Source of the DNA: Leifsonia shinshuensis
Lineage (GTDB): Bacteria > Actinomycetota > Actinomycetes > Actinomycetales > Microbacteriaceae
Length of the DNA stretch: 64,000 bases
NCBI RefSeq assembly: GCF_031456835.1
Contig: NZ_JAVDVK010000001.1
Span: 2,294,001-2,358,000 of the forward strand
Reading direction: 5' to 3'
The notes below the pieces were generated by a model that did not search any database, had not been told where the DNA came from, and saw only the letters and a list, made by a program, of their open reading frames with translations. The translations under genes and the position numbers were made by a program. Shown piece after piece: positions 1 to 64,000 of this stretch (positions are counted from its first letter, which is position 1; each line of letters starts with the position of its first letter).

Positions 1-498
1 TGCGATCTGTCCGACCGGGATGCGGTGGCCGAGCTGGCCATGCGCATCCACCTGAAGTTCGGGCACATCGACGGCCTCATCCACCTCGTCGGCGGCTGGC
101 GCGGCGGCGGCGGGATCGCCGGCCAGAGCGACGAGGACTGGGAGTTCCTGGAGCGGGGCTTCCGTACCCTCCGGAACACCACCCGCATCTTCTTCGACGA
201 CCTCGCCGCCTCCCCCGCGGGCCGGCTGGCCATCGTCTCGTCGACCGCCGTCGACAAGCCGTACCCGGGCGGCGCGAACTACGCCGCGGCGAAGGCGGCG
301 GCCGACGCCTGGGTGCGCGCCATCGCGCAGGGCTTCGCCAAGCAGGCACCCCGCTCCGCGGCGACCGTCTTCGTCGTGAAGACCCTGGAGGGCCTCGAGC
401 CACGGCTCGGAGACGAGGTCGTGCGCCTGTGGGAGCAGGACGCGGCGGCGGTCAACGGCCGACGCATCCCCCTCGAGCCTGAAAGGATGGACGGGTGA
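1..498 (+). CDS. Short-chain dehydrogenase/reductase (SDR), 5' end cut off by window
   Basis: The frame is open from base 1, so the gene starts upstream and only about 165 C-terminal residues are visible. They show the SDR catalytic pattern: a serine in 'VSSTA' after the fifth strand, followed by YxxxK in 'NYAAAKAA'. The N-terminal Rossmann GxxxGxG lies outside the window. The substrate cannot be told. The TGA stop overlaps the GTG start of the next gene by 4 bp, so the two are probably translationally coupled. The family call is firm, the specificity unknown. Confidence 0.85.
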   Translation, partial: CDLSDRDAVAELAMRIHLKFGHIDGLIHLVGGWRGGGGIAGQSDEDWEFLERGFRTLRNTTRIFFDDLAASPAGRLAIVSSTAVDKPYPGGANYAAAKAAADAWVRAIAQGFAKQAPRSAATVFVVKTLEGLEPRLGDEVVRLWEQDAAAVNGRRIPLEPERMDG

Positions 499-1568
499 CG
501 CTTCAACTCCACGACCTGACCCTGCGCGGCTTCGCCTCCGACAACTACGCGGGCGTGCATCCCGAGATCCTCGACGCGATCGCCGCCGCCAACAACGGCC
601 ACCAGATCGCCTACGGCGAGGACGTCTACACGGCCCGCCTGCACGAGGTGTTCGCCGACCATTTCGGCGCCGGCGTCGAGGTGTACCCGGTGTTCAACGG
701 CACCGGCGCGAATGTGGTCGGCCTGCAGTCGATGCTCCCCCGCTGGGGCGCCGTCGTCTGCGCCAAGACCGCGCACATCCACACCGACGAGGCGGGAGCG
801 CCCGAGAAGGTCGCCGGCATCAAGCTGCTGCCCGTCGAGACCCCCGACGGCAAGCTGACGCCCGAGCTGATCGACCGGGAGGCTTGGGGATGGGGCGACG
901 AGCACCGTGCACAGCCGCTGGTCGTCTCCATCACGCAGACCACCGAGCTCGGCACCGCCTACACGGTCGACGAGATCCGGGCGATCGCGGACCACGTCCA
1001 CGCCCGCGGCATGAAGCTGCACATGGACGGTTCCCGCATCTCCAACGCCGCGGCGACCCTCGGCCTGCCGCTGCGCGCCTTCACGACCGACGCCGGGGTG
1101 GATGTGCTGAGCTTCGGCGGCACCAAGAACGGCATGCTCTACGGCGAGGCGGTCGTCGTGCTCAACCCGGAGGCCTCCGAGGGCCTGATCTACCTCCGCA
1201 AGCTGAACATGCAGCTCGCCTCCAAGATGCGCTTCATCTCGGCGCAGCTGATCGCCCTGCTCACGGACGACCTCTACCTGCGCTCGGCCTCGCACGCCAA
1301 CGCGATGGCCACCCGCCTCCGCACGGCCCTCGAGGCGGGCATCGCCGACGGCAGCATCCAGGGTGTCGGGTTCAGCCAGAAGACTGAGGCGAACGGCGTC
1401 TTCGCGACGCTGCCGTCCGGCGTCGCCGACCGCCTGCGCCAGCACTTCCGGTTCTACGACTGGGATGCGGCCAACAACGAGGTGCGGTGGATGTGCGCCT
1501 TCGACACCACGGAGGACGACATCGACGCGTTCGTGGCGGCGCTGACGCAGGAGCTGCGGGACGCCTGA
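495..1568 (+). CDS. Threonine aldolase / beta-eliminating lyase family PLP enzyme
   Basis: 357 aa, the usual length for low-specificity L-threonine aldolases (fold-type I PLP enzymes that cleave threonine or allo-threonine to glycine and acetaldehyde). Family landmarks: N-terminal 'FASDNYAGVHPEI' (the SDN substrate loop), 'HMDGSRI' (PLP-binding Asp) and 'SFGGTKNG' carrying the Schiff-base lysine. The GTG start at 495 overlaps the upstream SDR stop (GTGA). Related amino-acid lyases share these motifs, so threonine specificity is an inference. tdh and kbl, another threonine-to-glycine route, lie at 35210-37443 but are not linked to it. Confidence 0.85.
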   Translation: MTLQLHDLTLRGFASDNYAGVHPEILDAIAAANNGHQIAYGEDVYTARLHEVFADHFGAGVEVYPVFNGTGANVVGLQSMLPRWGAVVCAKTAHIHTDEAGAPEKVAGIKLLPVETPDGKLTPELIDREAWGWGDEHRAQPLVVSITQTTELGTAYTVDEIRAIADHVHARGMKLHMDGSRISNAAATLGLPLRAFTTDAGVDVLSFGGTKNGMLYGEAVVVLNPEASEGLIYLRKLNMQLASKMRFISAQLIALLTDDLYLRSASHANAMATRLRTALEAGIADGSIQGVGFSQKTEANGVFATLPSGVADRLRQHFRFYDWDAANNEVRWMCAFDTTEDDIDAFVAALTQELRDA

Positions 1569-1620
1569 ACCGCTTACCCCCCACACTGGGTAGGTATCGG
1601 GGTACAAAAATGTCCTCCAT

Positions 1621-1750
1621 TTGACCTACACAACGCGGACTTTTCGTGTAGTCTCAAAGAGCGCAGGAGGAACCCGAATATCCATCTTGCGTAACCCCGA
1701 ACGTATGCCGGGCCGTAGGAAGAAACCCTAGTCTTCCCACAGCCCGGCAT
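1621..1750. other. Structured non-coding gap between convergent genes; candidate small RNA or bidirectional terminator
   Basis: No gene is evident in the 211-bp gap 1569-1779. CTACAC (1626-1631) and GTGTAG (1646-1651) form an inverted pair. An AGGAGG follows at 1665-1670. A nested hairpin comes next: ATGCCGGGC (1705-1713) pairs with GCCCGGCAT (1742-1750), and inside it GGAAGA (1718-1723) pairs with TCTTCC (1732-1737). There is no T-run after the stem. Both flanking genes end here, so termination is the simplest role; the Shine-Dalgarno-like AGGAGG and the two-part structure leave room for a small RNA. Confidence 0.4.
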
Positions 1751-1779
1751 CGTGGTTTAACGGCGAACGCTCGGGTCCG

Positions 1780-2643
1780 TCAGGCGTCGCCCATCATGAG
1801 GCCCTCGATCGTGTGCTTCTGCGTGATCGGGGTGAGCTCATCCACCACCGGGCACACCAGATGGCGACGGACGCGCTCGGGCAGCGACTCGTAGAAACCG
1901 TGGGTGACCGCCATGTCGTGGTGCTCCGCGTTCCCCGCGCCGGGCGCATCCACACCGAGCACCAGGACCGGGCGTGAGAGGTCGGACGTGTTCTGCGTGC
2001 CGCGGTGCAGCGTGAGCGCCGAGCGCGCGGAGATGTCACCGCGCTGCGGGTACTTGCGCACGGCACGCTCCAGGAACCGGGGGTAGAGCTCCGGCTTCGG
2101 GAACATGTCGTGCTCGAAGCCGACCGGCAGGTCCCACTGGGTGCCGGGCGCGATCTCGAACGGGCCCATGTCCTCGGCGGTGTCGACCGCGGTGAGGTTG
2201 AAGGCGAGCGACGTCAGCCGTCCGGTCTGGATGGTCTCGTCGGGCATCGGGAAGTCGCGGTGCCACGGCTGGTCCTTCGCGCCGGGCCCGGGAACGTCGA
2301 AGCCGAGCTCGACGATCTGGTAGTCCGGCCCGAGCACCGCCTCGCAGACGCCCCGCACCCACGGGTGATCGACCAGCTCCAGCCATCCCCGCATCTGCTC
2401 GGGATGGATCTCGACGTAGTAGCGCTTGGTCCCGCGGCCGACCGCGCCGCCCGGCCGGCCGCGGGCCTCCTCGAAGGCCACCTCGATGTCCTCGCGGAGC
2501 CGGTCGGCCCACTCGGCGGAGAAGGCGCCCTTCTTGCCGACGATCCCGTCGGTGTAGATCGTCTCGACGGCGTTCCGGAGCTCCGGGTCGAGGCCGGAGG
2601 TGTCCGGGAGGGTGGGGGTGACGTGCGGAACCGCGTCGTCCAT
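1780..2643 (-). CDS. Phytanoyl-CoA dioxygenase (PhyH)-family Fe(II)/2-oxoglutarate oxygenase
   Basis: 287 aa. PhyH-type non-haem iron oxygenases use 2-oxoglutarate and O2 to hydroxylate small substrates. The iron triad is visible: HxD in 'QPWHRDFPM' and a distal histidine in 'SALTLHRGTQN'; the following Arg could bind 2-oxoglutarate. The ATG at 2643 is chosen because AGAGGAA precedes it at good spacing; the open frame continues further upstream without support. It starts 14 bp after the GH43 gene and is the last member of the sugar ABC/GH43 operon, so its substrate may be a sugar or aglycone freed by that system. That is inference. Confidence 0.85.
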   Translation of the reverse strand: MDDAVPHVTPTLPDTSGLDPELRNAVETIYTDGIVGKKGAFSAEWADRLREDIEVAFEEARGRPGGAVGRGTKRYYVEIHPEQMRGWLELVDHPWVRGVCEAVLGPDYQIVELGFDVPGPGAKDQPWHRDFPMPDETIQTGRLTSLAFNLTAVDTAEDMGPFEIAPGTQWDLPVGFEHDMFPKPELYPRFLERAVRKYPQRGDISARSALTLHRGTQNTSDLSRPVLVLGVDAPGAGNAEHHDMAVTHGFYESLPERVRRHLVCPVVDELTPITQKHTIEGLMMGDA

Positions 2644-2657
2644 GGTCGTCGTTCCTC

Positions 2658-3602
2658 TCAGGTGGTGGTCTGCGCGAGCCGTCCGTCGCGCGCGTGCTGC
2701 TCGATGCGCAGCGTGCCGAGGTGGAGCTGCCGGGCCGTCGACTCCGCGTTCCACGAGTGGAACGCGATCACGTCACCGCCGTCGGACGCGGTCGTGAGCG
2801 AGTTGTGTCCGGGTCCGCGGAGGCCGCCGCCGCTCTTCAGCAGCGGGGGCTGATCGACGTGGGTCCAGGGGCCGAGGGGATGCGCGGCGACCGCGACCCC
2901 GACGGCATAGCCGGGGCCCGTCCACGCGCCGCCGGAGTACGTCAGCCAGTACCGGTCGTCCCGGTGCAGCACCGCAGGACCCTCGAGGGTGTGCCAGTCG
3001 AAGCGGCGTCCGTGGATGAGCCGGTCGCGCTCGTAGAGCTGCCAGTCGGCGTCCGGGGCGAGCACCGCCGTGGGCGCAGCCGCAAGCGACGTCATGCCCG
3101 CGTCGAGCGGTGCGACGGCCAGGTGGGTTCCCGGGCGCTCGTGGTCGAGCACGTCCCGGGCGAAGAACAGGTACCAGCGGCCGTCGTGGTCGCGGAACGG
3201 ATGCGCGTCGATCGCGAAGAGCTCGCCGGGCGTCAGGTCGACGCCGAGGTCGTGGAACGGCCCGGTCGCGGACTCCGCACGCGCGACGCGGAGGTGGTGA
3301 CCCTCGATGCCGCGCCCGACGGAGTAGTACATCCAGAACGCGCCGTCGGCCTCCGCCACTTCGGGCGCCCAGTAGTCGTCGCCGAAGCGGCCGGGGAGCC
3401 GCTCGAGCACCGGTCCGGCGCTCTCCCAGTGCTCCAGGTCGGGCGAGACGAGCGCCTCGAAGACCCGGTCGCCGTCGCTCTCCGGGTGCGTGCCGTAGGC
3501 GACGTAGCCGCCGTCCGAGAGCCGGAGGACGAACGGGTCGGCGAAGTAGCCGTCCCACACCGGACCCCAGTGCCGCATCACGCGAAGCGACGACCCGCTC
3601 AC
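2658..3602 (-). CDS. Glycoside hydrolase family 43, probably cytoplasmic
   Basis: 314 aa with no signal peptide. It is a single five-bladed GH43-type domain: Asp22 in 'FADPF' near the N-terminus (base), 'WAPEV', the middle-blade 'IDAHPF' (pKa-modulating Asp) and 'LEGPAV' (acid Glu). GH43 enzymes are mostly alpha-L-arabinofuranosidases or beta-xylosidases acting on short oligosaccharides. The GTG at 3602 is chosen because it overlaps the upstream TGA (GTGA) and has GGAG 8 nt before it; an internal ATG at 3578 is the alternative. The position after two permeases suggests it cleaves imported oligosaccharides. Confidence 0.85.
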   Translation of the reverse strand: MSGSSLRVMRHWGPVWDGYFADPFVLRLSDGGYVAYGTHPESDGDRVFEALVSPDLEHWESAGPVLERLPGRFGDDYWAPEVAEADGAFWMYYSVGRGIEGHHLRVARAESATGPFHDLGVDLTPGELFAIDAHPFRDHDGRWYLFFARDVLDHERPGTHLAVAPLDAGMTSLAAAPTAVLAPDADWQLYERDRLIHGRRFDWHTLEGPAVLHRDDRYWLTYSGGAWTGPGYAVGVAVAAHPLGPWTHVDQPPLLKSGGGLRGPGHNSLTTASDGGDVIAFHSWNAESTARQLHLGTLRIEQHARDGRLAQTTT

Positions 3603-4585
3603 GATGCGAGCTCCGGAAGGCCGTTCTTCCACGTCACCGGGACGGCGTGCATCCCCCGGTAGGCGAACGCCTCGTCCCACGAGTGGAACAGCATCCAGTC
3701 CTTGCCCTGGAAGGTCACGAGATCCTCGCCGCCCGGTCCGAGATAACGTCCCTTGGTCCCCGGGGTCGACAGGAGCGGCTGCTTCGACTTCGTGTACGGC
3801 CCGAGCAGGCTCTTCGCGGTGGCCGCTCCGGTCACGTACGAGGAGTTGGCGTAGTCGTTGGCGGAGTAGAGCAGCACGTACTCGTCGCCGTGCCGGACGA
3901 TGACCGGGGCCTCGACGAGCTTGCCCTCCCACGACTCCGTCTGCTTGATCAGCCGGGTGGGCTCGCCGGCGAGGGACGCGCCGTCGGCGGACAGCGGCTG
4001 CGCGGAGATCCACGTGTCGTAGCCGCAGCAGTTGCCGTCGTTCTTCCAGACGAGGTACCGCTGGCCGTCCGCATCCGCCGTCACGCTCGCATCGATCGCT
4101 CCGCCCTCGTCGACCGGGCACACGAGCGGCTTGTCGGCTGTCGACGTGAACGGGCCCTCCGGCTTGTCGGAGAACGCGACGCCGATGCACTGGAACTTGC
4201 TGGCCGCATCCGACGCCGTGAAGTACAGGGCGAAGCGGCCGTCCGCGAGCTCGGCCGGTCCGGGCGCCCACGTCTTGCCGGGCAGGGCCCATGACGGCAG
4301 CTGGGGCAGCGCATCCTGGTCGGAGACCGTCCAGTGCTTCATGTCGGTGCTGGACGCCACCTGCACATTCACGGCGGGGGTGTTCGTCGCATAGGCGTAG
4401 ACCCGGTCGCCGACCACCAGCGCCCCGGGATCGGGGAAGTCACTGTCGATCTGGAACGGGGCGATCGACGACGACGGCTCTCCGCTCGGCGCCGAGCCGG
4501 ACGAGCAGCCCGCGAGCGCGGCGGCGAGGGCGAGCAGGCCCGCCGCCGCCGTCGCCGCTCCGAGCATGCGCCGGCGAGCCGTCAT
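3599..4585 (-). CDS. Secreted lipoprotein, GH43-like five-bladed propeller
   Basis: 328 aa. A lipoprotein signal ('ALAGC', lipid-anchored Cys27) is followed by a Ser/Gly/Pro linker and a GH43/GH117-like domain: 'SDFPDPGALV' with the N-terminal Asp, 'TWAPGPAEL', 'DEGGAIDASV' and 'KLVEAPVIV' with a candidate acid Glu. It probably trims plant or microbial glycan at the cell surface ahead of the transporter. It overlaps the upstream permease stop by 4 bp (ATGA) and the downstream GH43 start. The two GH43 proteins differ in length and linker, so they look like a surface/cytoplasm pair rather than a recent duplication. Confidence 0.82.
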   Translation of the reverse strand: MTARRRMLGAATAAAGLLALAAALAGCSSGSAPSGEPSSSIAPFQIDSDFPDPGALVVGDRVYAYATNTPAVNVQVASSTDMKHWTVSDQDALPQLPSWALPGKTWAPGPAELADGRFALYFTASDAASKFQCIGVAFSDKPEGPFTSTADKPLVCPVDEGGAIDASVTADADGQRYLVWKNDGNCCGYDTWISAQPLSADGASLAGEPTRLIKQTESWEGKLVEAPVIVRHGDEYVLLYSANDYANSSYVTGAATAKSLLGPYTKSKQPLLSTPGTKGRYLGPGGEDLVTFQGKDWMLFHSWDEAFAYRGMHAVPVTWKNGLPELAS

Positions 4586-5478
4586 CCCTTGACCCCGCTG
4601 GTGGCGACGCTCTCCACGATCTGCTTCTGCGCGAAGAAGAAGAGGATGAGCACCGGCACCGAGGCGATCACCGCGCCGGCCATCACGATGGCGTAGTGGG
4701 TGGAGTACGCCCCCTGGAGCTGCGACAGACCCGGCTGCAGCGTGAGGTTCTCCGGGCTGAGGAGCACGTAGACCGGCCACAGGAAGTCGTTCCAGTTCGC
4801 CAGGAAGCTGAGCACGGCGAGCGTGGCGAGCGCCGGGCGGGCCAGCGGGAGGACGATCTGCAGGAAGATGCGGAAGTCGCCCGCACCGTCGATGCGCGCC
4901 GCCTCCTCGATCTCCGCCGGGAGCCCGACGAAGAACTGGCGGAGGAAGAACACACCGAACGCGCTGGCGGCCCCGGGGATGGTGATGGCCCAGATGGTGT
5001 CGAGCCAGCCGAGGTTCTGCACGATCAGGTAGTTCGGGATCAGGAAGATCACCGGCGGCACGAGCAGGGTCGAGATGATCAGCCCGAACACGATCTTCTT
5101 GCCCCAGAACTCCAGGCGGGCGAGGGCGTACGCCGCCATCGACGCTGTGACGAGGATGATGACCGTCTGCAGCGCCGCAGCGGCGAGGCTGTTCAGGAAC
5201 CAGCGGAACACCGGCTGCTGCCCGCTCGCCAGCGTCGCGTATGCGTCCGTCGAGAAGGGGTTCGGGATGGCCGAGTACGGGTTGCGGATGGCGTCGCCGT
5301 CGGTCTTGAACGAGGTGATCAGGATCCACACCAGCGGCAGGATGACGATGAGCGCCAGCACGATCAGGGCGGCGTACAGAACGCTCTTGCGAAGGTTCGC
5401 CTGCGGTGTCGCCTTACGATGCGCGCGGATGGTCCGCGCGGCAGGCTCGGTCTTCTCGGGAACGGTCGTCGTCGTCAT
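4582..5478 (-). CDS. Carbohydrate ABC transporter permease, MalG type
   Basis: 298 aa, six predicted membrane spans after a roughly 30-residue cytoplasmic N-terminus. The EAA loop that docks the ATPase is 'EEAARIDGAGDFRIFLQIVLP'-like, and the C-terminus ends in 'ESVATSGVKG', typical of MalG-family permeases. It starts with an ATG overlapping the upstream permease stop (ATGA). No ATPase gene is in the operon; in actinobacteria a shared MsiK-type ATPase encoded elsewhere usually energises such CUT1 systems. Confidence 0.93.
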   Translation of the reverse strand: MTTTTVPEKTEPAARTIRAHRKATPQANLRKSVLYAALIVLALIVILPLVWILITSFKTDGDAIRNPYSAIPNPFSTDAYATLASGQQPVFRWFLNSLAAAALQTVIILVTASMAAYALARLEFWGKKIVFGLIISTLLVPPVIFLIPNYLIVQNLGWLDTIWAITIPGAASAFGVFFLRQFFVGLPAEIEEAARIDGAGDFRIFLQIVLPLARPALATLAVLSFLANWNDFLWPVYVLLSPENLTLQPGLSQLQGAYSTHYAIVMAGAVIASVPVLILFFFAQKQIVESVATSGVKG

Positions 5479-6458
5479 GAGGCGCTCTTCTCTACCCGCT
5501 CCCGCTGGAGACGGAAGTTGATGATGCTGATGATCGCGAGGAAGGCGAAGAGCACGTAGCTCATCGCGGAGGCTGCGGCCATGTTGTTCTGGGAGAGGCC
5601 CTGGTCGGCGATGTACATGATCGCCGAACGGGTCGTATTCCCCGGAGCGCCCTTGGTGATCAGGAACGACTGGCCGAACATGTTGGCGCTCGCGAGGATC
5701 GTGATGGTCACGACGAAGGTCATGACCGGCCGGAGGCCCGGGAGCGTCACGCTGATGAACCGCCGCCAGGCGCCGGCGCCGTCGAGCGCGGCCGCCTCGT
5801 AGAGATCGGCGCTGATTCCCTTGAGACCGGCCAGGATGATCACGGTGTTGAAGCCCATCGTCCACCACACGGTCACGCCGACGAGCGTGAACCAGGCCCA
5901 TGGCACGTCGACCGTCCAGGGCAGGTTGTCGGGGAGCCCGATCATGCCGAGAAGGTGGTTGACGATTCCGGACTGCGTGTCGAGGAGGTACTTCCAAATC
6001 ACGCCGATGACGGCGACGCCGAGGACGTAGGGCGCGAAGAAGACGCCGCGGAAGAAGGATCCGGCCCGGATCTTCTGATTCAGCAGCACGGCGATCAGCA
6101 GCGGGACGATCAGCAGCAGCGGGACGCTGCCGAGCGTGAAGATCCCCGTCGCGACCATCGACTGCCAGAAGTCGCCCGAGGTGGCCGAGCCCGGGGTGAA
6201 GAGGTCGATGTAGTTCTTGAGACCGACGAACGACTGGTCGGTGCGGAACGGGCTCCAGTTCGTCAGGCTGACCCAGAGGCCGAAGACGGCGGGCACCAGC
6301 ACGAAGACGATGAACAGGATGAGGAACGGCGCCAGGAACAGATAGGCGACCGCCGTACGGCGCGGGGCGCCGGGCCGTTTCGCGGAGGAGCGGCCGGAAC
6401 GGAGCGGGCGTGGCGCCCCGGTCTCCCGGGGCGCCACGATCGGAGCGGTGTCAGTCAC
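5475..6458 (-). CDS. Carbohydrate ABC transporter permease, MalF type
   Basis: 327 aa. A basic N-terminal tail is followed by six membrane spans, with the EAA loop 'YEAAALDGAGAWRRFISVTLP' near residue 225. It pairs with the MalG-type permease directly downstream (4-bp overlap) to form the membrane channel of a CUT1 importer. The GTG start at 6458 lies inside the end of the binding-protein gene (8-bp overlap, GTGACTGA), which argues for translational coupling. The substrate is set by the binding protein and is unknown. Confidence 0.93.
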   Translation of the reverse strand: MTDTAPIVAPRETGAPRPLRSGRSSAKRPGAPRRTAVAYLFLAPFLILFIVFVLVPAVFGLWVSLTNWSPFRTDQSFVGLKNYIDLFTPGSATSGDFWQSMVATGIFTLGSVPLLLIVPLLIAVLLNQKIRAGSFFRGVFFAPYVLGVAVIGVIWKYLLDTQSGIVNHLLGMIGLPDNLPWTVDVPWAWFTLVGVTVWWTMGFNTVIILAGLKGISADLYEAAALDGAGAWRRFISVTLPGLRPVMTFVVTITILASANMFGQSFLITKGAPGNTTRSAIMYIADQGLSQNNMAAASAMSYVLFAFLAIISIINFRLQRERVEKSAS

Positions 6459-7764
6459 CGTACTTCTCTTTGTTCTGCTTCAGCAGGGCGTTGGCCTTCT
6501 CGACTGCGTCGTCCAGCGCCTGCTTGGGGTCCTTCTTGCCGGTGATGGCCTCGTTCACGCCGAGACGGACGGTGTCCATCACCTGCGAGATGCCGGGGGC
6601 CGAGGTCTCGTAGTGCGCGTACTTCAGTTCGTCGAGGAACGGCTTCAGGTTCGGGTAGGTCTCCACCAGCTTCGGGTCGTTGCGAACCGAGTTCTTGGCG
6701 GGCAGCTCACCCGTCTGCGGCCAGTCGGCCGAGTGGTCGTTCATCCACTTGACGAACGTCGCGGCGGCTGCGGTCTTGTTCTTGTCCTGACCCTTGTTGT
6801 TCATGAACATCCAGTGGGTCGAAGACGACCAGACGGCCTTCTCGTCACCGATCTGCGGAACGGCGACCGCCTGCCAGTTGAGCTTTCCGAAGCCCGTGTT
6901 GGTCGTCTGCCAGACGCCGTTCCAGTTGAACGCGTTCTTTCCGGCGATCAGGGCGTTGATGTTGCCGTCCTGCGGGACGTCGGCCGGGCTGTACCCGTTC
7001 TTGATGAGGTCCGTCATCCAGGTGAGCGCCTTTACGCCCGCCTCGGAGTTGAACGCGGCCTTGGTGACGTCCTTGTCGAACAGGTCCCCGCCGAACTGCC
7101 ACAGCAGCGACTGGAACTCGAACTGTCCGGTGAAGACGTAGCCGTCGACCCACTCGCCCTGGACACCGGCGGCCTTGAGCTTCTCGAGAGCGGCGGTATA
7201 GGAGGCCTTGTCGGTCGGCAGCGTGTTCGCGTCGACGCCGGCGGACTGCAGGACGTCCTTGTTGACGTACAGACCGAGCGGAGTGACGCTCCACGGCACC
7301 GCGTACTGAGCGTTGTTGTACTGGCCGGCGTCGAGCAGCCCCTCCGGGAAGTCGCTGGCCTTGTAGCCGAGGGACTTCACGATGCTGTCGGCCTTGAGCA
7401 CGAGGCCCTGGGCCGCGTAGGTCGCGATGTCGTCGCCGTGGCCGACCGCGACGTCCGGGCCCTTGCCGGCCTTGACCGCGAGCGGCATCTTGCGGGCGAT
7501 GTCCGCCCACTCCATCGGGACGTCCTTCACCACGATGTTCTTGTGCTCGGAGTTGAACTTGTCGACGAGCTTCGGAACGAGCACGGGGGCTGCGCCACCG
7601 GTCCATCCGTTCCAGAAGCTGATGGTGACCTTCGGTCCGGTGTAGTCGCCGGAGGAGACTTCGGCTCCTCCTGACCCGGAGCTGCTTCCGCAGGCCGTCA
7701 GCGCGAGCCCGAGGCCCGCGGTGACCGCGACGGCGATCGCGCGTGCGGCGAATCGCTTCTTCAT
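6451..7764 (-). CDS. Extracellular sugar-binding lipoprotein of ABC importer
   Basis: 437 aa. A lipoprotein signal with 'LTACGS' (Cys25) precedes a family-1 solute-binding fold: 'ISFWNGWTGG', then 'AFNWNGVWQTTN' and 'SSTHWMFMNN', typical of CUT1 carbohydrate receptors. The ATG at 7764 is preferred over upstream in-frame starts because GGGAGA precedes it at proper spacing and it begins exactly at the signal peptide 'MKKRFAARA'. It is first gene of the six-gene operon running to 1780. Co-encoded GH43 enzymes and the nearby GH2 suggest a pentose- or galactose-containing oligosaccharide. Confidence 0.93.
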   Translation of the reverse strand: MKKRFAARAIAVAVTAGLGLALTACGSSSGSGGAEVSSGDYTGPKVTISFWNGWTGGAAPVLVPKLVDKFNSEHKNIVVKDVPMEWADIARKMPLAVKAGKGPDVAVGHGDDIATYAAQGLVLKADSIVKSLGYKASDFPEGLLDAGQYNNAQYAVPWSVTPLGLYVNKDVLQSAGVDANTLPTDKASYTAALEKLKAAGVQGEWVDGYVFTGQFEFQSLLWQFGGDLFDKDVTKAAFNSEAGVKALTWMTDLIKNGYSPADVPQDGNINALIAGKNAFNWNGVWQTTNTGFGKLNWQAVAVPQIGDEKAVWSSSTHWMFMNNKGQDKNKTAAAATFVKWMNDHSADWPQTGELPAKNSVRNDPKLVETYPNLKPFLDELKYAHYETSAPGISQVMDTVRLGVNEAITGKKDPKQALDDAVEKANALLKQNKEKYGD

Positions 7765-7862
7765 GTGATCTCTCCCTTGAGTGAGCCGCTCACGCGGGGG
7801 CCCCGCCGGGGCGGGAACGTGATCGGTTGGTGCTGGAGCCGAGACACCCGGCATGTTCCGTG

Positions 7863-7891
7863 AATTTACAGCGCTGGACATCCGGTGTCAA
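7863..7891 (-). promoter_or_regulatory. Promoter of ABC/GH43 operon with LacI-type operator in its spacer
   Basis: Read on the minus strand: -35 TTGACA (7891-7886), a 17-bp spacer, and -10 TAAATT (7868-7863). The perfect 8-bp palindrome CAGCGCTG (7869-7876) fills the spacer next to the -10 box; with flanks the site reads TTTACAGCGCTGGACA on the plus strand. The same 12-mer stands before the GH2 gene at 9006. A LacI protein bound here would block RNA polymerase directly. Confidence 0.85.
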
Positions 7892-7898
7892 CCAGGCG

Positions 7899-7927
7899 TG
7901 ACCGGTATGCGCGCCGCGCTGTAGAGT
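7899..7927 (+). promoter_or_regulatory. Putative promoter of the lacI-type gene
   Basis: TGACCG (7899-7904), 17-bp spacer, TAGAGT (7922-7927), about 40 bp before the ATG, which has AGAGG upstream of it. A degraded operator-like CTACAGCGC (read on the minus strand) overlaps this -10 box, consistent with weak autoregulation. Confidence 0.55.
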
Positions 7928-7968
7928 GACCCCGCGGGAAACCGCATCATGACGCGAGAGGATGCGCG

Positions 7969-8979
7969 ATGGCGGTCAGGCTTCAGGACGTGGCGGAGCA
8001 CGCCGGCGTCTCCATGAAGACCGTGTCGAACGTCGTCCGCAATTATGCGCACGTCAGTCCGCAGATGCGGGAGCGCGTGCAGCGTGCGATCGACGAGCTC
8101 GGGTACCGGCCCAACATCATGGGCCGGCGGCTGGCGACCGGTCGCACCGGACTGCTGGCGCTCGCCTTCGCCGACGTGACACTGCCCTATTTCGCGGAGC
8201 TCGCCCGGGTCGTCGCCGACGAGGCGGAGCGGCGCGGCTACCGGGTGCTGTTGGAGCAGACGGAGGGCACGATCGAGGGCGAGCGCGCGGTCGTGACGGC
8301 GAGCGAATCGGGCCTCGTCGACGGCATGCTCTTCCAGCCGAGCGTCATGAACTCGGCCGAGCTGGCGCAGTCGCGCTCCGACATCCCCCTGGTCGTGCTC
8401 GGCGAGAACGCGGCGCCCCTCACCGTCGACCGCATCATGATCGACAACGTCGAGGCAGCCCGGACCGCCACCCAGCACCTGCTGGCGCAGGGCCGCCGCC
8501 GGATCGCCTTCGCCGGCCACGAGAGCCCCCGGCGCACCCGCACCTCCGAGCTGCGCATCGCGGGCTACCAGCAGGCGCTCGAGGATGCCGGGATCACGCC
8601 CGATCCGGCCCTCCTCATCTCCAGCCAGGCCGTGACCGCGGGCAACGCCGTGCGCGCCGTGGGCGCCGCGCTCGACGGCGGCCTCCGGTTCGACGGGCTG
8701 GTGTGCCGCGACGACCTGGCGGCGATCGGCGCGCTCCGCGCTCTGCAGGAACGGGGCCTCCGGGTGCCGGAGGACGTCGCGGTCACCGGCTGGGACAACA
8801 CGCCGATGACCGCCGTCACGTATCCGTCCATCACCTCGGTCGCACCGGACATGCGCGGCCTCGCCTCGCGGGCCGTCGACATGCTCCTCGAGCGGATCTC
8901 CGGATACGACGGCATGGGCCGCCACGAGCTGGCGCCGTTCTCGCTGGTCTCCCGGGAGAGCGCGCCCGCGATCCCCTGA
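7969..8979 (+). CDS. LacI-family transcriptional repressor
   Basis: 336 aa. The N-terminal LacI helix-turn-helix is at residues 4-30 ('LQDVAEHAGVSMKTVSNVV') with hinge 'NIMGRRLATGRTG', followed by a periplasmic-binding-protein-like sensor domain ('DGLVCRDDLAAIGALRAL', 'VTGWDNTPMT'). It is divergent from the ABC/GH43 operon and directly upstream of the GH2 gene. The shared CAGCGCTG operators at 7869-7876 and 9010-9017 mark both as its targets. The inducer is probably the imported sugar. Confidence 0.95.
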   Translation: MAVRLQDVAEHAGVSMKTVSNVVRNYAHVSPQMRERVQRAIDELGYRPNIMGRRLATGRTGLLALAFADVTLPYFAELARVVADEAERRGYRVLLEQTEGTIEGERAVVTASESGLVDGMLFQPSVMNSAELAQSRSDIPLVVLGENAAPLTVDRIMIDNVEAARTATQHLLAQGRRRIAFAGHESPRRTRTSELRIAGYQQALEDAGITPDPALLISSQAVTAGNAVRAVGAALDGGLRFDGLVCRDDLAAIGALRALQERGLRVPEDVAVTGWDNTPMTAVTYPSITSVAPDMRGLASRAVDMLLERISGYDGMGRHELAPFSLVSRESAPAIP

Positions 8980-9005
8980 CGGGCCGTTCCGGTACCTTTA
9001 CCGGC

Positions 9006-9017
9006 TTTACAGCGCTG
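9006..9017 (+). promoter_or_regulatory. LacI-type operator overlapping the GH2 promoter
   Basis: TTTACAGCGCTG, identical to the 12-mer in the ABC operon promoter (7865-7876). Its TTTACA can serve as a -35 box, with ATGCTA (9030-9035) as -10 at 18-bp spacing. That puts the transcript start near 9041, on the chosen ATG of the GH2 gene. Confidence 0.75.
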
Positions 9018-9040
9018 CACGAATCGTGCATGCTAAGTGG

Positions 9041-10828
9041 ATGCTCACCGAGGAACGCCGCGTAGGGGCGGCCACCGCACAGGACGGACGCTACCCGCGC
9101 CCGCAGCTCGTCCGGGCCGACTGGCTCGACCTGTCCGGCGCCTGGACCTTCGCGTTCGACGACGACGACCGGGGCCGCCGCGAGCACTGGGAGTCGCGGG
9201 GCTCACTGCCCGGTGTCATCCAGGTGCCGTTCCCCTTCGAGTCGGAGGCGTCCGGCGTCGGCGACACCGGCTTCCACCGCGTCGTCTGGTACCAGCGGAC
9301 CGTCCTGCGCGACGACCTGCCGGTGGGCGAGCGCATCCTCCTCCACCTCGGCGCGGTCGACCACGACTGCGAGGTCTGGGTGGACGGCCGCTCGGCCGGC
9401 CGCCACGAGGGCGGATCGACCCCGTTCACGCTCGACATCACCGACCTGGTCGGCGACGGCGACGTCTCCATCACGGTCCGGGCCCAGGACGACCCCGCCG
9501 ACGTGGCGCAGCCGCGCGGCAAGCAGGACTGGCGGCACCATCCGCACTCCATCTGGTATCACCGCACGACCGGCATCTGGCAGCCGGTCTGGGTGGAGGC
9601 CGCTCCGGCCGTCCGGGTCGAGCAGCTCCACTGGGTCACCGACGTCCCGCGCGGCGAGGTGACCGCGCAGCTGCGGCTGAGCCGGCCCGCCCCCGCGGGG
9701 ACGAGCATCCGCATCCAGGTCGCCGTCGGCTCCGACGAGCTGGCGACGCTGGAGACCTCCGTCTCCGGCCGCGAGATCGAGGTGCCGTTCCGCATCCAGC
9801 GGCAGACCAACGGTCAGGCGTACGAGGAGCTGCTCTGGTCCCCGTCGCGCCCGACGCTCCTCGACGCGACGGTCAGCCTCCGGGTGCCCGGAGCCGCCGA
9901 GGACGTGGTGCGCTCGTACTTCGGGCTGCGCTCGGTCGGCGTCGAGGGCGGCCGCTTCCTGCTCAACGACCGGCCGCTCTACCTGCGGTCGGTGCTGAAC
10001 CAGGGGTACTGGCCGGCGTCGCACTCCGCCGCCCCGAACGCGGACGCCCTCCGCGCGGAGGCGCAGCTCATCCTCGACCTGGGTTTCAACGCCACGCGGC
10101 TTCACCAGAAGTACGAGGACCCGCGCTTCCTCTACTGGGCCGACCGGCTGGGACTGCTGGTCTGGTCCGAGGCCCCGGCGGCGTACGCGTTCACCCCGGA
10201 GGCGGTGCGCCGCAGCGTCGCCGAGTGGTCGGCGATCCTCGACCGCGACCGCTCGCATCCCTCGATCGTCACCTGGGTGCCGCTCAACGAGAGCTGGGGC
10301 GTGCAGCACATCGCCCACGACGATCGGATGGTGTCGTACGCGAAGACGCTCGTGCAGCTGACCAAGACGCTGGACCCGAGCCGCCCCGTGATCTCGAACG
10401 ACGGCTGGGAGCACGCGGACTCGGACATCCTCTCGATCCACGACTACGACCACGACGCGGGCCGGGTCGCCGAGCGCTACGCGACCCGGGAGGGCATCCT
10501 CTCGGCCCCGTTCACGCTGCCCGGCCGGCGCCTGATCGTGGATGCGGCCCAGCGGGCGGACGCGCCGATCATGCTCACCGAGTTCGGCGGCATCTCGTAC
10601 ACCGAGAACGGCCCGGAGGACGCCTGGGGCTACTCGACCGCGACCAGCGCGGCCGATCTCGTGGAGCGGCTGCGGGCCCTGGTCGGAGCGGTGCGGTCCG
10701 CCGCCCCGCTGGCGGGCTACTGCTACACGCAGCTCGCCGACACCGGCCAGGAGACCAACGGGCTGGTCTTCGAGGACCGCCGCCCCAAGGCGCCGATCGA
10801 GGAGCTGCGGGCCATCTTCGGCGCCTGA
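9041..10828 (+). CDS. Glycoside hydrolase family 2 (beta-galactosidase/beta-glucuronidase superfamily)
   Basis: 595 aa, cytoplasmic. It has an N-terminal jelly-roll sugar-binding domain (to about 190), an immunoglobulin-like domain (to about 300) and a TIM barrel with acid/base Glu417 in 'PLNESWG' and nucleophile Glu514 in 'LTEFGG'. GH2 members cleave beta-galactosides, beta-glucuronides, beta-mannosides or alpha-arabinopyranosides; the specificity here is open. The ATG at 9041 is preferred over GTG 9026 because a promoter ending 5 bp before it predicts a leaderless mRNA and there is no Shine-Dalgarno. It shares its operator with the ABC/GH43 operon. Confidence 0.9.
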   Translation: MLTEERRVGAATAQDGRYPRPQLVRADWLDLSGAWTFAFDDDDRGRREHWESRGSLPGVIQVPFPFESEASGVGDTGFHRVVWYQRTVLRDDLPVGERILLHLGAVDHDCEVWVDGRSAGRHEGGSTPFTLDITDLVGDGDVSITVRAQDDPADVAQPRGKQDWRHHPHSIWYHRTTGIWQPVWVEAAPAVRVEQLHWVTDVPRGEVTAQLRLSRPAPAGTSIRIQVAVGSDELATLETSVSGREIEVPFRIQRQTNGQAYEELLWSPSRPTLLDATVSLRVPGAAEDVVRSYFGLRSVGVEGGRFLLNDRPLYLRSVLNQGYWPASHSAAPNADALRAEAQLILDLGFNATRLHQKYEDPRFLYWADRLGLLVWSEAPAAYAFTPEAVRRSVAEWSAILDRDRSHPSIVTWVPLNESWGVQHIAHDDRMVSYAKTLVQLTKTLDPSRPVISNDGWEHADSDILSIHDYDHDAGRVAERYATREGILSAPFTLPGRRLIVDAAQRADAPIMLTEFGGISYTENGPEDAWGYSTATSAADLVERLRALVGAVRSAAPLAGYCYTQLADTGQETNGLVFEDRRPKAPIEELRAIFGA

Positions 10829-10929
10829 CGTTTTGGCGCGGGGCGTCCGCGATCCGCCGACTGTTGCGGCGACGCACGGAAGAGCAGAATGGCGCCGACG
10901 CCCTAGCCGTCTCTCCCCGAGGAGTGCTC

Positions 10930-11364
10930 ATGTCCGCATCCGCCGCAGCGGTGAGCCCCGCCGCCACGAACCTCCGCCGCCGGTCCCGTGAGGCGCTCGT
11001 CGCCCTCGCCGTCCAGTACCTGCTGGGGATGGCGGCCAACCTCATCGGCAAGCCCGACAGCGCCCTGGTGGGCGTCATCGACACGATCATCGTGATCCTG
11101 CACGTGCTGGTCGCGGTCGGGCTGATCGTGGTCGCCATCCGGGCGCTCCTGGCCGCGCGGGCGGCCGGCGTCGGCCGGCGGCTCACCCTCTGGGCGCTGG
11201 TGGTGATCGTGCTCACGTTCCTCGCGGGCGTGCTCACAATCACGCTCGGCAGCGACTGGGCGTCGTACGCCATGGCGACGGGCTTCCTGATCGCGGCTGC
11301 GCTCTACGCCGGGACGTTCCTGGCGTCGTACCGCGCCGAGCCCGCCCCGGCCTCCGCACCGTAG
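10930..11364 (+). CDS. Small four-helix membrane protein, function unknown
   Basis: 144 aa with four hydrophobic segments (about residues 24-42, 47-70, 82-102 and 108-130) separated by short Arg-rich loops, 'RRRSREA' near the N-terminus and a Pro/Ala-rich tail. GAGGAG lies 6 nt before the ATG. It follows the GH2 gene by 101 bp and may or may not be cotranscribed. I do not recognise the family. Confidence 0.75.
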   Translation: MSASAAAVSPAATNLRRRSREALVALAVQYLLGMAANLIGKPDSALVGVIDTIIVILHVLVAVGLIVVAIRALLAARAAGVGRRLTLWALVVIVLTFLAGVLTITLGSDWASYAMATGFLIAAALYAGTFLASYRAEPAPASAP

Positions 11365-11395
11365 ACTCCCTCGCACCCTCTGCTCCCCGTGCCGA

Positions 11396-11450
11396 GATTT
11401 GTGCCAAATCGCGGTTTTCGCGGCGGCATAACCACGATTTGGCACAAATC
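11396..11450. repeat. Intergenic inverted repeat, family A copy 1
   Basis: Perfect 16-bp arms: GATTTGTGCCAAATCG (11396-11411) and its reverse complement (11435-11450). Each arm is itself a small dyad, ATTTG-TGC-CAAAT. The 23-bp centre holds GGTTTT and CATAACC, a degraded version of an inner stem that is intact in the second copy (22087-22141). It lies between two plus-strand genes. Confidence 0.85.
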
Positions 11451-11524
11451 GTCCCGCTGAGGGACGCGACGAGAGCCGCATCGCCGCCTGTCGGGGGAGC
11501 CGCACGCGGCGTACCGTGCGTTCC

Positions 11525-11839
11525 ATGACCGACACCCCAACCGTGGATGCGGAGGTGCTGCCCGACGCCGAGGTCGCCGGGCTGAGCGCCAAGACCGTCG
11601 CCCACGTCATCCACTACCGCCGCAAGACCTACGTGACCAAGCCGGCCGAGGGTTACGCGCTGCTGAAGCGGGTGCGGACGCTGCTCCGCGACGGGACCAC
11701 CGACCTCGTGCCGCTGGTGCACCGCGACGGCTTCGTCTGGCTGGCCGTCGGGCCCAGCATCCCGATCGCGATCGACGAGATCGAGACCGACGCCGGCCAC
11801 AGCGAGAAGCACACGCTGAAGCGGCTCGGCCTCGACTGA
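11525..11839 (+). CDS. Conserved-looking hypothetical protein
   Basis: 104 aa, soluble and slightly acidic with basic patches ('VIHYRRKTYVTKPAEGYALLKRVRTLLRDG'), no signal peptide or membrane span. TACCGT (11512-11517) stands 7 bp before the ATG and there is no Shine-Dalgarno, so the mRNA is probably leaderless. Codon usage matches its neighbours, supporting a real gene. No family recognised. Confidence 0.65.
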   Translation: MTDTPTVDAEVLPDAEVAGLSAKTVAHVIHYRRKTYVTKPAEGYALLKRVRTLLRDGTTDLVPLVHRDGFVWLAVGPSIPIAIDEIETDAGHSEKHTLKRLGLD

Positions 11840-11917
11840 CCGACGGCCGGTCGCAGCCGTCGATCCGCACGGGAGGCGCGTCGGGGGTCGGGGTGGGCCT
11901 CCCGCACGGACCGGGTC

Positions 11918-12973
11918 TCAGGCGCCGACCGCGGCCTCCAGCTCGCGCTCCGGCTCTGCCGGGATCCGTGCGGGCGCCTTGGCGGGCGCTACGCGCTTCG
12001 GCGCCGGCTTGACGGGGGTCTCCGCGGCCGGGACCAGCGACGGCATCGCCGGCAGCGTCGGGATGGGCGCGGTCTCAGCGGGACCGGCCGTCGTGGCGAA
12101 CTCCTTCAGCCAGGGCAGCAGCTCCGGCCCGAGGTCCTCGCGCGCGACCGCCAGCTGAACGATCGCCTTCAGGTAGTCCAGCCGGTCCCCCGTGTCGTAG
12201 CGGCGACCGCGGAAGATGACCCCGTGCACACCGCCGGTCCAGGCGGGCGCGGTAGCGAGGCCCTGCAACGCGTCGGTCAGCTGGATCTCGCCGCCCTTGC
12301 CCGGCTCGGTCTTCTCCAGGATGTCGAAGATCTCCGGGCGCAGAACGTAGCGGCCGATCACGGCGTAGTTCGACGGCGCGTTCTCGCGGCTCGGCTTCTC
12401 GACGAGACCCGTGATCCGCACCACGTCGTCGTCGTCCGTCTCGACCACCGCGGCGGCACCGTACAGGTGGATGGACTCCGGCGGCACCTCCATCAGGGCG
12501 ACGACGGTCGTGTTGAGCGCGTGCTGCACCTCCAGCATCCGGCCGAGCAGCGGGTCCCGGGCGTCGATGATGTCGTCGCCGAGCAGCACCGCGAACGGCT
12601 CGTGCCCGATGTGCATCTTGGCGCGCAGAACGGCGTGGCCGAGGCCCTTCGGGTCGCCCTGCCGCACGTAGTGCATGTCGGCGAGCGACGTGGAGTAGCT
12701 GACCTTCAGCAGGCGGTCGTGGTCGCCCTTCTTCGCCAGGGCGTCCTCGAGCTCGGCGTTGCGGTCGAAGTGGTTCTCGAGCGCGTTCTTGTTGCGGCCG
12801 GTCACCAGCAGCACGTCGTGGAGGCCGGAGGTGACGGCCTCCTCGACGACGTACTGGATAGCCGGCTTGTCGACCACCGGGAGCATCTCCTTGGGCATCG
12901 CCTTGGTCGCCGGAAGGAAGCGGGTGCCGAGTCCCGCCGCCGGGATGACCGCCTTCGTCACGTAACTGGTCAT
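11918..12973 (-). CDS. galU: UTP-glucose-1-phosphate uridylyltransferase
   Basis: 351 aa. Makes UDP-glucose from UTP and glucose-1-phosphate. The nucleotidyltransferase signature 'AAGLGTRFLPATKAMPKEMLPV' starts near residue 11, with 'LGDDIID', 'GLVEKP' and 'RRYDTGDRLDYLKA' further on. The last 50 or so residues are an extra Pro/Ala/Lys-rich tail ('PVKPAPKRVAPAKAPARIPAEPE') not needed for catalysis. The ATG at 12973 follows AGGAGAG. The gene lies 100 bp after the UDP-glucose dehydrogenase, whose substrate it makes, with a long inverted repeat between them. Confidence 0.95.
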   Translation of the reverse strand: MTSYVTKAVIPAAGLGTRFLPATKAMPKEMLPVVDKPAIQYVVEEAVTSGLHDVLLVTGRNKNALENHFDRNAELEDALAKKGDHDRLLKVSYSTSLADMHYVRQGDPKGLGHAVLRAKMHIGHEPFAVLLGDDIIDARDPLLGRMLEVQHALNTTVVALMEVPPESIHLYGAAAVVETDDDDVVRITGLVEKPSRENAPSNYAVIGRYVLRPEIFDILEKTEPGKGGEIQLTDALQGLATAPAWTGGVHGVIFRGRRYDTGDRLDYLKAIVQLAVAREDLGPELLPWLKEFATTAGPAETAPIPTLPAMPSLVPAAETPVKPAPKRVAPAKAPARIPAEPERELEAAVGA

Positions 12974-12997
12974 GTCTTCTCTCCTTGTCTTCACCGC

Positions 12998-13055
12998 CGA
13001 GGTGCACGTTGTTGTGGTCGACACGCCGTGCGACTGCGCAACAACGTGCACCTCG
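12998..13055. repeat. Intergenic inverted repeat, family B copy 1
   Basis: Perfect 17-bp arms: CGAGGTGCACGTTGTTG (12998-13014) and its reverse complement (13039-13055), around a 24-bp centre that itself folds (GTCG...CGAC). It sits between ugd and galU. A second copy with the same plan is at 46144-46195. Confidence 0.85.
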
Positions 13056-13073
13056 ACGAAAGGGGTAGCGGGG

Positions 13074-14474
13074 TCAGCGGACGGGGGCCAGGGCGGCGAG
13101 GTCGTCGGCCAGGGGCGCGACCTCGGGGACGGTGCCCATGGCGTAGAGCGACCATCCGGCACGGCTCCACGTCCCGGCGTCGAGGCAGTTGCGGCCGTCG
13201 ATGACGGTGCGGTTGCGGACGATGGATGCGAGGGCGGCCGGGTCGGCGGACGTGAACTCGTCCCACTCGGTCAGCACGACCGTCAGGTCGGCGCCGGTCA
13301 GCGCCTCCTCCGTCGAGTCGGCGTAGCCGAGCGTCGGGAAGAGCCGCTGCGCGGTCTCCCGCGCCTGCGGGTCGTACACGACGACCTGCGCGCCGCGCAG
13401 GTGCAGGGCTGCCGCCACGTTGAGCGCGGGCGAGTCGCGCACGTCGTCCGTGTGCGGCTTGAACGCGGCGCCGAGCACGCCGATCCGGCGGTTGAGCACG
13501 GAGCCGCCGAGCGCCTTGAGGGCCAGGTCCATGACCCGCTGGCGGCGGCCCATGTTGATCTCGTCCACCTGCTGCAGCAGGCCGACCGCGGCGTGGGCGC
13601 CGAGCTCGTTCGAGCGGTGCATGAGGGCGCGGATGTCCTTCGGGAGGCAGCCGCCGCCGAAGCCGAGGCCGGCGTTGAGGAACTGCCGCCCGATCCGCTT
13701 GTCGTGGCCCAGCGCGTCCGCCAGCAGCGACACATCCGCCCCCGCCGCGTCGCAGACCTCCGCGATCGCGTTGATGAAGGAGATCTTGGTGGCGAGGAAC
13801 GCGTTGGCGCTGACCTTCACCAGCTCGGCGGTCGGCAGGTCGGCGACCAGCACCGGCGAGCCCTCGGCGATCGGCTTCTGGTAGATGCGGCGGAGGGTGG
13901 CCTCCGAGCGGGCCGAGGTGCCGCCGAAGACGAGGCGGTCGGGCGACAGGGTGTCCTCCACCGCCTTGCCCTCGCGGAGGAACTCGGGGTTCCACACCAG
14001 CTCGACGTCGATGCCCGCGGGCACCGCATCCGCCACGATCGCGCGGAGCCGCGCTCCGGTCCCGACCGGCACCGTCGACTTCCCGACGATCAGGCCGTCG
14101 TGGGTGAGGTTCTCGGCGATCCCGCGCGCAGCAGCCTCCACGTACGAGAGGTTGGCGGCGAAGGAACCCGACTGCTGGGGCGTGCCGACGCAGATGAAGT
14201 GCACATCCGACACGGCCACCGCCTCGGCGAGGTCCGTGGTGAAGGTGAGGCGGCCGGCGGCCACGTTCCGGCGGATGAGCTCGGGCAGCCCCGGCTCGAA
14301 GAAGGGGGCGCGCCCCTCCTTCAGCTCCTTCACCTTGCGCGGGTCGGTGTCGACGCCGACGACGTCGAACCCGAGTTCGGCCATCGCGGCGGCGTGGGTG
14401 GCGCCCAGGTAGCCGGTGCCGATCACGCTGATGCGCGGGGCGGGCTGGTCTGCGGTCTTCTTCGGAGCGGTCAT
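13074..14474 (-). CDS. ugd: UDP-glucose 6-dehydrogenase
   Basis: 466 aa. Two NAD+-dependent oxidations turn UDP-glucose into UDP-glucuronate. N-terminal Rossmann domain with 'IGTGYLGATHA'; 'STVPVGTG'; 'NPEFLREGKA'; catalytic cysteine in 'GFGGGCLPKDIRAL'; C-terminal UDP-binding domain with 'LGAAFKPHTDDVRDSPAL'. GAAAGGA precedes the ATG. Between galU and the GH26/GT2 pair, it suggests that the polymer made here contains glucuronic acid, or a sugar derived from it. Confidence 0.95.
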   Translation of the reverse strand: MTAPKKTADQPAPRISVIGTGYLGATHAAAMAELGFDVVGVDTDPRKVKELKEGRAPFFEPGLPELIRRNVAAGRLTFTTDLAEAVAVSDVHFICVGTPQQSGSFAANLSYVEAAARGIAENLTHDGLIVGKSTVPVGTGARLRAIVADAVPAGIDVELVWNPEFLREGKAVEDTLSPDRLVFGGTSARSEATLRRIYQKPIAEGSPVLVADLPTAELVKVSANAFLATKISFINAIAEVCDAAGADVSLLADALGHDKRIGRQFLNAGLGFGGGCLPKDIRALMHRSNELGAHAAVGLLQQVDEINMGRRQRVMDLALKALGGSVLNRRIGVLGAAFKPHTDDVRDSPALNVAAALHLRGAQVVVYDPQARETAQRLFPTLGYADSTEEALTGADLTVVLTEWDEFTSADPAALASIVRNRTVIDGRNCLDAGTWSRAGWSLYAMGTVPEVAPLADDLAALAPVR

Positions 14475-14505
14475 GGGATCGTCCTTTCTGGTGGTCTGCG
14501 GAAGG

Positions 14506-15996
14506 TCAGGGGGCCGGGGTGAGGACGAAGTCGTCCTCCGGACGCGTCAGCCCGGTGATGAAGGCCGAGAGCGAATCCGCCCGGGAGTCGATGCGCCAGT
14601 CGTTGGTGGCGCGCACGCCCTCGACGTAGCTGGTGACCGCGAGGTTGAACCAGGAGAAACCGATGATGTCGGAGTTCTCCGGCTTCCCCAGCGATTGGAA
14701 GAGCGACGTGATCCAGGTGGCCTTGTGACCATCCGTCTCGGAGGCGCCGATCTCAGCGAGCATGATGGGCTTGCTCGCGATCGAACGGAGCTTGTCGAGG
14801 CTCGCCTTGAACGTGTAGTCGAAGCTGAAGTCGTTGTCCGACTTGTACGGCGGACGCAGGTAGCCCGACAGGCCGACCCAGTCGACATACGCGTCACCCG
14901 GGTAGAGCGCCTCCAGGTAGCCCGGCGCCTTGTGCGAGGCAGGCAGGTTGTTGACGATGTTCGGCGCCCAGACCCACACGACCAGGCTGTTGGCGCCCTC
15001 CTGCTGGAAGATGTCGTGGACGTGCCGCCACATCTTCACGTAGTCGCCGACGTTGTTGCCGTTGATCGAATTGCCCTGGCCGTCGGTCTCCGACCAGGGG
15101 TACCAGATGCCGTTCATCTCGTGGTCGAGACGGATGCCGAGCGGCAGTCCGGTCGCCACGATGTCCTTGGCGTACTGGTGCAGGTAGGCGTCGAAATCGC
15201 CGCGGATGATTTTGGGCAGCGAGTAGGCGGGAGCGTTGACAGTGTCGTTGCGCGCGTCGATGGGACGCGACTCCCACGTCATGAGCGGCATCCGGCCCTG
15301 CTGCCAGGCGCGGGTGACCGCGTTGGCGCGGAAGTTCTCGTCCCAGCCGCTGAAGTAGCCGACCATGTTGGGCGCGACGCCGACCTTCGCGCTGGTCGCG
15401 TCGAACGTCGCCCAGTTGAACGGCGCCTGCTCGGTGTACATGCCGAAGTAGCGCTTGTCCGGGTTGACGAGTGCGGCGCGCGACGGGGCGGTGATCGGGG
15501 CCGCGGAGGAGCCGGAGCCCGACCCGCCGCCATTGCTGCCGGATCCCGTCGAGGTGTGCGAGCCCGCGGCGGACGCCGATCCGGAGGCGCTCTTCGCCTG
15601 CGCGGCGGAGAGCTGCGCCTGCACGCTGGCGAGCTGCCCCTCGGCCGCGGACGCCTTCTGCTGGGCGGTGGCGAGCTGCTTCGCCGCCGCGGCCTGAGCC
15701 GCGAGGGAGGCCTTCTGCAGAGCGGTGAGCTTGCCCTTCTGGGACGCGATGGTCTCTGTGGCGCGGTCGAGGTTGCGCTTCAGCTCGGCGTTCTGGGCCG
15801 CGATCGGGTTGATCACGGCGGTGGCCTGGTCGACGGCCTTGCGGAGCGGGGCTCCGGTCGGCGACACCCAGACGTAGGCCGAGATTCCGACCAGCACGGC
15901 GGTGAGCACGATGGCCGCGGCCGCCGTGGCCTGCGAGCGGGACTTGGACTGGGACCACCAGGCGGCGGTCCGCGAGGGAGCGGTCTGGTCAGACAA
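14506..15996 (-). CDS. Membrane-anchored GH26-type glycoside hydrolase
   Basis: 496 aa. A short cytoplasmic tail and one membrane span (about residues 25-47) are followed by an Ala/Gln/Lys-rich coiled coil (about 60-130), a Ser/Gly linker (about 135-170) and a GH26 barrel. Acid/base Glu293 lies in 'LDHEMNGIWYPW' and nucleophile Glu415 in 'MLAEIGASE'. GH26 includes beta-mannanases and 1,3-1,4-beta-glucanases. The TTG start overlaps the synthase stop by 8 bp with GGAGG upstream, so it is coupled to the synthase and probably trims or releases the nascent polysaccharide outside the cell. Confidence 0.88.
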   Translation of the reverse strand: MSDQTAPSRTAAWWSQSKSRSQATAAAAIVLTAVLVGISAYVWVSPTGAPLRKAVDQATAVINPIAAQNAELKRNLDRATETIASQKGKLTALQKASLAAQAAAAKQLATAQQKASAAEGQLASVQAQLSAAQAKSASGSASAAGSHTSTGSGSNGGGSGSGSSAAPITAPSRAALVNPDKRYFGMYTEQAPFNWATFDATSAKVGVAPNMVGYFSGWDENFRANAVTRAWQQGRMPLMTWESRPIDARNDTVNAPAYSLPKIIRGDFDAYLHQYAKDIVATGLPLGIRLDHEMNGIWYPWSETDGQGNSINGNNVGDYVKMWRHVHDIFQQEGANSLVVWVWAPNIVNNLPASHKAPGYLEALYPGDAYVDWVGLSGYLRPPYKSDNDFSFDYTFKASLDKLRSIASKPIMLAEIGASETDGHKATWITSLFQSLGKPENSDIIGFSWFNLAVTSYVEGVRATNDWRIDSRADSLSAFITGLTRPEDDFVLTPAP

Positions 15997-17521
15997 GGAA
16001 GAGAGCCTCCAGGGTCAGGATCGCGATGCCGATCAGGTAGGGGATGGCGGCGTAAGGGTTGAGCTTGCGACGACGGCTCTTTGCGGGCTTGGGGGCGGGA
16101 GCGGCGGCTGCCGCCTTGGCCTCGGCCCGGGTGGCCAGCTGCGTGCGAGTCGCCAGCGCGGTCGCGGTGGTCATGCCGCCGACGGAGTCCGGGAGCGCGG
16201 GGGCCACGTGGCCCGACGGAGCGGCCGGGGTGGTGTGCTGCGCGATCTCCTCCTCGGAGCTGATCTCGCCGGGGCCGCCGGCGTAGGCGCCGGCGCGGGT
16301 GCCCCATCCACTGGCGTGCGCCATCCGGAAGAACCCGATCAGGCGGATCGGCATCAGGAAGAAGGTCGACACGATGATGAACACCGGCAGACGGAAGAAG
16401 TCGCTCGGCTTCTCGGAGAGGTGGCGGATCTGACGGATCGACATGCTGATCACCGACGACGCGACCATCAGCGCCACGACGGTGAGGATGCCGCCCTCGA
16501 TCCCGTAGGACTTCAGGAAGCCCTCGTAGAAGTTGTAGCCGCCGCCGGTGATCGAGCGGTAGATCCAGCCGCCGATGACGCCGGCGAGCATGAACGGCAG
16601 GATGATGTCCATCACGAAGAAGAACGCCAGCACCGGCGCGTGGCCGAGCATCCACGGAAGCATGCGCAGCGTGTTGTACTGGCTGCCGCGCGCCCAGCGG
16701 AGCTGCTGCTTGAAGAGCTTCTTCACCTTGAGCGGGGCGTCCGTGTAGACAAGGCTGGTGTGCTGGTAGACGGTGCGGTAGCCCTCCTTCAGCGTGAGGT
16801 TCGTCAGCGTGCGGTCGTCTGAGACCTCGAGGAACACGCCGAGGAACTTCTCGGTCATGAACTTGTCCATGACCCGCATCAGGATCGAGCGGCGGAACGC
16901 GATGGTCCGGCCGGGAAGGCAGCCGATCTGGCCGACGACGCTCTGCGCGGGCATCGAGTAGAGCGCGCGGGAGTTCTCCAGCCAGTCCGCCCAGCGGGTG
17001 ATCCAGCTGCGGGCCGGCTCCAGGATGCGCTGCTTGGTCGTGACGCCGCCGACGCGCTGGTCGGCGAACGGCTTGACCAGCTCGGCCAGGGTGCCCTCGG
17101 TCCAGATCGTGTCCGAGTCCACCAGCACCGTGATCTCGCCGGTCGACATCTTCGTCCCGATCATGACCGCGTTCCGCTTGCCCGGGATGGGCGTGTGGAC
17201 CCACCGCACGAGCGGGGCGAACTCCTCGCACACCTCCGCCAGCTCGGGGTTGGGGGCGCCGTTGATGACGACGATGATCTCGCCCGGACGCTGCTCGACC
17301 ATCCGGCCGAGCACGTCGCGGAACAGGTCGAGCGGCTCGTCGACCACGGGCACGACGACGCTGGTCGTGCCGTGGAACTCCCCGGTGTAGGCCCGGTAGC
17401 GGCGCGACATGAGCACCTTGACGATCCAGATGACCCAGATCAGGGCGGAGTAGACGGCGAAGAGATAGAACTCGGGATGGCCGCCGAGCATGTGGCGGAG
17501 TTGAAGAAGGAAGATGAACAC
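15989..17521 (-). CDS. Processive family 2 glycosyltransferase (polysaccharide synthase)
   Basis: 510 aa. N-terminal membrane span, then a GT2 domain with the processive D,D,D,QxxRW pattern: 'VVVPVVDE', 'VLVDSDTIW', 'EVSDDRTLT', 'QQLRWARG'. Four or five C-terminal spans follow, then a low-complexity cytoplasmic stretch ('AEAKAAAAAPAPKPAKSRRRK') and a last span. This architecture is that of hyaluronan/cellulose/beta-glucan synthases that make and export the chain. The GTG at 17521 has GAGAGG 8 nt upstream. Neighbouring ugd and galU supply UDP-glucuronate and UDP-glucose. The polymer is unknown. Confidence 0.9.
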   Translation of the reverse strand: MFIFLLQLRHMLGGHPEFYLFAVYSALIWVIWIVKVLMSRRYRAYTGEFHGTTSVVVPVVDEPLDLFRDVLGRMVEQRPGEIIVVINGAPNPELAEVCEEFAPLVRWVHTPIPGKRNAVMIGTKMSTGEITVLVDSDTIWTEGTLAELVKPFADQRVGGVTTKQRILEPARSWITRWADWLENSRALYSMPAQSVVGQIGCLPGRTIAFRRSILMRVMDKFMTEKFLGVFLEVSDDRTLTNLTLKEGYRTVYQHTSLVYTDAPLKVKKLFKQQLRWARGSQYNTLRMLPWMLGHAPVLAFFFVMDIILPFMLAGVIGGWIYRSITGGGYNFYEGFLKSYGIEGGILTVVALMVASSVISMSIRQIRHLSEKPSDFFRLPVFIIVSTFFLMPIRLIGFFRMAHASGWGTRAGAYAGGPGEISSEEEIAQHTTPAAPSGHVAPALPDSVGGMTTATALATRTQLATRAEAKAAAAAPAPKPAKSRRRKLNPYAAIPYLIGIAILTLEALFLV

Positions 17522-17963
17522 GGACGGGACCTCTCACTGTGGTGGGGGTGGCATCCGCAGCACTGGGGATCTGGTCGGGGTTCGGGTGAGGTCAGTTCTA
17601 CGTGAGGGTTCGAGTGACCCGCAAGAGGGGGTCGACGGGGCCGTTCCGGCGTGTCGCGGAGCGCCCTGGAGGCGCGGGTCCGTCGTCAGGCGGACAGCCG
17701 GCTGGGAGCGGTGAGAGAACGCTCAGGCCCGGCGGGGCGGATGAGAAAGGGCCGATCAACCGATCTTTGCGGCACTGCGGTGGGTGCCGGGGCGCGCATC
17801 CATGACACGCCCGGACTGCCCCGATTTTGTCCCCCGGTCGAGGGCCCGCCGCGGCCCTCCGTGAATGTTACGAACTTTTACACCCGGGACACATGCCGTT
17901 CACACGACGAAGGGGCGGCCGCCGGATCGGCGACCGCCCCTTCGAGCGATTTCGTGCGCTGCG
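17522..17963. other. Gene-free region: leader of the synthase operon plus downstream terminator
   Basis: 442 bp without a credible gene. On the minus strand a weak promoter TGTGTC-N17-TAACAT (17893-17865) would give the synthase mRNA an untranslated leader of about 340 nt rich in G/C runs. The part next to 17963 holds the terminator of the downstream-running nitroreductase gene. I could not match the leader to a known riboswitch by eye. Confidence 0.45.
17908..17944 (-). terminator. Terminator hairpin of nitroreductase gene
   Basis: Perfect 11-bp arms CGAAGGGGCGG (17908-17918) and CCGCCCCTTCG (17934-17944), starting 20 bp past the nitroreductase stop. No T-run, as is common for actinobacterial terminators. 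Confidence 0.65.
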
Positions 17964-18554
17964 TCAGTCGTTGACGACGACGATGTCCGCGAGCGGCAGG
18001 CGGGTGCGCGGTGCCTGCTCGCGCTGGCGGAGCGGCTCGGGCAGCGACTCCGCGTCCCCGACGGTGCCGAGGGCGGTGACCGAGACGGGCTCGAAGCTCT
18101 CGTCGATGTCGAACGCGCGGCGCAGGCCGTCGACGTCGAAGCCGCCCATCTGGTGCACGTGCAGGCCGTCGTGGTGGGCCTGGATGCTCAGGTGCGCGAC
18201 AGCCTGACCGAGGTCGTAGGTGGCCCAGCGGCGCTCCTTGCCCTCGGCGTCCACCAGCTCGGCGACGGCGACGATGAGGACGCCGGCGCTGCCGGCCCAC
18301 ACCTGGTTGAAGCCCATCAGGTTCGCGACGATGGCGTCGAACGCCTCGGACCCCCGACGGGCGACGATGAAGCGCCACGGCTGCGTGTTGGCGGCGGACG
18401 GCGACCAGCGCGCGGCCTCGAGGGCGGCGGTGAGCTTGTCCTCGTCGACGGGGGCGACGGGGTCGAAGGCCCGCGGGCTCCAGCGCTCGGCGAGCACGGG
18501 CAGCAGCGGGACGGAGGTCTCGGCGGTGCGGACGGGGGCGGATGCGAGGGACAT
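17964..18554 (-). CDS. Nitroreductase-family flavoprotein
   Basis: 196 aa, typical for FMN-dependent NAD(P)H nitroreductases. 'RWSPRAFDP' and 'ARWSPSAANTQPWRF' are the conserved N-terminal FMN-phosphate contacts, 'AGVLIVAVAE' the central strand, and 'YDLGQAVAHLSIQAHHDGL' the dimer helix. ATG 18554 has GGAG 5 nt upstream; the longer in-frame extension lacks support. Such enzymes reduce nitro-aromatics, quinones or enones; the physiological substrate is unknown. It stands alone between a terminator and the downstream end of the alcohol dehydrogenase gene. Confidence 0.88.
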   Translation of the reverse strand: MSLASAPVRTAETSVPLLPVLAERWSPRAFDPVAPVDEDKLTAALEAARWSPSAANTQPWRFIVARRGSEAFDAIVANLMGFNQVWAGSAGVLIVAVAELVDAEGKERRWATYDLGQAVAHLSIQAHHDGLHVHQMGGFDVDGLRRAFDIDESFEPVSVTALGTVGDAESLPEPLRQREQAPRTRLPLADIVVVND

Positions 18555-18693
18555 GGATGCTCCAGAGATGCTGATGTACAGGGGACGCGGCTCCATTGCC
18601 TGGCTATACCCATGTGAACACATCGATCCCGGACGGCATTCCCGAGTGCGCAGCTGAGCCCCCGGGCGTCGCCGACGCCCGGGGACACGGGGA

Positions 18694-19758
18694 CTATGGA
18701 CGCACGAGCGTCTTGATCGCGCGGCGCTCGTCCATGGCGGCGTAGGCCTCGGCGATCTCGTCGAGCGGCACCTCCAGGTCGAACACCTTGCCCGGCTCGA
18801 TGGCGCCGGACCACACATCCTGCAGCAGATCCTCGACGTAGTTGCGCACCGGTGCGACACCGCCGTTCACGCCGATGTTGCTCTGGAAGAGCGGACGGAC
18901 GGGCAGCTCGGGACCGCCGTTCGGCACGCCGACGTAGCCGACCATGCCGCCGGGGCGCGCCGAGCGGATCGCCTGGTCCATCGACTCCTTCGTGCCGACC
19001 GCCTCGAGCACGCAGTCCGCGCCGATCCCGTCGAACAGCTCCTTCACTGCGGCAACACCGGCGTCGCCGCGCTCGGCGACGATGTCCGTCGCGCCGAACT
19101 CGCGCGCGAGCGCCTGGCGGGACTCGTGCCGCGACATGGCGACGATGCGGGAGGCGCCGAGCCGCTTCGCGGCGAGCACCGCGCACAGACCCACGGCGCC
19201 GTCGCCGACCACGACGACCGTGCTGCCCTCTGTGACGCCGGCCGAGACGGCGGCGTGGTGGCCGGTGCCCATCACATCCGACAGCGTCAGCAGGCTCGGG
19301 ATGAGCTCGGCGCGCGGGTACTCCGGCGTCGCGACGAGGGAGCCGTCAGCGTGAGGGACCCGGACGAACTCGCCCTGGCCGCCGTCGGCGAAGCCGCCGA
19401 TGCGGTCCTTCGAACCCCACCAGCCGCCGTGCAGGCACGAGGTGCTCACGCCGTTGCGGCAGTTCACGCACGTCATGTCGCAGTCGTAGAACGGCGCGAT
19501 GACGAAGTCGCCGGGCGTGATGGTCCGGACGTTCGCGCCGACCTCCTCGACCACGCCGACGAACTCGTGGCCGATGCGGTGGGGCTCGTGCGTCGGGGTG
19601 ACGCCGCGGTAGGGCCACAGGTCGCTGCCGCAGACGCAGGCTGCGACCACGCGCACGACGGCGTCGAGGCCGTCGGATCCGGAACCGGTGAACAGGGTGG
19701 GAGTGGGGACGTCTTCGAGGCGCACATCGCGCTCTCCGTGGATGACAGCAGCACGCAT
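18694..19758 (-). CDS. Zinc-dependent alcohol dehydrogenase
   Basis: 354 aa medium-chain dehydrogenase/reductase. Catalytic zinc ligands in 'CVCGSDLWPYRG' and 'RIGHEFVG'; structural-zinc cysteines spaced as 'CDMTCVNCRNGVSTSC'; NAD(P) fold with 'VVVVGDGAVGLCAVLAAKRLGA'. It resembles MDR enzymes for aldehydes or polyols, not tdh. TAGGCT (19770-19765) lies 6 bp before the ATG with no Shine-Dalgarno, so the mRNA is probably leaderless. Confidence 0.92.
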   Translation of the reverse strand: MRAAVIHGERDVRLEDVPTPTLFTGSGSDGLDAVVRVVAACVCGSDLWPYRGVTPTHEPHRIGHEFVGVVEEVGANVRTITPGDFVIAPFYDCDMTCVNCRNGVSTSCLHGGWWGSKDRIGGFADGGQGEFVRVPHADGSLVATPEYPRAELIPSLLTLSDVMGTGHHAAVSAGVTEGSTVVVVGDGAVGLCAVLAAKRLGASRIVAMSRHESRQALAREFGATDIVAERGDAGVAAVKELFDGIGADCVLEAVGTKESMDQAIRSARPGGMVGYVGVPNGGPELPVRPLFQSNIGVNGGVAPVRNYVEDLLQDVWSGAIEPGKVFDLEVPLDEIAEAYAAMDERRAIKTLVRP

Positions 19759-19777
19759 GGTTCGAGCCTACGCGCAC

Positions 19778-19810
19778 GGAGGCGCCGCCCGATCACCGGG
19801 CGGCGCCTCC
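19778..19810 (-). terminator. Terminator hairpin downstream of clpB
   Basis: Perfect 14-bp arms GGAGGCGCCGCCCG (19778-19791) and its reverse complement (19797-19810) with a 5-nt loop, 25 bp past the clpB stop. It would also insulate the alcohol dehydrogenase start at 19758. Confidence 0.75.
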
Positions 19811-19835
19811 TGGGGGACGCTCTTCGGGGGTGTCG

Positions 19836-21989
19836 CTACTCGCGCACCGCGCCGACGGTGAGGCGGTCGGCCTCGCGGTCCAGATCGACCCGGACCAGGT
19901 CGCCGTCGCGGATCTCGCCGGCGAGCAGCGCCGTGGCGAGACGGTCCTCGATCTCGCGCTGCATGAGCCGCCGGAGCGGGCGGGCGCCGTAGATCGGGTC
20001 GTAACCGCGCTCGGCCAGCCACGCACGCGCGTCCGGAGTGACCGCCAGCTCCAGCCGGCGCTCGGTGAGCCGCTGCATCAGGTGGTCGATGCCGAGCTCG
20101 ACGATCTCGCCCAGCTCCTCCTGCGTGAGCGCGGAGAACACGACGATGTCGTCGAGACGGTTGACGAACTCCGGCTTGAAGGCCTGCCGCACCATCTGCA
20201 GCACCGCCTCCTCGCGCTCCGTCGCGTTCAGCGTCGGGTCGACCAGGTACTGGCTGCCGAGGTTCGACGTCAGGATCAGGATCGTGTTGCGGAAGTCGAC
20301 CGTGCGGCCCTGCCCGTCGGTCAGGCGACCGTCGTCGAGCACCTGCAGCAGCACGTCGAACACCTCGGGGTGCGCCTTCTCGACCTCGTCGAGGAGGATC
20401 ACCGAGTAGGGACGGCGCCGGACAGCCTCCGTCAGCTGACCGCCCTGCTCGTAACCGACATAGCCGGGAGGTGCGCCGACGAGACGCGACACGGAGAACT
20501 TCTCGCCGTACTCGCTCATGTCGATGCGGACCATGGCCTTCTCGTCGTCGAAGAGGAAGGCGGCGAGCGCCTTCGCCAGCTCCGTCTTGCCGACACCGGT
20601 CGGGCCGAGGAACAGGAACGAGCCGGTCGGGCGTCCCGGGTCCGAGATGCCCGCGCGGGTGCGGCGGACCGCATCCGCCACCGCCTGCACGGCCTTCTTC
20701 TGGCCGATGATGCGGCGGCCGAGCTCGTGCTCCAGGTGCAGCAGCTTCTCGGTCTCGCCCTGGGTGAGGCGGTCGACGGGGATGCCCGTCCAGGCCGCCA
20801 CCACCGCGGCGATGTCGTCGGCGGTGACCTGCTCGTTCACCATGCGCGGGTGGTCGTGCTCGGCCTGCTCGGCCTCCGCGAGCTCGCGCTCGATGGACGG
20901 GATGGTCTCGTACTCGATGCGGGACGCCTCCTGGTACCGGCCGTCGCGGAGCGCGAGGTCGCGCTTCGTCTTGGCTTCCTCCAGCTGCGAGCGCAGCTCG
21001 CCGACCCGGTTGAGGGACGCCTTCTCGGCGCGCCACCGGGCCTGCAGCTCCTCGAGCTGGGCCTCCTGCTCGCGCAGCCGCTCGCGCAGCTGCTCCAGGC
21101 GCTCCTTGCTGGCCTCGTCCTTCTCCTTCTTGAGGGCGAACTCCTCCAGCTTCATCCGCTCGACCTGCCGCTGCAGCGTGTCGATCTCGACCGGCGCGGA
21201 GTCGATCTCCATCTTCAGCCGCGAGGCGGCCTCGTCGATCAGGTCGATCGCCTTGTCCGGCAGCTGCCGGGCGGTGATGTAGCGGTTGGACAGGGATGCG
21301 GCTGCGACGAGCGCGGAGTCCTCGATGGTGACGCCGTGGTGCGCCTCGTACCGGCCCTTGAGGCCGCGGAGGATCGCGACGGTGTCCTCGACCGACGGCT
21401 CGCCGACGTAGACCTGCTGGAAGCGGCGCTCGAGGGCCGCATCCTTCTCGATGAACTCGCGGTACTCGTTGAGCGTGGTCGCGCCGATGAGCCGCAGCTC
21501 ACCGCGGGCCAGCATCGGCTTCAGCATGTTGGAGGCCGCGACGGACCCCTCCCCGCCGCCGGCGCCCATCAGGATGTGGAGCTCGTCCACGAACGTGATG
21601 ATCTGGCCCTCGGCGTCGTTGATCTCCTTGAGGACGGCCTTCAGCCGCTCCTCGAACTGCCCGCGGTACATCGCGCCGGCGACCAGCGCCGACAGGTCGA
21701 GCGCGACCAGCTGCTTCCCCTTGAGGGAGTCGGCCACGTCCCCCGCGACGATGCGCTGGGCGAGGCCTTCGACGACCGCCGTCTTTCCGACGCCGGGCTC
21801 GCCGATGAGCACGGGGTTGTTCTTGGTGCGACGGGTCAGCACCTGGCTGACACGACGGATCTCGGCATCCCGCCCGATCACCGGGTCGAGCTTGCCGCTC
21901 TTGGCGATCTCCGTGAGGTTCACGCCGTACTGTTCGAGTGCGCTCTTCGCCTCCTCCTGCGTGGAGGGCGCACCCTGCATGTTCGCCAT
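19836..21989 (-). CDS. clpB: ClpB-type disaggregase lacking the N-terminal domain
   Basis: 717 aa Hsp100 ATPase that pulls polypeptides out of aggregates with DnaK/DnaJ/GrpE. Walker A motifs at 63-70 ('GEPGVGKT') and 462-469 ('GPTGVGKT'), Walker B 'FVDELH' and 'LLDEVEKAH', and a coiled-coil M-domain at about 275-385 that marks ClpB rather than ClpC/ClpA. The usual 140-residue N-domain is absent: the protein begins just before D1. ATG 21989 is preferred because AAGGA precedes it by 5 nt. A HAIR element upstream puts it under HspR. Confidence 0.93.
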
Positions 21990-22019
21990 CTGGTTCCTTC
22001 CCATATCGTTCTGGGCAAA

Positions 22020-22040
22020 CTTGAGTCTACTAGGCTCAAC
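22020..22040 (-). promoter_or_regulatory. HAIR element (HspR operator) of clpB
   Basis: CTTGAGT-N7-GCTCAAC, matching the HAIR consensus CTTGAGT-N7-ACTCAAG at 12 of 14 positions. It lies about 30 bp upstream of the clpB start; hspR is at 38792-39205 and two similar sites precede dnaK. Confidence 0.92.
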
Positions 22041-22086
22041 TTTCAATGGCGAGGGGTAATTCCCGTTCCCGCCGGTACCGGGCCAC

Positions 22087-22141
22087 GATTTGTGCCAAAT
22101 CTTGGTTATGGCGCGCGCATAACGACGATTTGGCACAAATC
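22087..22141. repeat. Intergenic inverted repeat, family A copy 2
   Basis: Perfect arms GATTTGTGCCAAATC (22087-22101) and its reverse complement (22127-22141), the same as copy 1 at 11396-11450. The centre has an intact inner stem GTTATG...CATAAC. It lies in a divergent promoter region (clpB minus, small membrane protein plus), so it is not simply a terminator. Confidence 0.88.
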
Positions 22142-22185
22142 GCGCGAGCGAGCGAGACGCAGGGGGCGGGCGCTACTCTGTCGGA

Positions 22186-22530
22186 ATGGTGGATCCCGCC
22201 GACCTCCGCGTGGTGCTGATGGACAGCGCGACCGCCGCCACGCTCGCCCAGGTGCTGCCCCTGCTGCTCCTGACCCTCATGGTGGAGCTGCGCCGGGTGG
22301 AGGTGCACCGCCGCGGGCACAACGTCCAGATCACCCGCTTGCTGCTCGGGCTGTTCTTCATCGCGTTCGGCGCGGTGGAGACGGTGTTCGTGCTGTCGAT
22401 CGACGGCGCGTTCATCCCGTTCACCTGGAGCGACCTCATCGCCGCGCTGAGCATCTTCGCCCTGCTCGCGCTGCTGTTCGTCCTCTCGCTGCTCGACTCG
22501 CCGTCCCGCCGCAAGCGCGACGAGGCCTGA
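22186..22530 (+). CDS. Small three-helix membrane protein, function unknown
   Basis: 114 aa with three membrane helices (about residues 15-33, 50-70 and 80-104) and a basic C-terminal tail 'SRRKRDEA'. TACTCT (22174-22179) lies 6 bp before the ATG and no Shine-Dalgarno is present, so the gene is probably leaderless. It is divergent from clpB. I do not recognise the family. Confidence 0.7.
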   Translation: MVDPADLRVVLMDSATAATLAQVLPLLLLTLMVELRRVEVHRRGHNVQITRLLLGLFFIAFGAVETVFVLSIDGAFIPFTWSDLIAALSIFALLALLFVLSLLDSPSRRKRDEA

Positions 22531-22557
22531 GGGCTGCGCGCCCGGCACCGGATGCGG

Positions 22558-23139
22558 TCAGCGGCGCACCCGGTAGCGCAGGTGGAGGACGCCGTCCCCC
22601 TGGAGGATCTCGACCGGGCCGTCGAGCAGCTGCTGCGCGTCGACCGCACCGAAGTACCTCTTGCCGGAGCCGAACACGACAGGCGCGACATCCATCCGCA
22701 CCTCGTCGATGAGACCGGCCGCGAACGCCTGACCGCCGACGTCGCCGGCCGCGACCTCGACCACCCGGTCGCCGGCGATCTCCTGGGCCCTTCGGAGCGC
22801 GGGCTCGATGCCGTCCACGAACGAGAACGGCGCCTTCGCGTCCCAGCCCTCGGGCGCGGGCCGGTGCGTCACCACGACGACGTGGTCGACGCCCGCGGGA
22901 GGTGCGCCGTCCCAGCCGTCCGTCATGTCGAAGACGTGGCGGCCGACGACCGTGACACCGATCCGGTCCCAGTAGGCGCGCACGTAGTCGTGCGACACCT
23001 GCGACACCTTCAGCACGCCGCCGTCGTCGAGCGGCACGTCTCCGTTGAGCAGCCAGTCGAAGAGCGGTCCAGGCTGGTCGTCCTGGTCGGCGATGAAGCC
23101 GTCCACCGACACCGAGCTGTACATGACGACGTCTCCCAC
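22558..23139 (-). CDS. Dihydrofolate-reductase-like (RibD C-terminal-type) reductase
   Basis: 193 aa. The N-terminus 'GDVVMYSSVSVDGFIA' is the signature of the 'dihydrofolate reductase family protein' group, with 'TVVGRHVFDM', 'VVVVTHRP' and 'AAGDVGGQAFAAGLIDEVRMDVAPVV'-type segments. These fold like DHFR/RibD-C and use NADPH, but most have no known substrate. GTG 23139 restores the full family N-terminus and has GGAGG 4 nt upstream. It is divergent from the MerR gene, whose palindrome lies in the shared 93-bp gap. Confidence 0.85.
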   Translation of the reverse strand: MGDVVMYSSVSVDGFIADQDDQPGPLFDWLLNGDVPLDDGGVLKVSQVSHDYVRAYWDRIGVTVVGRHVFDMTDGWDGAPPAGVDHVVVVTHRPAPEGWDAKAPFSFVDGIEPALRRAQEIAGDRVVEVAAGDVGGQAFAAGLIDEVRMDVAPVVFGSGKRYFGAVDAQQLLDGPVEILQGDGVLHLRYRVRR

Positions 23140-23195
23140 GCTGCCTCCTCCTTCGGATACCTCACGGTAGCGGGCGGGCGGGGATCGGTCCAGCA

Positions 23196-23226
23196 CTGGT
23201 AGTGGCACTACCGGTAGTGCTACTAT
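23196..23226 (+). promoter_or_regulatory. MerR-type promoter with 16-bp perfect palindrome in a 19-bp spacer
   Basis: CTGGTA (23196-23201), 19-bp spacer, TACTAT (23221-23226). The spacer holds the perfect palindrome GCACTACCGGTAGTGC (23205-23220). Long spacers carrying a dyad are the hallmark of MerR-activated promoters. The GTG start follows the -10 box by 6 bp. Confidence 0.78.
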
Positions 23227-23232
23227 CAGCAC

Positions 23233-23859
23233 GTGCTCATCTCCGAACTCGCCGAACGCTCCGGCACTCCCGCCGCCACGATCAAGTACTACGTCCGCGA
23301 GGGGCTCCTGCCCGCGGGTGACCGCCAGGGCGGGAACCGCACGGTCTACGGCGAGCAGCACGAACGCCGCCTGCGGCTGATCCGCGCGATGCTCGAGGTG
23401 GGCAAGCTGTCCATCGCCTCGGTCAAGTCGGTGCTGGCCGCACTGGACGAACCGGATGCGCCCATCGCCCACACGTTCGACGTGGCACAGCAGGCACTGT
23501 CGCGCTCGGCGGTCCCGGACGTCTCCGAACCGTCGGACGACGCCTACGCCCGCGTCGACGCCCTGACCGCCCGCGCGGGATGGACGGACTGCGACGACAA
23601 CATCGGTCGCGGCATCGCCGCGCAGGTGATCGACGCGTTCGACAAGGCCGGCTTCCCCCTCCCCGACGACTACCTCGACCGCTACGCGGCGGCCGCGCGC
23701 ATCCACGCCGAGGCCGATCTCGGAGCCGTCGGCACCCTCCCCGATCCGTCGCGGATGACCGAGCTCATGGTCGTCGGCACGGTGCTCGGCGACACCCTCT
23801 CGCTCGGCCTGCGCCGGATCGCGCAGGCCGTCGTCACCAACGAAAGAAGACAATCGTGA
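23233..23859 (+). CDS. MerR-family transcriptional regulator
   Basis: 208 aa. MerR winged helix at residues 1-70 ('LISELAERSGTPAATIKYYVREGLLPAG', 'YGEQHERRLRLIRAM'), then a roughly 130-residue all-helical effector domain of its own type, with one cysteine ('GWTDCDDN'), unlike metal-sensing MerR tails. The GTG start follows the -10 box directly, so the mRNA is leaderless. The stop overlaps the next start (GTGA), coupling it to the membrane protein, its likely target together with itself. Confidence 0.9.
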   Translation: MLISELAERSGTPAATIKYYVREGLLPAGDRQGGNRTVYGEQHERRLRLIRAMLEVGKLSIASVKSVLAALDEPDAPIAHTFDVAQQALSRSAVPDVSEPSDDAYARVDALTARAGWTDCDDNIGRGIAAQVIDAFDKAGFPLPDDYLDRYAAAARIHAEADLGAVGTLPDPSRMTELMVVGTVLGDTLSLGLRRIAQAVVTNERRQS

Positions 23860-24791
23860 AGACCGTGTTCGCGTGGCACCGCCCACTGATGACGGTGGCC
23901 GCCCTGATGGTGCTGAGCACCGCCGTCAGCCTGATCGGCCTCATCGTCGACCCCCGACAGGTCACCGGGATGGACGCCTGGGCCAAGCCGCTCAAGTTCT
24001 CGCTGTCGATCCTGCTGTACGGCGTGACGTGGGCCTGGCTGATCGCCCACCTCCCGCGCTGGCGGCGGATCGCGCACGCCGCCGGCACCGTGATCGCCGT
24101 GGCGCTGATCGTGGAGCAGGTGCTCATCGTCGCGGCCGCAGCAGCGGGGACGACCAGCCACTTCAACGTCTCGACCCCGCTCGCGAGCGCGATCTGGGGC
24201 GTCATGGCCGTGTCCATCACCACGCTCTACGTCTGCACGTTCCTGACCACCATCGCGGTGTTCTTCCTGAGGCTCCCCACCCGGTCGACCACGCTCGCCG
24301 TGCGGGCGGGTGCGATCATCGCCCTCGCGGGGATGGGTCTCGCGTACCTGATGACCGGGCCGACGGCATCCCAGCTGGCGGACTTCCGCGGCATCGCAGG
24401 TGCTCACACCGTCGGGCTCGCGGACGGAGGGCCGGGACTGCCCGTGCTCGGCTGGAGCACCGTCGGCGGCGATCTGCGCATCCCGCACTTCGTCGGGATG
24501 CACGCGCTGCAGCTCCTGCCGCTCTTCGCGGTGCTGCTCGGCTGGCTCGGCCGGCGCTGGTCGCTGCTCGCCGACGACCGGGTGCGCACCCGTCTCGTCG
24601 TCGTCGCGACGGTCGTCTACGCCGCGACGGTCGCGCTGGTGACCGCTCAGGCGCTCGCGGGCCAGTCGATCGTGCGCCCGGACGGCCCGTACCTCGCGGC
24701 CGGCTGGGCGATCGCCGTCGCGGGCCTCATCGCGGCGGCGCTCGTCGTCGCGGTCCGCCCGCGCCCGCGCATCCACCTCACCCCCGCCTGA
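23856..24791 (+). CDS. Polytopic membrane protein coupled to the MerR gene
   Basis: 311 aa with seven or eight predicted membrane helices and short loops. Conserved-looking segments are 'DAWAKPLKFSLSI' after the first helix and 'RIPHFVGMHALQLLPL' with buried His residues, which could bind a cofactor or ligand. The GTG start overlaps the merR stop by 4 bp. No transporter signature is visible, and I do not assign a family. Confidence 0.78.
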   Translation: MKTVFAWHRPLMTVAALMVLSTAVSLIGLIVDPRQVTGMDAWAKPLKFSLSILLYGVTWAWLIAHLPRWRRIAHAAGTVIAVALIVEQVLIVAAAAAGTTSHFNVSTPLASAIWGVMAVSITTLYVCTFLTTIAVFFLRLPTRSTTLAVRAGAIIALAGMGLAYLMTGPTASQLADFRGIAGAHTVGLADGGPGLPVLGWSTVGGDLRIPHFVGMHALQLLPLFAVLLGWLGRRWSLLADDRVRTRLVVVATVVYAATVALVTAQALAGQSIVRPDGPYLAAGWAIAVAGLIAAALVVAVRPRPRIHLTPA

Positions 24792-24806
24792 TCTCGCCCC
24801 GCACCC

Positions 24807-24880
24807 CCCTCCGTCGAGTACACGAAAAGTGCACGCTCGACAGGGTCTGAGCGTGCACTTTTCGTGTACTCGACGGAGGG
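24807..24880. repeat. Intergenic inverted repeat with 32-bp perfect arms (family C)
   Basis: Arms 24807-24838 and 24849-24880 are exact reverse complements with a 10-nt loop. The arm includes GTCGAGTACACGAAAAGTGC. It lies between convergent genes (stops at 24791 and 24920) and could act as a two-way terminator, but it is far longer than needed and has no T-run. Twelve bases, ACTTTTCGTGTA, recur at 1639-1650. Confidence 0.9.
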
Positions 24881-24919
24881 CGGAACCCCCGGAGGGCGGA
24901 TCCCCCCGGGGGCGGAGGG

Positions 24920-26446
24920 TCAGCGGGCGGCGGGGTCGCGGTCGTCGATGTTGGCGGGGGCGGCGGCGTCGAGCTCCTCGGGGAGCTCGAGCGGACGGCG
25001 CTTGTAGTAGCCGCTGGCCTTGCGGTAGAAGAGCGCGATCGGGACGATTCCGACCACGATCAAGCCCAGACCCAGCACGTTCACGATCACGGCGTCGTCC
25101 TGGAAGTTCTGCACGATGCCGAGCACGAAGATGACGCCCATGAACACCGCGCCGACGGCCGGCCAGAGCCCGATCAGGATGAAGTTCTTGACCGACTTCA
25201 GCAGCACCCGGCGGTAGGCCACCACCACGGCGACGCCGGCGAGCGTGTAGTAGAACGCGATCTGGATGCCGATGGAGGCGATCGCGTTCGTCATGATCTC
25301 GCCGACGCCCTGACCGATCAGGTTCGCGCCGAGGAAGAGCAGCACCGAGACGCCGACCACGATCAGGGTCGCGAACGCGGGCGTGCGCCAGCGGCGGTGG
25401 ATGCTGCCGAAGATCTTCGGGATGGTGTTGTCGCGTCCCATCGAGAACAGCGTCCGGGTGACCTGGATCAGCGTCGTCTCGAGTGTCGCGATCGTGGAGA
25501 GCGCGACGGCCACGACGAGGATCTTGCCGCCGATGCCGGGCCAGACCGCGTCACCGAGCACCGACAGCACGTTCGCGCTGTTGTCCTCGATGGTCTTGGC
25601 GGGGAGGATGACCATGGTCGCGATCGTGAAGATCTCGAACAGCAGGAAGACGATGATGACGCCGATGATGCCCGCGGAGCCGGCGTTCTTGTGCCCGTCC
25701 TTCGTCTCCTCGTTGAGGTTCGCGGCGACGTCCCAGCCCCAGAAGTAGAAGGCGGCGATGAGGGCGGCCGAGACGAAGACGCCCTGCCCGGTGAGGTGCT
25801 GGAAGCCGAGCCAGTCCCACGAGAACGAGGGGCCCGCGTGGGTGGATGTGGCCGCGCGGACGATCATGAGCACGGCGAAGACGATGAGGATGCCGACCTC
25901 GATCACCGACATGATCCACTGCGCCCGGGCGGTGACGTGCACGCCGAACAGCACGCAGGCCGCCATGACGAGGAACCACAGCGCGCCGACGCCGGTGATG
26001 AGCGCGACGTTGTTGGCCTGCTCGGGCGCGAAGAGCGTGACGGTCATGGCGCCGGCCGGAAGGGCTCCGGCGACCATGAAGATCGTCGCCGAGATGACGA
26101 GCGCCCATCCGGACAGGAAGCCGAGGATCGGGTGGAGTGCCCGGGCGACCCACGAGTAGGCGGCGCCGGCGTTGACGTCGAGCCGCCCGAGGTAGAGGAA
26201 CGCCCACGCGATGCCGAGCATCGGGATGCCGCACCAGAGCAGGGCGGCGGGGGCGCCGAGCGCGGCGGCCCCGACGAGCGTCGCCGTGGTCGCCGCGATC
26301 GAATACGCGGGCGCACTGCCCGCCACGGCCATGACGACCGAGCCGGCGGCGGAGACGCCGTCGGCCTTGAGGGCGTGGTGGTTCTCTCCCGTGGTGTGCG
26401 CGGCGCCGTCGTGCGAGGCGTCCGGCCGGGAACTGGTCTGCGTCAT
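24920..26446 (-). CDS. APC-family amino acid/polyamine permease
   Basis: 508 aa, 12 or more membrane helices, with soluble acidic tails at both ends. The first helix carries the APC pattern 'GSAPAYSIAATT', with 'GAAYSWVARAL' and 'WGWDVAANLNEETKDGHKNAG' (the E-E-x-K loop) further on. It probably exchanges or imports an amino acid or amine. A good promoter precedes it (26517-26545), giving a leader of about 60 nt. No neighbouring enzyme hints at the substrate. Confidence 0.92.
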   Translation of the reverse strand: MTQTSSRPDASHDGAAHTTGENHHALKADGVSAAGSVVMAVAGSAPAYSIAATTATLVGAAALGAPAALLWCGIPMLGIAWAFLYLGRLDVNAGAAYSWVARALHPILGFLSGWALVISATIFMVAGALPAGAMTVTLFAPEQANNVALITGVGALWFLVMAACVLFGVHVTARAQWIMSVIEVGILIVFAVLMIVRAATSTHAGPSFSWDWLGFQHLTGQGVFVSAALIAAFYFWGWDVAANLNEETKDGHKNAGSAGIIGVIIVFLLFEIFTIATMVILPAKTIEDNSANVLSVLGDAVWPGIGGKILVVAVALSTIATLETTLIQVTRTLFSMGRDNTIPKIFGSIHRRWRTPAFATLIVVGVSVLLFLGANLIGQGVGEIMTNAIASIGIQIAFYYTLAGVAVVVAYRRVLLKSVKNFILIGLWPAVGAVFMGVIFVLGIVQNFQDDAVIVNVLGLGLIVVGIVPIALFYRKASGYYKRRPLELPEELDAAAPANIDDRDPAAR

Positions 26447-26516
26447 TGCTCTCCCTGGCTGCGAGGGTCGAGGGTACGGCGTAGCTGGGGGCGCAACGCC
26501 GGTGTGCGATAGAGGG

Positions 26517-26545
26517 ACGTTAGCAACATCCGGCGTTCAGGACAA
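26517..26545 (-). promoter_or_regulatory. Promoter of the APC permease gene
   Basis: Minus strand: TTGTCC (26545-26540), 17-bp spacer, TAACGT (26522-26517). It fits the SigA-type consensus and spacing and lies about 70 bp from the start codon. The rest of 26447-26705 holds nothing else I recognise apart from the GDPD promoter. Confidence 0.65.
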
Positions 26546-26670
26546 GCGCGTTACGACGGATCCGGTTGCGGAAAGCCTGTTCGCATTCTGAAAACGTTGT
26601 GAAGTTGCACATTGACGACGGAACGGGTCGTGGCACGGCAGGCGATGCGCTCCACCCCCGAGAGGGTCGC

Positions 26671-26700
26671 TTGATCCGCCGCGCCGGGGATGCCTAGGGT
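26671..26700 (+). promoter_or_regulatory. Promoter of the GDPD gene
   Basis: TTGATC (26671-26676), 18-bp spacer, TAGGGT (26695-26700). The -10 box ends 5 bp before ATG 26706, which predicts a leaderless mRNA. Confidence 0.7.
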
Positions 26701-26705
26701 TGCGC

Positions 26706-27671
26706 ATGCCCGATCCCGACGAGCTCACGCCCTCCTCCGAGCCGCGCCGCGTCTCGCGTCGCGCGCTGATCGGCGGCATCGCGGGCGGACTCGTCGGGGC
26801 GGCAGCGGTGGTGGGCGGCGGCGCCGTGCTGCTCCCCGGACTGCTCGGTGGGCAGACGAAGAGCACCCCCACGGCCAGCCCGACGCCGACGCCGAGCAGT
26901 GCAGGCGACGGGCTCCTCGCCGACCGCCTGCTCGCGCGTCCCGGTTTCACGGTCGCGCACCGCGGCGGGTCGCTCGACTGGCCCGAGATGTCGATGGAGG
27001 CGTACCGCAACTCCGTGGCGCTCGGGGTGAACGCCCTGGAGATCTCCCTCGCACGGACCTCCGACGGCGTCTGGTTCGGACTGCATGACGCGACCCTCGA
27101 TCGCACGTCGGGCACCTCCGGGTTCTTCGCCGCGGACCACACCTGGGCCGAGGTGCAGCGCTATCGCATCACGGCGGCCGAGACGACCGACCCGGGTCAG
27201 CCGGCGCAGCCGTACCTGCGGTTCGACGACCTGGTCGACGCGTACGCGGACACCCACACGATCTTCGTCGATCCGAAGGTGGCGCCGACCGAGCATCTGG
27301 GCGAGCTGTTCGCGCTGATGGCGAAGGCGCCGCATCCCACCCGGACGTTCGTCGCCAAGGGCTACTGCACGACGACGGCATGGCCGCTGGATGCGCAGAG
27401 CCGCGGATTCCGCACGTGGGGCTACTACTACGGCTCGGAGCTGGCCGCCGACCCGTCGCTCCTCCCCTCGACCCAGGCTCAGTGGACCTGGCTGGGTCTC
27501 GACTACGAGGCGGACGCGGACACGTGGCGCTCGATGACCGCCGGGGACAAGCCCGTCCTCGCCCACATCGTCCCCTCGCGCGCGGACGCCGAGCTGTCGC
27601 TCCAGCGCGGAGCGGCCGGCCTCGTGGTCTCCGGCGTGCGCGAGGTGCTCGCCTCCGGCCCGGTGCGCTGA
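26706..27671 (+). CDS. Secreted glycerophosphodiester phosphodiesterase-family protein
   Basis: 321 aa. A twin-arginine-like signal ('RRVSRRALIGG', membrane core about residues 20-45) and a Thr/Pro/Ser linker are followed by a GDPD barrel: 'VAHRGGSLDWPE' (catalytic His), 'ALEISLARTSDG' and 'FGLHDATLDR' (second His). In most GDPDs the metal pair is ExD; here it reads E-I-S, so the second ligand is replaced. It acts outside the membrane, perhaps on lipid or teichoic-acid glycerophosphodiesters. Confidence 0.85.
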   Translation: MPDPDELTPSSEPRRVSRRALIGGIAGGLVGAAAVVGGGAVLLPGLLGGQTKSTPTASPTPTPSSAGDGLLADRLLARPGFTVAHRGGSLDWPEMSMEAYRNSVALGVNALEISLARTSDGVWFGLHDATLDRTSGTSGFFAADHTWAEVQRYRITAAETTDPGQPAQPYLRFDDLVDAYADTHTIFVDPKVAPTEHLGELFALMAKAPHPTRTFVAKGYCTTTAWPLDAQSRGFRTWGYYYGSELAADPSLLPSTQAQWTWLGLDYEADADTWRSMTAGDKPVLAHIVPSRADAELSLQRGAAGLVVSGVREVLASGPVR

Positions 27672-27704
27672 CGCAGCGGGCCGCGCCGGGTCGGATGCGG
27701 CCGG

Positions 27705-28838
27705 TCAGCGGCGGTGGGAGGCGGTGACCGTGAACTTCGGGTTGCGCGCGATCTGGCGGGTGGGGCCGACGGCGCGCTCCAGCGCGGGGCGGTAGCCGAG
27801 GTGGGAGTTCCAGACCGTCCACAGTTCGCCGCCGGGGGCGAGCACGCGTCCCGCGTCCGCGAACAGGCGGTGGGCGATGCCGGTGTGCACGGCTCCGCCG
27901 ATGTGGAACGGCGGGTTGAGCACGATCAGGTCCGCGGAGGCGTCGGGCTGTGCGGCGAGGCCGTCGTCGCGCACCACCGTGACGCGGTCCGCCACGCCGT
28001 TCGCCGCTGCGGTCGCCGCGGCCGAGGCGACGGCCGCGGCCGACTGGTCGGTCGCGATCACGCGGAGATCCGGCCGGGATGCGGCGAGCGCCGCCGCGAG
28101 AAGACCGGTGCCGCAGCCGAGGTCGATCGCGGTGCGCGCATCCGGGACGGCGTCGTCGAGCACCGAGAGCAGGAAGCGCGTGCCGATGTCCACGGTCGTC
28201 CCGGCGAACGCCGCGCCGTGGGCGCACACCCAGAGGCCGGTATCGGCGTCGAGCGATCGCTCCGGCCAGCGGTCGAGCACGGTGGCGGCGGCGGGATGCG
28301 GTTCCCGCGCCGTGAGGACGCGCGCCTTCTGCCGCGCCAGCGACGCCGTCACGTCGCCGAACACCTCCGCCAGCACGGCGTTCATCGCGGTCGTCATGTG
28401 CTTCAGCATCCCGCCCGCGTAGACCACCACGTCGGCACGGGCGTGCTCCGCGATCAGCGTCGCGATCTCGGCCAGAGCGTCCAGGCTGCGCGGCAGCCGC
28501 AGCAGCACGGTGCGGGCGCCACGCAGCAGCGAGTCGTCCAGCGGCCGGTGCTCGTACGTCCCTTCGAGGCCCAGCTCGGCGGCGTTCGCGTCGAGCGCCC
28601 TCTCGCCGGTCAGGGCATCCTGGTGCACCCGGATGCCGTGGGCGCCCCGCGCGGCGGCGGCGAGGGTGAGCGCCCCGTACGCGTCGCCGATGACCACGAG
28701 ACCGGGCTCGAGCACGGCGTCGCCCGTGAGGTCGGCGAGCAGCCGGTCGGCAGCGTCCGACGCGAACAGGTTCGGCGCCTCGACGTCCGGCCGACGGCGC
28801 AGCCGCTCGTACGGGAAGCCGGGCGCTGCGGAGGACAC
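27705..28838 (-). CDS. Class I SAM-dependent methyltransferase, RsmC/RlmG-like
   Basis: 377 aa with the two-domain plan of 23S/16S rRNA guanine-N2 methyltransferases: a degenerate N-terminal methyltransferase-like half (about 1-190), then an active half with 'AIDLGCGTGLLAAALA' (SAM motif I) and 'LIVLNPPFH' (NPPF/Y catalytic motif for exocyclic amines). The GTG at 28838 has GGAGG a few bases upstream. The rRNA target is inferred from architecture only. No operon partner. Confidence 0.85.
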   Translation of the reverse strand: MSSAAPGFPYERLRRRPDVEAPNLFASDAADRLLADLTGDAVLEPGLVVIGDAYGALTLAAAARGAHGIRVHQDALTGERALDANAAELGLEGTYEHRPLDDSLLRGARTVLLRLPRSLDALAEIATLIAEHARADVVVYAGGMLKHMTTAMNAVLAEVFGDVTASLARQKARVLTAREPHPAAATVLDRWPERSLDADTGLWVCAHGAAFAGTTVDIGTRFLLSVLDDAVPDARTAIDLGCGTGLLAAALAASRPDLRVIATDQSAAAVASAAATAAANGVADRVTVVRDDGLAAQPDASADLIVLNPPFHIGGAVHTGIAHRLFADAGRVLAPGGELWTVWNSHLGYRPALERAVGPTRQIARNPKFTVTASHRR

Positions 28839-28902
28839 GCCCTCCAGTCAACCAGAGGGCGCGCCCCGCAGCATCCGCGGCCGGTGCTCAGGCGGGCCGC
28901 GC

Positions 28903-30291
28903 TCAGGCGGCGGCGCCCTCCTCCACCAGCTCCTCCTTCTCGGTGAAGTCCATCATCGGGGGCTTCCGGCGGAAGCCGCGCGTCAGCACCGCCAGGTAGA
29001 CGACGCCGACGAGCATCCACGAGAGGCCGACGATGAACGTCGTGACGGTGAGTGAGGTCCAGAGCCAGACGGTGAGGACGAACCCGATCGCCGGGAGCAC
29101 GCCGTAGCGCACCCACTCCCCCGCGGACGGCGCCGTTCGGCCGCCCTTCGGGAACAGGTGGTGCCGGATGACGGAGAGGTTCACCATCGAGAAGGCGGCG
29201 AGCGCGCCGAACGAGATCATCGTCGCCGCCTGGTCGAGCGTGAGCACCAGCGCCAGCAGCGACACGATGGACACCGCCACCGCCGCGACCCACGGGGTGC
29301 GGAACCGCGAGTGCAGCCGGCCGAACATCCGCGGAAGAACGCCGTCGCGGCCCATCGAGTAGATGATGCGCGAGACGCTGACCTGGGTCGTCATCCCGGA
29401 GCCGAACGCGCCGACGACGTACACCGCGACGAAGAACGACGTCAGGAAGGTGCCGCCGACCTTCGCCATCAGGTCGACACCGGCCGAGTCCACGTTCGCG
29501 AAGTCGCGCCAGTCCGGGTACACGAGCGCGCCCAGCCACGACACGAGGATGAAGATCGCGCCGCCGATCAGGGTGGTGAGCAGGATGGCGCGCGGGATGT
29601 CGCGCTTCGGGTTCTTCGCCTCCTCGGAGAGCGTCGACACCGCGTCGAAGCCGAGGAACGAGAGGGCGAGCACCGCGGCGCCCGCGAAGATCGGCCCGAG
29701 ACCGCCGGAGCCGGGCAGGAACGGCTCGATCAGGCTCGGCGTCTGGGAGGACGGGTTGGTCACCAGCTCCTTGATCGCCAGCACCGCGAACACAACGACG
29801 AGCAGCACCGACAGCGCGACGATCGCGATGTTGAGCCGGTTCACCAGAGTGATGCCCAGGAGGTTGAACAGCAGCACGAGCAGCAGCGACGCCAGCGCGA
29901 ACACCCAGCCGGGCACATCCGGGAACTGGGTGTTCAGGTACAGCCCGATGAGCAGGAAGTTGATCATCGGGAGGAACAGGTAGTCGAGCATCAGCGTCCA
30001 GCCGGTGAGGAAGCCGACGTGGCCGCCGAAGGACTGCTGCGTGTACGTGTACGCCGAACCGGACACCGGGTACGCGCGCGCCATCGCGCCGTAGCTCAGC
30101 GCCGTGAACAGCATCGCGACCAGGGCGACGACGTAGGCGGACGGCAGGTGGTTGTCGGTCGACTCGGTGACGATTCCGTAGGTGGTGTACACCGTCACGG
30201 GCGCCAGGTAGGTGAGCCCGAACAGCACGAGGGCGGTCGGGCCGAGCGCGCGCTTCAGGCGCGGCTGGACGGGAAGGTCGGTCGTGGTCAT
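28903..30291 (-). CDS. APC-family permease paired with amidohydrolase
   Basis: 462 aa, 12 membrane helices. APC landmarks: 'LTYLAPVTVYTTYGI' in helix 1, 'SGSAYTYTQQSFGG', and 'FLGFDAVSTLSEEAKNPKRDIPRA' (loop before helix 7). The ATG at 30291 overlaps the amidohydrolase stop (ATGA), so the two are one transcript under the TetR site at 31955. The permease probably imports what the amidohydrolase cleaves. It is distinct from the other APC permease at 24920. Confidence 0.92.
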   Translation of the reverse strand: MTTTDLPVQPRLKRALGPTALVLFGLTYLAPVTVYTTYGIVTESTDNHLPSAYVVALVAMLFTALSYGAMARAYPVSGSAYTYTQQSFGGHVGFLTGWTLMLDYLFLPMINFLLIGLYLNTQFPDVPGWVFALASLLLVLLFNLLGITLVNRLNIAIVALSVLLVVVFAVLAIKELVTNPSSQTPSLIEPFLPGSGGLGPIFAGAAVLALSFLGFDAVSTLSEEAKNPKRDIPRAILLTTLIGGAIFILVSWLGALVYPDWRDFANVDSAGVDLMAKVGGTFLTSFFVAVYVVGAFGSGMTTQVSVSRIIYSMGRDGVLPRMFGRLHSRFRTPWVAAVAVSIVSLLALVLTLDQAATMISFGALAAFSMVNLSVIRHHLFPKGGRTAPSAGEWVRYGVLPAIGFVLTVWLWTSLTVTTFIVGLSWMLVGVVYLAVLTRGFRRKPPMMDFTEKEELVEEGAAA

Positions 30292-31937
30292 GTGGAGCGG
30301 CCTCTCTCGAGCGAGTGGTGCAGGTCGGTGGCCGAGCGGCGGACGCCGTCGACCCAGGTTCCGAGCACGCGGACGGATCGCAGGTCGTGCGGTTCCACGT
30401 GGCGCGGGTCGGTGTCGAGCCAGACCAGGTCGGGGGCGGACCCCGGCCGGAGTTCGCCGCGCTGTGTGCGGGCGAAGGCCTGGTGGGCGACGCCGGAGGA
30501 GTACGCCTCCAGAGCATCGGTGAGCGGGATGCGCTCGGCGGGGATCCACCCCGCTGCGGGCACGCGGTCGTCGGTCTGGCGGGTGACCGCCGTCGCGACG
30601 CCGGGCCGCCAGTCCGCGCTGCTGACCGGCCAGTCGCTCCCGAAGGAGACGGCGCCGGATTCGAGCAGGGTGCGGATCGGGTACTGCAGCCGCTCGCGCT
30701 CGGGGCCGAGGCGGGGCAGCGTCAGGTCGAGCATCATCGGGTCGAGCTGCGCCCAGAGCGGCTCGAAGTTGGCGATGACGCCGAGGCGCTCGAATCGCGG
30801 GAGGTCGACCGGGTCGACGACCTGCACGTGCGCGATCACGGGGCGGCGGTCGCGCGGCCCGTTGACGCGCTCGACCTCCTCGAAGACGTCGAGCGCGGTG
30901 CGGGCCGCGGCATCGCCGATCGCGTGCAGGTGCAGCTGGAAGCCCAGCTTGTCGAACGTGACCGCCGCGGCGGCGAGCTCGCGCGCCTCCCAGTTCGGGA
31001 GGCCGCGGTCGCCCGGTGTGTCGACGTAGTCGTCGAGCATCGCCGCGGTGTGGTTCTCGATGACGCCGTCGACGAAGACCTTCACTGTCCGCGCGGTGAG
31101 CAGCGGATCGCCGAGCTCCTCGACGCGGCGCCGCGACTCCACGAAGCCGGGCACCTGGTCGCGCCAGCTGACCGGGTCGGCACGCAGGGCCAGGTTCACG
31201 CGGGTGGACAGGAACCCGCGGGCCGCCGCATCCAGGTACGCCTCCACCTCCGCCGGCTCGACCCACGCATCCTGCACCCAGGCGATGCCGAGTGCGGCGT
31301 AGTCGGCGGTCGCCAGCCGCAGGGCCTCGACCCGCTCCTCGCGGGTGCGCCCGGGCTCGGCCGGGAGCAGCAGGTCGACCGCGCCCGGCTCCTGCAGGAT
31401 GCCGAGCGGCGACCCGTCGGCGCGGCGCGGGATGCGGCCCAGAGCCGGCTCGGGAGTCGCGGCGTCGATGCCGGCCCGGCGGAGAGCCTCCGAGTTGACC
31501 CAGACGGTGTGATAGTCCCACGCCCGCAGCACGACCGGGCGATCGGGCACGGCAGCGTCGAGCCAGCGCGCGTCGAACATCCCGTCGGGCGCGAGCGTGG
31601 CGTCGTAGCTGCCGCCGTAGATCCACTCCTGCTCGGGATGCGCGTCCGCCCACTCCTTCACGCAGGCGACGATCTCATCCACGGAACCGCACGCCCGGAC
31701 CTGCGGGCCGAGCTGTTCGAGGCCGCCCTGCAGGGGATGCGCGTGCCCGTCGCCGAAGGCCGGTGCGAGCACGCCGCCCTCGAGGTCCACCGTCTCGTCG
31801 GCGCTGGACCGCCGGGCCCGCGCGTCCTCGCCGACGGCGACGATGCGGCCGTCCTCGACGGCGACGGCGTCGTGCTCCGCGGCGTCCGCGCGGTAACTCG
31901 AAAGGATCGTCCCGTTGGTGAAGACCGTCGTGCCCAT
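30288..31937 (-). CDS. Amidohydrolase, YtcJ-like metal-dependent hydrolase
   Basis: 549 aa. Amidohydrolase-superfamily signatures: 'FGDGHAHPLQG' (HxH metal site), 'HLHAIGDAAAR', 'VIAHVQ' and 'FGSDWPVSSADW' (metal Asp). The order and length match the YtcJ/NfdA-like group, which hydrolyses N-substituted amides or formamides. GGAGGG precedes ATG 31937. The divergent TetR gene and the overlapping permease form a small import-and-hydrolyse unit. Substrate unknown. Confidence 0.9.
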   Translation of the reverse strand: MGTTVFTNGTILSSYRADAAEHDAVAVEDGRIVAVGEDARARRSSADETVDLEGGVLAPAFGDGHAHPLQGGLEQLGPQVRACGSVDEIVACVKEWADAHPEQEWIYGGSYDATLAPDGMFDARWLDAAVPDRPVVLRAWDYHTVWVNSEALRRAGIDAATPEPALGRIPRRADGSPLGILQEPGAVDLLLPAEPGRTREERVEALRLATADYAALGIAWVQDAWVEPAEVEAYLDAAARGFLSTRVNLALRADPVSWRDQVPGFVESRRRVEELGDPLLTARTVKVFVDGVIENHTAAMLDDYVDTPGDRGLPNWEARELAAAAVTFDKLGFQLHLHAIGDAAARTALDVFEEVERVNGPRDRRPVIAHVQVVDPVDLPRFERLGVIANFEPLWAQLDPMMLDLTLPRLGPERERLQYPIRTLLESGAVSFGSDWPVSSADWRPGVATAVTRQTDDRVPAAGWIPAERIPLTDALEAYSSGVAHQAFARTQRGELRPGSAPDLVWLDTDPRHVEPHDLRSVRVLGTWVDGVRRSATDLHHSLERGRST

Positions 31938-31954
31938 GCACCCTCCGCATCCGG

Positions 31955-31977
31955 ATAAATGAACGTCGTTCTTTTAT
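31955..31977. promoter_or_regulatory. TetR-type operator palindrome in divergent promoter
   Basis: Arms ATAAATGAAC (31955-31964) and GTTCTTTTAT (31968-31977) around a 3-bp centre match at 9 of 10 positions. It lies midway between the amidohydrolase start (31937) and the tetR start (32020), so one bound dimer could control both. Confidence 0.82.
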
Positions 31978-32019
31978 TTCGTCAGATACTAGGGTGTGAT
32001 CGAGCCGGAGGGGAAGAGC

Positions 32020-32706
32020 ATGGCCGAGATCGATCGCCCGGCGCGCCGGGCGGGGCGTCCCCGGACGACGGTGCTCACCCGAGACCTCATCGCGCATGCG
32101 GCGCTGGGGCTTCTCGACGAGTCCGGCGCCGAGGGCTTCACGATGGCGCGGCTGGCCCAGGCGCTCCGCGTGCGGCCCAGCGCCCTCTACAACCATGTGG
32201 ACGGCAAGGAGGACGTGATCGCCGCGGTCCGCGAACTGGTCTCCGACCGGATCGACGTCAGCGCGTTCGCGTCGCAGCCCTGGGATGCGGCGATGATCGC
32301 CTGGGCGCACTCGTACCGGGTGGCGTTCGCCGCACATCCACCGACGATCGCTCTGCTCGCGACCCTGCCGCTCACCGGTGCGCTCCGCACGATGCACATG
32401 TACGACACCGTCGTCACCGCGATGGTGCGCGCCGGGTGGCCTGAGCCGGAGGTGCTGCCGACGATCGTCGCGGTCGAGTCCTTCATCCTCGGCTCGGCGC
32501 TCGACGCCATCGCGCCGGCGGACATGTTCGACCCGAGCGGCGCCGAGGAGGAGGTGCCCGCGTTCGCGGCCGCCTACCGCGCCCGCGGGGTTGGTCTCGG
32601 GGCCACGCCGCCGGCCGACGCGGCGTTCGAGGTGGGCCTGACCGCGCTGGTGGAGGGCCTGCGGGCGCGGTACGCGCTGCTGGCTAGATCCAGCCCTTCC
32701 GCTTGA
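32020..32706 (+). CDS. TetR-family transcriptional regulator
   Basis: 228 aa. N-terminal TetR helix-turn-helix at about 15-62 ('LTRDLIAHAALGLLDESGAEGFTMARLAQALRVRPSALYNHVDGKEDV'-type), then a TetR_C-like ligand domain of about 150 residues. ATG 32020 has GAGGGGA upstream; the GTG at 31996, which directly follows GATACT, is an alternative leaderless start. It is divergent from the amidohydrolase/permease operon, with a near-perfect palindrome between them. The 3' end overlaps corA tail-to-tail by 23 bp. Confidence 0.9.
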   Translation: MAEIDRPARRAGRPRTTVLTRDLIAHAALGLLDESGAEGFTMARLAQALRVRPSALYNHVDGKEDVIAAVRELVSDRIDVSAFASQPWDAAMIAWAHSYRVAFAAHPPTIALLATLPLTGALRTMHMYDTVVTAMVRAGWPEPEVLPTIVAVESFILGSALDAIAPADMFDPSGAEEEVPAFAAAYRARGVGLGATPPADAAFEVGLTALVEGLRARYALLARSSPSA

Positions 32707-33652
32707 ACACGAAGTAGAGACCGACACCCATCCCGAGCATCAGCAGCAGCGCGAACGGGTACCCCAGCGCCCAGTGCAGTTCGGGCATGATGCGGAAGTT
32801 CATGCCGTAGACCGAGGCGACCAGGGTCGGCGCGAACAGGATGGCCGCCCATCCCGAGATCTTCTTCACCTCGTCGTTCTGCTGCTGGCCGACCAGGGTG
32901 GTGTGGACGCTCAGGGCGTTCTGCAGGATCTGGCGGAAGCCTTCGGCCCGCTCGGTGACCCGGATGACGTGGTCCTCGATGTCCCGGAACGCATCCCGCA
33001 GCCCTTCGTCCTCCTCGCGGGCCAGCAGGCCCTGCCGCAGGTTGGCGAGCACGTCGCGCAGCGGGTCGACGGCGCGCTGGAAGTGCATGACCTCGGTCGA
33101 GAGCTCGTAGATGCGCCGCGAGACACCGCGGTCGCCGGAGAACAGCTGGTCCTCGATCTCGTCGATGTCGTCCTCCAGCCCGGCGACCACCGGAGCGTAC
33201 TCGTCCACGATCTCGTCGAGGATGCCGTACAGGGCGGCGATCGGACCGTGCGCGAGGAGGGCGGCGTCGCCTTCGAGCCGGCGCCGGACGCGGGCGAGGT
33301 CGGGCGACTCGAAGTGGCGGACGGTGATCACGAAGTCCGCGCCGAGGAAGACGTGCACCTCGCCGAACTCGACCTTCTCGGTCTCGTCGATGTAGTGGGC
33401 GGGACGGAGGACGACGAAGAGCATGTCGCCGTACTTCTCGATCTTCGAGCGCTGGTGGCCGGCGAGGGCGTCCTCGACGGCGAGCGGCGGCAGGTCGAAC
33501 TCCTTCGCCACGGCGCCGAGCTCCTCCGCGTTCGGCCGGTACAGGCCGATCCAGGCGAACCCGCCGCGGTCGCGGACCGTCTCGCAGGTCTCCTCGAGCG
33601 ACGGCGGCTCGGTGCGGAGGCCGTCCACGTACACGGCGTTGTCGACGATCAT
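32684..33652 (-). CDS. corA: CorA-family magnesium/cobalt channel
   Basis: 322 aa. A large cytoplasmic alpha/beta and helical funnel domain is followed by two C-terminal membrane helices. The signature 'VYGMNFRIMPEL' (GMN) ends helix 1, and the C-terminus is basic 'FKRKGWI'. Pentameric CorA channels carry Mg2+ and sometimes Co2+ or Ni2+. ATG 33652 follows GGAGG. Its last codons overlap the tetR gene on the other strand. Confidence 0.93.
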   Translation of the reverse strand: MIVDNAVYVDGLRTEPPSLEETCETVRDRGGFAWIGLYRPNAEELGAVAKEFDLPPLAVEDALAGHQRSKIEKYGDMLFVVLRPAHYIDETEKVEFGEVHVFLGADFVITVRHFESPDLARVRRRLEGDAALLAHGPIAALYGILDEIVDEYAPVVAGLEDDIDEIEDQLFSGDRGVSRRIYELSTEVMHFQRAVDPLRDVLANLRQGLLAREEDEGLRDAFRDIEDHVIRVTERAEGFRQILQNALSVHTTLVGQQQNDEVKKISGWAAILFAPTLVASVYGMNFRIMPELHWALGYPFALLLMLGMGVGLYFVFKRKGWI

Positions 33653-33724
33653 CCCGCCTCCTCTCTGACGCAACCGTACCTCCGCCGGGCCGGCTGCGAT
33701 CGCCGTGGCCATAGACTGGCCGCG

Positions 33725-35107
33725 ATGTCCGCCCTGCCCTGGCTCGCCGCCGCCCTCGTCGTGGTCGGCGCGTACCCGGCCTACCGGTTCGTGCGCAGGT
33801 CGTGGCGCTTCCGGGCGACCGCCACCGTCATCGCCGTCGTCGCCGGCCAGATCGCCGGGCTCCTCCTGATGCTGCTCGGGGTGCTGCTGCTCCCCCGGCC
33901 GGACCTCACCGGGGCGGGATGGTTCGTGCTGCTGCTCGCCGCGACGGTGCTTCCGCTCGCGATCGGCGACCTGCTGCAGTCGACGGACCGCAGGGCGATC
34001 CGGGCGGTGATCGCCGGGCTCGCCGCCGTGCTGACGCTCGGTGCCATCGGCCTGGCCGCCGTCCCGGCCACCGCCCAGCCCGTCGTCGCCGGCCACGCCG
34101 TCTCCGTCACCGCCAAGACCCTGGCGGACGGGTACCAGCTCGCGGTGCGCATCCCCCCGACCGCCTCCGGCTTCGCAGCGCGCGACGCCCACCTGTTCGT
34201 GCCGCCCGGCTGGTTGCGCGACCCCTCCGCGACACGGCCCGTGGTCGAGATGATGATGGGCCAGCCGGGCAACCCCACCCTCGGGGCGACGCTGGATGCG
34301 CTCCACAGCCTGGGCGACGACCGGCTCAACCAGGCGCCCTTCGTGCTGGTCGTGGACCAGCTGGGAGCGGTCGACAAGAACCCGCCGTGCGCGGACACCT
34401 CCGGCGGCAAGCTGGTCGCCTACCTGTCGAAGGATGTGCCCGCCTGGATCGACGCCAACCTCCCGGCGTCGCACGACCGGACGCAGCGGGTCATCGCGGG
34501 CTTCTCGCACGGCGGCGAGTGCGCCGCCTACCTCGGCGCGCTGTTCCCGCAGCAGTGGGGCGCGGTCGTCGACGTCTCCGGTCCCGACAAGCCGGGCGAG
34601 TACCGGCCGGCGGCGACCCGCGACCGGTACTTCGGCGGCGACCAGGTCGCCTACGAGAAGACCTGGCCGGCGAACGTCCTCAGCGCTCACGACTACCCGG
34701 AACCGGTCGTCGGGATCTTCGTGGCCGGAGAAGAGGACGCGAAGTTCCGCCCGCAGGTGGAGGCGACCGCCACCGCGGCGGAGGACGCCGGCTGGAAGGT
34801 CACGTACTGGGCGGTCCCGGGCCAAGGGCACTCCGGCCCGACGCTCACGAAGGGCCTCGAGACGGCGTACAACCAGCTGATCGGCTCGTGGCTGAAGACG
34901 GGCGCGACCGGCTCCGGAGACCGCTTCCTCTGTGCGGCGGACCAGACCGCGCGCGCGTGCGGCGTGACCCAGGCAGCCGCGGTCGCCGGCACCGTCGCGA
35001 TCGTCGACCTGTCGGCGCTGGCGGTGTTCCTGGTCGTGGCGCTCGCGCTCTTCTTCGCGCGCCGCGGCGCCCCGCTGCGCGGGGCGCGGGCGTCGGTGGA
35101 GGAGTAA
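33725..35107 (+). CDS. Membrane-anchored esterase-like alpha/beta hydrolase (antigen-85/esterase-D type)
   Basis: 460 aa. Four N-terminal membrane helices (about 1-120) are followed by an extracellular alpha/beta hydrolase domain with nucleophile motif 'GFSHGGECAAYLG' (GxSxG), 'VDVSGPDKPG' and a late His in 'GQGHSGPT', and one C-terminal helix. The putative-esterase family includes mycolyltransferases and secreted esterases; this layout suggests an enzyme modifying cell-envelope lipids or polymers. TAGACT lies 7 bp before the ATG, so the mRNA is probably leaderless. Confidence 0.82.
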   Translation: MSALPWLAAALVVVGAYPAYRFVRRSWRFRATATVIAVVAGQIAGLLLMLLGVLLLPRPDLTGAGWFVLLLAATVLPLAIGDLLQSTDRRAIRAVIAGLAAVLTLGAIGLAAVPATAQPVVAGHAVSVTAKTLADGYQLAVRIPPTASGFAARDAHLFVPPGWLRDPSATRPVVEMMMGQPGNPTLGATLDALHSLGDDRLNQAPFVLVVDQLGAVDKNPPCADTSGGKLVAYLSKDVPAWIDANLPASHDRTQRVIAGFSHGGECAAYLGALFPQQWGAVVDVSGPDKPGEYRPAATRDRYFGGDQVAYEKTWPANVLSAHDYPEPVVGIFVAGEEDAKFRPQVEATATAAEDAGWKVTYWAVPGQGHSGPTLTKGLETAYNQLIGSWLKTGATGSGDRFLCAADQTARACGVTQAAAVAGTVAIVDLSALAVFLVVALALFFARRGAPLRGARASVEE

Positions 35108-35124
35108 GGGCGGCGCTAGAGCGG

Positions 35125-35146
35125 CCGTTGATAACTTTATCAACGG
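35125..35146. repeat. Perfect 22-bp palindrome between convergent genes
   Basis: CCGTTGATAA (35125-35134) and TTATCAACGG (35137-35146) around CT. It is AT-rich against the local background. It lies in the 102-bp gap between the esterase and kbl stops, so it may be a shared terminator or a protein site. Confidence 0.75.
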
Positions 35147-35209
35147 TGGCGAATCGCGCCGTCGAGGTCTACCTAACGAGCGACTGGCCGGGCGAGCGGC
35201 GCGACCCCG

Positions 35210-36397
35210 CTACGCCGCGACCGCCTCCCGGGACGCGACGAACGCGTCCACGCAGCGACGGATCTCCTCCTCGGTGTGCGCCGCGGACAGCTGCACGCGG
35301 ATGCGCGCCCGCCCCTTCGGGACGACCGGGTACGAGAAGGCCGTGACGTAGACGCCCTGGCGCTGCATCTCGTCGGCGATGCGGGCGGTGAGCGCCGCAT
35401 CCCCGAACATGACCGGGACGATGGGATGCGCGCCCGGCAGCAGGTCGAATCCCGCCTCGGTCATCAGCCGGCGGAACAGCTCCGCGTTTGTGACGAGCTG
35501 CGCCCGGAGGTGGTCCGACTGCTCGAGCAGGTCGAGCGCCGCGAGGGTGCCGGCGACGATCGACGGCGCCAGCGTGTTCGAGAACAGGTACGGCCGCGCG
35601 CGCTGGCGCAGCAGGTCGACGATCTCGCGGCGGCTGGAGACGTACCCGCCGGAGGCACCGCCGAGCGCCTTGCCGAACGTCCCGGTGTAGATGTCGACGC
35701 GGTCGGACACGCCGCAGAACTCCGGGGTGCCGCGGCCGTGCTCGCCCACGAAGCCGACGGCGTGCGAGTCGTCGACGAACACCAGGGCGCCGAACTCGTC
35801 GGCGAGGTCGCAGATCTCCGCGAGCGGCGCGATGTAGCCGTCCATCGAGAAGACGCCGTCGGTGACGACGACCGTGAAGCGTGCACCCGCATCCCGAGCC
35901 GCCTGCAGCTGCGTGCGCAGGTCGTCCAGGTCGCGGTTCTTGTAGCGGTAGCGCTGGGCCTTCGACAGGCGGATGCCGTCGATGATGGAGGCGTGGTTCA
36001 GCTCGTCCGAGACGATGGCGTCCTCGGCGGTGAACAGCGTCTCGAAGACGCCGCCGTTGGCGTCGAAGCAGGAGGAGAACAGGATGGTCGCCTCGGTCCC
36101 GAGGAACCGCGACACCCGGCGCTCCAGCTCCAGGTGCTGCTCCTGCGTGCCGCAGATGAAGCGCACGCTGGCCATCCCGTAGCCCCAGTCGTCGAGCGCC
36201 GACTTCGCCGCGTCCCGCAGGGCCGGGTGGTCGGCGAGGCCGAGGTAGTTGTTGGCGCAGAAGTTCAGCACCTCGTGGCCGTCCGCCGTGATCAGCGCCG
36301 ACTGCGGACCGTGGATGCTGCGCTCGCGCTTGGTGAGCCCGGCCTCCTCGATCTCCTCCAGCTGGGTCGCGATGTGCTCCCGGAAGCTCCCGTACAT
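35210..36397 (-). CDS. kbl: Glycine C-acetyltransferase (2-amino-3-ketobutyrate CoA ligase)
   Basis: 395 aa alpha-oxoamine synthase. It cleaves 2-amino-3-oxobutyrate with CoA to glycine and acetyl-CoA. '[13 protein letters not shown]', '[10 protein letters not shown]', '[17 protein letters not shown]' (PLP Asp/His) and the Schiff-base lysine in '[10 protein letters not shown]' are all present. The ATG is 2 bp after the tdh stop, with GGAGG inside tdh. tdh-kbl forms the classical threonine catabolic operon. Confidence 0.96.
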
Positions 36398-36399
36398 GT

Positions 36400-37443
36400 T
36401 CAGACCTCCGTCCAGTCGAGGATGACCTTGCCGCCGCCGGCCGCCGCAGCGGCGGCGAACCCCTTCTCCCAGTCGCGAGCTGCGAACCGGTCCGAGACGA
36501 TCGACGCGATCGCGTCGTGCAACTCCATGGAGGTCTGCAGCATGGCGCCCATGGCGTTCCACGTCTCGAACATCTCGCGGCCGTAGATGCCCTTGAGGGT
36601 CAGCATGTGGGTGACCACGATCCCCCAGTCGACGGCGATCTGCTTGGAGGGGAGGCCCAGCATGGCGATGCGGCCGCCGTGGTTCATGTTCTCGATCATC
36701 GAGGGCAGGGCCGTCGGGGCGCCGCTCATCTCGAAGCCGACGTCGAAGCCCTCGCGCATCCCGAGCGCCTTCTGCGCCTCGTGGATGTCGTGCTGCGAGA
36801 CGTCGACGGTGAAGTCGGCGCCCATCCCGCGGGCGAGCTCGAGCCGCTGCGCGCTGATGTCGGTGCCGACGATGAAGCGCGCGCCGACGTGGCGCGCGAC
36901 GGCGATCGCCATGAGGCCGATGGGGCCGCATCCCGTGACCAGCACATCCTCACCGACCACCGGGAACGCGAGCGCGGTGTGGACGGCGTTGCCCAGCGGG
37001 TCGAACAGCGCGCCGACCTCCGGCTCGATGGCGCTGTGGTGCACCCAGACGTTCGTGGCCGGCAGCACGAGCTGCTCGGCGAACGCGCCGTCCCGCTGCA
37101 CGCCCACGCCCTGGGTGCGGATGCACATCTGGCGGCGCCCGGCACGGCAGTTGCGGCAGGTGCCGCAGACGATGTGGCCCTCGCCGGAGACCAGGTCGCC
37201 CACCTCGACGTCGCGGACCAGCGGGCCGACCTCGACGACCTCGCCGAAGAACTCGTGGCCGGGGACCAGCGGGGCCTTCACGGCGGACGCCGCCCAGTCG
37301 TCCCAGCGCTGGATGTGCAGGTCGGTTCCGCAGATTCCGGTGCGCAGGACGCGGATCCGGACATCCTCCGGCCCCATCTCGGGCTCGGGTACGTCGACCA
37401 GTTCGAGACCCGGTGCGGCCTCGCTCTTGAACAGGGCTTTCAT
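36400..37443 (-). CDS. tdh: L-threonine 3-dehydrogenase
   Basis: 347 aa zinc-dependent MDR enzyme oxidising L-threonine to 2-amino-3-oxobutyrate with NAD+. 'GICGTDLHI' and '[10 protein letters not shown]' hold the catalytic zinc ligands, '[15 protein letters not shown]' the structural zinc cysteines, and '[16 protein letters not shown]' the NAD site. ATG 37443 starts at the usual 'MKALFK' and has AGGAAG upstream; the ATG at 37476 would add 11 atypical residues. It feeds kbl directly downstream. Confidence 0.96.
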
Positions 37444-37553
37444 CGTCGCTTCCTCGTGGGAGTCGGTGTGCTTCATCGCGCGGCCGCGCCTTGTGGGCGG
37501 TTCCGGCCGAGCAAAAGCCTAGACCAGGCCGCCCGTGCGCAAGAGGTGACGGC

Positions 37554-37973
37554 TCAGTAGCTCCAGCTCTTGTGCGCCGACCCGGGCTCGCAGGTGTAGA
37601 CGGCGCCGCCGACTTGGTGGACACCGTTGCCGAGACGGCCGCAGGTCTGGAACAGGTCCACCATCGCCGGGATCAGGAGGGCCAGGATCACCGCGCAGAA
37701 CAGGATGCCGACCGCCGAGATGATGATGCCGGCGATCGCGAAGCCGTTGTTGTGTCCGGCACGCCGCGACTGCACCAGGGCGACGATGCAGAGCACGAGC
37801 CCGACGATGTCGAACGGGAAGACGAACGAGAGCGCGAACCCGACGATGCCGAGCACGCGGCCGGGGACGCTCGGCGGACGGGCGGGGGCGTATCCGGGGC
37901 CCGGCGCGGGCGGGTACGGCTGGTAGCCGTACGGGGGCGGTGGAGCGTACGGGTCCTGCGGCGGCGTCGTCAT
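37554..37973 (-). CDS. Small DUF4190-like membrane protein
   Basis: 139 aa. A Pro/Tyr-rich cytoplasmic N-terminus ('YAPPPPYGYQPYPPAPGPGY') and two membrane helices (about 40-66 and 76-104) precede a short Cys-containing outer tail. The proline-rich head plus two-helix body is typical of actinobacterial DUF4190-type proteins of unknown role. TATGCT lies 8 bp before the ATG. The two tail cysteines ('QTCGRL', 'VYTCEP') could form a disulfide. Confidence 0.78.
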   Translation of the reverse strand: MTTPPQDPYAPPPPYGYQPYPPAPGPGYAPARPPSVPGRVLGIVGFALSFVFPFDIVGLVLCIVALVQSRRAGHNNGFAIAGIIISAVGILFCAVILALLIPAMVDLFQTCGRLGNGVHQVGGAVYTCEPGSAHKSWSY

Positions 37974-38049
37974 CGGTCCACAGCATAGGGCTGCGAGCGC
38001 CGGGGGACACGACCCACGGAGGGCGAGTCCGCGGCGCTAGAGTTCAGCC

Positions 38050-38787
38050 ATGAAGCGCGCGCTGATCGTGATCGACCTGCAGAACGAGTACGTCACCGGC
38101 AACCTGAAGATCTGCTTCCCGGACCTGATGACGTCCATCCCGAACATCGAGGTGGCCTGGGATGCGGCCGACGACCACGGCGTGCCGGTGGTCGTCGTGC
38201 AGCACATCGAGGACGAGGGTGCACCGGTCTTCGCCCGCGGGTCCGAGGGTGCGGCGCTGCACTCGTCGATCGCCGACCGGACGCCGGCGCACGTGATCGA
38301 GAAGACGAGCGTGTCGGCCTTCCCCGGCACCGACCTCGAGCAGTGGCTGCGGTCGTCGGGCGTCGACACGGTCACCATCGCCGGCTACATGACGCAGCAC
38401 TGCTGCGCGGGCACGGCGCGGGATGCGGCGGAGCTCGGCTTCACCGTCGAGTTCCTGTCCGACGCGACCGGGACGCTGGACCTCGTCAACGAGGCCGGCG
38501 CGATCTCGGCGGACGCCCTCCACCGCAGCGTGCTGGTGACGATGCAGTCCGAGTTCGCCGCCGTCGCGACGACGGAGGAGTGGACGCTCGCGGTCGAGGC
38601 CGGCGACACGCTCCCCGTGTCGAACCTGTGGGACAGCACCGGCCACGCGCGTCTGCCTGAGAAGCACGCCGAGCTGCACAAGCTCATGCGGGAGGTGCGG
38701 GCCGGGATCGACCACGACATCGCGGCCGAGGAGGCCCACAACATCCAGAACACGCTCTACGTCGGGCAGGGCGTCTCGTCCCTCTGA
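38050..38787 (+). CDS. Isochorismatase-family cysteine hydrolase
   Basis: 245 aa. Catalytic triad visible: Asp in 'VIDLQNEYV', Lys in 'VIEKTSVSAF', Cys in 'GYMTQHCCAGTARDAA'. The family hydrolyses amides such as nicotinamide, N-carbamoylsarcosine or ureidomalonate; here a roughly 50-residue C-terminal extension follows the core. TAGAGT (38038-38043) is 6 bp before the ATG, so the start is probably leaderless. It converges on hspR with a 4-bp gap. Confidence 0.9.
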   Translation: MKRALIVIDLQNEYVTGNLKICFPDLMTSIPNIEVAWDAADDHGVPVVVVQHIEDEGAPVFARGSEGAALHSSIADRTPAHVIEKTSVSAFPGTDLEQWLRSSGVDTVTIAGYMTQHCCAGTARDAAELGFTVEFLSDATGTLDLVNEAGAISADALHRSVLVTMQSEFAAVATTEEWTLAVEAGDTLPVSNLWDSTGHARLPEKHAELHKLMREVRAGIDHDIAAEEAHNIQNTLYVGQGVSSL

Positions 38788-38791
38788 CGGC

Positions 38792-39205
38792 CTAGCGCTC
38801 CAGCGGCCGCCAGACGACGAGCTGGTTGCTGCGGCGGATGCGGGTGCCCGCACGCATCGAGACGACCTCGCCCTCCGAGCCGGCCGCGAAGACGCGGCGC
38901 CCCGGCCGGTTGAGGAGCTCGTCGGCGAGCGCCGACTCCAGCTCGCGGACGCGCCCGCGGAGCTCGCCGACCTGGTCCTCGAGCTCCAGGATGCGGCGGA
39001 TGCCCTCCAGACTGACGCCCTCGGAGCCGAGCCGGGCGATCTCCTGCAGCTTGGCGATGTCGCGCATCGAGTAGCGGCGCGACTTTCCGGCGGTGCGGCT
39101 GGGGCTGACGAGTCCGAGCCGGTCGTACTGGCGGAGCGTCTGCGGGTGCATTCCCGCGAGCTCCGCCGCGATCGAGATCACGAAGACCTGGCTGTTCTCG
39201 TCCAT
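38792..39205 (-). CDS. hspR: HspR heat-shock repressor (MerR family)
   Basis: 137 aa. MerR-type helix-turn-helix ('VISIAAELAGMHPQTLRQYDRLGLVSPSRT', then 'RRYSMRDIAKLQEI') and a coiled coil ('LELEDQVGELRGRVRELESAL'). HspR, with DnaK as co-repressor, binds HAIR sites. It is last gene of dnaK-grpE-dnaJ-hspR, 2 bp after dnaJ. HAIR sites at 42932 and 42996 (dnaK) and 22020 (clpB) are its targets here, so it is autoregulatory. Confidence 0.96.
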   Translation of the reverse strand: MDENSQVFVISIAAELAGMHPQTLRQYDRLGLVSPSRTAGKSRRYSMRDIAKLQEIARLGSEGVSLEGIRRILELEDQVGELRGRVRELESALADELLNRPGRRVFAAGSEGEVVSMRAGTRIRRSNQLVVWRPLER

Positions 39206-39207
39206 CG

Positions 39208-40191
39208 TCAGCTCCGGGCCTTGGCCAGGATGTCGTCGCGCGGGTTCTCGTCGGGGAGCTTCGCGGCGAACGCCTCGAGCGCCTCCTTGGCCTCGCCGGA
39301 CAGGTGGGACGGCACGGCCACCTGGACGACGGCGAGCAGGTCGCCGGTGCCCTTCGGGGTCTCGACGCCGCGGCCCTTGACGCGCAGCACGCGGCCGCTC
39401 GGGGTGCCCGGGGCGACGCGCAGCTTCACGGGGTCTCCGCCGAGTGTCGGGACCTCGATGGTCGCGCCGAGCGCGGCCTCCGTGAAGGTCACCGGGACGT
39501 TGACACGGAGGTTGAGCCCGTCGCGCTCGAAGACGGGGTGCTTGCGCACGGTGACCGTCAGCACGATGTCGCCGGGCTCTCCGCCGTCGGGGCTCGGCTG
39601 GCCCTTGCCGCGCAGCTTGATCTTCTGGCCGTCCGCGACTCCCGCCGGGATCTTGACCTTGATCGGCTTGCCGTCGGATGCCTGGAGGGTGATGGTCTCG
39701 CCGCGGGTTGCGGTGAGGAAGTCGATGGTGGTGTGCGCGGTCACGTCGCGGCCGCGGGTCGGTCCGCCGTAGCCGCGGAACCCGCCGGTGGAGGAGCCGA
39801 ACCGGCCGTTGCCGAACAGCCCTCCGAAGACGTCGTCGAACTCGCCGCCCTGCTGGAAGGTGTACCTCTGGTTGCCGCCCTGGCCGAACATCCCGCCGAA
39901 GACGTCGTCGAAGCCGCCCTGCGCTCCCGAACCGGGCGCGGTGAACCGGGCACCCGTGCCCATCGCGCGGATCTGGTCGTACTCCTTGCGCTCCTCGGGG
40001 TCGCTCAGCACCGAGTAGGCCTCGCTGATCTCCTTGAACTTCGCCTCCGCGGCGGCGTCGCCGGGGTTCGAGTCGGGGTGGTACTTGCGGGCGAGCTTGC
40101 GGTACGTCTTCTTGAGGTCGGCCTCGCTGACGTCCTTGGAGACGCCAAGCACCTTGTAGAAGTCCTTGTCGAACCAGTCCTGGCTAGCCAC
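39208..40191 (-). CDS. dnaJ: DnaJ-family co-chaperone without zinc finger (CbpA type)
   Basis: 327 aa. J-domain at about 9-75 with 'KYHPDSNPG', a Gly/Phe-rich linker (about 80-145: '[16 protein letters not shown]'), then two C-terminal substrate-binding beta domains. The CxxCxGxG zinc finger of type I DnaJ is absent, so this is a type II (CbpA/DnaJ1-like) Hsp40, as found in many actinobacterial dnaK operons. It stimulates DnaK ATPase and delivers substrates. A strong hairpin separates it from grpE. Confidence 0.94.
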
Positions 40192-40264
40192 GGGCGCCTC
40201 CTCTCAAGTCGTTGTGGATGATGGATGAAGTCTGCATGAAAACGTGGGGGCGCACCTGCTGAGC

Positions 40265-40295
40265 GGAGCGGCGGGAACCGAGTTCCCGCCGCTCC
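40265..40295 (-). promoter_or_regulatory. Strong hairpin between grpE and dnaJ, probable attenuator or processing site
   Basis: 14-bp perfect arms GGAGCGGCGGGAAC (40265-40278) and its reverse complement (40282-40295) with a 3-nt loop. GCGCAC and GTGCGC further out extend it. It lies in the 123-bp grpE-dnaJ gap, the only sizeable gap in the operon. It could lower dnaJ-hspR expression relative to dnaK-grpE or protect the upstream mRNA. Confidence 0.75.
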
Positions 40296-40314
40296 GTGGT
40301 GCGCTGGATGCCGG

Positions 40315-41013
40315 TCAGGCCGGCACCGCGACGACGACCTTCGCCACCCGCACGGTCGTGGAGCCCAGGCGGTAGCCCGTCTCGACGACCTCGGCGACGG
40401 TGTCCGCCGTCACGCCGGGGGTCGGCTGCTGGAAGATCGCCTCGTGGATCTGCGGGTCGAAGGGCTCGCCCTTCTCGCCGTACGGGGTGAGGCCGAGGCG
40501 CTCGACCGCGGTGCGGAGCTTGGCCGCGATGGTCGAGAACGCGCTGCCCTCGCCCAGGTCGCCGTGCTTCTCCGCGCGCTCGAGGTCGTCGAGCACCGGG
40601 ATGAGGCCCTTGACGGCGTCGCCGACCGCTCGCTCGCGCTCGATCTCGCGGTTGGCCTCCGTGCGCTTGCGATAGTTCGCGTACTCGGCGGTCACCCGCT
40701 GCAGGTCGGCGAGGCGCTCGGCCGCGAGCTCCTCCGCGGTGGTCTGCCCGGAGAGGATGTCGAGGTCGTCATCGCTGAGGATGGTCCCGTCCTCCTGCTC
40801 CTGGCCCTCGGCCGGGCCGACGTCGATGAGCTCCTCGTGGGAGAGGTCGTGCTCACCGGCGTCGTCCCCGCCGTCCGCGGGCGTGCCGTTGCCGGCCGCC
40901 TGGTCGCCCTCGGGCTGCCGGACCTTCCCGGTCTCGGGGTCGATCTTGCGCTTGTCGCGGATGACCGGCTCCTCGCGTTCCGGCTCCGGGGAGCCGCCGT
41001 TCTGGTCCGACAT
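40315..41013 (-). CDS. grpE: GrpE nucleotide exchange factor
   Basis: 232 aa. A long acidic, disordered N-terminus (about 1-80) is followed by the GrpE coiled coil ('ERLADLQRVTAEYANYRKRTEANREIERERA') and the C-terminal beta domain ('GEPFDPQIHEAIFQQP', 'VVETGYRLGSTTVRVAKVVV'). It releases ADP from DnaK. It starts 2 bp after the dnaK stop, in the heat-shock operon. Confidence 0.97.
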   Translation of the reverse strand: MSDQNGGSPEPEREEPVIRDKRKIDPETGKVRQPEGDQAAGNGTPADGGDDAGEHDLSHEELIDVGPAEGQEQEDGTILSDDDLDILSGQTTAEELAAERLADLQRVTAEYANYRKRTEANREIERERAVGDAVKGLIPVLDDLERAEKHGDLGEGSAFSTIAAKLRTAVERLGLTPYGEKGEPFDPQIHEAIFQQPTPGVTADTVAEVVETGYRLGSTTVRVAKVVVAVPA

Positions 41014-41015
41014 GA

Positions 41016-42878
<1,863 letters not shown>

Positions 42879-42931
42879 GTGTGCTTCTCTCCTTTGTTGC
42901 TGGCGTGTGCCGTGAAAGTCTGTGGTCAAGA

Positions 42932-42952
42932 GTTGAGCCTCGACGACTCAAG
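42932..42952 (-). promoter_or_regulatory. HAIR element 1 of the dnaK operon
   Basis: GTTGAGC-N7-ACTCAAG, 12 of 14 consensus positions, covering the predicted -10/start region of the dnaK promoter. HspR bound here would block initiation. Confidence 0.94.
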
Positions 42953-42979
42953 ACTGTCATCCGCGTGGGATGCTGTCAA
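42951..42979 (-). promoter_or_regulatory. dnaK operon promoter
   Basis: Minus strand: TTGACA (42979-42974), 17-bp spacer, CAGTCT (42956-42951). The -35 box is perfect; HAIR element 1 abuts the -10 box and HAIR element 2 lies just upstream. Confidence 0.8.
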
Positions 42980-42995
42980 GAGCGCAGGTCCAAAA

Positions 42996-43016
42996 CTTGA
43001 GTACACATGACTCAAC
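42996..43016 (-). promoter_or_regulatory. HAIR element 2 of the dnaK operon
   Basis: CTTGAGT-N7-ACTCAAC, 13 of 14 consensus positions, upstream of the -35 box. Two HAIRs bracketing one promoter allow cooperative or looped HspR repression. Confidence 0.94.
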
Positions 43017-43040
43017 TTTGGAGAGGGTGCGGCTATTCCC

Positions 43041-43667
43041 CTACGGCTGCAATCGCTGGACCGTCCAGCCGCCGTCGCCCCGCCGGTATTCGAGCCGGCG
43101 GTGCAGGCGATCGGGGCTGCCGTGCCAGAACTCGATCGTCTCCGGGACCACGCGGTAGCCGAGCCAGTTCTCGGGGCGCTCGATCGGCCCCTCGGCGCCC
43201 TGGAGGTCGCGCGCCGCGGTGCGCAGCAGATCCAGGTCGTCGAGGGGCGCATCCTGCTCGCTCACGGCCGTGGCCGCCTGCGCCTCGCGGCGGCGGCGGG
43301 CGAAGATGGCGTCGGAGTCGTCGCTGCCGAGGCGCTCGACCCGGCCGGAAATCCGCAGCTGCTGCACCAGTTCGCGCCAGTACAGCACGACCGCCGCCCG
43401 CGGGTTGTCCGCGAGCTCCCGTCCCTTCCGGCTGCGCTCCGCCGTTCCGAACGTGACGCCGTCCGCTTCCAGCGCGACGAGGGCCACCGTGCGGGCATCC
43501 GGGACACCGTCGGCGCCGGCGGTCGCCAGGGTCGCCGCCAGCGGTTCGCTCACGCCGCGCTCCTTCGCGCGCTCGAGCCAGGCGGCGAGCAGGCCGCCGG
43601 GCTCGGCGGGCGGGTCGTCGAACTCGGGCAGGTACAGGTCGGCATCCCCCGTGAGCGTGTTGGCCAT
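43041..43667 (-). CDS. pdxH: Pyridoxamine 5'-phosphate oxidase
   Basis: 208 aa FMN enzyme making pyridoxal 5'-phosphate. 'PDARTVALVALEADGVTFGTAERSRKGRELADNPRAAV'-type FMN-binding strands, 'YWRELVQQLRISGRVERL' and the C-terminal 'PETIEFWHGSPDRLHRRLEYRR' substrate-binding block are diagnostic. TAGGGT (43679-43674) lies 6 bp before the ATG without a Shine-Dalgarno, so the mRNA is probably leaderless. Not linked to other B6 genes here. Confidence 0.95.
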   Translation of the reverse strand: MANTLTGDADLYLPEFDDPPAEPGGLLAAWLERAKERGVSEPLAATLATAGADGVPDARTVALVALEADGVTFGTAERSRKGRELADNPRAAVVLYWRELVQQLRISGRVERLGSDDSDAIFARRRREAQAATAVSEQDAPLDDLDLLRTAARDLQGAEGPIERPENWLGYRVVPETIEFWHGSPDRLHRRLEYRRGDGGWTVQRLQP

Positions 43668-43691
43668 AGCGCCACCCTAGGCTCGACGGGC

Positions 43692-45275
43692 TCACCCGGC
43701 GAGGGTGCCCTCCGCGGCCTCGCTCGGCGCCGGGTCGGGGAGGCGGCGCATCCGGAACGCGTTCGCCACGCCGAGCAGGCCGGCCAGCACGGGCACCAGC
43801 AGGGCGACCTGCAGCGAGATCGGCCGCGACTCGGTGTTGATGCGCACGACCTCGGCCTGCACCTCGGGCGGCTCGGTCTTGAGCAGCTCGATGAGCTTGG
43901 TGTTCGACATCACCTCGGCGTCGGTCTCCAGCACCTGCGAGATCTGCGCCTTGTCGTCGGGCGGCAGCACCGTGCTCGCGTCCGTCTTCGCGGTAAACGT
44001 CGCGGCGAGCGTCGCCAGCATGATGGCGCCCGCGAACGCCAGTCCGAAGGAGAGCCCGAACGACCCGGCCGCGGAGTTCACGCCCGCGGCCTCGCTCACC
44101 CGCTCGTCGGAGACCGGGGACAGCGTGTAGTTGTTGAGCTGCGACACCAGCAGCCCGAGCCCCGACCCCGCGATGATCAGCGGCAGGGTGAGGTACCAGC
44201 CCGACGTCGCGATCGGCACCAGCGGGATGATCGCGGCGACGCCGACGACGGCGAGCGAGAAGCCCCAGAGGATCAGGTTGGCAGGCCGCCGTTTCAGCCG
44301 GCGGCCGGCGAGCAGCGCGACGGCGAACATGCTCAGCGAGAGCGGAGCGATCGACAGCCCGGAGAGCAGCGCGTTGTACTCGAGCACCATCTGCAGGTAG
44401 ATGGGCAGCGCGATCATCGTGCCGCCGAGCGCGATCTGCTGGAGCAGCTGACCTGAGACGCCCGACTGGAACAGCTTCGACCGGAACAGCCGCGGGTCGA
44501 GCAGCGTGGGCTTCGACCGCCGCGAGCGCGAGCGCAGCCAGATCGCCAGCGAGACCAGACCCGCGACACCGACCAGGATGATCAGCAGCACCCGCTCGCC
44601 GCCCTCCTGCCAGACCAGGATGCCGGTGACGATGCCGCCCATCCCGATCACCGAGAGCAGCGCGCCCACCAGGTCGATGGAACGCTCCCCGGTGTACTTG
44701 ACGTCTTTCACCAGGCCGATGCCGGAGAGGACGACCGCGATGATGACCGCCTCCAGCAGGAAGCCCACGCGCCACGACAGGAACGTGGTGATGAAGCCGC
44801 CGAGGAGCGGACCCACCGCCGCGGCGATCGCCGCGGACGCTCCGACGAGCGCGTACACGCGCTTCTGCTGCGCGCCCTCGAAGTTGCCGTGGATGAGCGA
44901 CTGCATCGCGGGCAGCAGCAGCGAGGCGCCGATCCCGCCGATGATCGCCCAGAACACGATGATCGCCGCCAGGTTCTGCGCCAGCGTCATCGCGATCGCG
45001 CCGATGGCGTATCCGAGCAGCCCGAGCACATAGGCCAGCTTGCGGCCGATCAGGTCGCCGGTCTTGCCGCCGATCAGGATGAACGCGGCCGACACCAGCG
45101 CCTCCAGCGCGATCGCGCTCTGCACGCCGCTGACCGTCGTGTGCAGGTCGTGGACGACCGCCGAGATGGAGACGTTCATCAGCGAGGTGTCGACCACCAG
45201 CACGAACATCGCCATCGCCAGCAGGATCGCCAGCCGTCCGTTGAACCGCACCGGAGTCGTGCTCTCCGCACTCAT
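43692..45275 (-). CDS. MFS drug-efflux transporter, DHA2/EmrB type (14 helices)
   Basis: 527 aa. 14 predicted membrane helices, motif A-like 'GGKTGDLIGRKLAYVLG' after helix 2, 'VDTSLMNVSISAVVHDL' in helix 1 and motif C 'GASAAIAAAVGPLLGGFI'. Before the last helix there is a roughly 60-residue soluble loop rich in Asp/Glu. Such proton-driven pumps export drugs or metabolites. ATG 45275 follows GGAGG. No regulator adjoins it. Confidence 0.9.
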   Translation of the reverse strand: MSAESTTPVRFNGRLAILLAMAMFVLVVDTSLMNVSISAVVHDLHTTVSGVQSAIALEALVSAAFILIGGKTGDLIGRKLAYVLGLLGYAIGAIAMTLAQNLAAIIVFWAIIGGIGASLLLPAMQSLIHGNFEGAQQKRVYALVGASAAIAAAVGPLLGGFITTFLSWRVGFLLEAVIIAVVLSGIGLVKDVKYTGERSIDLVGALLSVIGMGGIVTGILVWQEGGERVLLIILVGVAGLVSLAIWLRSRSRRSKPTLLDPRLFRSKLFQSGVSGQLLQQIALGGTMIALPIYLQMVLEYNALLSGLSIAPLSLSMFAVALLAGRRLKRRPANLILWGFSLAVVGVAAIIPLVPIATSGWYLTLPLIIAGSGLGLLVSQLNNYTLSPVSDERVSEAAGVNSAAGSFGLSFGLAFAGAIMLATLAATFTAKTDASTVLPPDDKAQISQVLETDAEVMSNTKLIELLKTEPPEVQAEVVRINTESRPISLQVALLVPVLAGLLGVANAFRMRRLPDPAPSEAAEGTLAG

Positions 45276-45383
45276 GGCGCACCTCCTCGCGTCCCGTGGC
45301 ACGCTCAGGGAAGCACACCGCGACGCGTTTGGGACCCCCCGATTCACACCGGTCGCACAAGCACCGTCGCTAGCGTCGAGAGC

Positions 45384-46115
45384 ATGGAAACGGACCCCGC
45401 CGCCGCCCCGCTCCTCTCCACCCGCGCCATCGAGGCGCTGCAGAGCATCGACCCCGCGACGCTCAGCGAGGTCCAGGCGTTCCGGGACGATTTCGCGCGG
45501 TTCATCATGCCGTACAAGTTCGGCATCGACGAGATCTCGACCAAGGTGGGCATCCTTCGGGAGGAGTTCGCCGAACTGCACGACTACAACCCGATCGAGC
45601 ACATCTCGAGCCGGCTCAAGTCGCCGGAGAGCATCGAGCAGAAGGTCATCCGCAAGAACTGCGAGCCGAGCTTCGACGCGATCCGGGAGGCGATCACCGA
45701 CATCGCCGGCATCCGCATCGTCTGCAGCTTCGTCTCCGACGTGTACCGCGTGTTCGACCTCCTGACCGCGCAGGAAGATGTGCGGACGCTGCGCGTGAAG
45801 GACTACATCGCGCATCCCAAGCCCAACGGCTACAAGAGCCTGCACGTCATCGTCGAGGTGCCGGTCTTCCTCAGCGAGGGACCGGTGCTGGTGCCGGTCG
45901 AGATCCAGCTGCGCACGGTCGCGATGGACTTCTGGGCCAGCCTCGAGCACAAGATCTACTACAAGTACGACGGCGAGGTCCCCGAAGGGCTGCTGCGCGA
46001 CCTGACCCAGGCCGCGAGCACCGCGAACCAGCTCGACCTGACCATGGAGAACCTGCACCGGCAGGTACGCGGCGACGACCGCGGCACGGTCTACAGCCTC
46101 CCCGCCTCGATCTAG
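45384..46115 (+). CDS. Small alarmone synthetase (RelA/SpoT synthetase domain only)
   Basis: 243 aa. (p)ppGpp synthetase domain alone: 'FRDDFARFIMPYKFGI', 'RIVCSFVSDVYRVFDLL', 'DYIAHPKPNGYKSLHVIVEVP' (catalytic and GTP-binding block) and 'EIQLRTVAMDFWASLEHKIYYK'. No HD hydrolase, TGS or ACT domain, so it is a RelP/RelQ-like SAS that makes ppGpp/pppGpp or pGpp. TAGCGT ends 7 bp before ATG 45384, with no Shine-Dalgarno, indicating a leaderless start and transcriptional control. Confidence 0.93.
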   Translation: METDPAAAPLLSTRAIEALQSIDPATLSEVQAFRDDFARFIMPYKFGIDEISTKVGILREEFAELHDYNPIEHISSRLKSPESIEQKVIRKNCEPSFDAIREAITDIAGIRIVCSFVSDVYRVFDLLTAQEDVRTLRVKDYIAHPKPNGYKSLHVIVEVPVFLSEGPVLVPVEIQLRTVAMDFWASLEHKIYYKYDGEVPEGLLRDLTQAASTANQLDLTMENLHRQVRGDDRGTVYSLPASI

Positions 46116-46143
46116 CCGCGCGCACCTCGCGAGCAGTCGCCGG

Positions 46144-46195
46144 GGTGCATCTTGTTGCGCCCGACACGCCGCGGAAGTGCGCAACAAGGTGCACC
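46144..46195. repeat. Intergenic inverted repeat, family B copy 2
   Basis: 17-bp arms GGTGCATCTTGTTGCGC (46144-46160) and GCGCAACAAGGTGCACC (46179-46195) with one mismatch. It shares the GGTGCA..TTGTTG arms and the CGACACGCCG centre with copy 1 at 12998-13055. It lies between two plus-strand genes. Confidence 0.85.
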
Positions 46196-46255
46196 TCGGC
46201 GACATGGGGCGAGCGCGTTCACCGGTCGTTAGCCGCGCGGCCCTACGCTGTGTGC

Positions 46256-47683
46256 ATGACCACGGAACTCCCGGGGGGCGGCAGGGGCGACGACGCCCTG
46301 GTGACGACCACGAGCCCGCTCTTCGCCGACAGTGCGACCGATCGCCGCATCCCCCGCCGCTGGGTGGTGTCGTGGGCGCTCTGGGACTGGGGCGGCGCCG
46401 CGTTCAATGCGGTCATCACGACGTTCGTGTTCACCGTCTACCTGACGAGCAGCCTGTTCGTCGACCCGGCGGTCGTCAGCGCGAAGAACGCCGAGTCCGG
46501 AACGTCCGGCCCGGCGCACACCGCCTACGACGCCGCGGTCGCCGTGCTGTCGAGCGGACTCGCGTGGGGAGTCGGGATCGCGGGAATCGTGGTCGCGCTC
46601 ATCGCGCCGGTGCTGGGCCAGCGCACCGACGGCTCCGGCCGCCGCAAGCTGTGGCTCGGCGTCAATACCGGGGTCGTGGTGCTCGTGACGGCACTGATGT
46701 TCTTCGTCGTGGGACAGCCGTCCTACTTCCTGCTCGGCGTCGCCCTCGTCGCCATCGGGACGATCTTCTACGAGATCGCCACCGTCAACTACAACGCGAT
46801 GCTCGTCCAGGTCTCGACGCCCAAGACCGTGGGAAGGGTCAGCGGCTTCGGCTGGGGCGCCGGCTACCTGGGCGGCATCGTCCTGCTGCTCATCGTGTAC
46901 TTCGGGATGGTCGTCGGCGACGGCGGGCTGCTGCACGTCCCGACCGAGAACGGCCTGAACATCCGCATCATCGCGCTGATCGCGGCGGCGTGGACGCTCG
47001 TGTTCTCACTCCCGGTGCTGTTCACGGTGCCGGAGATCGCCCCGAACGCCCGCACGCCGCGCGTCGGCTTCTTCGCGTCGTACGCGGTGCTGGTGCGCGA
47101 CATCGGGCGCCTGTGGAAGGAGAGCCGGAACACCGTCCTCTTCCTCATCGCGTCCGCGCTGTTCCGCGACGGCCTGGTCGGCGTGTTCACGTTCGGCGGC
47201 ATCCTGGCCCAGGGGACGTTCGGCTTCACCAGCGGCCAGGTCATCATCTTCGCGATCGCGGCGAACGTCGTCGCGGGCGTCAGCACGCTGCTCTCCGGCC
47301 GGCTGGACGACCGCTTCGGCCCGAAGGCCGTCATCGTCACGTCGCTCGTCGGCCTGATCGTCGCTGGACTCGCGGTCTTCTTCACGCACGACCTCGGCGC
47401 CGCGGCCTTCTGGGTCGGCGGCCTTGTGCTGTGCCTGTTCGTCGGGCCGGCCCAGTCGGCCAGCCGCACGTTCCTGGCCCGGGTTACGCCGGCCGGCCGC
47501 GAGGGCGAGGTGTTCGGTCTCTACGCGACGACCGGTCGCGCGGTGTCGTTCCTCGCGCCGACGCTGTTCGCGATCTTCGTCGCGGTGGGCGGGGCCCAGT
47601 TCTGGGGCATCCTGGCGATCGTGCTGGTGCTCGCGATCGGGCTCGCGCTGCTGCTCCCCGTGCGCGCCCCGCGCCGCGCCTGA
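46256..47683 (+). CDS. MFS transporter, UMF1-like
   Basis: 475 aa, 12 membrane helices. 'VVSWALWDWGGAAFNAVITTFVFTVY' in helix 1, 'GQRTDGSGRRKLWL' (motif A) and 'SGFGWGAGYLGGIVLLL' match the UMF1 branch (relatives of Atg22 and BtlA-like effluxers). The substrate is unknown. TACGCT ends 6 bp before the ATG, suggesting a leaderless start. It converges with the MarR gene over a palindromic terminator. Confidence 0.9.
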   Translation: MTTELPGGGRGDDALVTTTSPLFADSATDRRIPRRWVVSWALWDWGGAAFNAVITTFVFTVYLTSSLFVDPAVVSAKNAESGTSGPAHTAYDAAVAVLSSGLAWGVGIAGIVVALIAPVLGQRTDGSGRRKLWLGVNTGVVVLVTALMFFVVGQPSYFLLGVALVAIGTIFYEIATVNYNAMLVQVSTPKTVGRVSGFGWGAGYLGGIVLLLIVYFGMVVGDGGLLHVPTENGLNIRIIALIAAAWTLVFSLPVLFTVPEIAPNARTPRVGFFASYAVLVRDIGRLWKESRNTVLFLIASALFRDGLVGVFTFGGILAQGTFGFTSGQVIIFAIAANVVAGVSTLLSGRLDDRFGPKAVIVTSLVGLIVAGLAVFFTHDLGAAAFWVGGLVLCLFVGPAQSASRTFLARVTPAGREGEVFGLYATTGRAVSFLAPTLFAIFVAVGGAQFWGILAIVLVLAIGLALLLPVRAPRRA

Positions 47684-47732
47684 CCCGCGCGCGCCGCGCT
47701 CCGCGCGCAGCCTCGGCGACGAGTGGTAAGTG

Positions 47733-47763
47733 GATGCTCGAATTCCGGGCGGATTCGAGCATC
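47733..47763. terminator. Bidirectional terminator-like palindrome
   Basis: Perfect 11-bp arms GATGCTCGAAT (47733-47743) and ATTCGAGCATC (47753-47763) with a 9-nt loop, between the convergent MFS stop (47683) and the marR stop (47763-47765). The last base of the stem touches the marR stop codon. Confidence 0.7.
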
Positions 47764-48431
47764 TAGTCTCCGCTCGACGGCTCCTCGGGCGGGGTGGGGC
47801 GCGGCCAGGCCCGCACGAAGCGGTCGAAGAGCTCCGCGAAGGTGCGCGCCTCCTCGGGCGTGAAGGCGGCGAGCGCCGTCTCGACCGAGGAGCGGCGGTG
47901 GGTGCGCAGCTCCCCGAGCAGCGCCCGGCCGGAGGTGGTGAGCTGGATGAGCGCGCGGCGCGCGTCCGACGGGTCCGGGATGCGGCGCACCAGCCCCCGC
48001 TCGACGCCCTCCTGCACGAGGCGGCTCGCGCGCGGCTGGTCCACACCGATCGCAGCGGCGATGCCGGAGACCGAGAGGCTGCGGCCCTCCGCATCCGCCG
48101 CTTCGAGCGCCTCGAGCATGCGCACGCGGGCGATCCGCCCGAGCGATCCGTCGCGCCCGCCGCGCCGGCCGGGGCCGGGACGCGCGGAGTCGCCGAACGG
48201 CATGCCGCCGAAAGGTGCGCCGCCGGACTGACCGACGAAGGGTGCGCCGCCGAACGGCGGGCCCCAGTGGCCGCCGTGATGTCCGTGGCCGTGCCCGTGG
48301 GCCGCGCCCTCCGCCCACGGCGGACGGCGCCGCGACTGGTCGCGGCGGACCGCGAGCAGCGCGTGCTCGATCATCGCGACGATGTCCGCTTGCGGCGGAA
48401 TCCCGGAATCTTCTTGACCTTCACCGCTCAT
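47763..48431 (-). CDS. MarR-family regulator with His/Gly-rich insert
   Basis: 222 aa. Helix 1 (about 12-32) is separated from the winged helix (about 99-165: 'LGRIARVRMLEALEA', 'SVSGIAAAIGVDQPRASRLVQEGVERGLVRRIPDPSDARR') by some 65 residues of low complexity. These include a histidine cluster at 45-55 ('HGHGHGHHGGH') and Gly/Pro/Phe repeats. The MarR wing and C-terminal helices are normal. The ATG at 48431 has TATAGT 7 bp upstream, so it may be leaderless. Divergent from another His-rich MarR gene across a 56-bp gap with repeated operators; the histidines suggest metal sensing (inference). Confidence 0.88.
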   Translation of the reverse strand: MSGEGQEDSGIPPQADIVAMIEHALLAVRRDQSRRRPPWAEGAAHGHGHGHHGGHWGPPFGGAPFVGQSGGAPFGGMPFGDSARPGPGRRGGRDGSLGRIARVRMLEALEAADAEGRSLSVSGIAAAIGVDQPRASRLVQEGVERGLVRRIPDPSDARRALIQLTTSGRALLGELRTHRRSSVETALAAFTPEEARTFAELFDRFVRAWPRPTPPEEPSSGD

Positions 48432-48434
48432 GCA

Positions 48435-48465
48435 TGTAACTATACATTCACTTGTAACAGTACAT
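48435..48465. promoter_or_regulatory. Tandem operator sites between divergent marR genes
   Basis: TGTAACTATACAT (48435-48447) and TGTAACAGTACAT (48453-48465) are direct repeats 18 bp apart. Each contains the dyad TGTA-N4-TACA, and a further TACATGTA dyad spans 48461-48468. The sites fill the AT-rich gap between the two start codons and cover both promoters. Confidence 0.8.
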
Positions 48466-48487
48466 GTAATTGGAAGGGAGAGCCCCG

Positions 48488-49639
48488 ATGACGAACATCG
48501 ACGACTCCACACAGACGCCGCCCGGATACTGGTTCGGCGAGATCGAAGGCCTGCTGCACGAGCGGATGCGCGACGCGCTGGCCGACCTGGGACTGCGCCG
48601 CGGAAGCTGGCGCATCCTGCACACCCTCGCGGAGGGACCGGCGACGGCCGAGCAGCTCGCAGAGCGCCTGCCGCACGGCGGCCCGCACGGTGACCGCGCG
48701 GGCCGCGACGGACGCGGCGGCCCCGACGGCCGGGACCCGCGGCCGCAGCATGACGAGCGCCGCGGGTACGGGTTCCGCCCGGGATGGCGCGGCCAGGAGC
48801 CGCGCGACGAGCGCGACGTCGCCGCCGGCGACACGCGCCGGGACGGCTACCGCGGCGAGGGCGACGGGCACCGGCACGGCGTCGACCAGCCGCATCCGGA
48901 CCACCACGAGAGCGACCCCCAGGAGTCGAACCGCCACGACGGCCACCACGACGGCGACCGCCACGACCGCGACCACGACCACGACCACGAGCGCGATCAC
49001 GAGCGCGGCCACCACCACGGCGGCCACCACCACCCCCACGGCTTCGAGGAGGCGGTCGAGCGCGGCTACCTGCGCGGCTTCGACCGCGGCTTCACCCTCG
49101 GAACGCTGCGTGCCGGCCAGCCGGGCGGCCCCTTCGGGCCGCACCCGTACGGCGGTTTTCCCGTGGGGGCGCACGGCGGCTTCCCCGGCGCCCACGCTTT
49201 CCCCGGAGCGTACGGCGGCCCGGCCGGCCCCGCGGGCTACGGCTACGTCTACGCCTACGGCCCGTTCGGTCCTCGACGCCCCGGCCGTCCCTTCGACCGC
49301 CGCTTCGGCGGGTTCGATCGCGACCGTCGCCGCGGGCACCGCATCCAGCGCGTGCTGTCCGACTTCGTCGAGCGCGGCTGGGTCTGGTTCGACGGCGACA
49401 GCGCCACGCTGACCGACGAGGGCCGCGCGGCCCACGACCGCGCCTTCGAGCGCGTGGCGACGGTGCGGGCGGAACTGGCCAACGGCATCACCGAGGCCGA
49501 TTACGCGACCACCATGGCGACGCTGGAGCGGATGGCGCGCAACCTGGGCTGGCGCCCGGCGCGCAGCCAGAACCCGGGCACCGGCGAGGCCGTCTCCCCC
49601 GACGACGCTCCCGGCTCCGCCCCGGACGGCGCCGCCTAG
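48488..49639 (+). CDS. MarR/PadR-like regulator with a 220-residue His-rich insertion inside the HTH
   Basis: 383 aa. Residues 13-62 form MarR-like helices 1-3 ('YWFGEIEGLLHERMRDALADL', 'GSWRILHTLAEGPATAEQLAERL'). Residues 284-355 resume with the recognition helix and wing ('HRIQRVLSDFVERGWVWFDGDSATLTDEGRAAHDRAF') and dimer helices. Between them lie about 220 residues: an Arg/Asp/Gly stretch, then 20 histidines within 128-184 alternating with Asp, then Gly/Pro/Tyr/Phe repeats. One open frame, GGGAG before the ATG. This is consistent with a metal-responsive regulator paired with the divergent MarR; function inferred, not known. Confidence 0.82.
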   Translation: MTNIDDSTQTPPGYWFGEIEGLLHERMRDALADLGLRRGSWRILHTLAEGPATAEQLAERLPHGGPHGDRAGRDGRGGPDGRDPRPQHDERRGYGFRPGWRGQEPRDERDVAAGDTRRDGYRGEGDGHRHGVDQPHPDHHESDPQESNRHDGHHDGDRHDRDHDHDHERDHERGHHHGGHHHPHGFEEAVERGYLRGFDRGFTLGTLRAGQPGGPFGPHPYGGFPVGAHGGFPGAHAFPGAYGGPAGPAGYGYVYAYGPFGPRRPGRPFDRRFGGFDRDRRRGHRIQRVLSDFVERGWVWFDGDSATLTDEGRAAHDRAFERVATVRAELANGITEADYATTMATLERMARNLGWRPARSQNPGTGEAVSPDDAPGSAPDGAA

Positions 49640-49648
49640 TATGGACGC

Positions 49649-50200
49649 ATGACGCCACCCCGCGAAGAGGTCGTTCTGCTCGCCGAGGATGGCACCCCCA
49701 TCGGCACCGCGGACAAGGCGACGGTGCACACGACGGACACGCCGTTGCACCTCGCCTTCTCGTGCCACCTCTTCGACGGGGAGGGCCGCATCCTGGTCAC
49801 CCGCCGCGCGCTGAGCAAGGCGACGTGGCCCGGGGTGTGGACCAACTCGTTCTGCGGCCACCCCGGCCCGGGCGAGGCGATCGAGGACGCCGTTCGGCGC
49901 CGCGCGGCCGACGAGCTCGGCGCGACGATCGACAACCTGGAGCCGGTGCTGCCGGACTTCCGCTACCGCGCCGTGGATGCGGCGGGCATCGTCGAGTACG
50001 AGGTGTGCCCGGTCTACACGGCGACCGTCGTCGGCGACCTCCGCCCGTCCGCCTCCGAGGTGGCCGAGTGGGAGTGGGTCGACCCGCGCTCGCTTCTGGG
50101 CGCCGTCGAGCTGACCCCGTGGGCGTTCAGCCCGTGGCTCACACTGCAGCTGCCGGCTCTCTACGCCGACGACAGCCTCGAAGCTTCGGGTCAGCTGTGA
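49649..50200 (+). CDS. idi: Isopentenyl-diphosphate delta-isomerase, type I
   Basis: 183 aa Nudix-fold enzyme interconverting IPP and DMAPP for isoprenoids. 'LAFSCHLFDGEGRILVTRR', 'WTNSFCGHPGPGE' (active-site Cys and metal His) and 'VEYEVCPVY' (catalytic Glu) are the type I landmarks. TAGTAT (49637-49642), sharing its TAG with the upstream stop, ends 6 bp before the ATG: a leaderless start of its own 9 bp after the His-rich regulator. Confidence 0.95.
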   Translation: MTPPREEVVLLAEDGTPIGTADKATVHTTDTPLHLAFSCHLFDGEGRILVTRRALSKATWPGVWTNSFCGHPGPGEAIEDAVRRRAADELGATIDNLEPVLPDFRYRAVDAAGIVEYEVCPVYTATVVGDLRPSASEVAEWEWVDPRSLLGAVELTPWAFSPWLTLQLPALYADDSLEASGQL

Positions 50201-50247
50201 GTCCGGCTCACTATTTTCCACCTGTGTAATTGACTGTGGATAACTCT

Positions 50248-50265
50248 TCCGGGCGTATACCCGGA
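50248..50265. terminator. Short hairpin between convergent idi and GH16-like genes
   Basis: TCCGGG (50248-50253) pairs with CCCGGA (50260-50265) around CGTATA. It is followed by no T-run. The same 85-bp gap contains a consensus-like DnaA box, TGTGGATAA (50235-50243), single and therefore of doubtful meaning. Confidence 0.4.
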
Positions 50266-50285
50266 GGCGAATGCGTCGCGGCTCG

Positions 50286-51032
50286 TCAGGTCGCCCAGAC
50301 GCGGTCCACCGAGAGCGTGGGGACGAACGCGTGCCCCGGGTCCCGTTCGTCCGGCCATTCGGGGAAGTCGAACACCGCCAGCATCAGCTGAAGCGGGTAG
50401 CGCGGGGGCGCATCCAGCATCCGGACCACCCGGCCGTCGACCCGGAACGTGGCCTCGTCGCCGTCCCAGTGCGCCTCGTAGGCGTGCGGCTCGGTGACGT
50501 CGATGGGCAGCGGGATGCGCTCGAAGTCCTCCGCCAGGCGAGGGTCGCGGAACGCGTGGAAGCCCATCCCGACGAGCGCCTGCTCCGGCTCGACGTCGCG
50601 CCCGAACACCTCCATCACGCAGAGCTCGCCGCTGCGCTCCGGTTCGTCCTCGAAGCCGACCAGCCACAGCGACGCCATCGACCGCGGGCTGAGGTAGAGG
50701 GACGCGCGCATCCCCACGGTCCCGTGCTCCACCAGGCAGCCGCGGAACTCCTCCTGCTGTTCCCGCACGGTGAGACCCGGCCGGAACGGCTGCTGACCGA
50801 CGGCCGAGCCGACCGGCCCGGAGAAGTTGCCGGTCTGCAGCCCGGAGACGCGCAGGGGCGGAGTGTGCTCGCCCGGGCACCAGAGCCCCTGGTCGGGCGG
50901 GATGCTCAGCTCGAGGTGGGAGTCGTGGATGAGGTAGGTCGCCCGCGTCTCGGCGAGCGAACTCCACGCCGGCAGGTAGTGCGGCAGCCAGACGCTGCGG
51001 TCGAGCCGGGGGTCGTCGAAGTCGTCGAACAC
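50286..51032 (-). CDS. GH16-like (concanavalin-fold) protein with altered catalytic motif
   Basis: 248 aa, no signal peptide. The overall shape ('FDDFDDPRLDRSVWLPHYLPAWSS', 'ELCVMEVFG', 'YEAHWDGDEATFRVDGRVVR') resembles GH16 laminarinase-type domains. The GH16 catalytic motif ExDxxE reads E-L-C-V-M-E here: both outer acids remain in place but the middle Asp is Cys. It may be a divergent hydrolase or a non-catalytic sugar binder. GTG 51032 follows GGGAG. It is 10 bp after the hypothetical gene, so cotranscribed with it. Confidence 0.7.
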   Translation of the reverse strand: MFDDFDDPRLDRSVWLPHYLPAWSSLAETRATYLIHDSHLELSIPPDQGLWCPGEHTPPLRVSGLQTGNFSGPVGSAVGQQPFRPGLTVREQQEEFRGCLVEHGTVGMRASLYLSPRSMASLWLVGFEDEPERSGELCVMEVFGRDVEPEQALVGMGFHAFRDPRLAEDFERIPLPIDVTEPHAYEAHWDGDEATFRVDGRVVRMLDAPPRYPLQLMLAVFDFPEWPDERDPGHAFVPTLSVDRVWAT

Positions 51033-51042
51033 CGCGCTCCCC

Positions 51043-51570
51043 TCATCCGGTGCGGACGGCGTCGATGTGCTGCTCCAGCCACCAGGTGCGGCCCTCGTCG
51101 TCGGAGACCCAGCCGTCCCACTCGAACGAGTCGTCGGTGATGTTGGAGAAGTTCCAGCGGATGGGCCGGCCGTCGGTCTGCGTGCCGTCCTGCCGGATCC
51201 CGTCGCGGCGGTAGGGCGTGGCCACCAGGGTGCAGAAGTCGCCGGCGGCGGCGCCGAACCAGCTCACCCGCCAGGCTCCGAGCGTGGAGTCGTACACGCG
51301 CACGGTCGACCCGCGGCCCTGGACGCCCTCGGGGTCGTCCTCGTCGCGGATGACGAGCACATCCTGCACCGCACGGCCGCCCAGCGTGTAGGCGAAGATC
51401 CACTCGTTGCTGTACTCGCGCCAGACTCCGGTCGCCTCGTCGAGCTGCCGCACCTCCGCGCGCCAGCTGCCGACGAGCCGGCCGAAGAGCTGCATCCGCT
51501 GCGGGTTGTGCTCCATCGGACCCGAGCTGATCAGGGCCCGTGCGAACGCGGCGTCGGTGGTCTCGCTCAT
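51043..51570 (-). CDS. Hypothetical protein (DUF1579-like beta-barrel)
   Basis: 175 aa, soluble, Trp-rich with alternating hydrophobic strands ('LVGSWRAEVRQLDEATGVWREYSNEWIF', 'WRVSWFGAAAGDFCTLVATP', 'RWNFSNITDDSFEWDGW'). The repeated 'G.W.....' strands resemble small lipocalin-like or DUF1579 domains that bind hydrophobic ligands. It lies between dcd and the GH16-like gene on the same strand. No firm family. Confidence 0.65.
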   Translation of the reverse strand: MSETTDAAFARALISSGPMEHNPQRMQLFGRLVGSWRAEVRQLDEATGVWREYSNEWIFAYTLGGRAVQDVLVIRDEDDPEGVQGRGSTVRVYDSTLGAWRVSWFGAAAGDFCTLVATPYRRDGIRQDGTQTDGRPIRWNFSNITDDSFEWDGWVSDDEGRTWWLEQHIDAVRTG

Positions 51571-51615
51571 GGTGCGGAACTCCCTTCGGCCCGCGGTCGG
51601 GCCTGGCGGCTCGGA

Positions 51616-52218
51616 TCAGGCGGGGCGGCCCGCCTCGGTGGTGGAGACGTCGGTGCGGTGGAAGTTCAGGTACGAGCGCGACGCCGTCGGCCCGCGCTGC
51701 CCCTGGTACCGGGAGGCGTACTCGGCCGAGCCGTAGGGGCGCTCGGCGGCGGACGACAGCCGGAAGAAGCACATCTGGCCGATCTTCATGCCCGGCCACA
51801 GCTTGATCGGGAGCGTCGCGACATTGCTGAGCTCCAGCGTGACGTGGCCCGAGAAGCCCGGGTCGATGAACCCGGCGGTGGAGTGCGTGAGCAGCCCCAG
51901 CCGGCCGAGCGAGCTCTTGCCCTCGAGCCGCGCCGCGACGTCGTCGGGCAGGCTGACCAGCTCGAACGTCGAGCCGAGCACGAACTCGCCGGGGTGCAGG
52001 ATGAACGGCTGGTCCGCATCCACCTCGACGAACCGGGTCAGCTCCGGCTGGTCGACCGCCGGATCGATGAACGGGTACTTGTGGTTGTCGAACAGCCGGA
52101 AGAACCGGTCGAGGCGCACGTCGATGCTCGACGGCTGCACCATCTCCGGCTCGTAGGGCTCGAGGGCGATGCGCCCGGCGCCCAGCTCGGCCTTGATGTC
52201 GCGATCGGAGAGAAGCAC
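51616..52218 (-). CDS. dcd: dCTP deaminase
   Basis: 200 aa trimeric nucleotide hydrolase feeding dUMP/dTMP synthesis. '[34 protein letters not shown]' contains the phosphate-binding Ser/Arg and catalytic Glu region; '[15 protein letters not shown]' and '[13 protein letters not shown]' are also conserved. Some actinobacterial Dcds are bifunctional (deaminase-dUTPase); I cannot separate the two. GTG start. It lies 37 bp downstream of kdpC. Confidence 0.95.
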
Positions 52219-52255
52219 GGGGCCAGCCTACCGGGTGGGCTCGCGGCGGCGGTCG

Positions 52256-52879
52256 CTACCGGTTCCCGTCCGGGCCCATCGCCGCCAGGGCGATGTTGAG
52301 CTCCAGGACGTTGACGGTCGGCTCGCCGAGGTAGCCGAGGTCGCGCTGCTGCACGTGCTGCTCGACGAGGGCGCGGACCCGGTCGGCGCCGATCCCGCGG
52401 GCGCGGGCGACCGCATCCACCTGGAGCAGCGCGTAGGCCGGCGAGATGTGCGGGTCGAGGCCGGAGCCGGAGGCGGTCAGCGCGTCAGGCGGGATGCTGC
52501 CGGCGGTCGCGCCGTCCACCTTCTCGAGGGCCGCCTTCCGCTGCTGGATCGCCGTGAGCAGGTCCGGGTTGTTCGGCCCGAGGTTGCTTCCGCTCGAGGC
52601 GCCGCCGTCGTAGCCGTCGCCGGCCGCGGACGGCCGCGACTGGAACCACTGCGGGAGGGCGTTCCCTTTCGCGTCGGTGAAGGACTGCCCGATGAGGCTG
52701 GACCCCACGACCGCGCCCTGGGAGCTGACGGTCGAGCCGTCCGCCTGGTGCGGGAGGGCGAGGCGGCCGATGCCGGTCACCGCGAGCGGGTAGGCGACGC
52801 CGAGCACGACGGTGAAGATGAGCAGTGCCCGGAGGGCGACCCAGTACTGGCGACCGGTGCCGCGTGCCGTTGCGTTCAT
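52256..52879 (-). CDS. kdpC: KdpC subunit of the K+-transporting ATPase
   Basis: 207 aa. One N-terminal membrane helix ('ALLIFTVVLGVAYPLAVTGIG') and an outer domain with 'GSSLIGQSF', 'WFQSRPSA', 'SGSGLDPHISPAYA' and 'RVRALVEQH': all KdpC hallmarks. It stabilises the KdpFABC complex. It starts 23 bp after kdpB. Confidence 0.97.
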   Translation of the reverse strand: MNATARGTGRQYWVALRALLIFTVVLGVAYPLAVTGIGRLALPHQADGSTVSSQGAVVGSSLIGQSFTDAKGNALPQWFQSRPSAAGDGYDGGASSGSNLGPNNPDLLTAIQQRKAALEKVDGATAGSIPPDALTASGSGLDPHISPAYALLQVDAVARARGIGADRVRALVEQHVQQRDLGYLGEPTVNVLELNIALAAMGPDGNR

Positions 52880-52902
52880 GAGAGTGGTTCCGTTCCGTTT
52901 CT

Positions 52903-55059
<2,157 letters not shown>

Positions 55060-55061
55060 GA

Positions 55062-56750
55062 TCAGTGAAGCCCTTCCGCCAGGGGACCCAGCGCGACAAC
55101 GGGGAAATAGGTGAGTGCTGCGACGACGACGACCACGCCGACCACGAAGGCGGCGAACAGGGGTCGATGCGTCGGGAGGGTGCCCGCGGTGGCCGGCACC
55201 TTGTCCTGAGCCGCCAGGGATCCGGCGAGCGCGAGGACGAACACGATCGGCACGAACCGCCCGAGGAACATGGCGGTGCCGAGCGCCGCGTTCAGCCACG
55301 GGGTGTTCGCGGTGAGTCCCGCGAACGCGGACCCGTTGTTGTTCGCCGCGGAGGTGAAGGCGTACAGCACCTCCGAGAAGCCGTGCTGGCCGGGGTTGAG
55401 GATCGAGACCTTCTCGAGCTCGTCCCGGACGGCGGGGATGGCGAAGCTGAGCCCGGTGCCGACCAGCACGAGCGTCGGCGTCATCAGGATGTACAGGCTC
55501 GCCAGCTTGATCTCGCGCGAGCCGATCTTCTTGCCGAGGTATTCGGGCGTGCGTCCCACCATGAGCCCGGCGAGGAACACCGAGATGATCGCGATGATCA
55601 GGATGCCGTAGAGTCCGGCGCCGATGCCGCCGGGGGCGACCTCGCCGGTCATCATGTTGAGCATCGTCATCATGCCGCCGAGCGGGGTGTAGCTGTCGTG
55701 CATCGCGTCGACGGCGCCGGTCGAGGTCAGGGTGCTGGTCGTCGAGAAGAAGGTCGATCCGAGGATGCCGAACCGCTGCTCCTTGCCTTCGAGCGCCGCG
55801 CCCGCAGCCCCGGTCGCCGTTCCGCCTCCCTGCAGTTCGAACAGCGTGAGCGCGACCAGCGAGACGACGAAGATCGCGGACATCGCGCCGAGGATGGCGT
55901 AGCCCTGCCGGTTGTCGCCGACCATCCGGCCGAACGTGCGCGGCAGCGAGAACGGGATCAGGAGCATCAGGAAGATCTCGACCAGGTTCGTCCAGGCGGT
56001 CGGGTTCTCGAACGGGTGCGCCGAATTGGCGTTGAAGAAGCCGCCGCCGTTGTTGCCCAGGAGCTTGATTGCCTCCTGCGACGCCACCGGTCCGCCGGGG
56101 ATGGTCGCCGTCCCGCCGGTGAGCGTGCTCACGTGGGTGAACCCGGCGAAGTTCTGGATGGCGCCGCCGGCGATCAGGACGATGGCGAACACCACGGAGA
56201 GCGGCAGCAGGATGCGCAGCACGGCGCGCGTCGCATCCACCCAGAAGTTGCCGATCGTGCCCGAGCGGTGCGCGGCGAACCCGCGGAACAGCGTGATCGC
56301 GACGGCGAGACCGACCGCGGCGGAGAGGAAGTTCTGCACCGCGAGTCCCGCGAGCTGCACGGTGTAGCCGACGGTCACCTCCGGCGAGTACGACTGCCAG
56401 TTGGTGTTGGTGACGAAGGAGATCGCGGTGTTGAACGAGAGCCCCTCCGGCACCGCTGGCAGTCCGAGCGAGTACGGCAGCACGGCCTGCGCGCGCTGCA
56501 GCGCGTAGACGAGCAGCACGCCGAGGATCGAGAAGGCGAGCACGCTGCGCAGGTAGACCGGCCAGCTTTGCCCGACGCGCGAGTCCACGCCGATGAGCCG
56601 GTAGAACCCGCGCTCGATCTTCAGGTCTCTGCGGGTCGTGAAGGTCGCGGCCATGTAGTCGCCGAGGGGGCGGTAGGCGAGGCCGAGCAGAAGGATGAGC
56701 GTGGCGAGGGAGGCCACGAAGAGCCAAGCGGTAGTCGTCGTATCCGGCAT
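55062..56750 (-). CDS. kdpA: KdpA potassium channel-like subunit
   Basis: 562 aa, ten membrane helices. K+ selectivity-filter loops visible as '[12 protein letters not shown]', '[21 protein letters not shown]', '[16 protein letters not shown]' and '[13 protein letters not shown]'. KdpA binds and passes K+ to KdpB. ATG 56750 is 2 bp after the kdpF stop. Confidence 0.98.
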
Positions 56751-56752
56751 CG

Positions 56753-56842
56753 CTAGAACTTCTCCGGCTTCAGCAGGGCGTACACGAGGTAGGCGATCGA
56801 CGCGACGGCCAGTGCCGCCGCGAGCATGTCGAAGAAGATCAC
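56753..56842 (-). CDS. kdpF: KdpF small membrane subunit
   Basis: 29 aa, one membrane helix, reading [20 protein letters not shown] and then YALLKPEKF. The C-terminal 'YALLKPEKF' is the KdpF signature. KdpF stabilises the KdpABC complex. The GTG start at 56842 overlaps the stop of the upstream 27-codon ORF (GTGA); the stop is 2 bp before kdpA. Confidence 0.95.
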
Positions 56843-56922
56843 AGCTTCTCCACCCCTCGACCGATGAGGGCGACGATCGCGCCGAGCGCGACGATCCCCA
56901 CAACGCAGATGAGATCAAACAT
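56839..56922 (-). CDS. Tiny 27-aa membrane ORF leading the kdp operon
   Basis: ATG 56922 to TGA 56839, translating as [20 protein letters not shown] followed by GRGVEKL: one hydrophobic helix with a short charged tail, like a second KdpF. Its stop overlaps the kdpF start by 4 bp, which argues that it is translated. No Shine-Dalgarno is seen, so it may begin a leaderless or near-leaderless mRNA. It could be an extra small subunit or a leader peptide. Confidence 0.7.
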
Positions 56923-56960
56923 GGGAGCAATGCAAGTCCGCGACGGGACGCGGACGACGG

Positions 56961-57002
56961 GTCCTAACGGGATCCATACGGCCTTCGCGCGAGTCCTAAC
57001 GG
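56961..57002. promoter_or_regulatory. Direct repeats GTCCTAACGG upstream of the kdp operon
   Basis: GTCCTAACGG occurs at 56961-56970 and again at 56993-57002, 32 bp apart (three helical turns), 40-80 bp before the first kdp ORF. On the minus strand TATGGAT lies between the copies as a possible -10. Such phased repeats are typical of response-regulator sites; KdpE or another regulator would be a candidate. Confidence 0.65.
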
Positions 57003-57095
57003 TTTCCCTCCGCCGCGCGCCGGGCCGCGCTCCGAATCCGGACCGGCCAGACCGCGGCGGACGACCTACACTGGGCCCCGTCGGCAGGAGTCACC

Positions 57096-58058
57096 ATGAG
57101 CACCGTGCACCGCATTCCTCAGGCGGACATCCCCGCCGGGTCGTTCGTGATGGGCGACAGCACGGGCGACGGCCGGTACGCGGACGGCGAGACGCCGCTG
57201 CACACCGTCGAGCTGGCCGGGTTCTCGATCGACGTGCACTCGGTGACCAACGACGACTTCGCCGCGTTCGTGGACGCGACCGGGTACCGGACCGAGTCCG
57301 AGGTGTTCGGATACTCGGCGGTGTTCCACCTGGCCTTCGCGGGCGACGACGCGGACGTGCTCGGCCGCCCGCCGCAGACCCCCTGGTGGCTGGGCGTCGC
57401 CGGAGCCGACTGGCGCCACCCCGGCGGTCGCGATTCCGACCTCGACGGGCTCGGCGACCATCCGGTCGTCCAGGTCAGCTGGAACGACGCGCAAGCGTAC
57501 TGCCGCTGGGCCGGGCGCCGGCTCCCGACCGAAGCGGAGTGGGAGTACGCCTCCCGCGGAGGGCTCGACGGCGCCCGGTACCCGTGGGGCGACGAGCTGC
57601 TGAGCGACGGCGAGTGGAACTGCAACGTGTGGCAGGGCGTGTTCCCGGTGAGCAACGACCTGTCCGACGGGTTCCTCACCACCGCCCCGGCCGTCCACTT
57701 CGCGCCCAACGGGTACGGCCTCTACCAGACCGTCGGCAACGTCTGGGAGTGGTGCGAGGACTGGTACTCGGCGGAGTACTACGGGAACGCCGCCGCCGTC
57801 GGGCCGACCGGCCCGGAAGACGGCACGCAACGCGTCCTGCGTGGCGGGTCGTTCCTCTGCCACGACTCCTACTGCAACCGCTACCGCAACTCCGCCCGGT
57901 CGCAGAACACGCCGGACTCCGCCATGGCCAACGCCGGGTTCCGGACCGTGGTCTCCGCCGCGGCGGCCATGATCGACCTCCCGGCGGCGGAGGCGGCGTC
58001 GGAGATGCACGACTGCTGCGCCCCCGGCCGGGCCGCGTTCGTCACTGCCGAGCCATAG
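57096..58058 (+). CDS. Formylglycine-generating enzyme (sulfatase-modifying factor)
   Basis: 320 aa. FGE oxidises the sulfatase active-site cysteine to formylglycine using O2 and copper. The FGE-sulfatase domain is complete: 'IPAGSFVMGDS', 'HPVVQVSWNDAQAYCRWAGRRLPTEAEWE'-type block, 'VGNVWEWCEDWY' and 'RVLRGGSFLCHDSYCNRYRNSAR', with the copper/catalytic pair Cys255 and Cys260. CAGGAG precedes the ATG and TACACT (57067-57072) is a likely -10. Its 3' end overlaps the sulfatase gene (17 bp, tail-to-tail), its presumed client. Confidence 0.95.
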   Translation: MSTVHRIPQADIPAGSFVMGDSTGDGRYADGETPLHTVELAGFSIDVHSVTNDDFAAFVDATGYRTESEVFGYSAVFHLAFAGDDADVLGRPPQTPWWLGVAGADWRHPGGRDSDLDGLGDHPVVQVSWNDAQAYCRWAGRRLPTEAEWEYASRGGLDGARYPWGDELLSDGEWNCNVWQGVFPVSNDLSDGFLTTAPAVHFAPNGYGLYQTVGNVWEWCEDWYSAEYYGNAAAVGPTGPEDGTQRVLRGGSFLCHDSYCNRYRNSARSQNTPDSAMANAGFRTVVSAAAAMIDLPAAEAASEMHDCCAPGRAAFVTAEP

Positions 58059-60408
58059 CGATCCGGAACCGCTCCTCGGGGTCGATGAAGTGGTCCGCGT
58101 CCTCGACGCCGACATCCAGCTGCACCCAGTGGATCCTCCCGGTGAAACGGCTGGTCGCCGGCTCGTAGTCGGCGGTCACGGCCGTCCCCGATTCGAAGCC
58201 GATGTCGGTGGTCTCGTCGGCGGAGAAGATCATGGGCTGGGTGGCGCCGACCCGGCCCGACCCGACCTCGTCACCGTCGTAGTACAGCGTGACGTCCCCT
58301 CCCTTCGCGAGGCCGCCGCCGTCGTAGGCGAACTCCATCCGCACCTGGTGCCGCCCCTGCTCGAGCGCTCTCGACGCGACGATCCGGAACTCGTGGATGC
58401 CGAGGACGTTGTAGACGAAGGTGGCGAGTCCGTCCTTGACATAGACGCTCCACCCGCCGAAACGGCCGCCCTGCGCGATGACGACCCCGTTCGCGCCCCC
58501 GTCGGGCACGTCGAGCTCCGCGGTCACCGAGAACGACTTGTTCTTGATGCTCAGGACGCTGTTCTCCGACAGCCGCCCCATCCCGGGGAAGAGGAGCTGC
58601 GTGTTCCCGTGGATCAGCGAGGGCCGGCCCGCCAGCTCGGGGTTGAGCCGTTCGGCGCCGCGGTCGTCGATGGGTAGGACGTTGTACTTCACTGCCTCGA
58701 TCAGCCACAGCCGTTGCAGCTCGTGGAGCCGGTGCGGGTCCTCGGTCGACAGGTCGTGCGCCTGGCTGTAGTCGACGCTGCCGTCGTACAGCTCCCAGAC
58801 GTCGTCGTCGAACGCGGGCAGTGCTCCGCCGACCAGCTCCCACGGGGTGCGGTGTTTGGTGACGGCGCTCCAGCCCTTGTGGTAGATGCCGCGGTTGCCG
58901 AACATCTCGAAGTACTGCAGGGTGTGGCGTTCCGGGGCGGCCGGCTCGTTGAAGGAGTACAGCATGCTGGTTCCCTCGATGGGGGACTGCTGGACGCCGT
59001 TGACCATGGTGGGTTCGGGAAGGCCTGCGGCTTCCAGGATGGTCGGGGCGACGTCGATGACGTGGGTGAACTGCGAGCGCAGCCCGCCCTTGTCGGTGAT
59101 GCCGTCGGGCCAGTGGATGATGGTGCCGTTGCGGGTGCCGCCCCAGTGGGAGGCGACCTGCTTGGTCCACTGGAAGGGCGCATCCATCGCCCACGCCCAG
59201 CCGACCGCGTAGTGGTTGTAGGAGCTGGGGCTGCCCAGCTCGCCGATCTTGGAGGTGAGGAACTCCGGGGTCTCCAGCGCGGCCATCCCGTTGAAGTTGG
59301 CCATCTCGTTGAATGCGCCGTTGAGGGTGCCCTCGGCGGAGGCGCCGTTGTCGCCGATGATGTAGTAGATGATCGTGTCCTCGAGGATGCCGAGGTCTTC
59401 GATGGTGTCGATGATGCGGCCGATGTGGTGGTCGGTGTGCTCCATGAAGCCCGCGTAGACCTCCATCTCGCGCTCCAGCACGGGCTTCAGCTCGGCGGGC
59501 ATGTCATCCCACGCCGGGATCTCCGCATGCCGGGGAGTGAGCTGCGCGTCGGCGGGGATGACCCCCAGCTCCTTCTGCCGGGCGAAGGTCTTCTCCCGCT
59601 GCACATCCCAGCCGTCGGCGAACGCACCCGCGTACTTGTCCGCCCACTCCTGCGGCACATGGTGCGGGGCGTGGGTGGCGCCGGGCGCGAAGTAGACGAA
59701 GAACGGCTTGTCCGGCATCAACGCCTTCTGCGTCCGGATCCATGTCACCGCGTGATCGGCCAGGTCCTCCGTCAGGTGGTACCCCTGCTCCGGTGTCGCC
59801 GGCGGCTCGACCGGTGTGGTGCCGTCGTAGAGCGACGGGTCCCACTGGTTGTTCTCCCCGCCGATGAAACCGTAGAACGTCTCGAACCCGCCGCCCACCG
59901 ACGGCCACGCGTCGAACGGGCCCATGGGCGAGGACTGCCACACCGGCACCTCGTGGCACTTGCCGAACTGCGCCGTCGAGTACCCGTTCAGCTTCAACGT
60001 CATCGCCAGCGGCGCCTTCGTGTTCGGCCGCAACGAACTGTTCCCCGGCGCCGAGGTCGCCGTCTCGGTGATGCTGCCCATCCCCACCGAGTGATGGTTC
60101 CGGCCACTGAGCAGCGCCGCCCGCGTCGGAGCGCACAACGCCGTCGTGTGGAACCGGTTGTACGTCAACCCGCCCGCCGCGAGCTTCTCCGCGTTCGGCG
60201 TGCGGCACGGACCCCCGAACACACTCGAGGAGCCGAACCCCGCATCATCCACCAGGATCACCAGCACGTTCGGCGCACCCGACGGCGGCCGCAACGGCTC
60301 GATCGGCGGATACGACGTCTCCGGATCCTTCGCGTCATACGTCGTCAGACCCGGCAACGGCCGATCCGGGATGGGCAGCATGGTGCGCGCGTGGCGGTCG
60401 GGATTCAT
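58042..60408 (-). CDS. Formylglycine-dependent arylsulfatase
   Basis: 788 aa, no signal peptide. Type I sulfatase: metal ligands in 'NVLVILVDDAGFG', signature C-x-P-x-R at 92-96 ('LCAPTRAALLSGR') whose Cys92 is the substrate of the FGE opposite, and 'IYYIIGDNGASAEG' (metal Asp/Asn). The last 190 residues form a concanavalin/LamG-like beta-sandwich. It hydrolyses sulfate esters, perhaps for sulfur or from sulfated sugars. ATG 60408 follows GAGG; it is third in an operon behind DUF6325 and a 52-aa ORF. Confidence 0.96.
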   Translation of the reverse strand: MNPDRHARTMLPIPDRPLPGLTTYDAKDPETSYPPIEPLRPPSGAPNVLVILVDDAGFGSSSVFGGPCRTPNAEKLAAGGLTYNRFHTTALCAPTRAALLSGRNHHSVGMGSITETATSAPGNSSLRPNTKAPLAMTLKLNGYSTAQFGKCHEVPVWQSSPMGPFDAWPSVGGGFETFYGFIGGENNQWDPSLYDGTTPVEPPATPEQGYHLTEDLADHAVTWIRTQKALMPDKPFFVYFAPGATHAPHHVPQEWADKYAGAFADGWDVQREKTFARQKELGVIPADAQLTPRHAEIPAWDDMPAELKPVLEREMEVYAGFMEHTDHHIGRIIDTIEDLGILEDTIIYYIIGDNGASAEGTLNGAFNEMANFNGMAALETPEFLTSKIGELGSPSSYNHYAVGWAWAMDAPFQWTKQVASHWGGTRNGTIIHWPDGITDKGGLRSQFTHVIDVAPTILEAAGLPEPTMVNGVQQSPIEGTSMLYSFNEPAAPERHTLQYFEMFGNRGIYHKGWSAVTKHRTPWELVGGALPAFDDDVWELYDGSVDYSQAHDLSTEDPHRLHELQRLWLIEAVKYNVLPIDDRGAERLNPELAGRPSLIHGNTQLLFPGMGRLSENSVLSIKNKSFSVTAELDVPDGGANGVVIAQGGRFGGWSVYVKDGLATFVYNVLGIHEFRIVASRALEQGRHQVRMEFAYDGGGLAKGGDVTLYYDGDEVGSGRVGATQPMIFSADETTDIGFESGTAVTADYEPATSRFTGRIHWVQLDVGVEDADHFIDPEERFRIAMARQ

Positions 60409-60421
60409 GACGTCCTCGCGA

Positions 60422-60580
60422 TCAGAACCGGCGGCGGCGGCCGGGCGTCACGGCGGCCGCGACGACCGCGGTCTTCGCGACCGGGGCGGGGCCGGGGCTC
60501 GCGACCACCTTGGTGACCACCGCGGCTTTCGCGACCGGGTGACCGACCACCCCTACTCGTCCTACTCGTGCAGCTCGCAT
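60422..60580 (-). CDS. 52-aa basic, Ala/Val-rich small protein
   Basis: Starts 'MRAARVGRVGVVGHPVAK' and ends 'TPGRRRRF'. AAGGAG stands 9 nt before ATG 60580; the DUF6325 stop is 1 bp upstream and the sulfatase start 13 bp downstream, so it is translated within the operon. The hydrophobic middle is too broken for a clear membrane helix. The Arg-rich ends suggest nucleic-acid, membrane-surface or protein contacts. Unknown function. Confidence 0.7.
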   Translation of the reverse strand: MRAARVGRVGVVGHPVAKAAVVTKVVASPGPAPVAKTAVVAAAVTPGRRRRF

Positions 60581-60581
60581 C

Positions 60582-61061
60582 TCACACGTCTCCTTCACGT
60601 TCGAGTTCTTCGTCCTCTTCCCATTCCGCTTCCGCCTCGAGAGCGTCCACGATGGACTGGCTGTGGATGCGGCCGTCGGCGATGAGGCGCCCGCCGGCCC
60701 GCCGGGCCGCTGCCGCGAACGGGCCCGCCCAGACGTTCTCGTACACGATGACGCCCGCCACGCTGCCGGGCTCCATGGCGGCCGCGAGGTCGGCCACATC
60801 CTGTTCGGCGAGGAAGTCGGCGAGGTCGGCGGTCAGCTCGCGGAGCGGGCCGACGTCGTCGACCTCGGACAGCTCCAGCGCGTCCACGGACCCGTCCGCG
60901 TCCTTGATGAGGATCATCGCGTCGACGAGCCGTATCGTCCCGGCCTCCACCAGGTTCGCGAGCTCTTCGAGCACCTCCCCCGAGAAGTTCTGCTGCCCCT
61001 CCGGGAACTCGATGATGATGAAGTCCACCGGCGCAGCATTCTCTGTCGTCTCATCGGTCAC
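60582..61061 (-). CDS. DUF6325-like acidic protein
   Basis: 159 aa, strongly acidic. 'PVDFIIIEFPEGQQNFSGEVLEELANLVEAGTIRLVDAMIL'-type opening, then 'AGVIVYENVWAGPFAAAARRAGGRLIADGRI' matches the pattern of DUF6325/DUF1269 proteins of unknown role found beside small SHOCT-type proteins. GGAGG precedes the GTG. First gene of the sulfatase operon and divergent from the LuxR gene. Perhaps a stress or membrane-associated modulator; not known. Confidence 0.8.
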   Translation of the reverse strand: MTDETTENAAPVDFIIIEFPEGQQNFSGEVLEELANLVEAGTIRLVDAMILIKDADGSVDALELSEVDDVGPLRELTADLADFLAEQDVADLAAAMEPGSVAGVIVYENVWAGPFAAAARRAGGRLIADGRIHSQSIVDALEAEAEWEEDEELEREGDV

Positions 61062-61150
61062 ACTGACCCTCCTTCGCCTCGGCGTCGACAGGCAGCGGTT
61101 CTGCGAGTCCTCGCTCCTCGGAAACTAACCCGCGTCCCTCGGCGCGGTCG

Positions 61151-61167
61151 TCACCCGATTCGGGTGA
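61151..61167. promoter_or_regulatory. Perfect 17-bp palindrome between DUF6325/sulfatase operon and luxR gene
   Basis: TCACCCGA-T-TCGGGTGA, perfect 8-bp arms, in the 173-bp divergent gap. It is placed to control both directions and is a natural candidate site for the neighbouring LuxR-type regulator. Confidence 0.75.
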
Positions 61168-61234
61168 GTGCAACTGTCTCGCCGAGGGGCGGCGGGAGGT
61201 GCGACACTGGGCATCCCGCGGAGGGGGTGATCAC

Positions 61235-62491
61235 ATGGGCGTCGGCCGTCCGCTTCTGGCGCCCGCGATCGAGCCGGCGGGCGAGTCCGCGCGCCGGGCG
61301 GACGCCGAGCGCCTGGCCTCGGTGGCGTTGATCTCCGGCGGACGGGCCCACTTCCTCGCGGGGAACATCGGCGGGGCCCGCGACCGGCTGCGCCGCGGAC
61401 TGGCACGCGAGGGCGCGCGCGAGCCGCTGTCACGGATCCGCACGCTCGGGGCGCTCGCGCTCCTCGACGCCTGGGTCGGCGAGACCACCCGGGCCACTGA
61501 GCTCACCGGGCAGGCGCGCGCGGAGGCGCAGGTCAGCGGCGCCCTCACCCACCCGGCGACGGCGGACGCGCACCTGGCCGACGCGCTGGTCGCCGTCTCC
61601 CGCGGCGACCCGAGCGTCGCGGAGCGAGAGCTGCGGGCCGCCGCTCTCCGGGCGACCGTCGACGACCGCTCACAGACCGCGTGGATCGCGTACGCGATCG
61701 GGCGCGAACTCGGCAGCGTGATGGATGAGGAACCCACCGCTCCCCTGCCCTCCGGCTCGCCGCCCCCGATCGTCGTGGAGGCGCTGGTCGCATCCCGGGC
61801 GCGGAGGGCGAGGCGGAACGGCGACCCGGCCGCGGCTCTCGCGGTGCTCGCGGACCGCTCGCCCGCCGCGAGCGCGGTGCTCTTCGAGCGCGGCCTTGCG
61901 TGCCTCGCCCTCGGCCGATCGGCGGACGCCAGGGAGGCGCTCCGTCTGCACTCGGGCTTGCCGGACTCCGGGGAGCCGCTGCACCGCATCCGGAGCCTCG
62001 TGCTGGCCACATCGCTCTCGGCCATGCGCGGGCGCACCCCGCGGACCGACGACCTGCTCGTTCAGGCGCTGCGCATCGCGGACGAATACGGCCTGGTCTC
62101 GGTGTTCCTGGATGCGGGCCCCGACACCACGTCGCGCATCCTGGGACTCGGGCTGCCCTCGCTGCCGCCGGTCGCGACCCAGGTGATCCGCTGCGCCTCG
62201 ACGGCCGCACGGGCCGCGGACGGCGCCGGCCTGGCGGAGCCGCTCACCGACCGGGAGCGCGAACTCCTCGTCCTCCTCCCGACCGGTTTCACCAACACGC
62301 AGCTCGCGGACCGCTACTTCGTGTCCGTCAACACCATCAAGAGCCACATGGCGCACCTCTACCGCAAGCTCGAGGTCTCCACCCGGAGCGGCGCCATCGA
62401 GCGCGCGACGCTGCTCGGCCTCATCCGGCCCTGGTCGGACGGGGGGACATCGGCAGAGGGCGGGTTTGGCCCGGGGCGACGGACCGGGTAG
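61235..62491 (+). CDS. LuxR-family regulator (short LAL/MalT-like, no ATPase domain)
   Basis: 418 aa. Residues 1-330 are TPR-like helical repeats ('GRAHFLAGNIGGARDRLRRGLA', 'ALLDAWVGETTRATELTGQARA'). The C-terminus carries a LuxR helix-turn-helix at about 345-400 ('LTDRERELLVLLPTGFTNTQLADRYFVSVNTIKSHMAHLYRKL'). The layout is that of the C-terminal half of LAL regulators, without the Walker-type ATPase. GGAGGG precedes ATG 61235. It is divergent from the sulfatase operon and probably regulates it. Confidence 0.88.
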   Translation: MGVGRPLLAPAIEPAGESARRADAERLASVALISGGRAHFLAGNIGGARDRLRRGLAREGAREPLSRIRTLGALALLDAWVGETTRATELTGQARAEAQVSGALTHPATADAHLADALVAVSRGDPSVAERELRAAALRATVDDRSQTAWIAYAIGRELGSVMDEEPTAPLPSGSPPPIVVEALVASRARRARRNGDPAAALAVLADRSPAASAVLFERGLACLALGRSADAREALRLHSGLPDSGEPLHRIRSLVLATSLSAMRGRTPRTDDLLVQALRIADEYGLVSVFLDAGPDTTSRILGLGLPSLPPVATQVIRCASTAARAADGAGLAEPLTDRERELLVLLPTGFTNTQLADRYFVSVNTIKSHMAHLYRKLEVSTRSGAIERATLLGLIRPWSDGGTSAEGGFGPGRRTG

Positions 62492-62540
62492 TCTGGGCCA
62501 CAGCCTCACATCCCAGTGATTCACTGGGATCCCGGGCCGC

Positions 62541-62614
62541 GCGAGTGTAGTTCAATGGTAGAACCTCAGCTTCCCAAGCTGATAGCGCGGGTTCGATTCC
62601 CGTCACTCGCTCCA
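62541..62614 (+). tRNA. tRNA-Gly(CCC)
   Basis: Full cloverleaf by eye: acceptor GCGAGTG/CACTCGC, D-arm GTTCAATGGTAGAAC, anticodon stem TCAGC/GCTGA with loop TTCCCAA (anticodon CCC), T-arm CGGG-TTCGATT-CCCG, then discriminator T and an encoded CCA. It decodes GGG. No integrase or duplicated 3' end nearby, so it shows no sign of being an attachment site. Confidence 0.97.
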
Positions 62615-62618
62615 CGTG

Positions 62619-63635
62619 TCACTTCCGGTTGTCACCTGCCGCCGGGATCAGACCCTCCTCGATCAGCCGGCTCCACAGCGCGGTTGGGATCGGCTTCTCC
62701 ATCAGCTGCGCGTTCGCCGATATCTGCGCGGCCGTGTCCGCTCCCGTCACGACGGTGGTGACCGCCGGGTGCCGAAGCGGGAATTGCAGGGCGAGCTGCG
62801 GCACTGTCACCCCGTACTCGCCGGCGACGTCCGCTATGCGGTTCGTGCGTGCCACCAGTGACTGCGGCGGCTGGGCGTAATCGAAATGCGCTCCGGGGCG
62901 CGGCCGGTCGGTGGCCAGCAGACCGGAGTTGAACACGGCGGCGACGACCACCTGAACCCCGCGCTCCTCCGCCGCCGGCAGCAGGTCGCGTGCGGCGGAG
63001 TCGTCGAGCAGGGTGTAGCGGCCGGCGCACATGACCACGTCGAGGTCCGTCTCGCGGACGAACCGGGCGAGCATGGCCGACTGGTTCATCCCGGCACCGT
63101 AGGCGCGGATGACGCCCTGCGACCGCAGCTCGTCGAGGGCCGGGAACGCCGTGTCGAGCGCCTCCCGCTCGTGGTCGTCCGGGTCGTGGGCGAAGAGCAC
63201 GTCGATGCGGTCCACGTCGAGCCGGATGAGCGACTCCTCGACCGAGCGGAGGATGCCGTCGCGGGAGTAGTCGACCCGGCGGCGCGAGGTGGCCGGGGTG
63301 TCGAACAGGTTCGGGAGGTCGGTGTCACCGGGCCGGTAGTCCGGGTTGGGCTCCAGGAGGCGCCCGACCTTGGTCGACAGGATGTACTGGTCGCGCGGCA
63401 GGCCGCGGAGCGACTCGCCGAGCCTCCGCTCCGAGAGTCCCAGTCCGTAGTGCGGCGCGGTGTCGAAGTACCGGACGCCGGCCTCCCACGCGGCGGGCAC
63501 GATGCCGGGCCAGACGTCGTCCGGCCGGGCACTGTAGAGGTTGCCCAGCGCGGCCGCGCCGTACCCGAGGGGGCCGAGCGGCAGGCGCGCGGGACGGTCG
63601 GGCTCAGCCCGCGAGACGGAGGAAGGCGTCGGCAT
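62619..63635 (-). CDS. Aldo/keto reductase, aldose/L-fucose dehydrogenase type
   Basis: 338 aa. AKR tetrad: Asp and Tyr in 'YFDTAPHYGLGLSERRLG', Lys in 'ILSTKVG', His in 'VLFAHDPDDH'. The sequence type matches the D-threo-aldose 1-dehydrogenase/L-fucose dehydrogenase group, which oxidises free fucose to its lactone. ATG 63635 lies inside the GH95 gene (32-bp overlap) with GGAGG 9 nt upstream. Linked to a GH95 alpha-L-fucosidase, it would handle the released fucose. Confidence 0.9.
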   Translation of the reverse strand: MPTPSSVSRAEPDRPARLPLGPLGYGAAALGNLYSARPDDVWPGIVPAAWEAGVRYFDTAPHYGLGLSERRLGESLRGLPRDQYILSTKVGRLLEPNPDYRPGDTDLPNLFDTPATSRRRVDYSRDGILRSVEESLIRLDVDRIDVLFAHDPDDHEREALDTAFPALDELRSQGVIRAYGAGMNQSAMLARFVRETDLDVVMCAGRYTLLDDSAARDLLPAAEERGVQVVVAAVFNSGLLATDRPRPGAHFDYAQPPQSLVARTNRIADVAGEYGVTVPQLALQFPLRHPAVTTVVTGADTAAQISANAQLMEKPIPTALWSRLIEEGLIPAAGDNRK

Positions 63636-64000
63636 CCAGCGTCACCTCCTCGCCGGCGTCGAGCGGGACGCGGATGCGGCCCTCGTCCAGGCGGACGACG
63701 ACGTCGCCGCTCCCCGCGGTGCGCGTCAGCGTCGCGCTCGTGAGCGCGCCGCCATCCCAGGTGAGGTCGACGGTGATCCCCCCGCGGGCTCGCAGGCCGC
63801 GGACGGAACCCGCCCCCCAGCTCGGCGGCAGCGCGGGCAGCAGGACGAGCTCGCCGGCGTGGCTCTGCAGGAGCAGCTCCGCCAGTGCGGCGGGGAGCCC
63901 GAGGCTCACATCCACCTGGAACGGCGGGTGAGCGCGCAGGAACGTGGGCACGAGTCCTCCCCACGCCCACCGCTCCGCTCCGCGGAGCTCGGGGTCGCCG
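63604..64000 (-). CDS. GH95-type alpha-L-fucosidase, C-terminal part only
   Basis: The frame stays open to base 64000, so the N-terminal part is beyond the window; about 131 residues are seen. 'LRAHPPFQVDVSLGLPAALAELLLQSHAGELVLLPALPPSW' and 'GSVRGLRARGGITVDLTWDGGAL' are characteristic of the GH95 C-terminus (end of the alpha/alpha barrel and the last beta domain). GH95 enzymes remove alpha-1,2-linked fucose or galactose by inversion. It overlaps the aldo/keto reductase start, so the two form one operon. Confidence 0.88.
   Translation of the reverse strand, partial: GDPELRGAERWAWGGLVPTFLRAHPPFQVDVSLGLPAALAELLLQSHAGELVLLPALPPSWGAGSVRGLRARGGITVDLTWDGGALTSATLTRTAGSGDVVVRLDEGRIRVPLDAGEEVTLDADAFLRLAG

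Follow-up and report, generated by a model that had tools for sequence, protein, structure and literature searches.

We describe a divergent pair of MarR-related genes in Leifsonia shinshuensis, for which the names marI and marH were coined in the present analysis, and tentatively read it as a two-gene module in which marH reads the operators and marI, a MarR-derived protein partner, modulates marH. The window analyzed was a 64,000-nucleotide stretch of the genome, which consists of one contig of 3.79 Mb; features of the locus are collected in Table 1. As an earlier reading made from the letters of the window (hereafter, the sequence-only reading) had claimed, the two genes face each other over tandem operators, and the two sites between them are near-identical. 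The closest homolog of marI was found in Leifsonia sp. 22587, with 96% identity. Downstream of marI lies a NUDIX-family gene, which we take to be idi, encoding isopentenyl-diphosphate isomerase.

Table 1. Features of the marH-marI locus, in positions of the window.
Feature	Position	Strand	Remarks
marH	47763..48431	-	ATG 48431, stop 47763; 222 aa; canonical MarR repressor; MarR_2 40.8 bits, cut-off 27
marH winged helix, residues 98-165	47937..48140	-	MarR wing motif DPSDARR
marH His cluster, residues 45-55	48267..48299	-	Gly/Pro/His-rich linker before the winged helix
Operator 1, TGTAACTATACA	48435..48446	.	Between marH and marI
Operator 2, TGTAACAGTACA	48453..48464	.	18 bp from operator 1
marI	48488..49639	+	ATG 48488, stop 49639; 383 aa; MarR-like, HTH split by ~220 residues
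marI helices 1-3 of the MarR-like domain, residues 13-62	48524..48673	+	MarR_2 match 35-61; collinear with insert-free relatives
marI insert, residues 63-283	48674..49336	+	Low complexity; His/Gly/Arg/Asp/Pro-rich; tandem repeats in part
marI His-rich stretch, residues 128-184	48869..49039	+	20 His in 57 residues
marI GxxxGxxxGxxxG segment FEEAVERGYLRGFDRGFTLGTL, residues 186-207	49043..49108	+	
marI recognition helix and short wingless hairpin, residues 284-312	49337..49423	+	
marI C-terminal helices, residues 313-355	49424..49552	+	Match MarR dimerization region
NUDIX-family gene, read as idi	49649..50200	+	NUDIX Pfam; 9 bp past the end of marI, probably in one operon with it

Pfam matched two separate stretches of marI, and neither match, the MarR one included, rose above its curated cut-off. 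Residues 35-61 aligned with positions 2-30 of the 61-position MarR_2 profile (16.6 bits, cut-off 27) and residues 286-329 with positions 41-84 of the 86-position HVO_A0261_N profile (27.1 bits, cut-off 35), which indicates that the halves of one domain lie apart. When a profile of marI (52 of 83 marI proteins, selected by hand) was aligned with 13 insert-free relatives, the two were collinear over 138 columns (probability 99.8%, E 1.3e-29), and the single large gap fell between helix 3 and the recognition helix, where the ~220 intervening residues leave marI without a contiguous helix-turn-helix (HTH). The Pfam halves and the profile alignment thus bear out the claim of the sequence-only reading that helices 1-3 are split from the recognition helix by a low-complexity, His-rich insert, and they confirm, as far as sequence comparison goes, that the insert is real and located in the turn of the HTH. 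It consists of a Gly/Arg/Asp-rich stretch, the His-rich stretch, a helix-like GxxxG segment (FEEAVERGYLRGFDRGFTLG) and a Gly/Pro/Phe-rich stretch, and short tandem repeats are present in its DNA. A wing had also been assigned to marI, mistakenly: in the alignment the recognition helices of marI and marH paired with each other, but the hairpin of marI was seven residues shorter than that of marH, the DARR motif fell in the gap, and marI has no wing with the conserved Arg. Invariant residues of marI included seven in the C-terminal helices (G333, D338, L346, M349, A350, N352 and G354). Profiles of marI and marH matched each other with a probability of 25% (E 7.6e-4), and comparison of marI with PDB chains returned one MarR chain at E 4.5e-5, the other matches among 12 being at E ≥0.03.

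A search returned 83 marI proteins, the query included. In the 72 that were parsed, the insert was 79-327 residues long (median 165.5) and contained 9-46 His (median 23); the 11 unparsed proteins were left out, and five of these (P0080-P0084) carry the His-rich part behind the domain. A pattern for the short GxxxG form, [FYVALH][ED]xG[FY]xxG[FYV], which was chosen after the motif had been seen, occurred in 63 of the 83 marI proteins, compared with 4 of 1660 shuffled sequences and 0 of 120 marH proteins (the best 120 of 715 matches), and was missing from the remaining 20 marI proteins. The motif is internal in Leifsonia and C-terminal in P0081, P0083, P0084, L101, L123, L145 and L166. FliH/YscL is reported to carry GxxxG repeats (PMC2674601), and a GX3 motif is reported for the adaptor proteins Yae1-Lto1 (PMC4523923); the likeness of the marI segment to them may serve as a lead. 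Both halves of marI were under purifying selection, with dN/dS values of 0.12-0.54 in nine related genomes compared with the window. Of 26 genus genomes, 24 had an uninterrupted frame running through both halves, the halves being in different frames in G178/L084 and G055/L086. The sequence-only reading had listed a frameshift or assembly artifact behind the insert as an outcome that would refute it; because of the open frames and the selection on both halves, this was rejected as the general cause of the split HTH, and the insert is not peculiar to this assembly, given the presence of marI across most of the genus.

The opposing gene, marH, was confirmed to carry its own His cluster and a normal winged helix, and its MarR_2 match was above the curated cut-off. 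Its conserved D-x-R wing motif was found in 44 of 46 loci. Of 119 marH proteins that were parsed (from the best 120 of 715 matches), 111 had at least five His ahead of the winged helix. In the sections available of a report on MarR proteins (PMC2650471), the wing Arg makes a minor-groove contact proposed to be generic to the family, and helices 1, 5 and 6 form the arm of the MarR dimer. The exact operator pattern, TGTAACNNTACA, occurred twice in the 3.79-Mb genome, both times between marH and marI. Matches with at most one mismatch numbered 20 (the two exact ones included), not in excess of the 23 obtained with a control pattern. With no further exact operators in the genome, a wider regulon was rejected; a tandem TGCAACGATACA pair at 3.259 Mb, beside a gene that is presumably LacI-type, was set aside as a regulon candidate. 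A scan of positions 48300-48600 of the window for promoters and terminators found none.

Within the genus, marI was present in 26 of 28 genomes, and in all 26 loci it was followed by idi on the same strand. The gap between the two was ≤190 bp in 20 of these loci, with a 4-bp overlap in seven (gaps were estimated from tblastn ends). The two genomes without marI are small (2.6-2.7 Mb) and have kept idi; marH gave weak MarR matches there (31-38% identity, E between 4.6e-7 and 1.3e-6), which were taken as other MarR proteins. On this reading, marI and marH are absent together from the two reduced genomes. In a family sample of 299 genomes, a marI match was found in 82 and a marH ortholog in 31, using a threshold of E<1e-18 (the next matches were weaker than 1e-13). 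The partner was read at all 31 marH-bearing genomes. In 15 of them the insert lay within the HTH (six Leifsonia, the two with broken frames included, two g29, five g51, G048 and G276). In eight (G280, G079, G258, G215, G106, G240, G194 and G253) the HTH had no long insert and a His-rich C-terminal tail was present instead; G253 has an extra loop as well, and the G194 pair was inferred across a contig end. A further six partners (G282, G189, G138, G049, G174 and G223) kept a His-rich segment with no recognizable HTH, and the last two (G060 and G148) had neither an HTH insert or tail nor a His-rich segment. Overall, 29 of the 31 marH-bearing genomes had a His-rich partner, with at least seven His in the segment.

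The 82 genomes with a marI match comprised 27 with marH, 54 with a solo relative and one (G123) whose match was confined to low-complexity sequence and whose locus was left out. Solo relatives were mostly 132-165 aa as called, and at 43 of the 54 loci an Atg22-like transporter gene was found in the stretch taken. None of the 54 had a His-rich segment in an insert or tail (at most two His); one (L144) has a 52-residue loop without such a segment, and another (L158) is odd. In an order sample of 297 genomes, marH orthologs were also found in G434 and in eight genomes that belong to genus g91 of family f7. In g91 the gene opposite marH encodes a Brevibacterium hypothetical protein, identical to a B. 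atlanticum entry. In the Brevibacterium partners that were read (L200, L202, L204 and L205; four of eight loci), the HTH was unrecognizable, and the terminal helices were kept together with a tail ending in AFERGFAAGFEQG, AFERGFAAGFEKG or AFDHGFAAGYKRG. The partner of L200 has few His, with six in the stretch read.

Of the 50 rows that came from pair loci, 39 had a strict tandem operator upstream (p≤0.01), compared with none of 55 other rows. Among the 11 failing rows, those of L084 and L086 had a wrong start, with the sites visible when read directly; four represented a different ORF at a pair locus, either a solo copy or marH; and the start of L162 is probably wrong. The strict form also failed in the HTH-less L140 (p 0.09, 0.49) and L164 (p 0.035) and in the pairs L117 and L135. 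A relaxed operator, TGT(A/C)A-N3-T(A/G)CA, defined after the sites had been seen, was looked for in the 560 nt that precede the marH winged helix. It was present in six of six HTH-less family pairs (shuffle expectation 0.02), eight of eight Brevibacterium loci (0.03) and 14 of 15 loci of the C-tail set (0.06; partner read in 11 of the 15), and was found at none of the 54 solo loci (0.16) and in neither of the two plain pairs, L117 and L135, which are also without His-rich segments. Since the relaxed operator is kept in HTH-less pairs and does not occur at solo loci, the site tracks marH, not the HTH of marI, and in its relaxed form it persists where the partner has lost its HTH.

The descent of the altered partners could be followed to different depths. 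For the C-tail form, profile comparison showed clear kinship with marI (99.8%, E 2.3e-27). Eleven Brevibacterium partners matched the C-tail marI profile over 127 columns (98.7%, E 1.6e-16), with the former HTH region pairing with unrelated Arg/Gly-rich sequence, a match that supports descent of the Brevibacterium partner. Among the HTH-less partners, L140 and L164 matched the marI C-terminal profile (E 7e-15 and 1e-14), L167 gave a short, weak match to marI (E 0.034), as did L168 (E 0.0005-0.011, the lowest value being in a neighboring ORF), and L166 and L169 did not match the C-terminal profile. For L166-L169 the case for descent consists of their position opposite marH, a C-terminal helix similar by eye and His-richness, plus the tail motif in L166, and these partners could be replacements, not descendants of marI. 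No Pfam HTH match was obtained in L140, L164, L167 or L200; this silence is weak evidence of loss, because the insert-type partner of L160 was silent too. On a tree of 86 rows and 126 columns, with many forks open, paired marI fell into two groups, for the most part separate from the solo proteins. The pair label needs seven changes on this tree, at least three of them by well-supported branches, and at least five changes are needed for HTH inserts of ≥50 residues to have been gained or lost. Solo and paired copies lie side by side in G048, G276 and G282, which suggests a tandem duplication before the paired copy changed.

The sequence-only reading had pointed to homologs lacking the insert as a possible counterargument. 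Such homologs do exist, as the solo relatives, but at their loci marH and the operator are missing too, and they have an acidic recognition helix: its net charge averaged -4.8 in solo proteins (57 rows) and +0.9 in paired ones (45 rows; Mann-Whitney p 1e-17, a value that ignores kinship and includes the unreliable L158 row). By this measure solo relatives look unfit for DNA binding, and paired marI looks mildly basic. Profiles of solo relatives matched those of marH weakly (62.8%, E 7.1e-5).

Neighboring genes were scanned with Pfam. Neither of the genes flanking the pair in the window, encoding an Atg22-like transporter and the NUDIX protein, was recognizably metal-related. Outside the genus, two of 20 genes near pairs, from 11 loci, were metal-related, both in genus g85: in L101, a cation-efflux gene that runs toward marH in convergent orientation, and in L145, CbiX directly downstream of marI. 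The two genes are a weak point in favor of a metal role. A role for the pair as regulator of a carotenoid cluster was rejected, the phytoene-synthase gene lying ~1 Mb away in the genome.

In the module that we propose, marH would occupy the tandem operators and repress both divergent promoters, that of its own gene and that from which marI and the idi gene behind it are read. A short MarR-like protein that is widespread is a relative of marI, which would have lost DNA reading or retained it poorly while keeping the helices of the dimerization region, a disordered and usually His-rich segment and, often, the GxxxG helix. Most likely it would work through contact with marH, in weakly binding or non-binding complexes, putatively heterodimers, and repression would be relieved. 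The set point of this feedback loop might, speculatively, be tunable by a ligand of both His-rich segments, either metal ions or protons. In Leifsonia the pair would control itself, with idi co-expressed with marI and probably controlled too. Cross-regulation within the pair, also suggested by the sequence-only reading, is supported as probable. The anatomy, distribution and operators of the module and the selection on it are established at the level of sequence; control by metal or pH is possible, given the composition of the segments and the two neighboring genes.

The near-identity of the two operators bears directly on the alternative that both proteins read DNA, with marI folding with its insert looped out and each protein taking one operator in a scheme of cross-regulation. 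We consider this unlikely: the sites hardly differ, yet the recognition helices do (RGHRIQRVLSD in marI, VDQPRASRLVQ in marH), marI is wingless, and the relaxed operator persists where the partner's HTH is unrecognizable. On the other hand, two operators could serve two proteins, dN/dS is well below 1 in both marI halves, and the recognition helix is strongly conserved in Leifsonia. A conserved, selected and mildly basic helix would be odd for a pure vestige, so that marI may still touch DNA in Leifsonia, and this helix is the main reason why we hold the partner reading only tentatively.

Two further explanations concern the insert itself. The sequence-only reading had proposed that the His-rich insertion in the HTH turn makes the folding of marI, and with it DNA binding, switch in response to metal or pH. 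The density of His in marI, the presence of His-rich segments in both partners and the metal-related neighbors in L101 and L145 are consistent with such a switch, but its position within the HTH is not conserved among pairs, being seen in 15 of the 31 sampled genomes and replaced in sister lineages by a C-terminal tail or a segment with no HTH. His content also varies several-fold and is low in one Brevibacterium partner, and 18 of the 20 neighboring genes outside the genus were not recognizably metal-related; we therefore do not favor the switch, which the observations do not call for, and regard it as improbable. The broad range of insert lengths, the tandem repeats and the broken frames in two genus genomes might instead reflect neutral drift, in which a vestigial HTH in a G+C-rich genome tolerates repeat expansion and the segment has no function. 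This seems improbable given that His-rich segments accompany marH in nearly all marH-bearing genomes and are absent from all 54 solo relatives, and that the GxxxG motif, internal or C-terminal, is so much more frequent in marI than in shuffled sequences. The reading of marI as a protein partner of marH is the one that we carry forward.

Taken as a whole, the marI-marH case draws its interest from the series of forms more than from the oddity of one protein. It offers a natural progression from an insert-free MarR-like protein, through forms with a long disordered segment in or behind the HTH, to forms in which the HTH is unrecognizable, and every altered form of the partner is encoded across from the same conserved repressor, with the operators of that repressor. 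Should marI work through protein contact, the pair would amount to an autoregulatory system of MarR heterodimers that carries its own inhibitor, and two small genes with a 56-bp promoter region would then allow a direct test of what His-rich disordered segments do in bacterial regulators. No description of the marI-marH pair was found in the open-licence literature searched.

Several known systems invite comparison. AdcR and ZitR are zinc-dependent MarR regulators with structured metal sites in a MarR fold. The fold is common to marH, for which a metal response is possible, and marH differs in its His-rich linker and in its score against the NCBIfam AdcR_fam_Zn_TF equivalog, which at 16.4 bits is below the cut-off of 175. 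In gene context, the pair resembles CrtR of Corynebacterium glutamicum, a MarR repressor divergent from isoprenoid genes, in some genomes including idi (PMC5401885, PMC6739363). CrtR is a single regulator, not one of a pair, and its description, in the portions available, includes no His-rich segment. Because this idi-linked, divergent MarR regulator answers to isoprenoid pyrophosphates (PMC5401885), an isoprenoid ligand for marH would be an alternative to metal ions or protons. With the MarR family at large (MarR_2, PF12802; e.g., NMB1585, PMC2650471, as far as that source was available), marH shares the winged helix, the wing Arg motif, the divergent gene order and the inverted-repeat operators. 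From the same family marI keeps MarR-like helices 1-3, the recognition helix and the C-terminal helices, and it differs in being below the Pfam cut-off, wingless and interrupted, its counterpart elsewhere having no recognizable HTH. Id-type inhibitors of eukaryotic bHLH factors are dimerization partners that are devoid of the DNA-reading element. Their fold is unrelated to that of marI, and the likeness, functional in kind, is for marI a conjecture. It is conceivable, though we hold it doubtful, that Microbacteriaceae and Brevibacterium possess a bacterial counterpart of Id, a MarR-derived partner, encoded opposite its repressor, whose HTH has been repeatedly lost or broken, which retains the dimer helices and a mobile disordered module made up of the His-rich segment and, often, a GxxxG helix, and which titrates the repressor under the control of a bound metal or of pH.

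In the two marH pairs at loci L117 and L135, the partner of the canonical MarR protein was found to be plain and short, and the His-rich segment was absent from both proteins of each pair. The usual operators were also absent, and CAACAGTTG-like elements occurred in their place 5′ of marI, the divergent partner gene. At two other loci, L084 (genome G178) and L086 (genome G055), the halves of marI were in different frames, reflecting either gene decay or sequence errors tied to repeats. Both marH and marI were missing from the two members of the Leifsonia group with small genomes (G301 and G320), with the NUDIX-family gene idi retained. The marI-idi distance was 2.1-2.7 kb in Leifsonia genomes at L069, L070, L082, and L083.

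An Atg22-like/MFS transporter gene near the pair was found in 25 of 25 further Leifsonia-group loci fetched, as well as many solo loci (short marI relative, no marH), and is a possible additional target. Chelatase and cation-efflux genes neighbored the pair in one genus g85 genome each, and were not found among other scanned neighbors of pairs.

Features and their coordinates
Feature	Sequence	Position
Atg22-like/MFS transporter gene near pair	window	46256-47683
Solo short MarR-like protein, example	L105	4810-5235
CbiX-type chelatase gene, immediately 3′ of marI	L145 (genus g85)	3624-4349
Cation-efflux gene adjoining marH	L101 (second genus g85 genome)	5831-6745

The short, wingless MarR-like protein of the solo loci (within L093-L165) is widespread and conserved across the Microbacteriaceae. 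Its recognition helix is strongly acidic (consensus GETxAExLxELVESGWV), and the protein looks unfit for DNA binding. Its gene lies near an Atg22-like MFS gene in 43 of the 54 loci and sometimes near idi.
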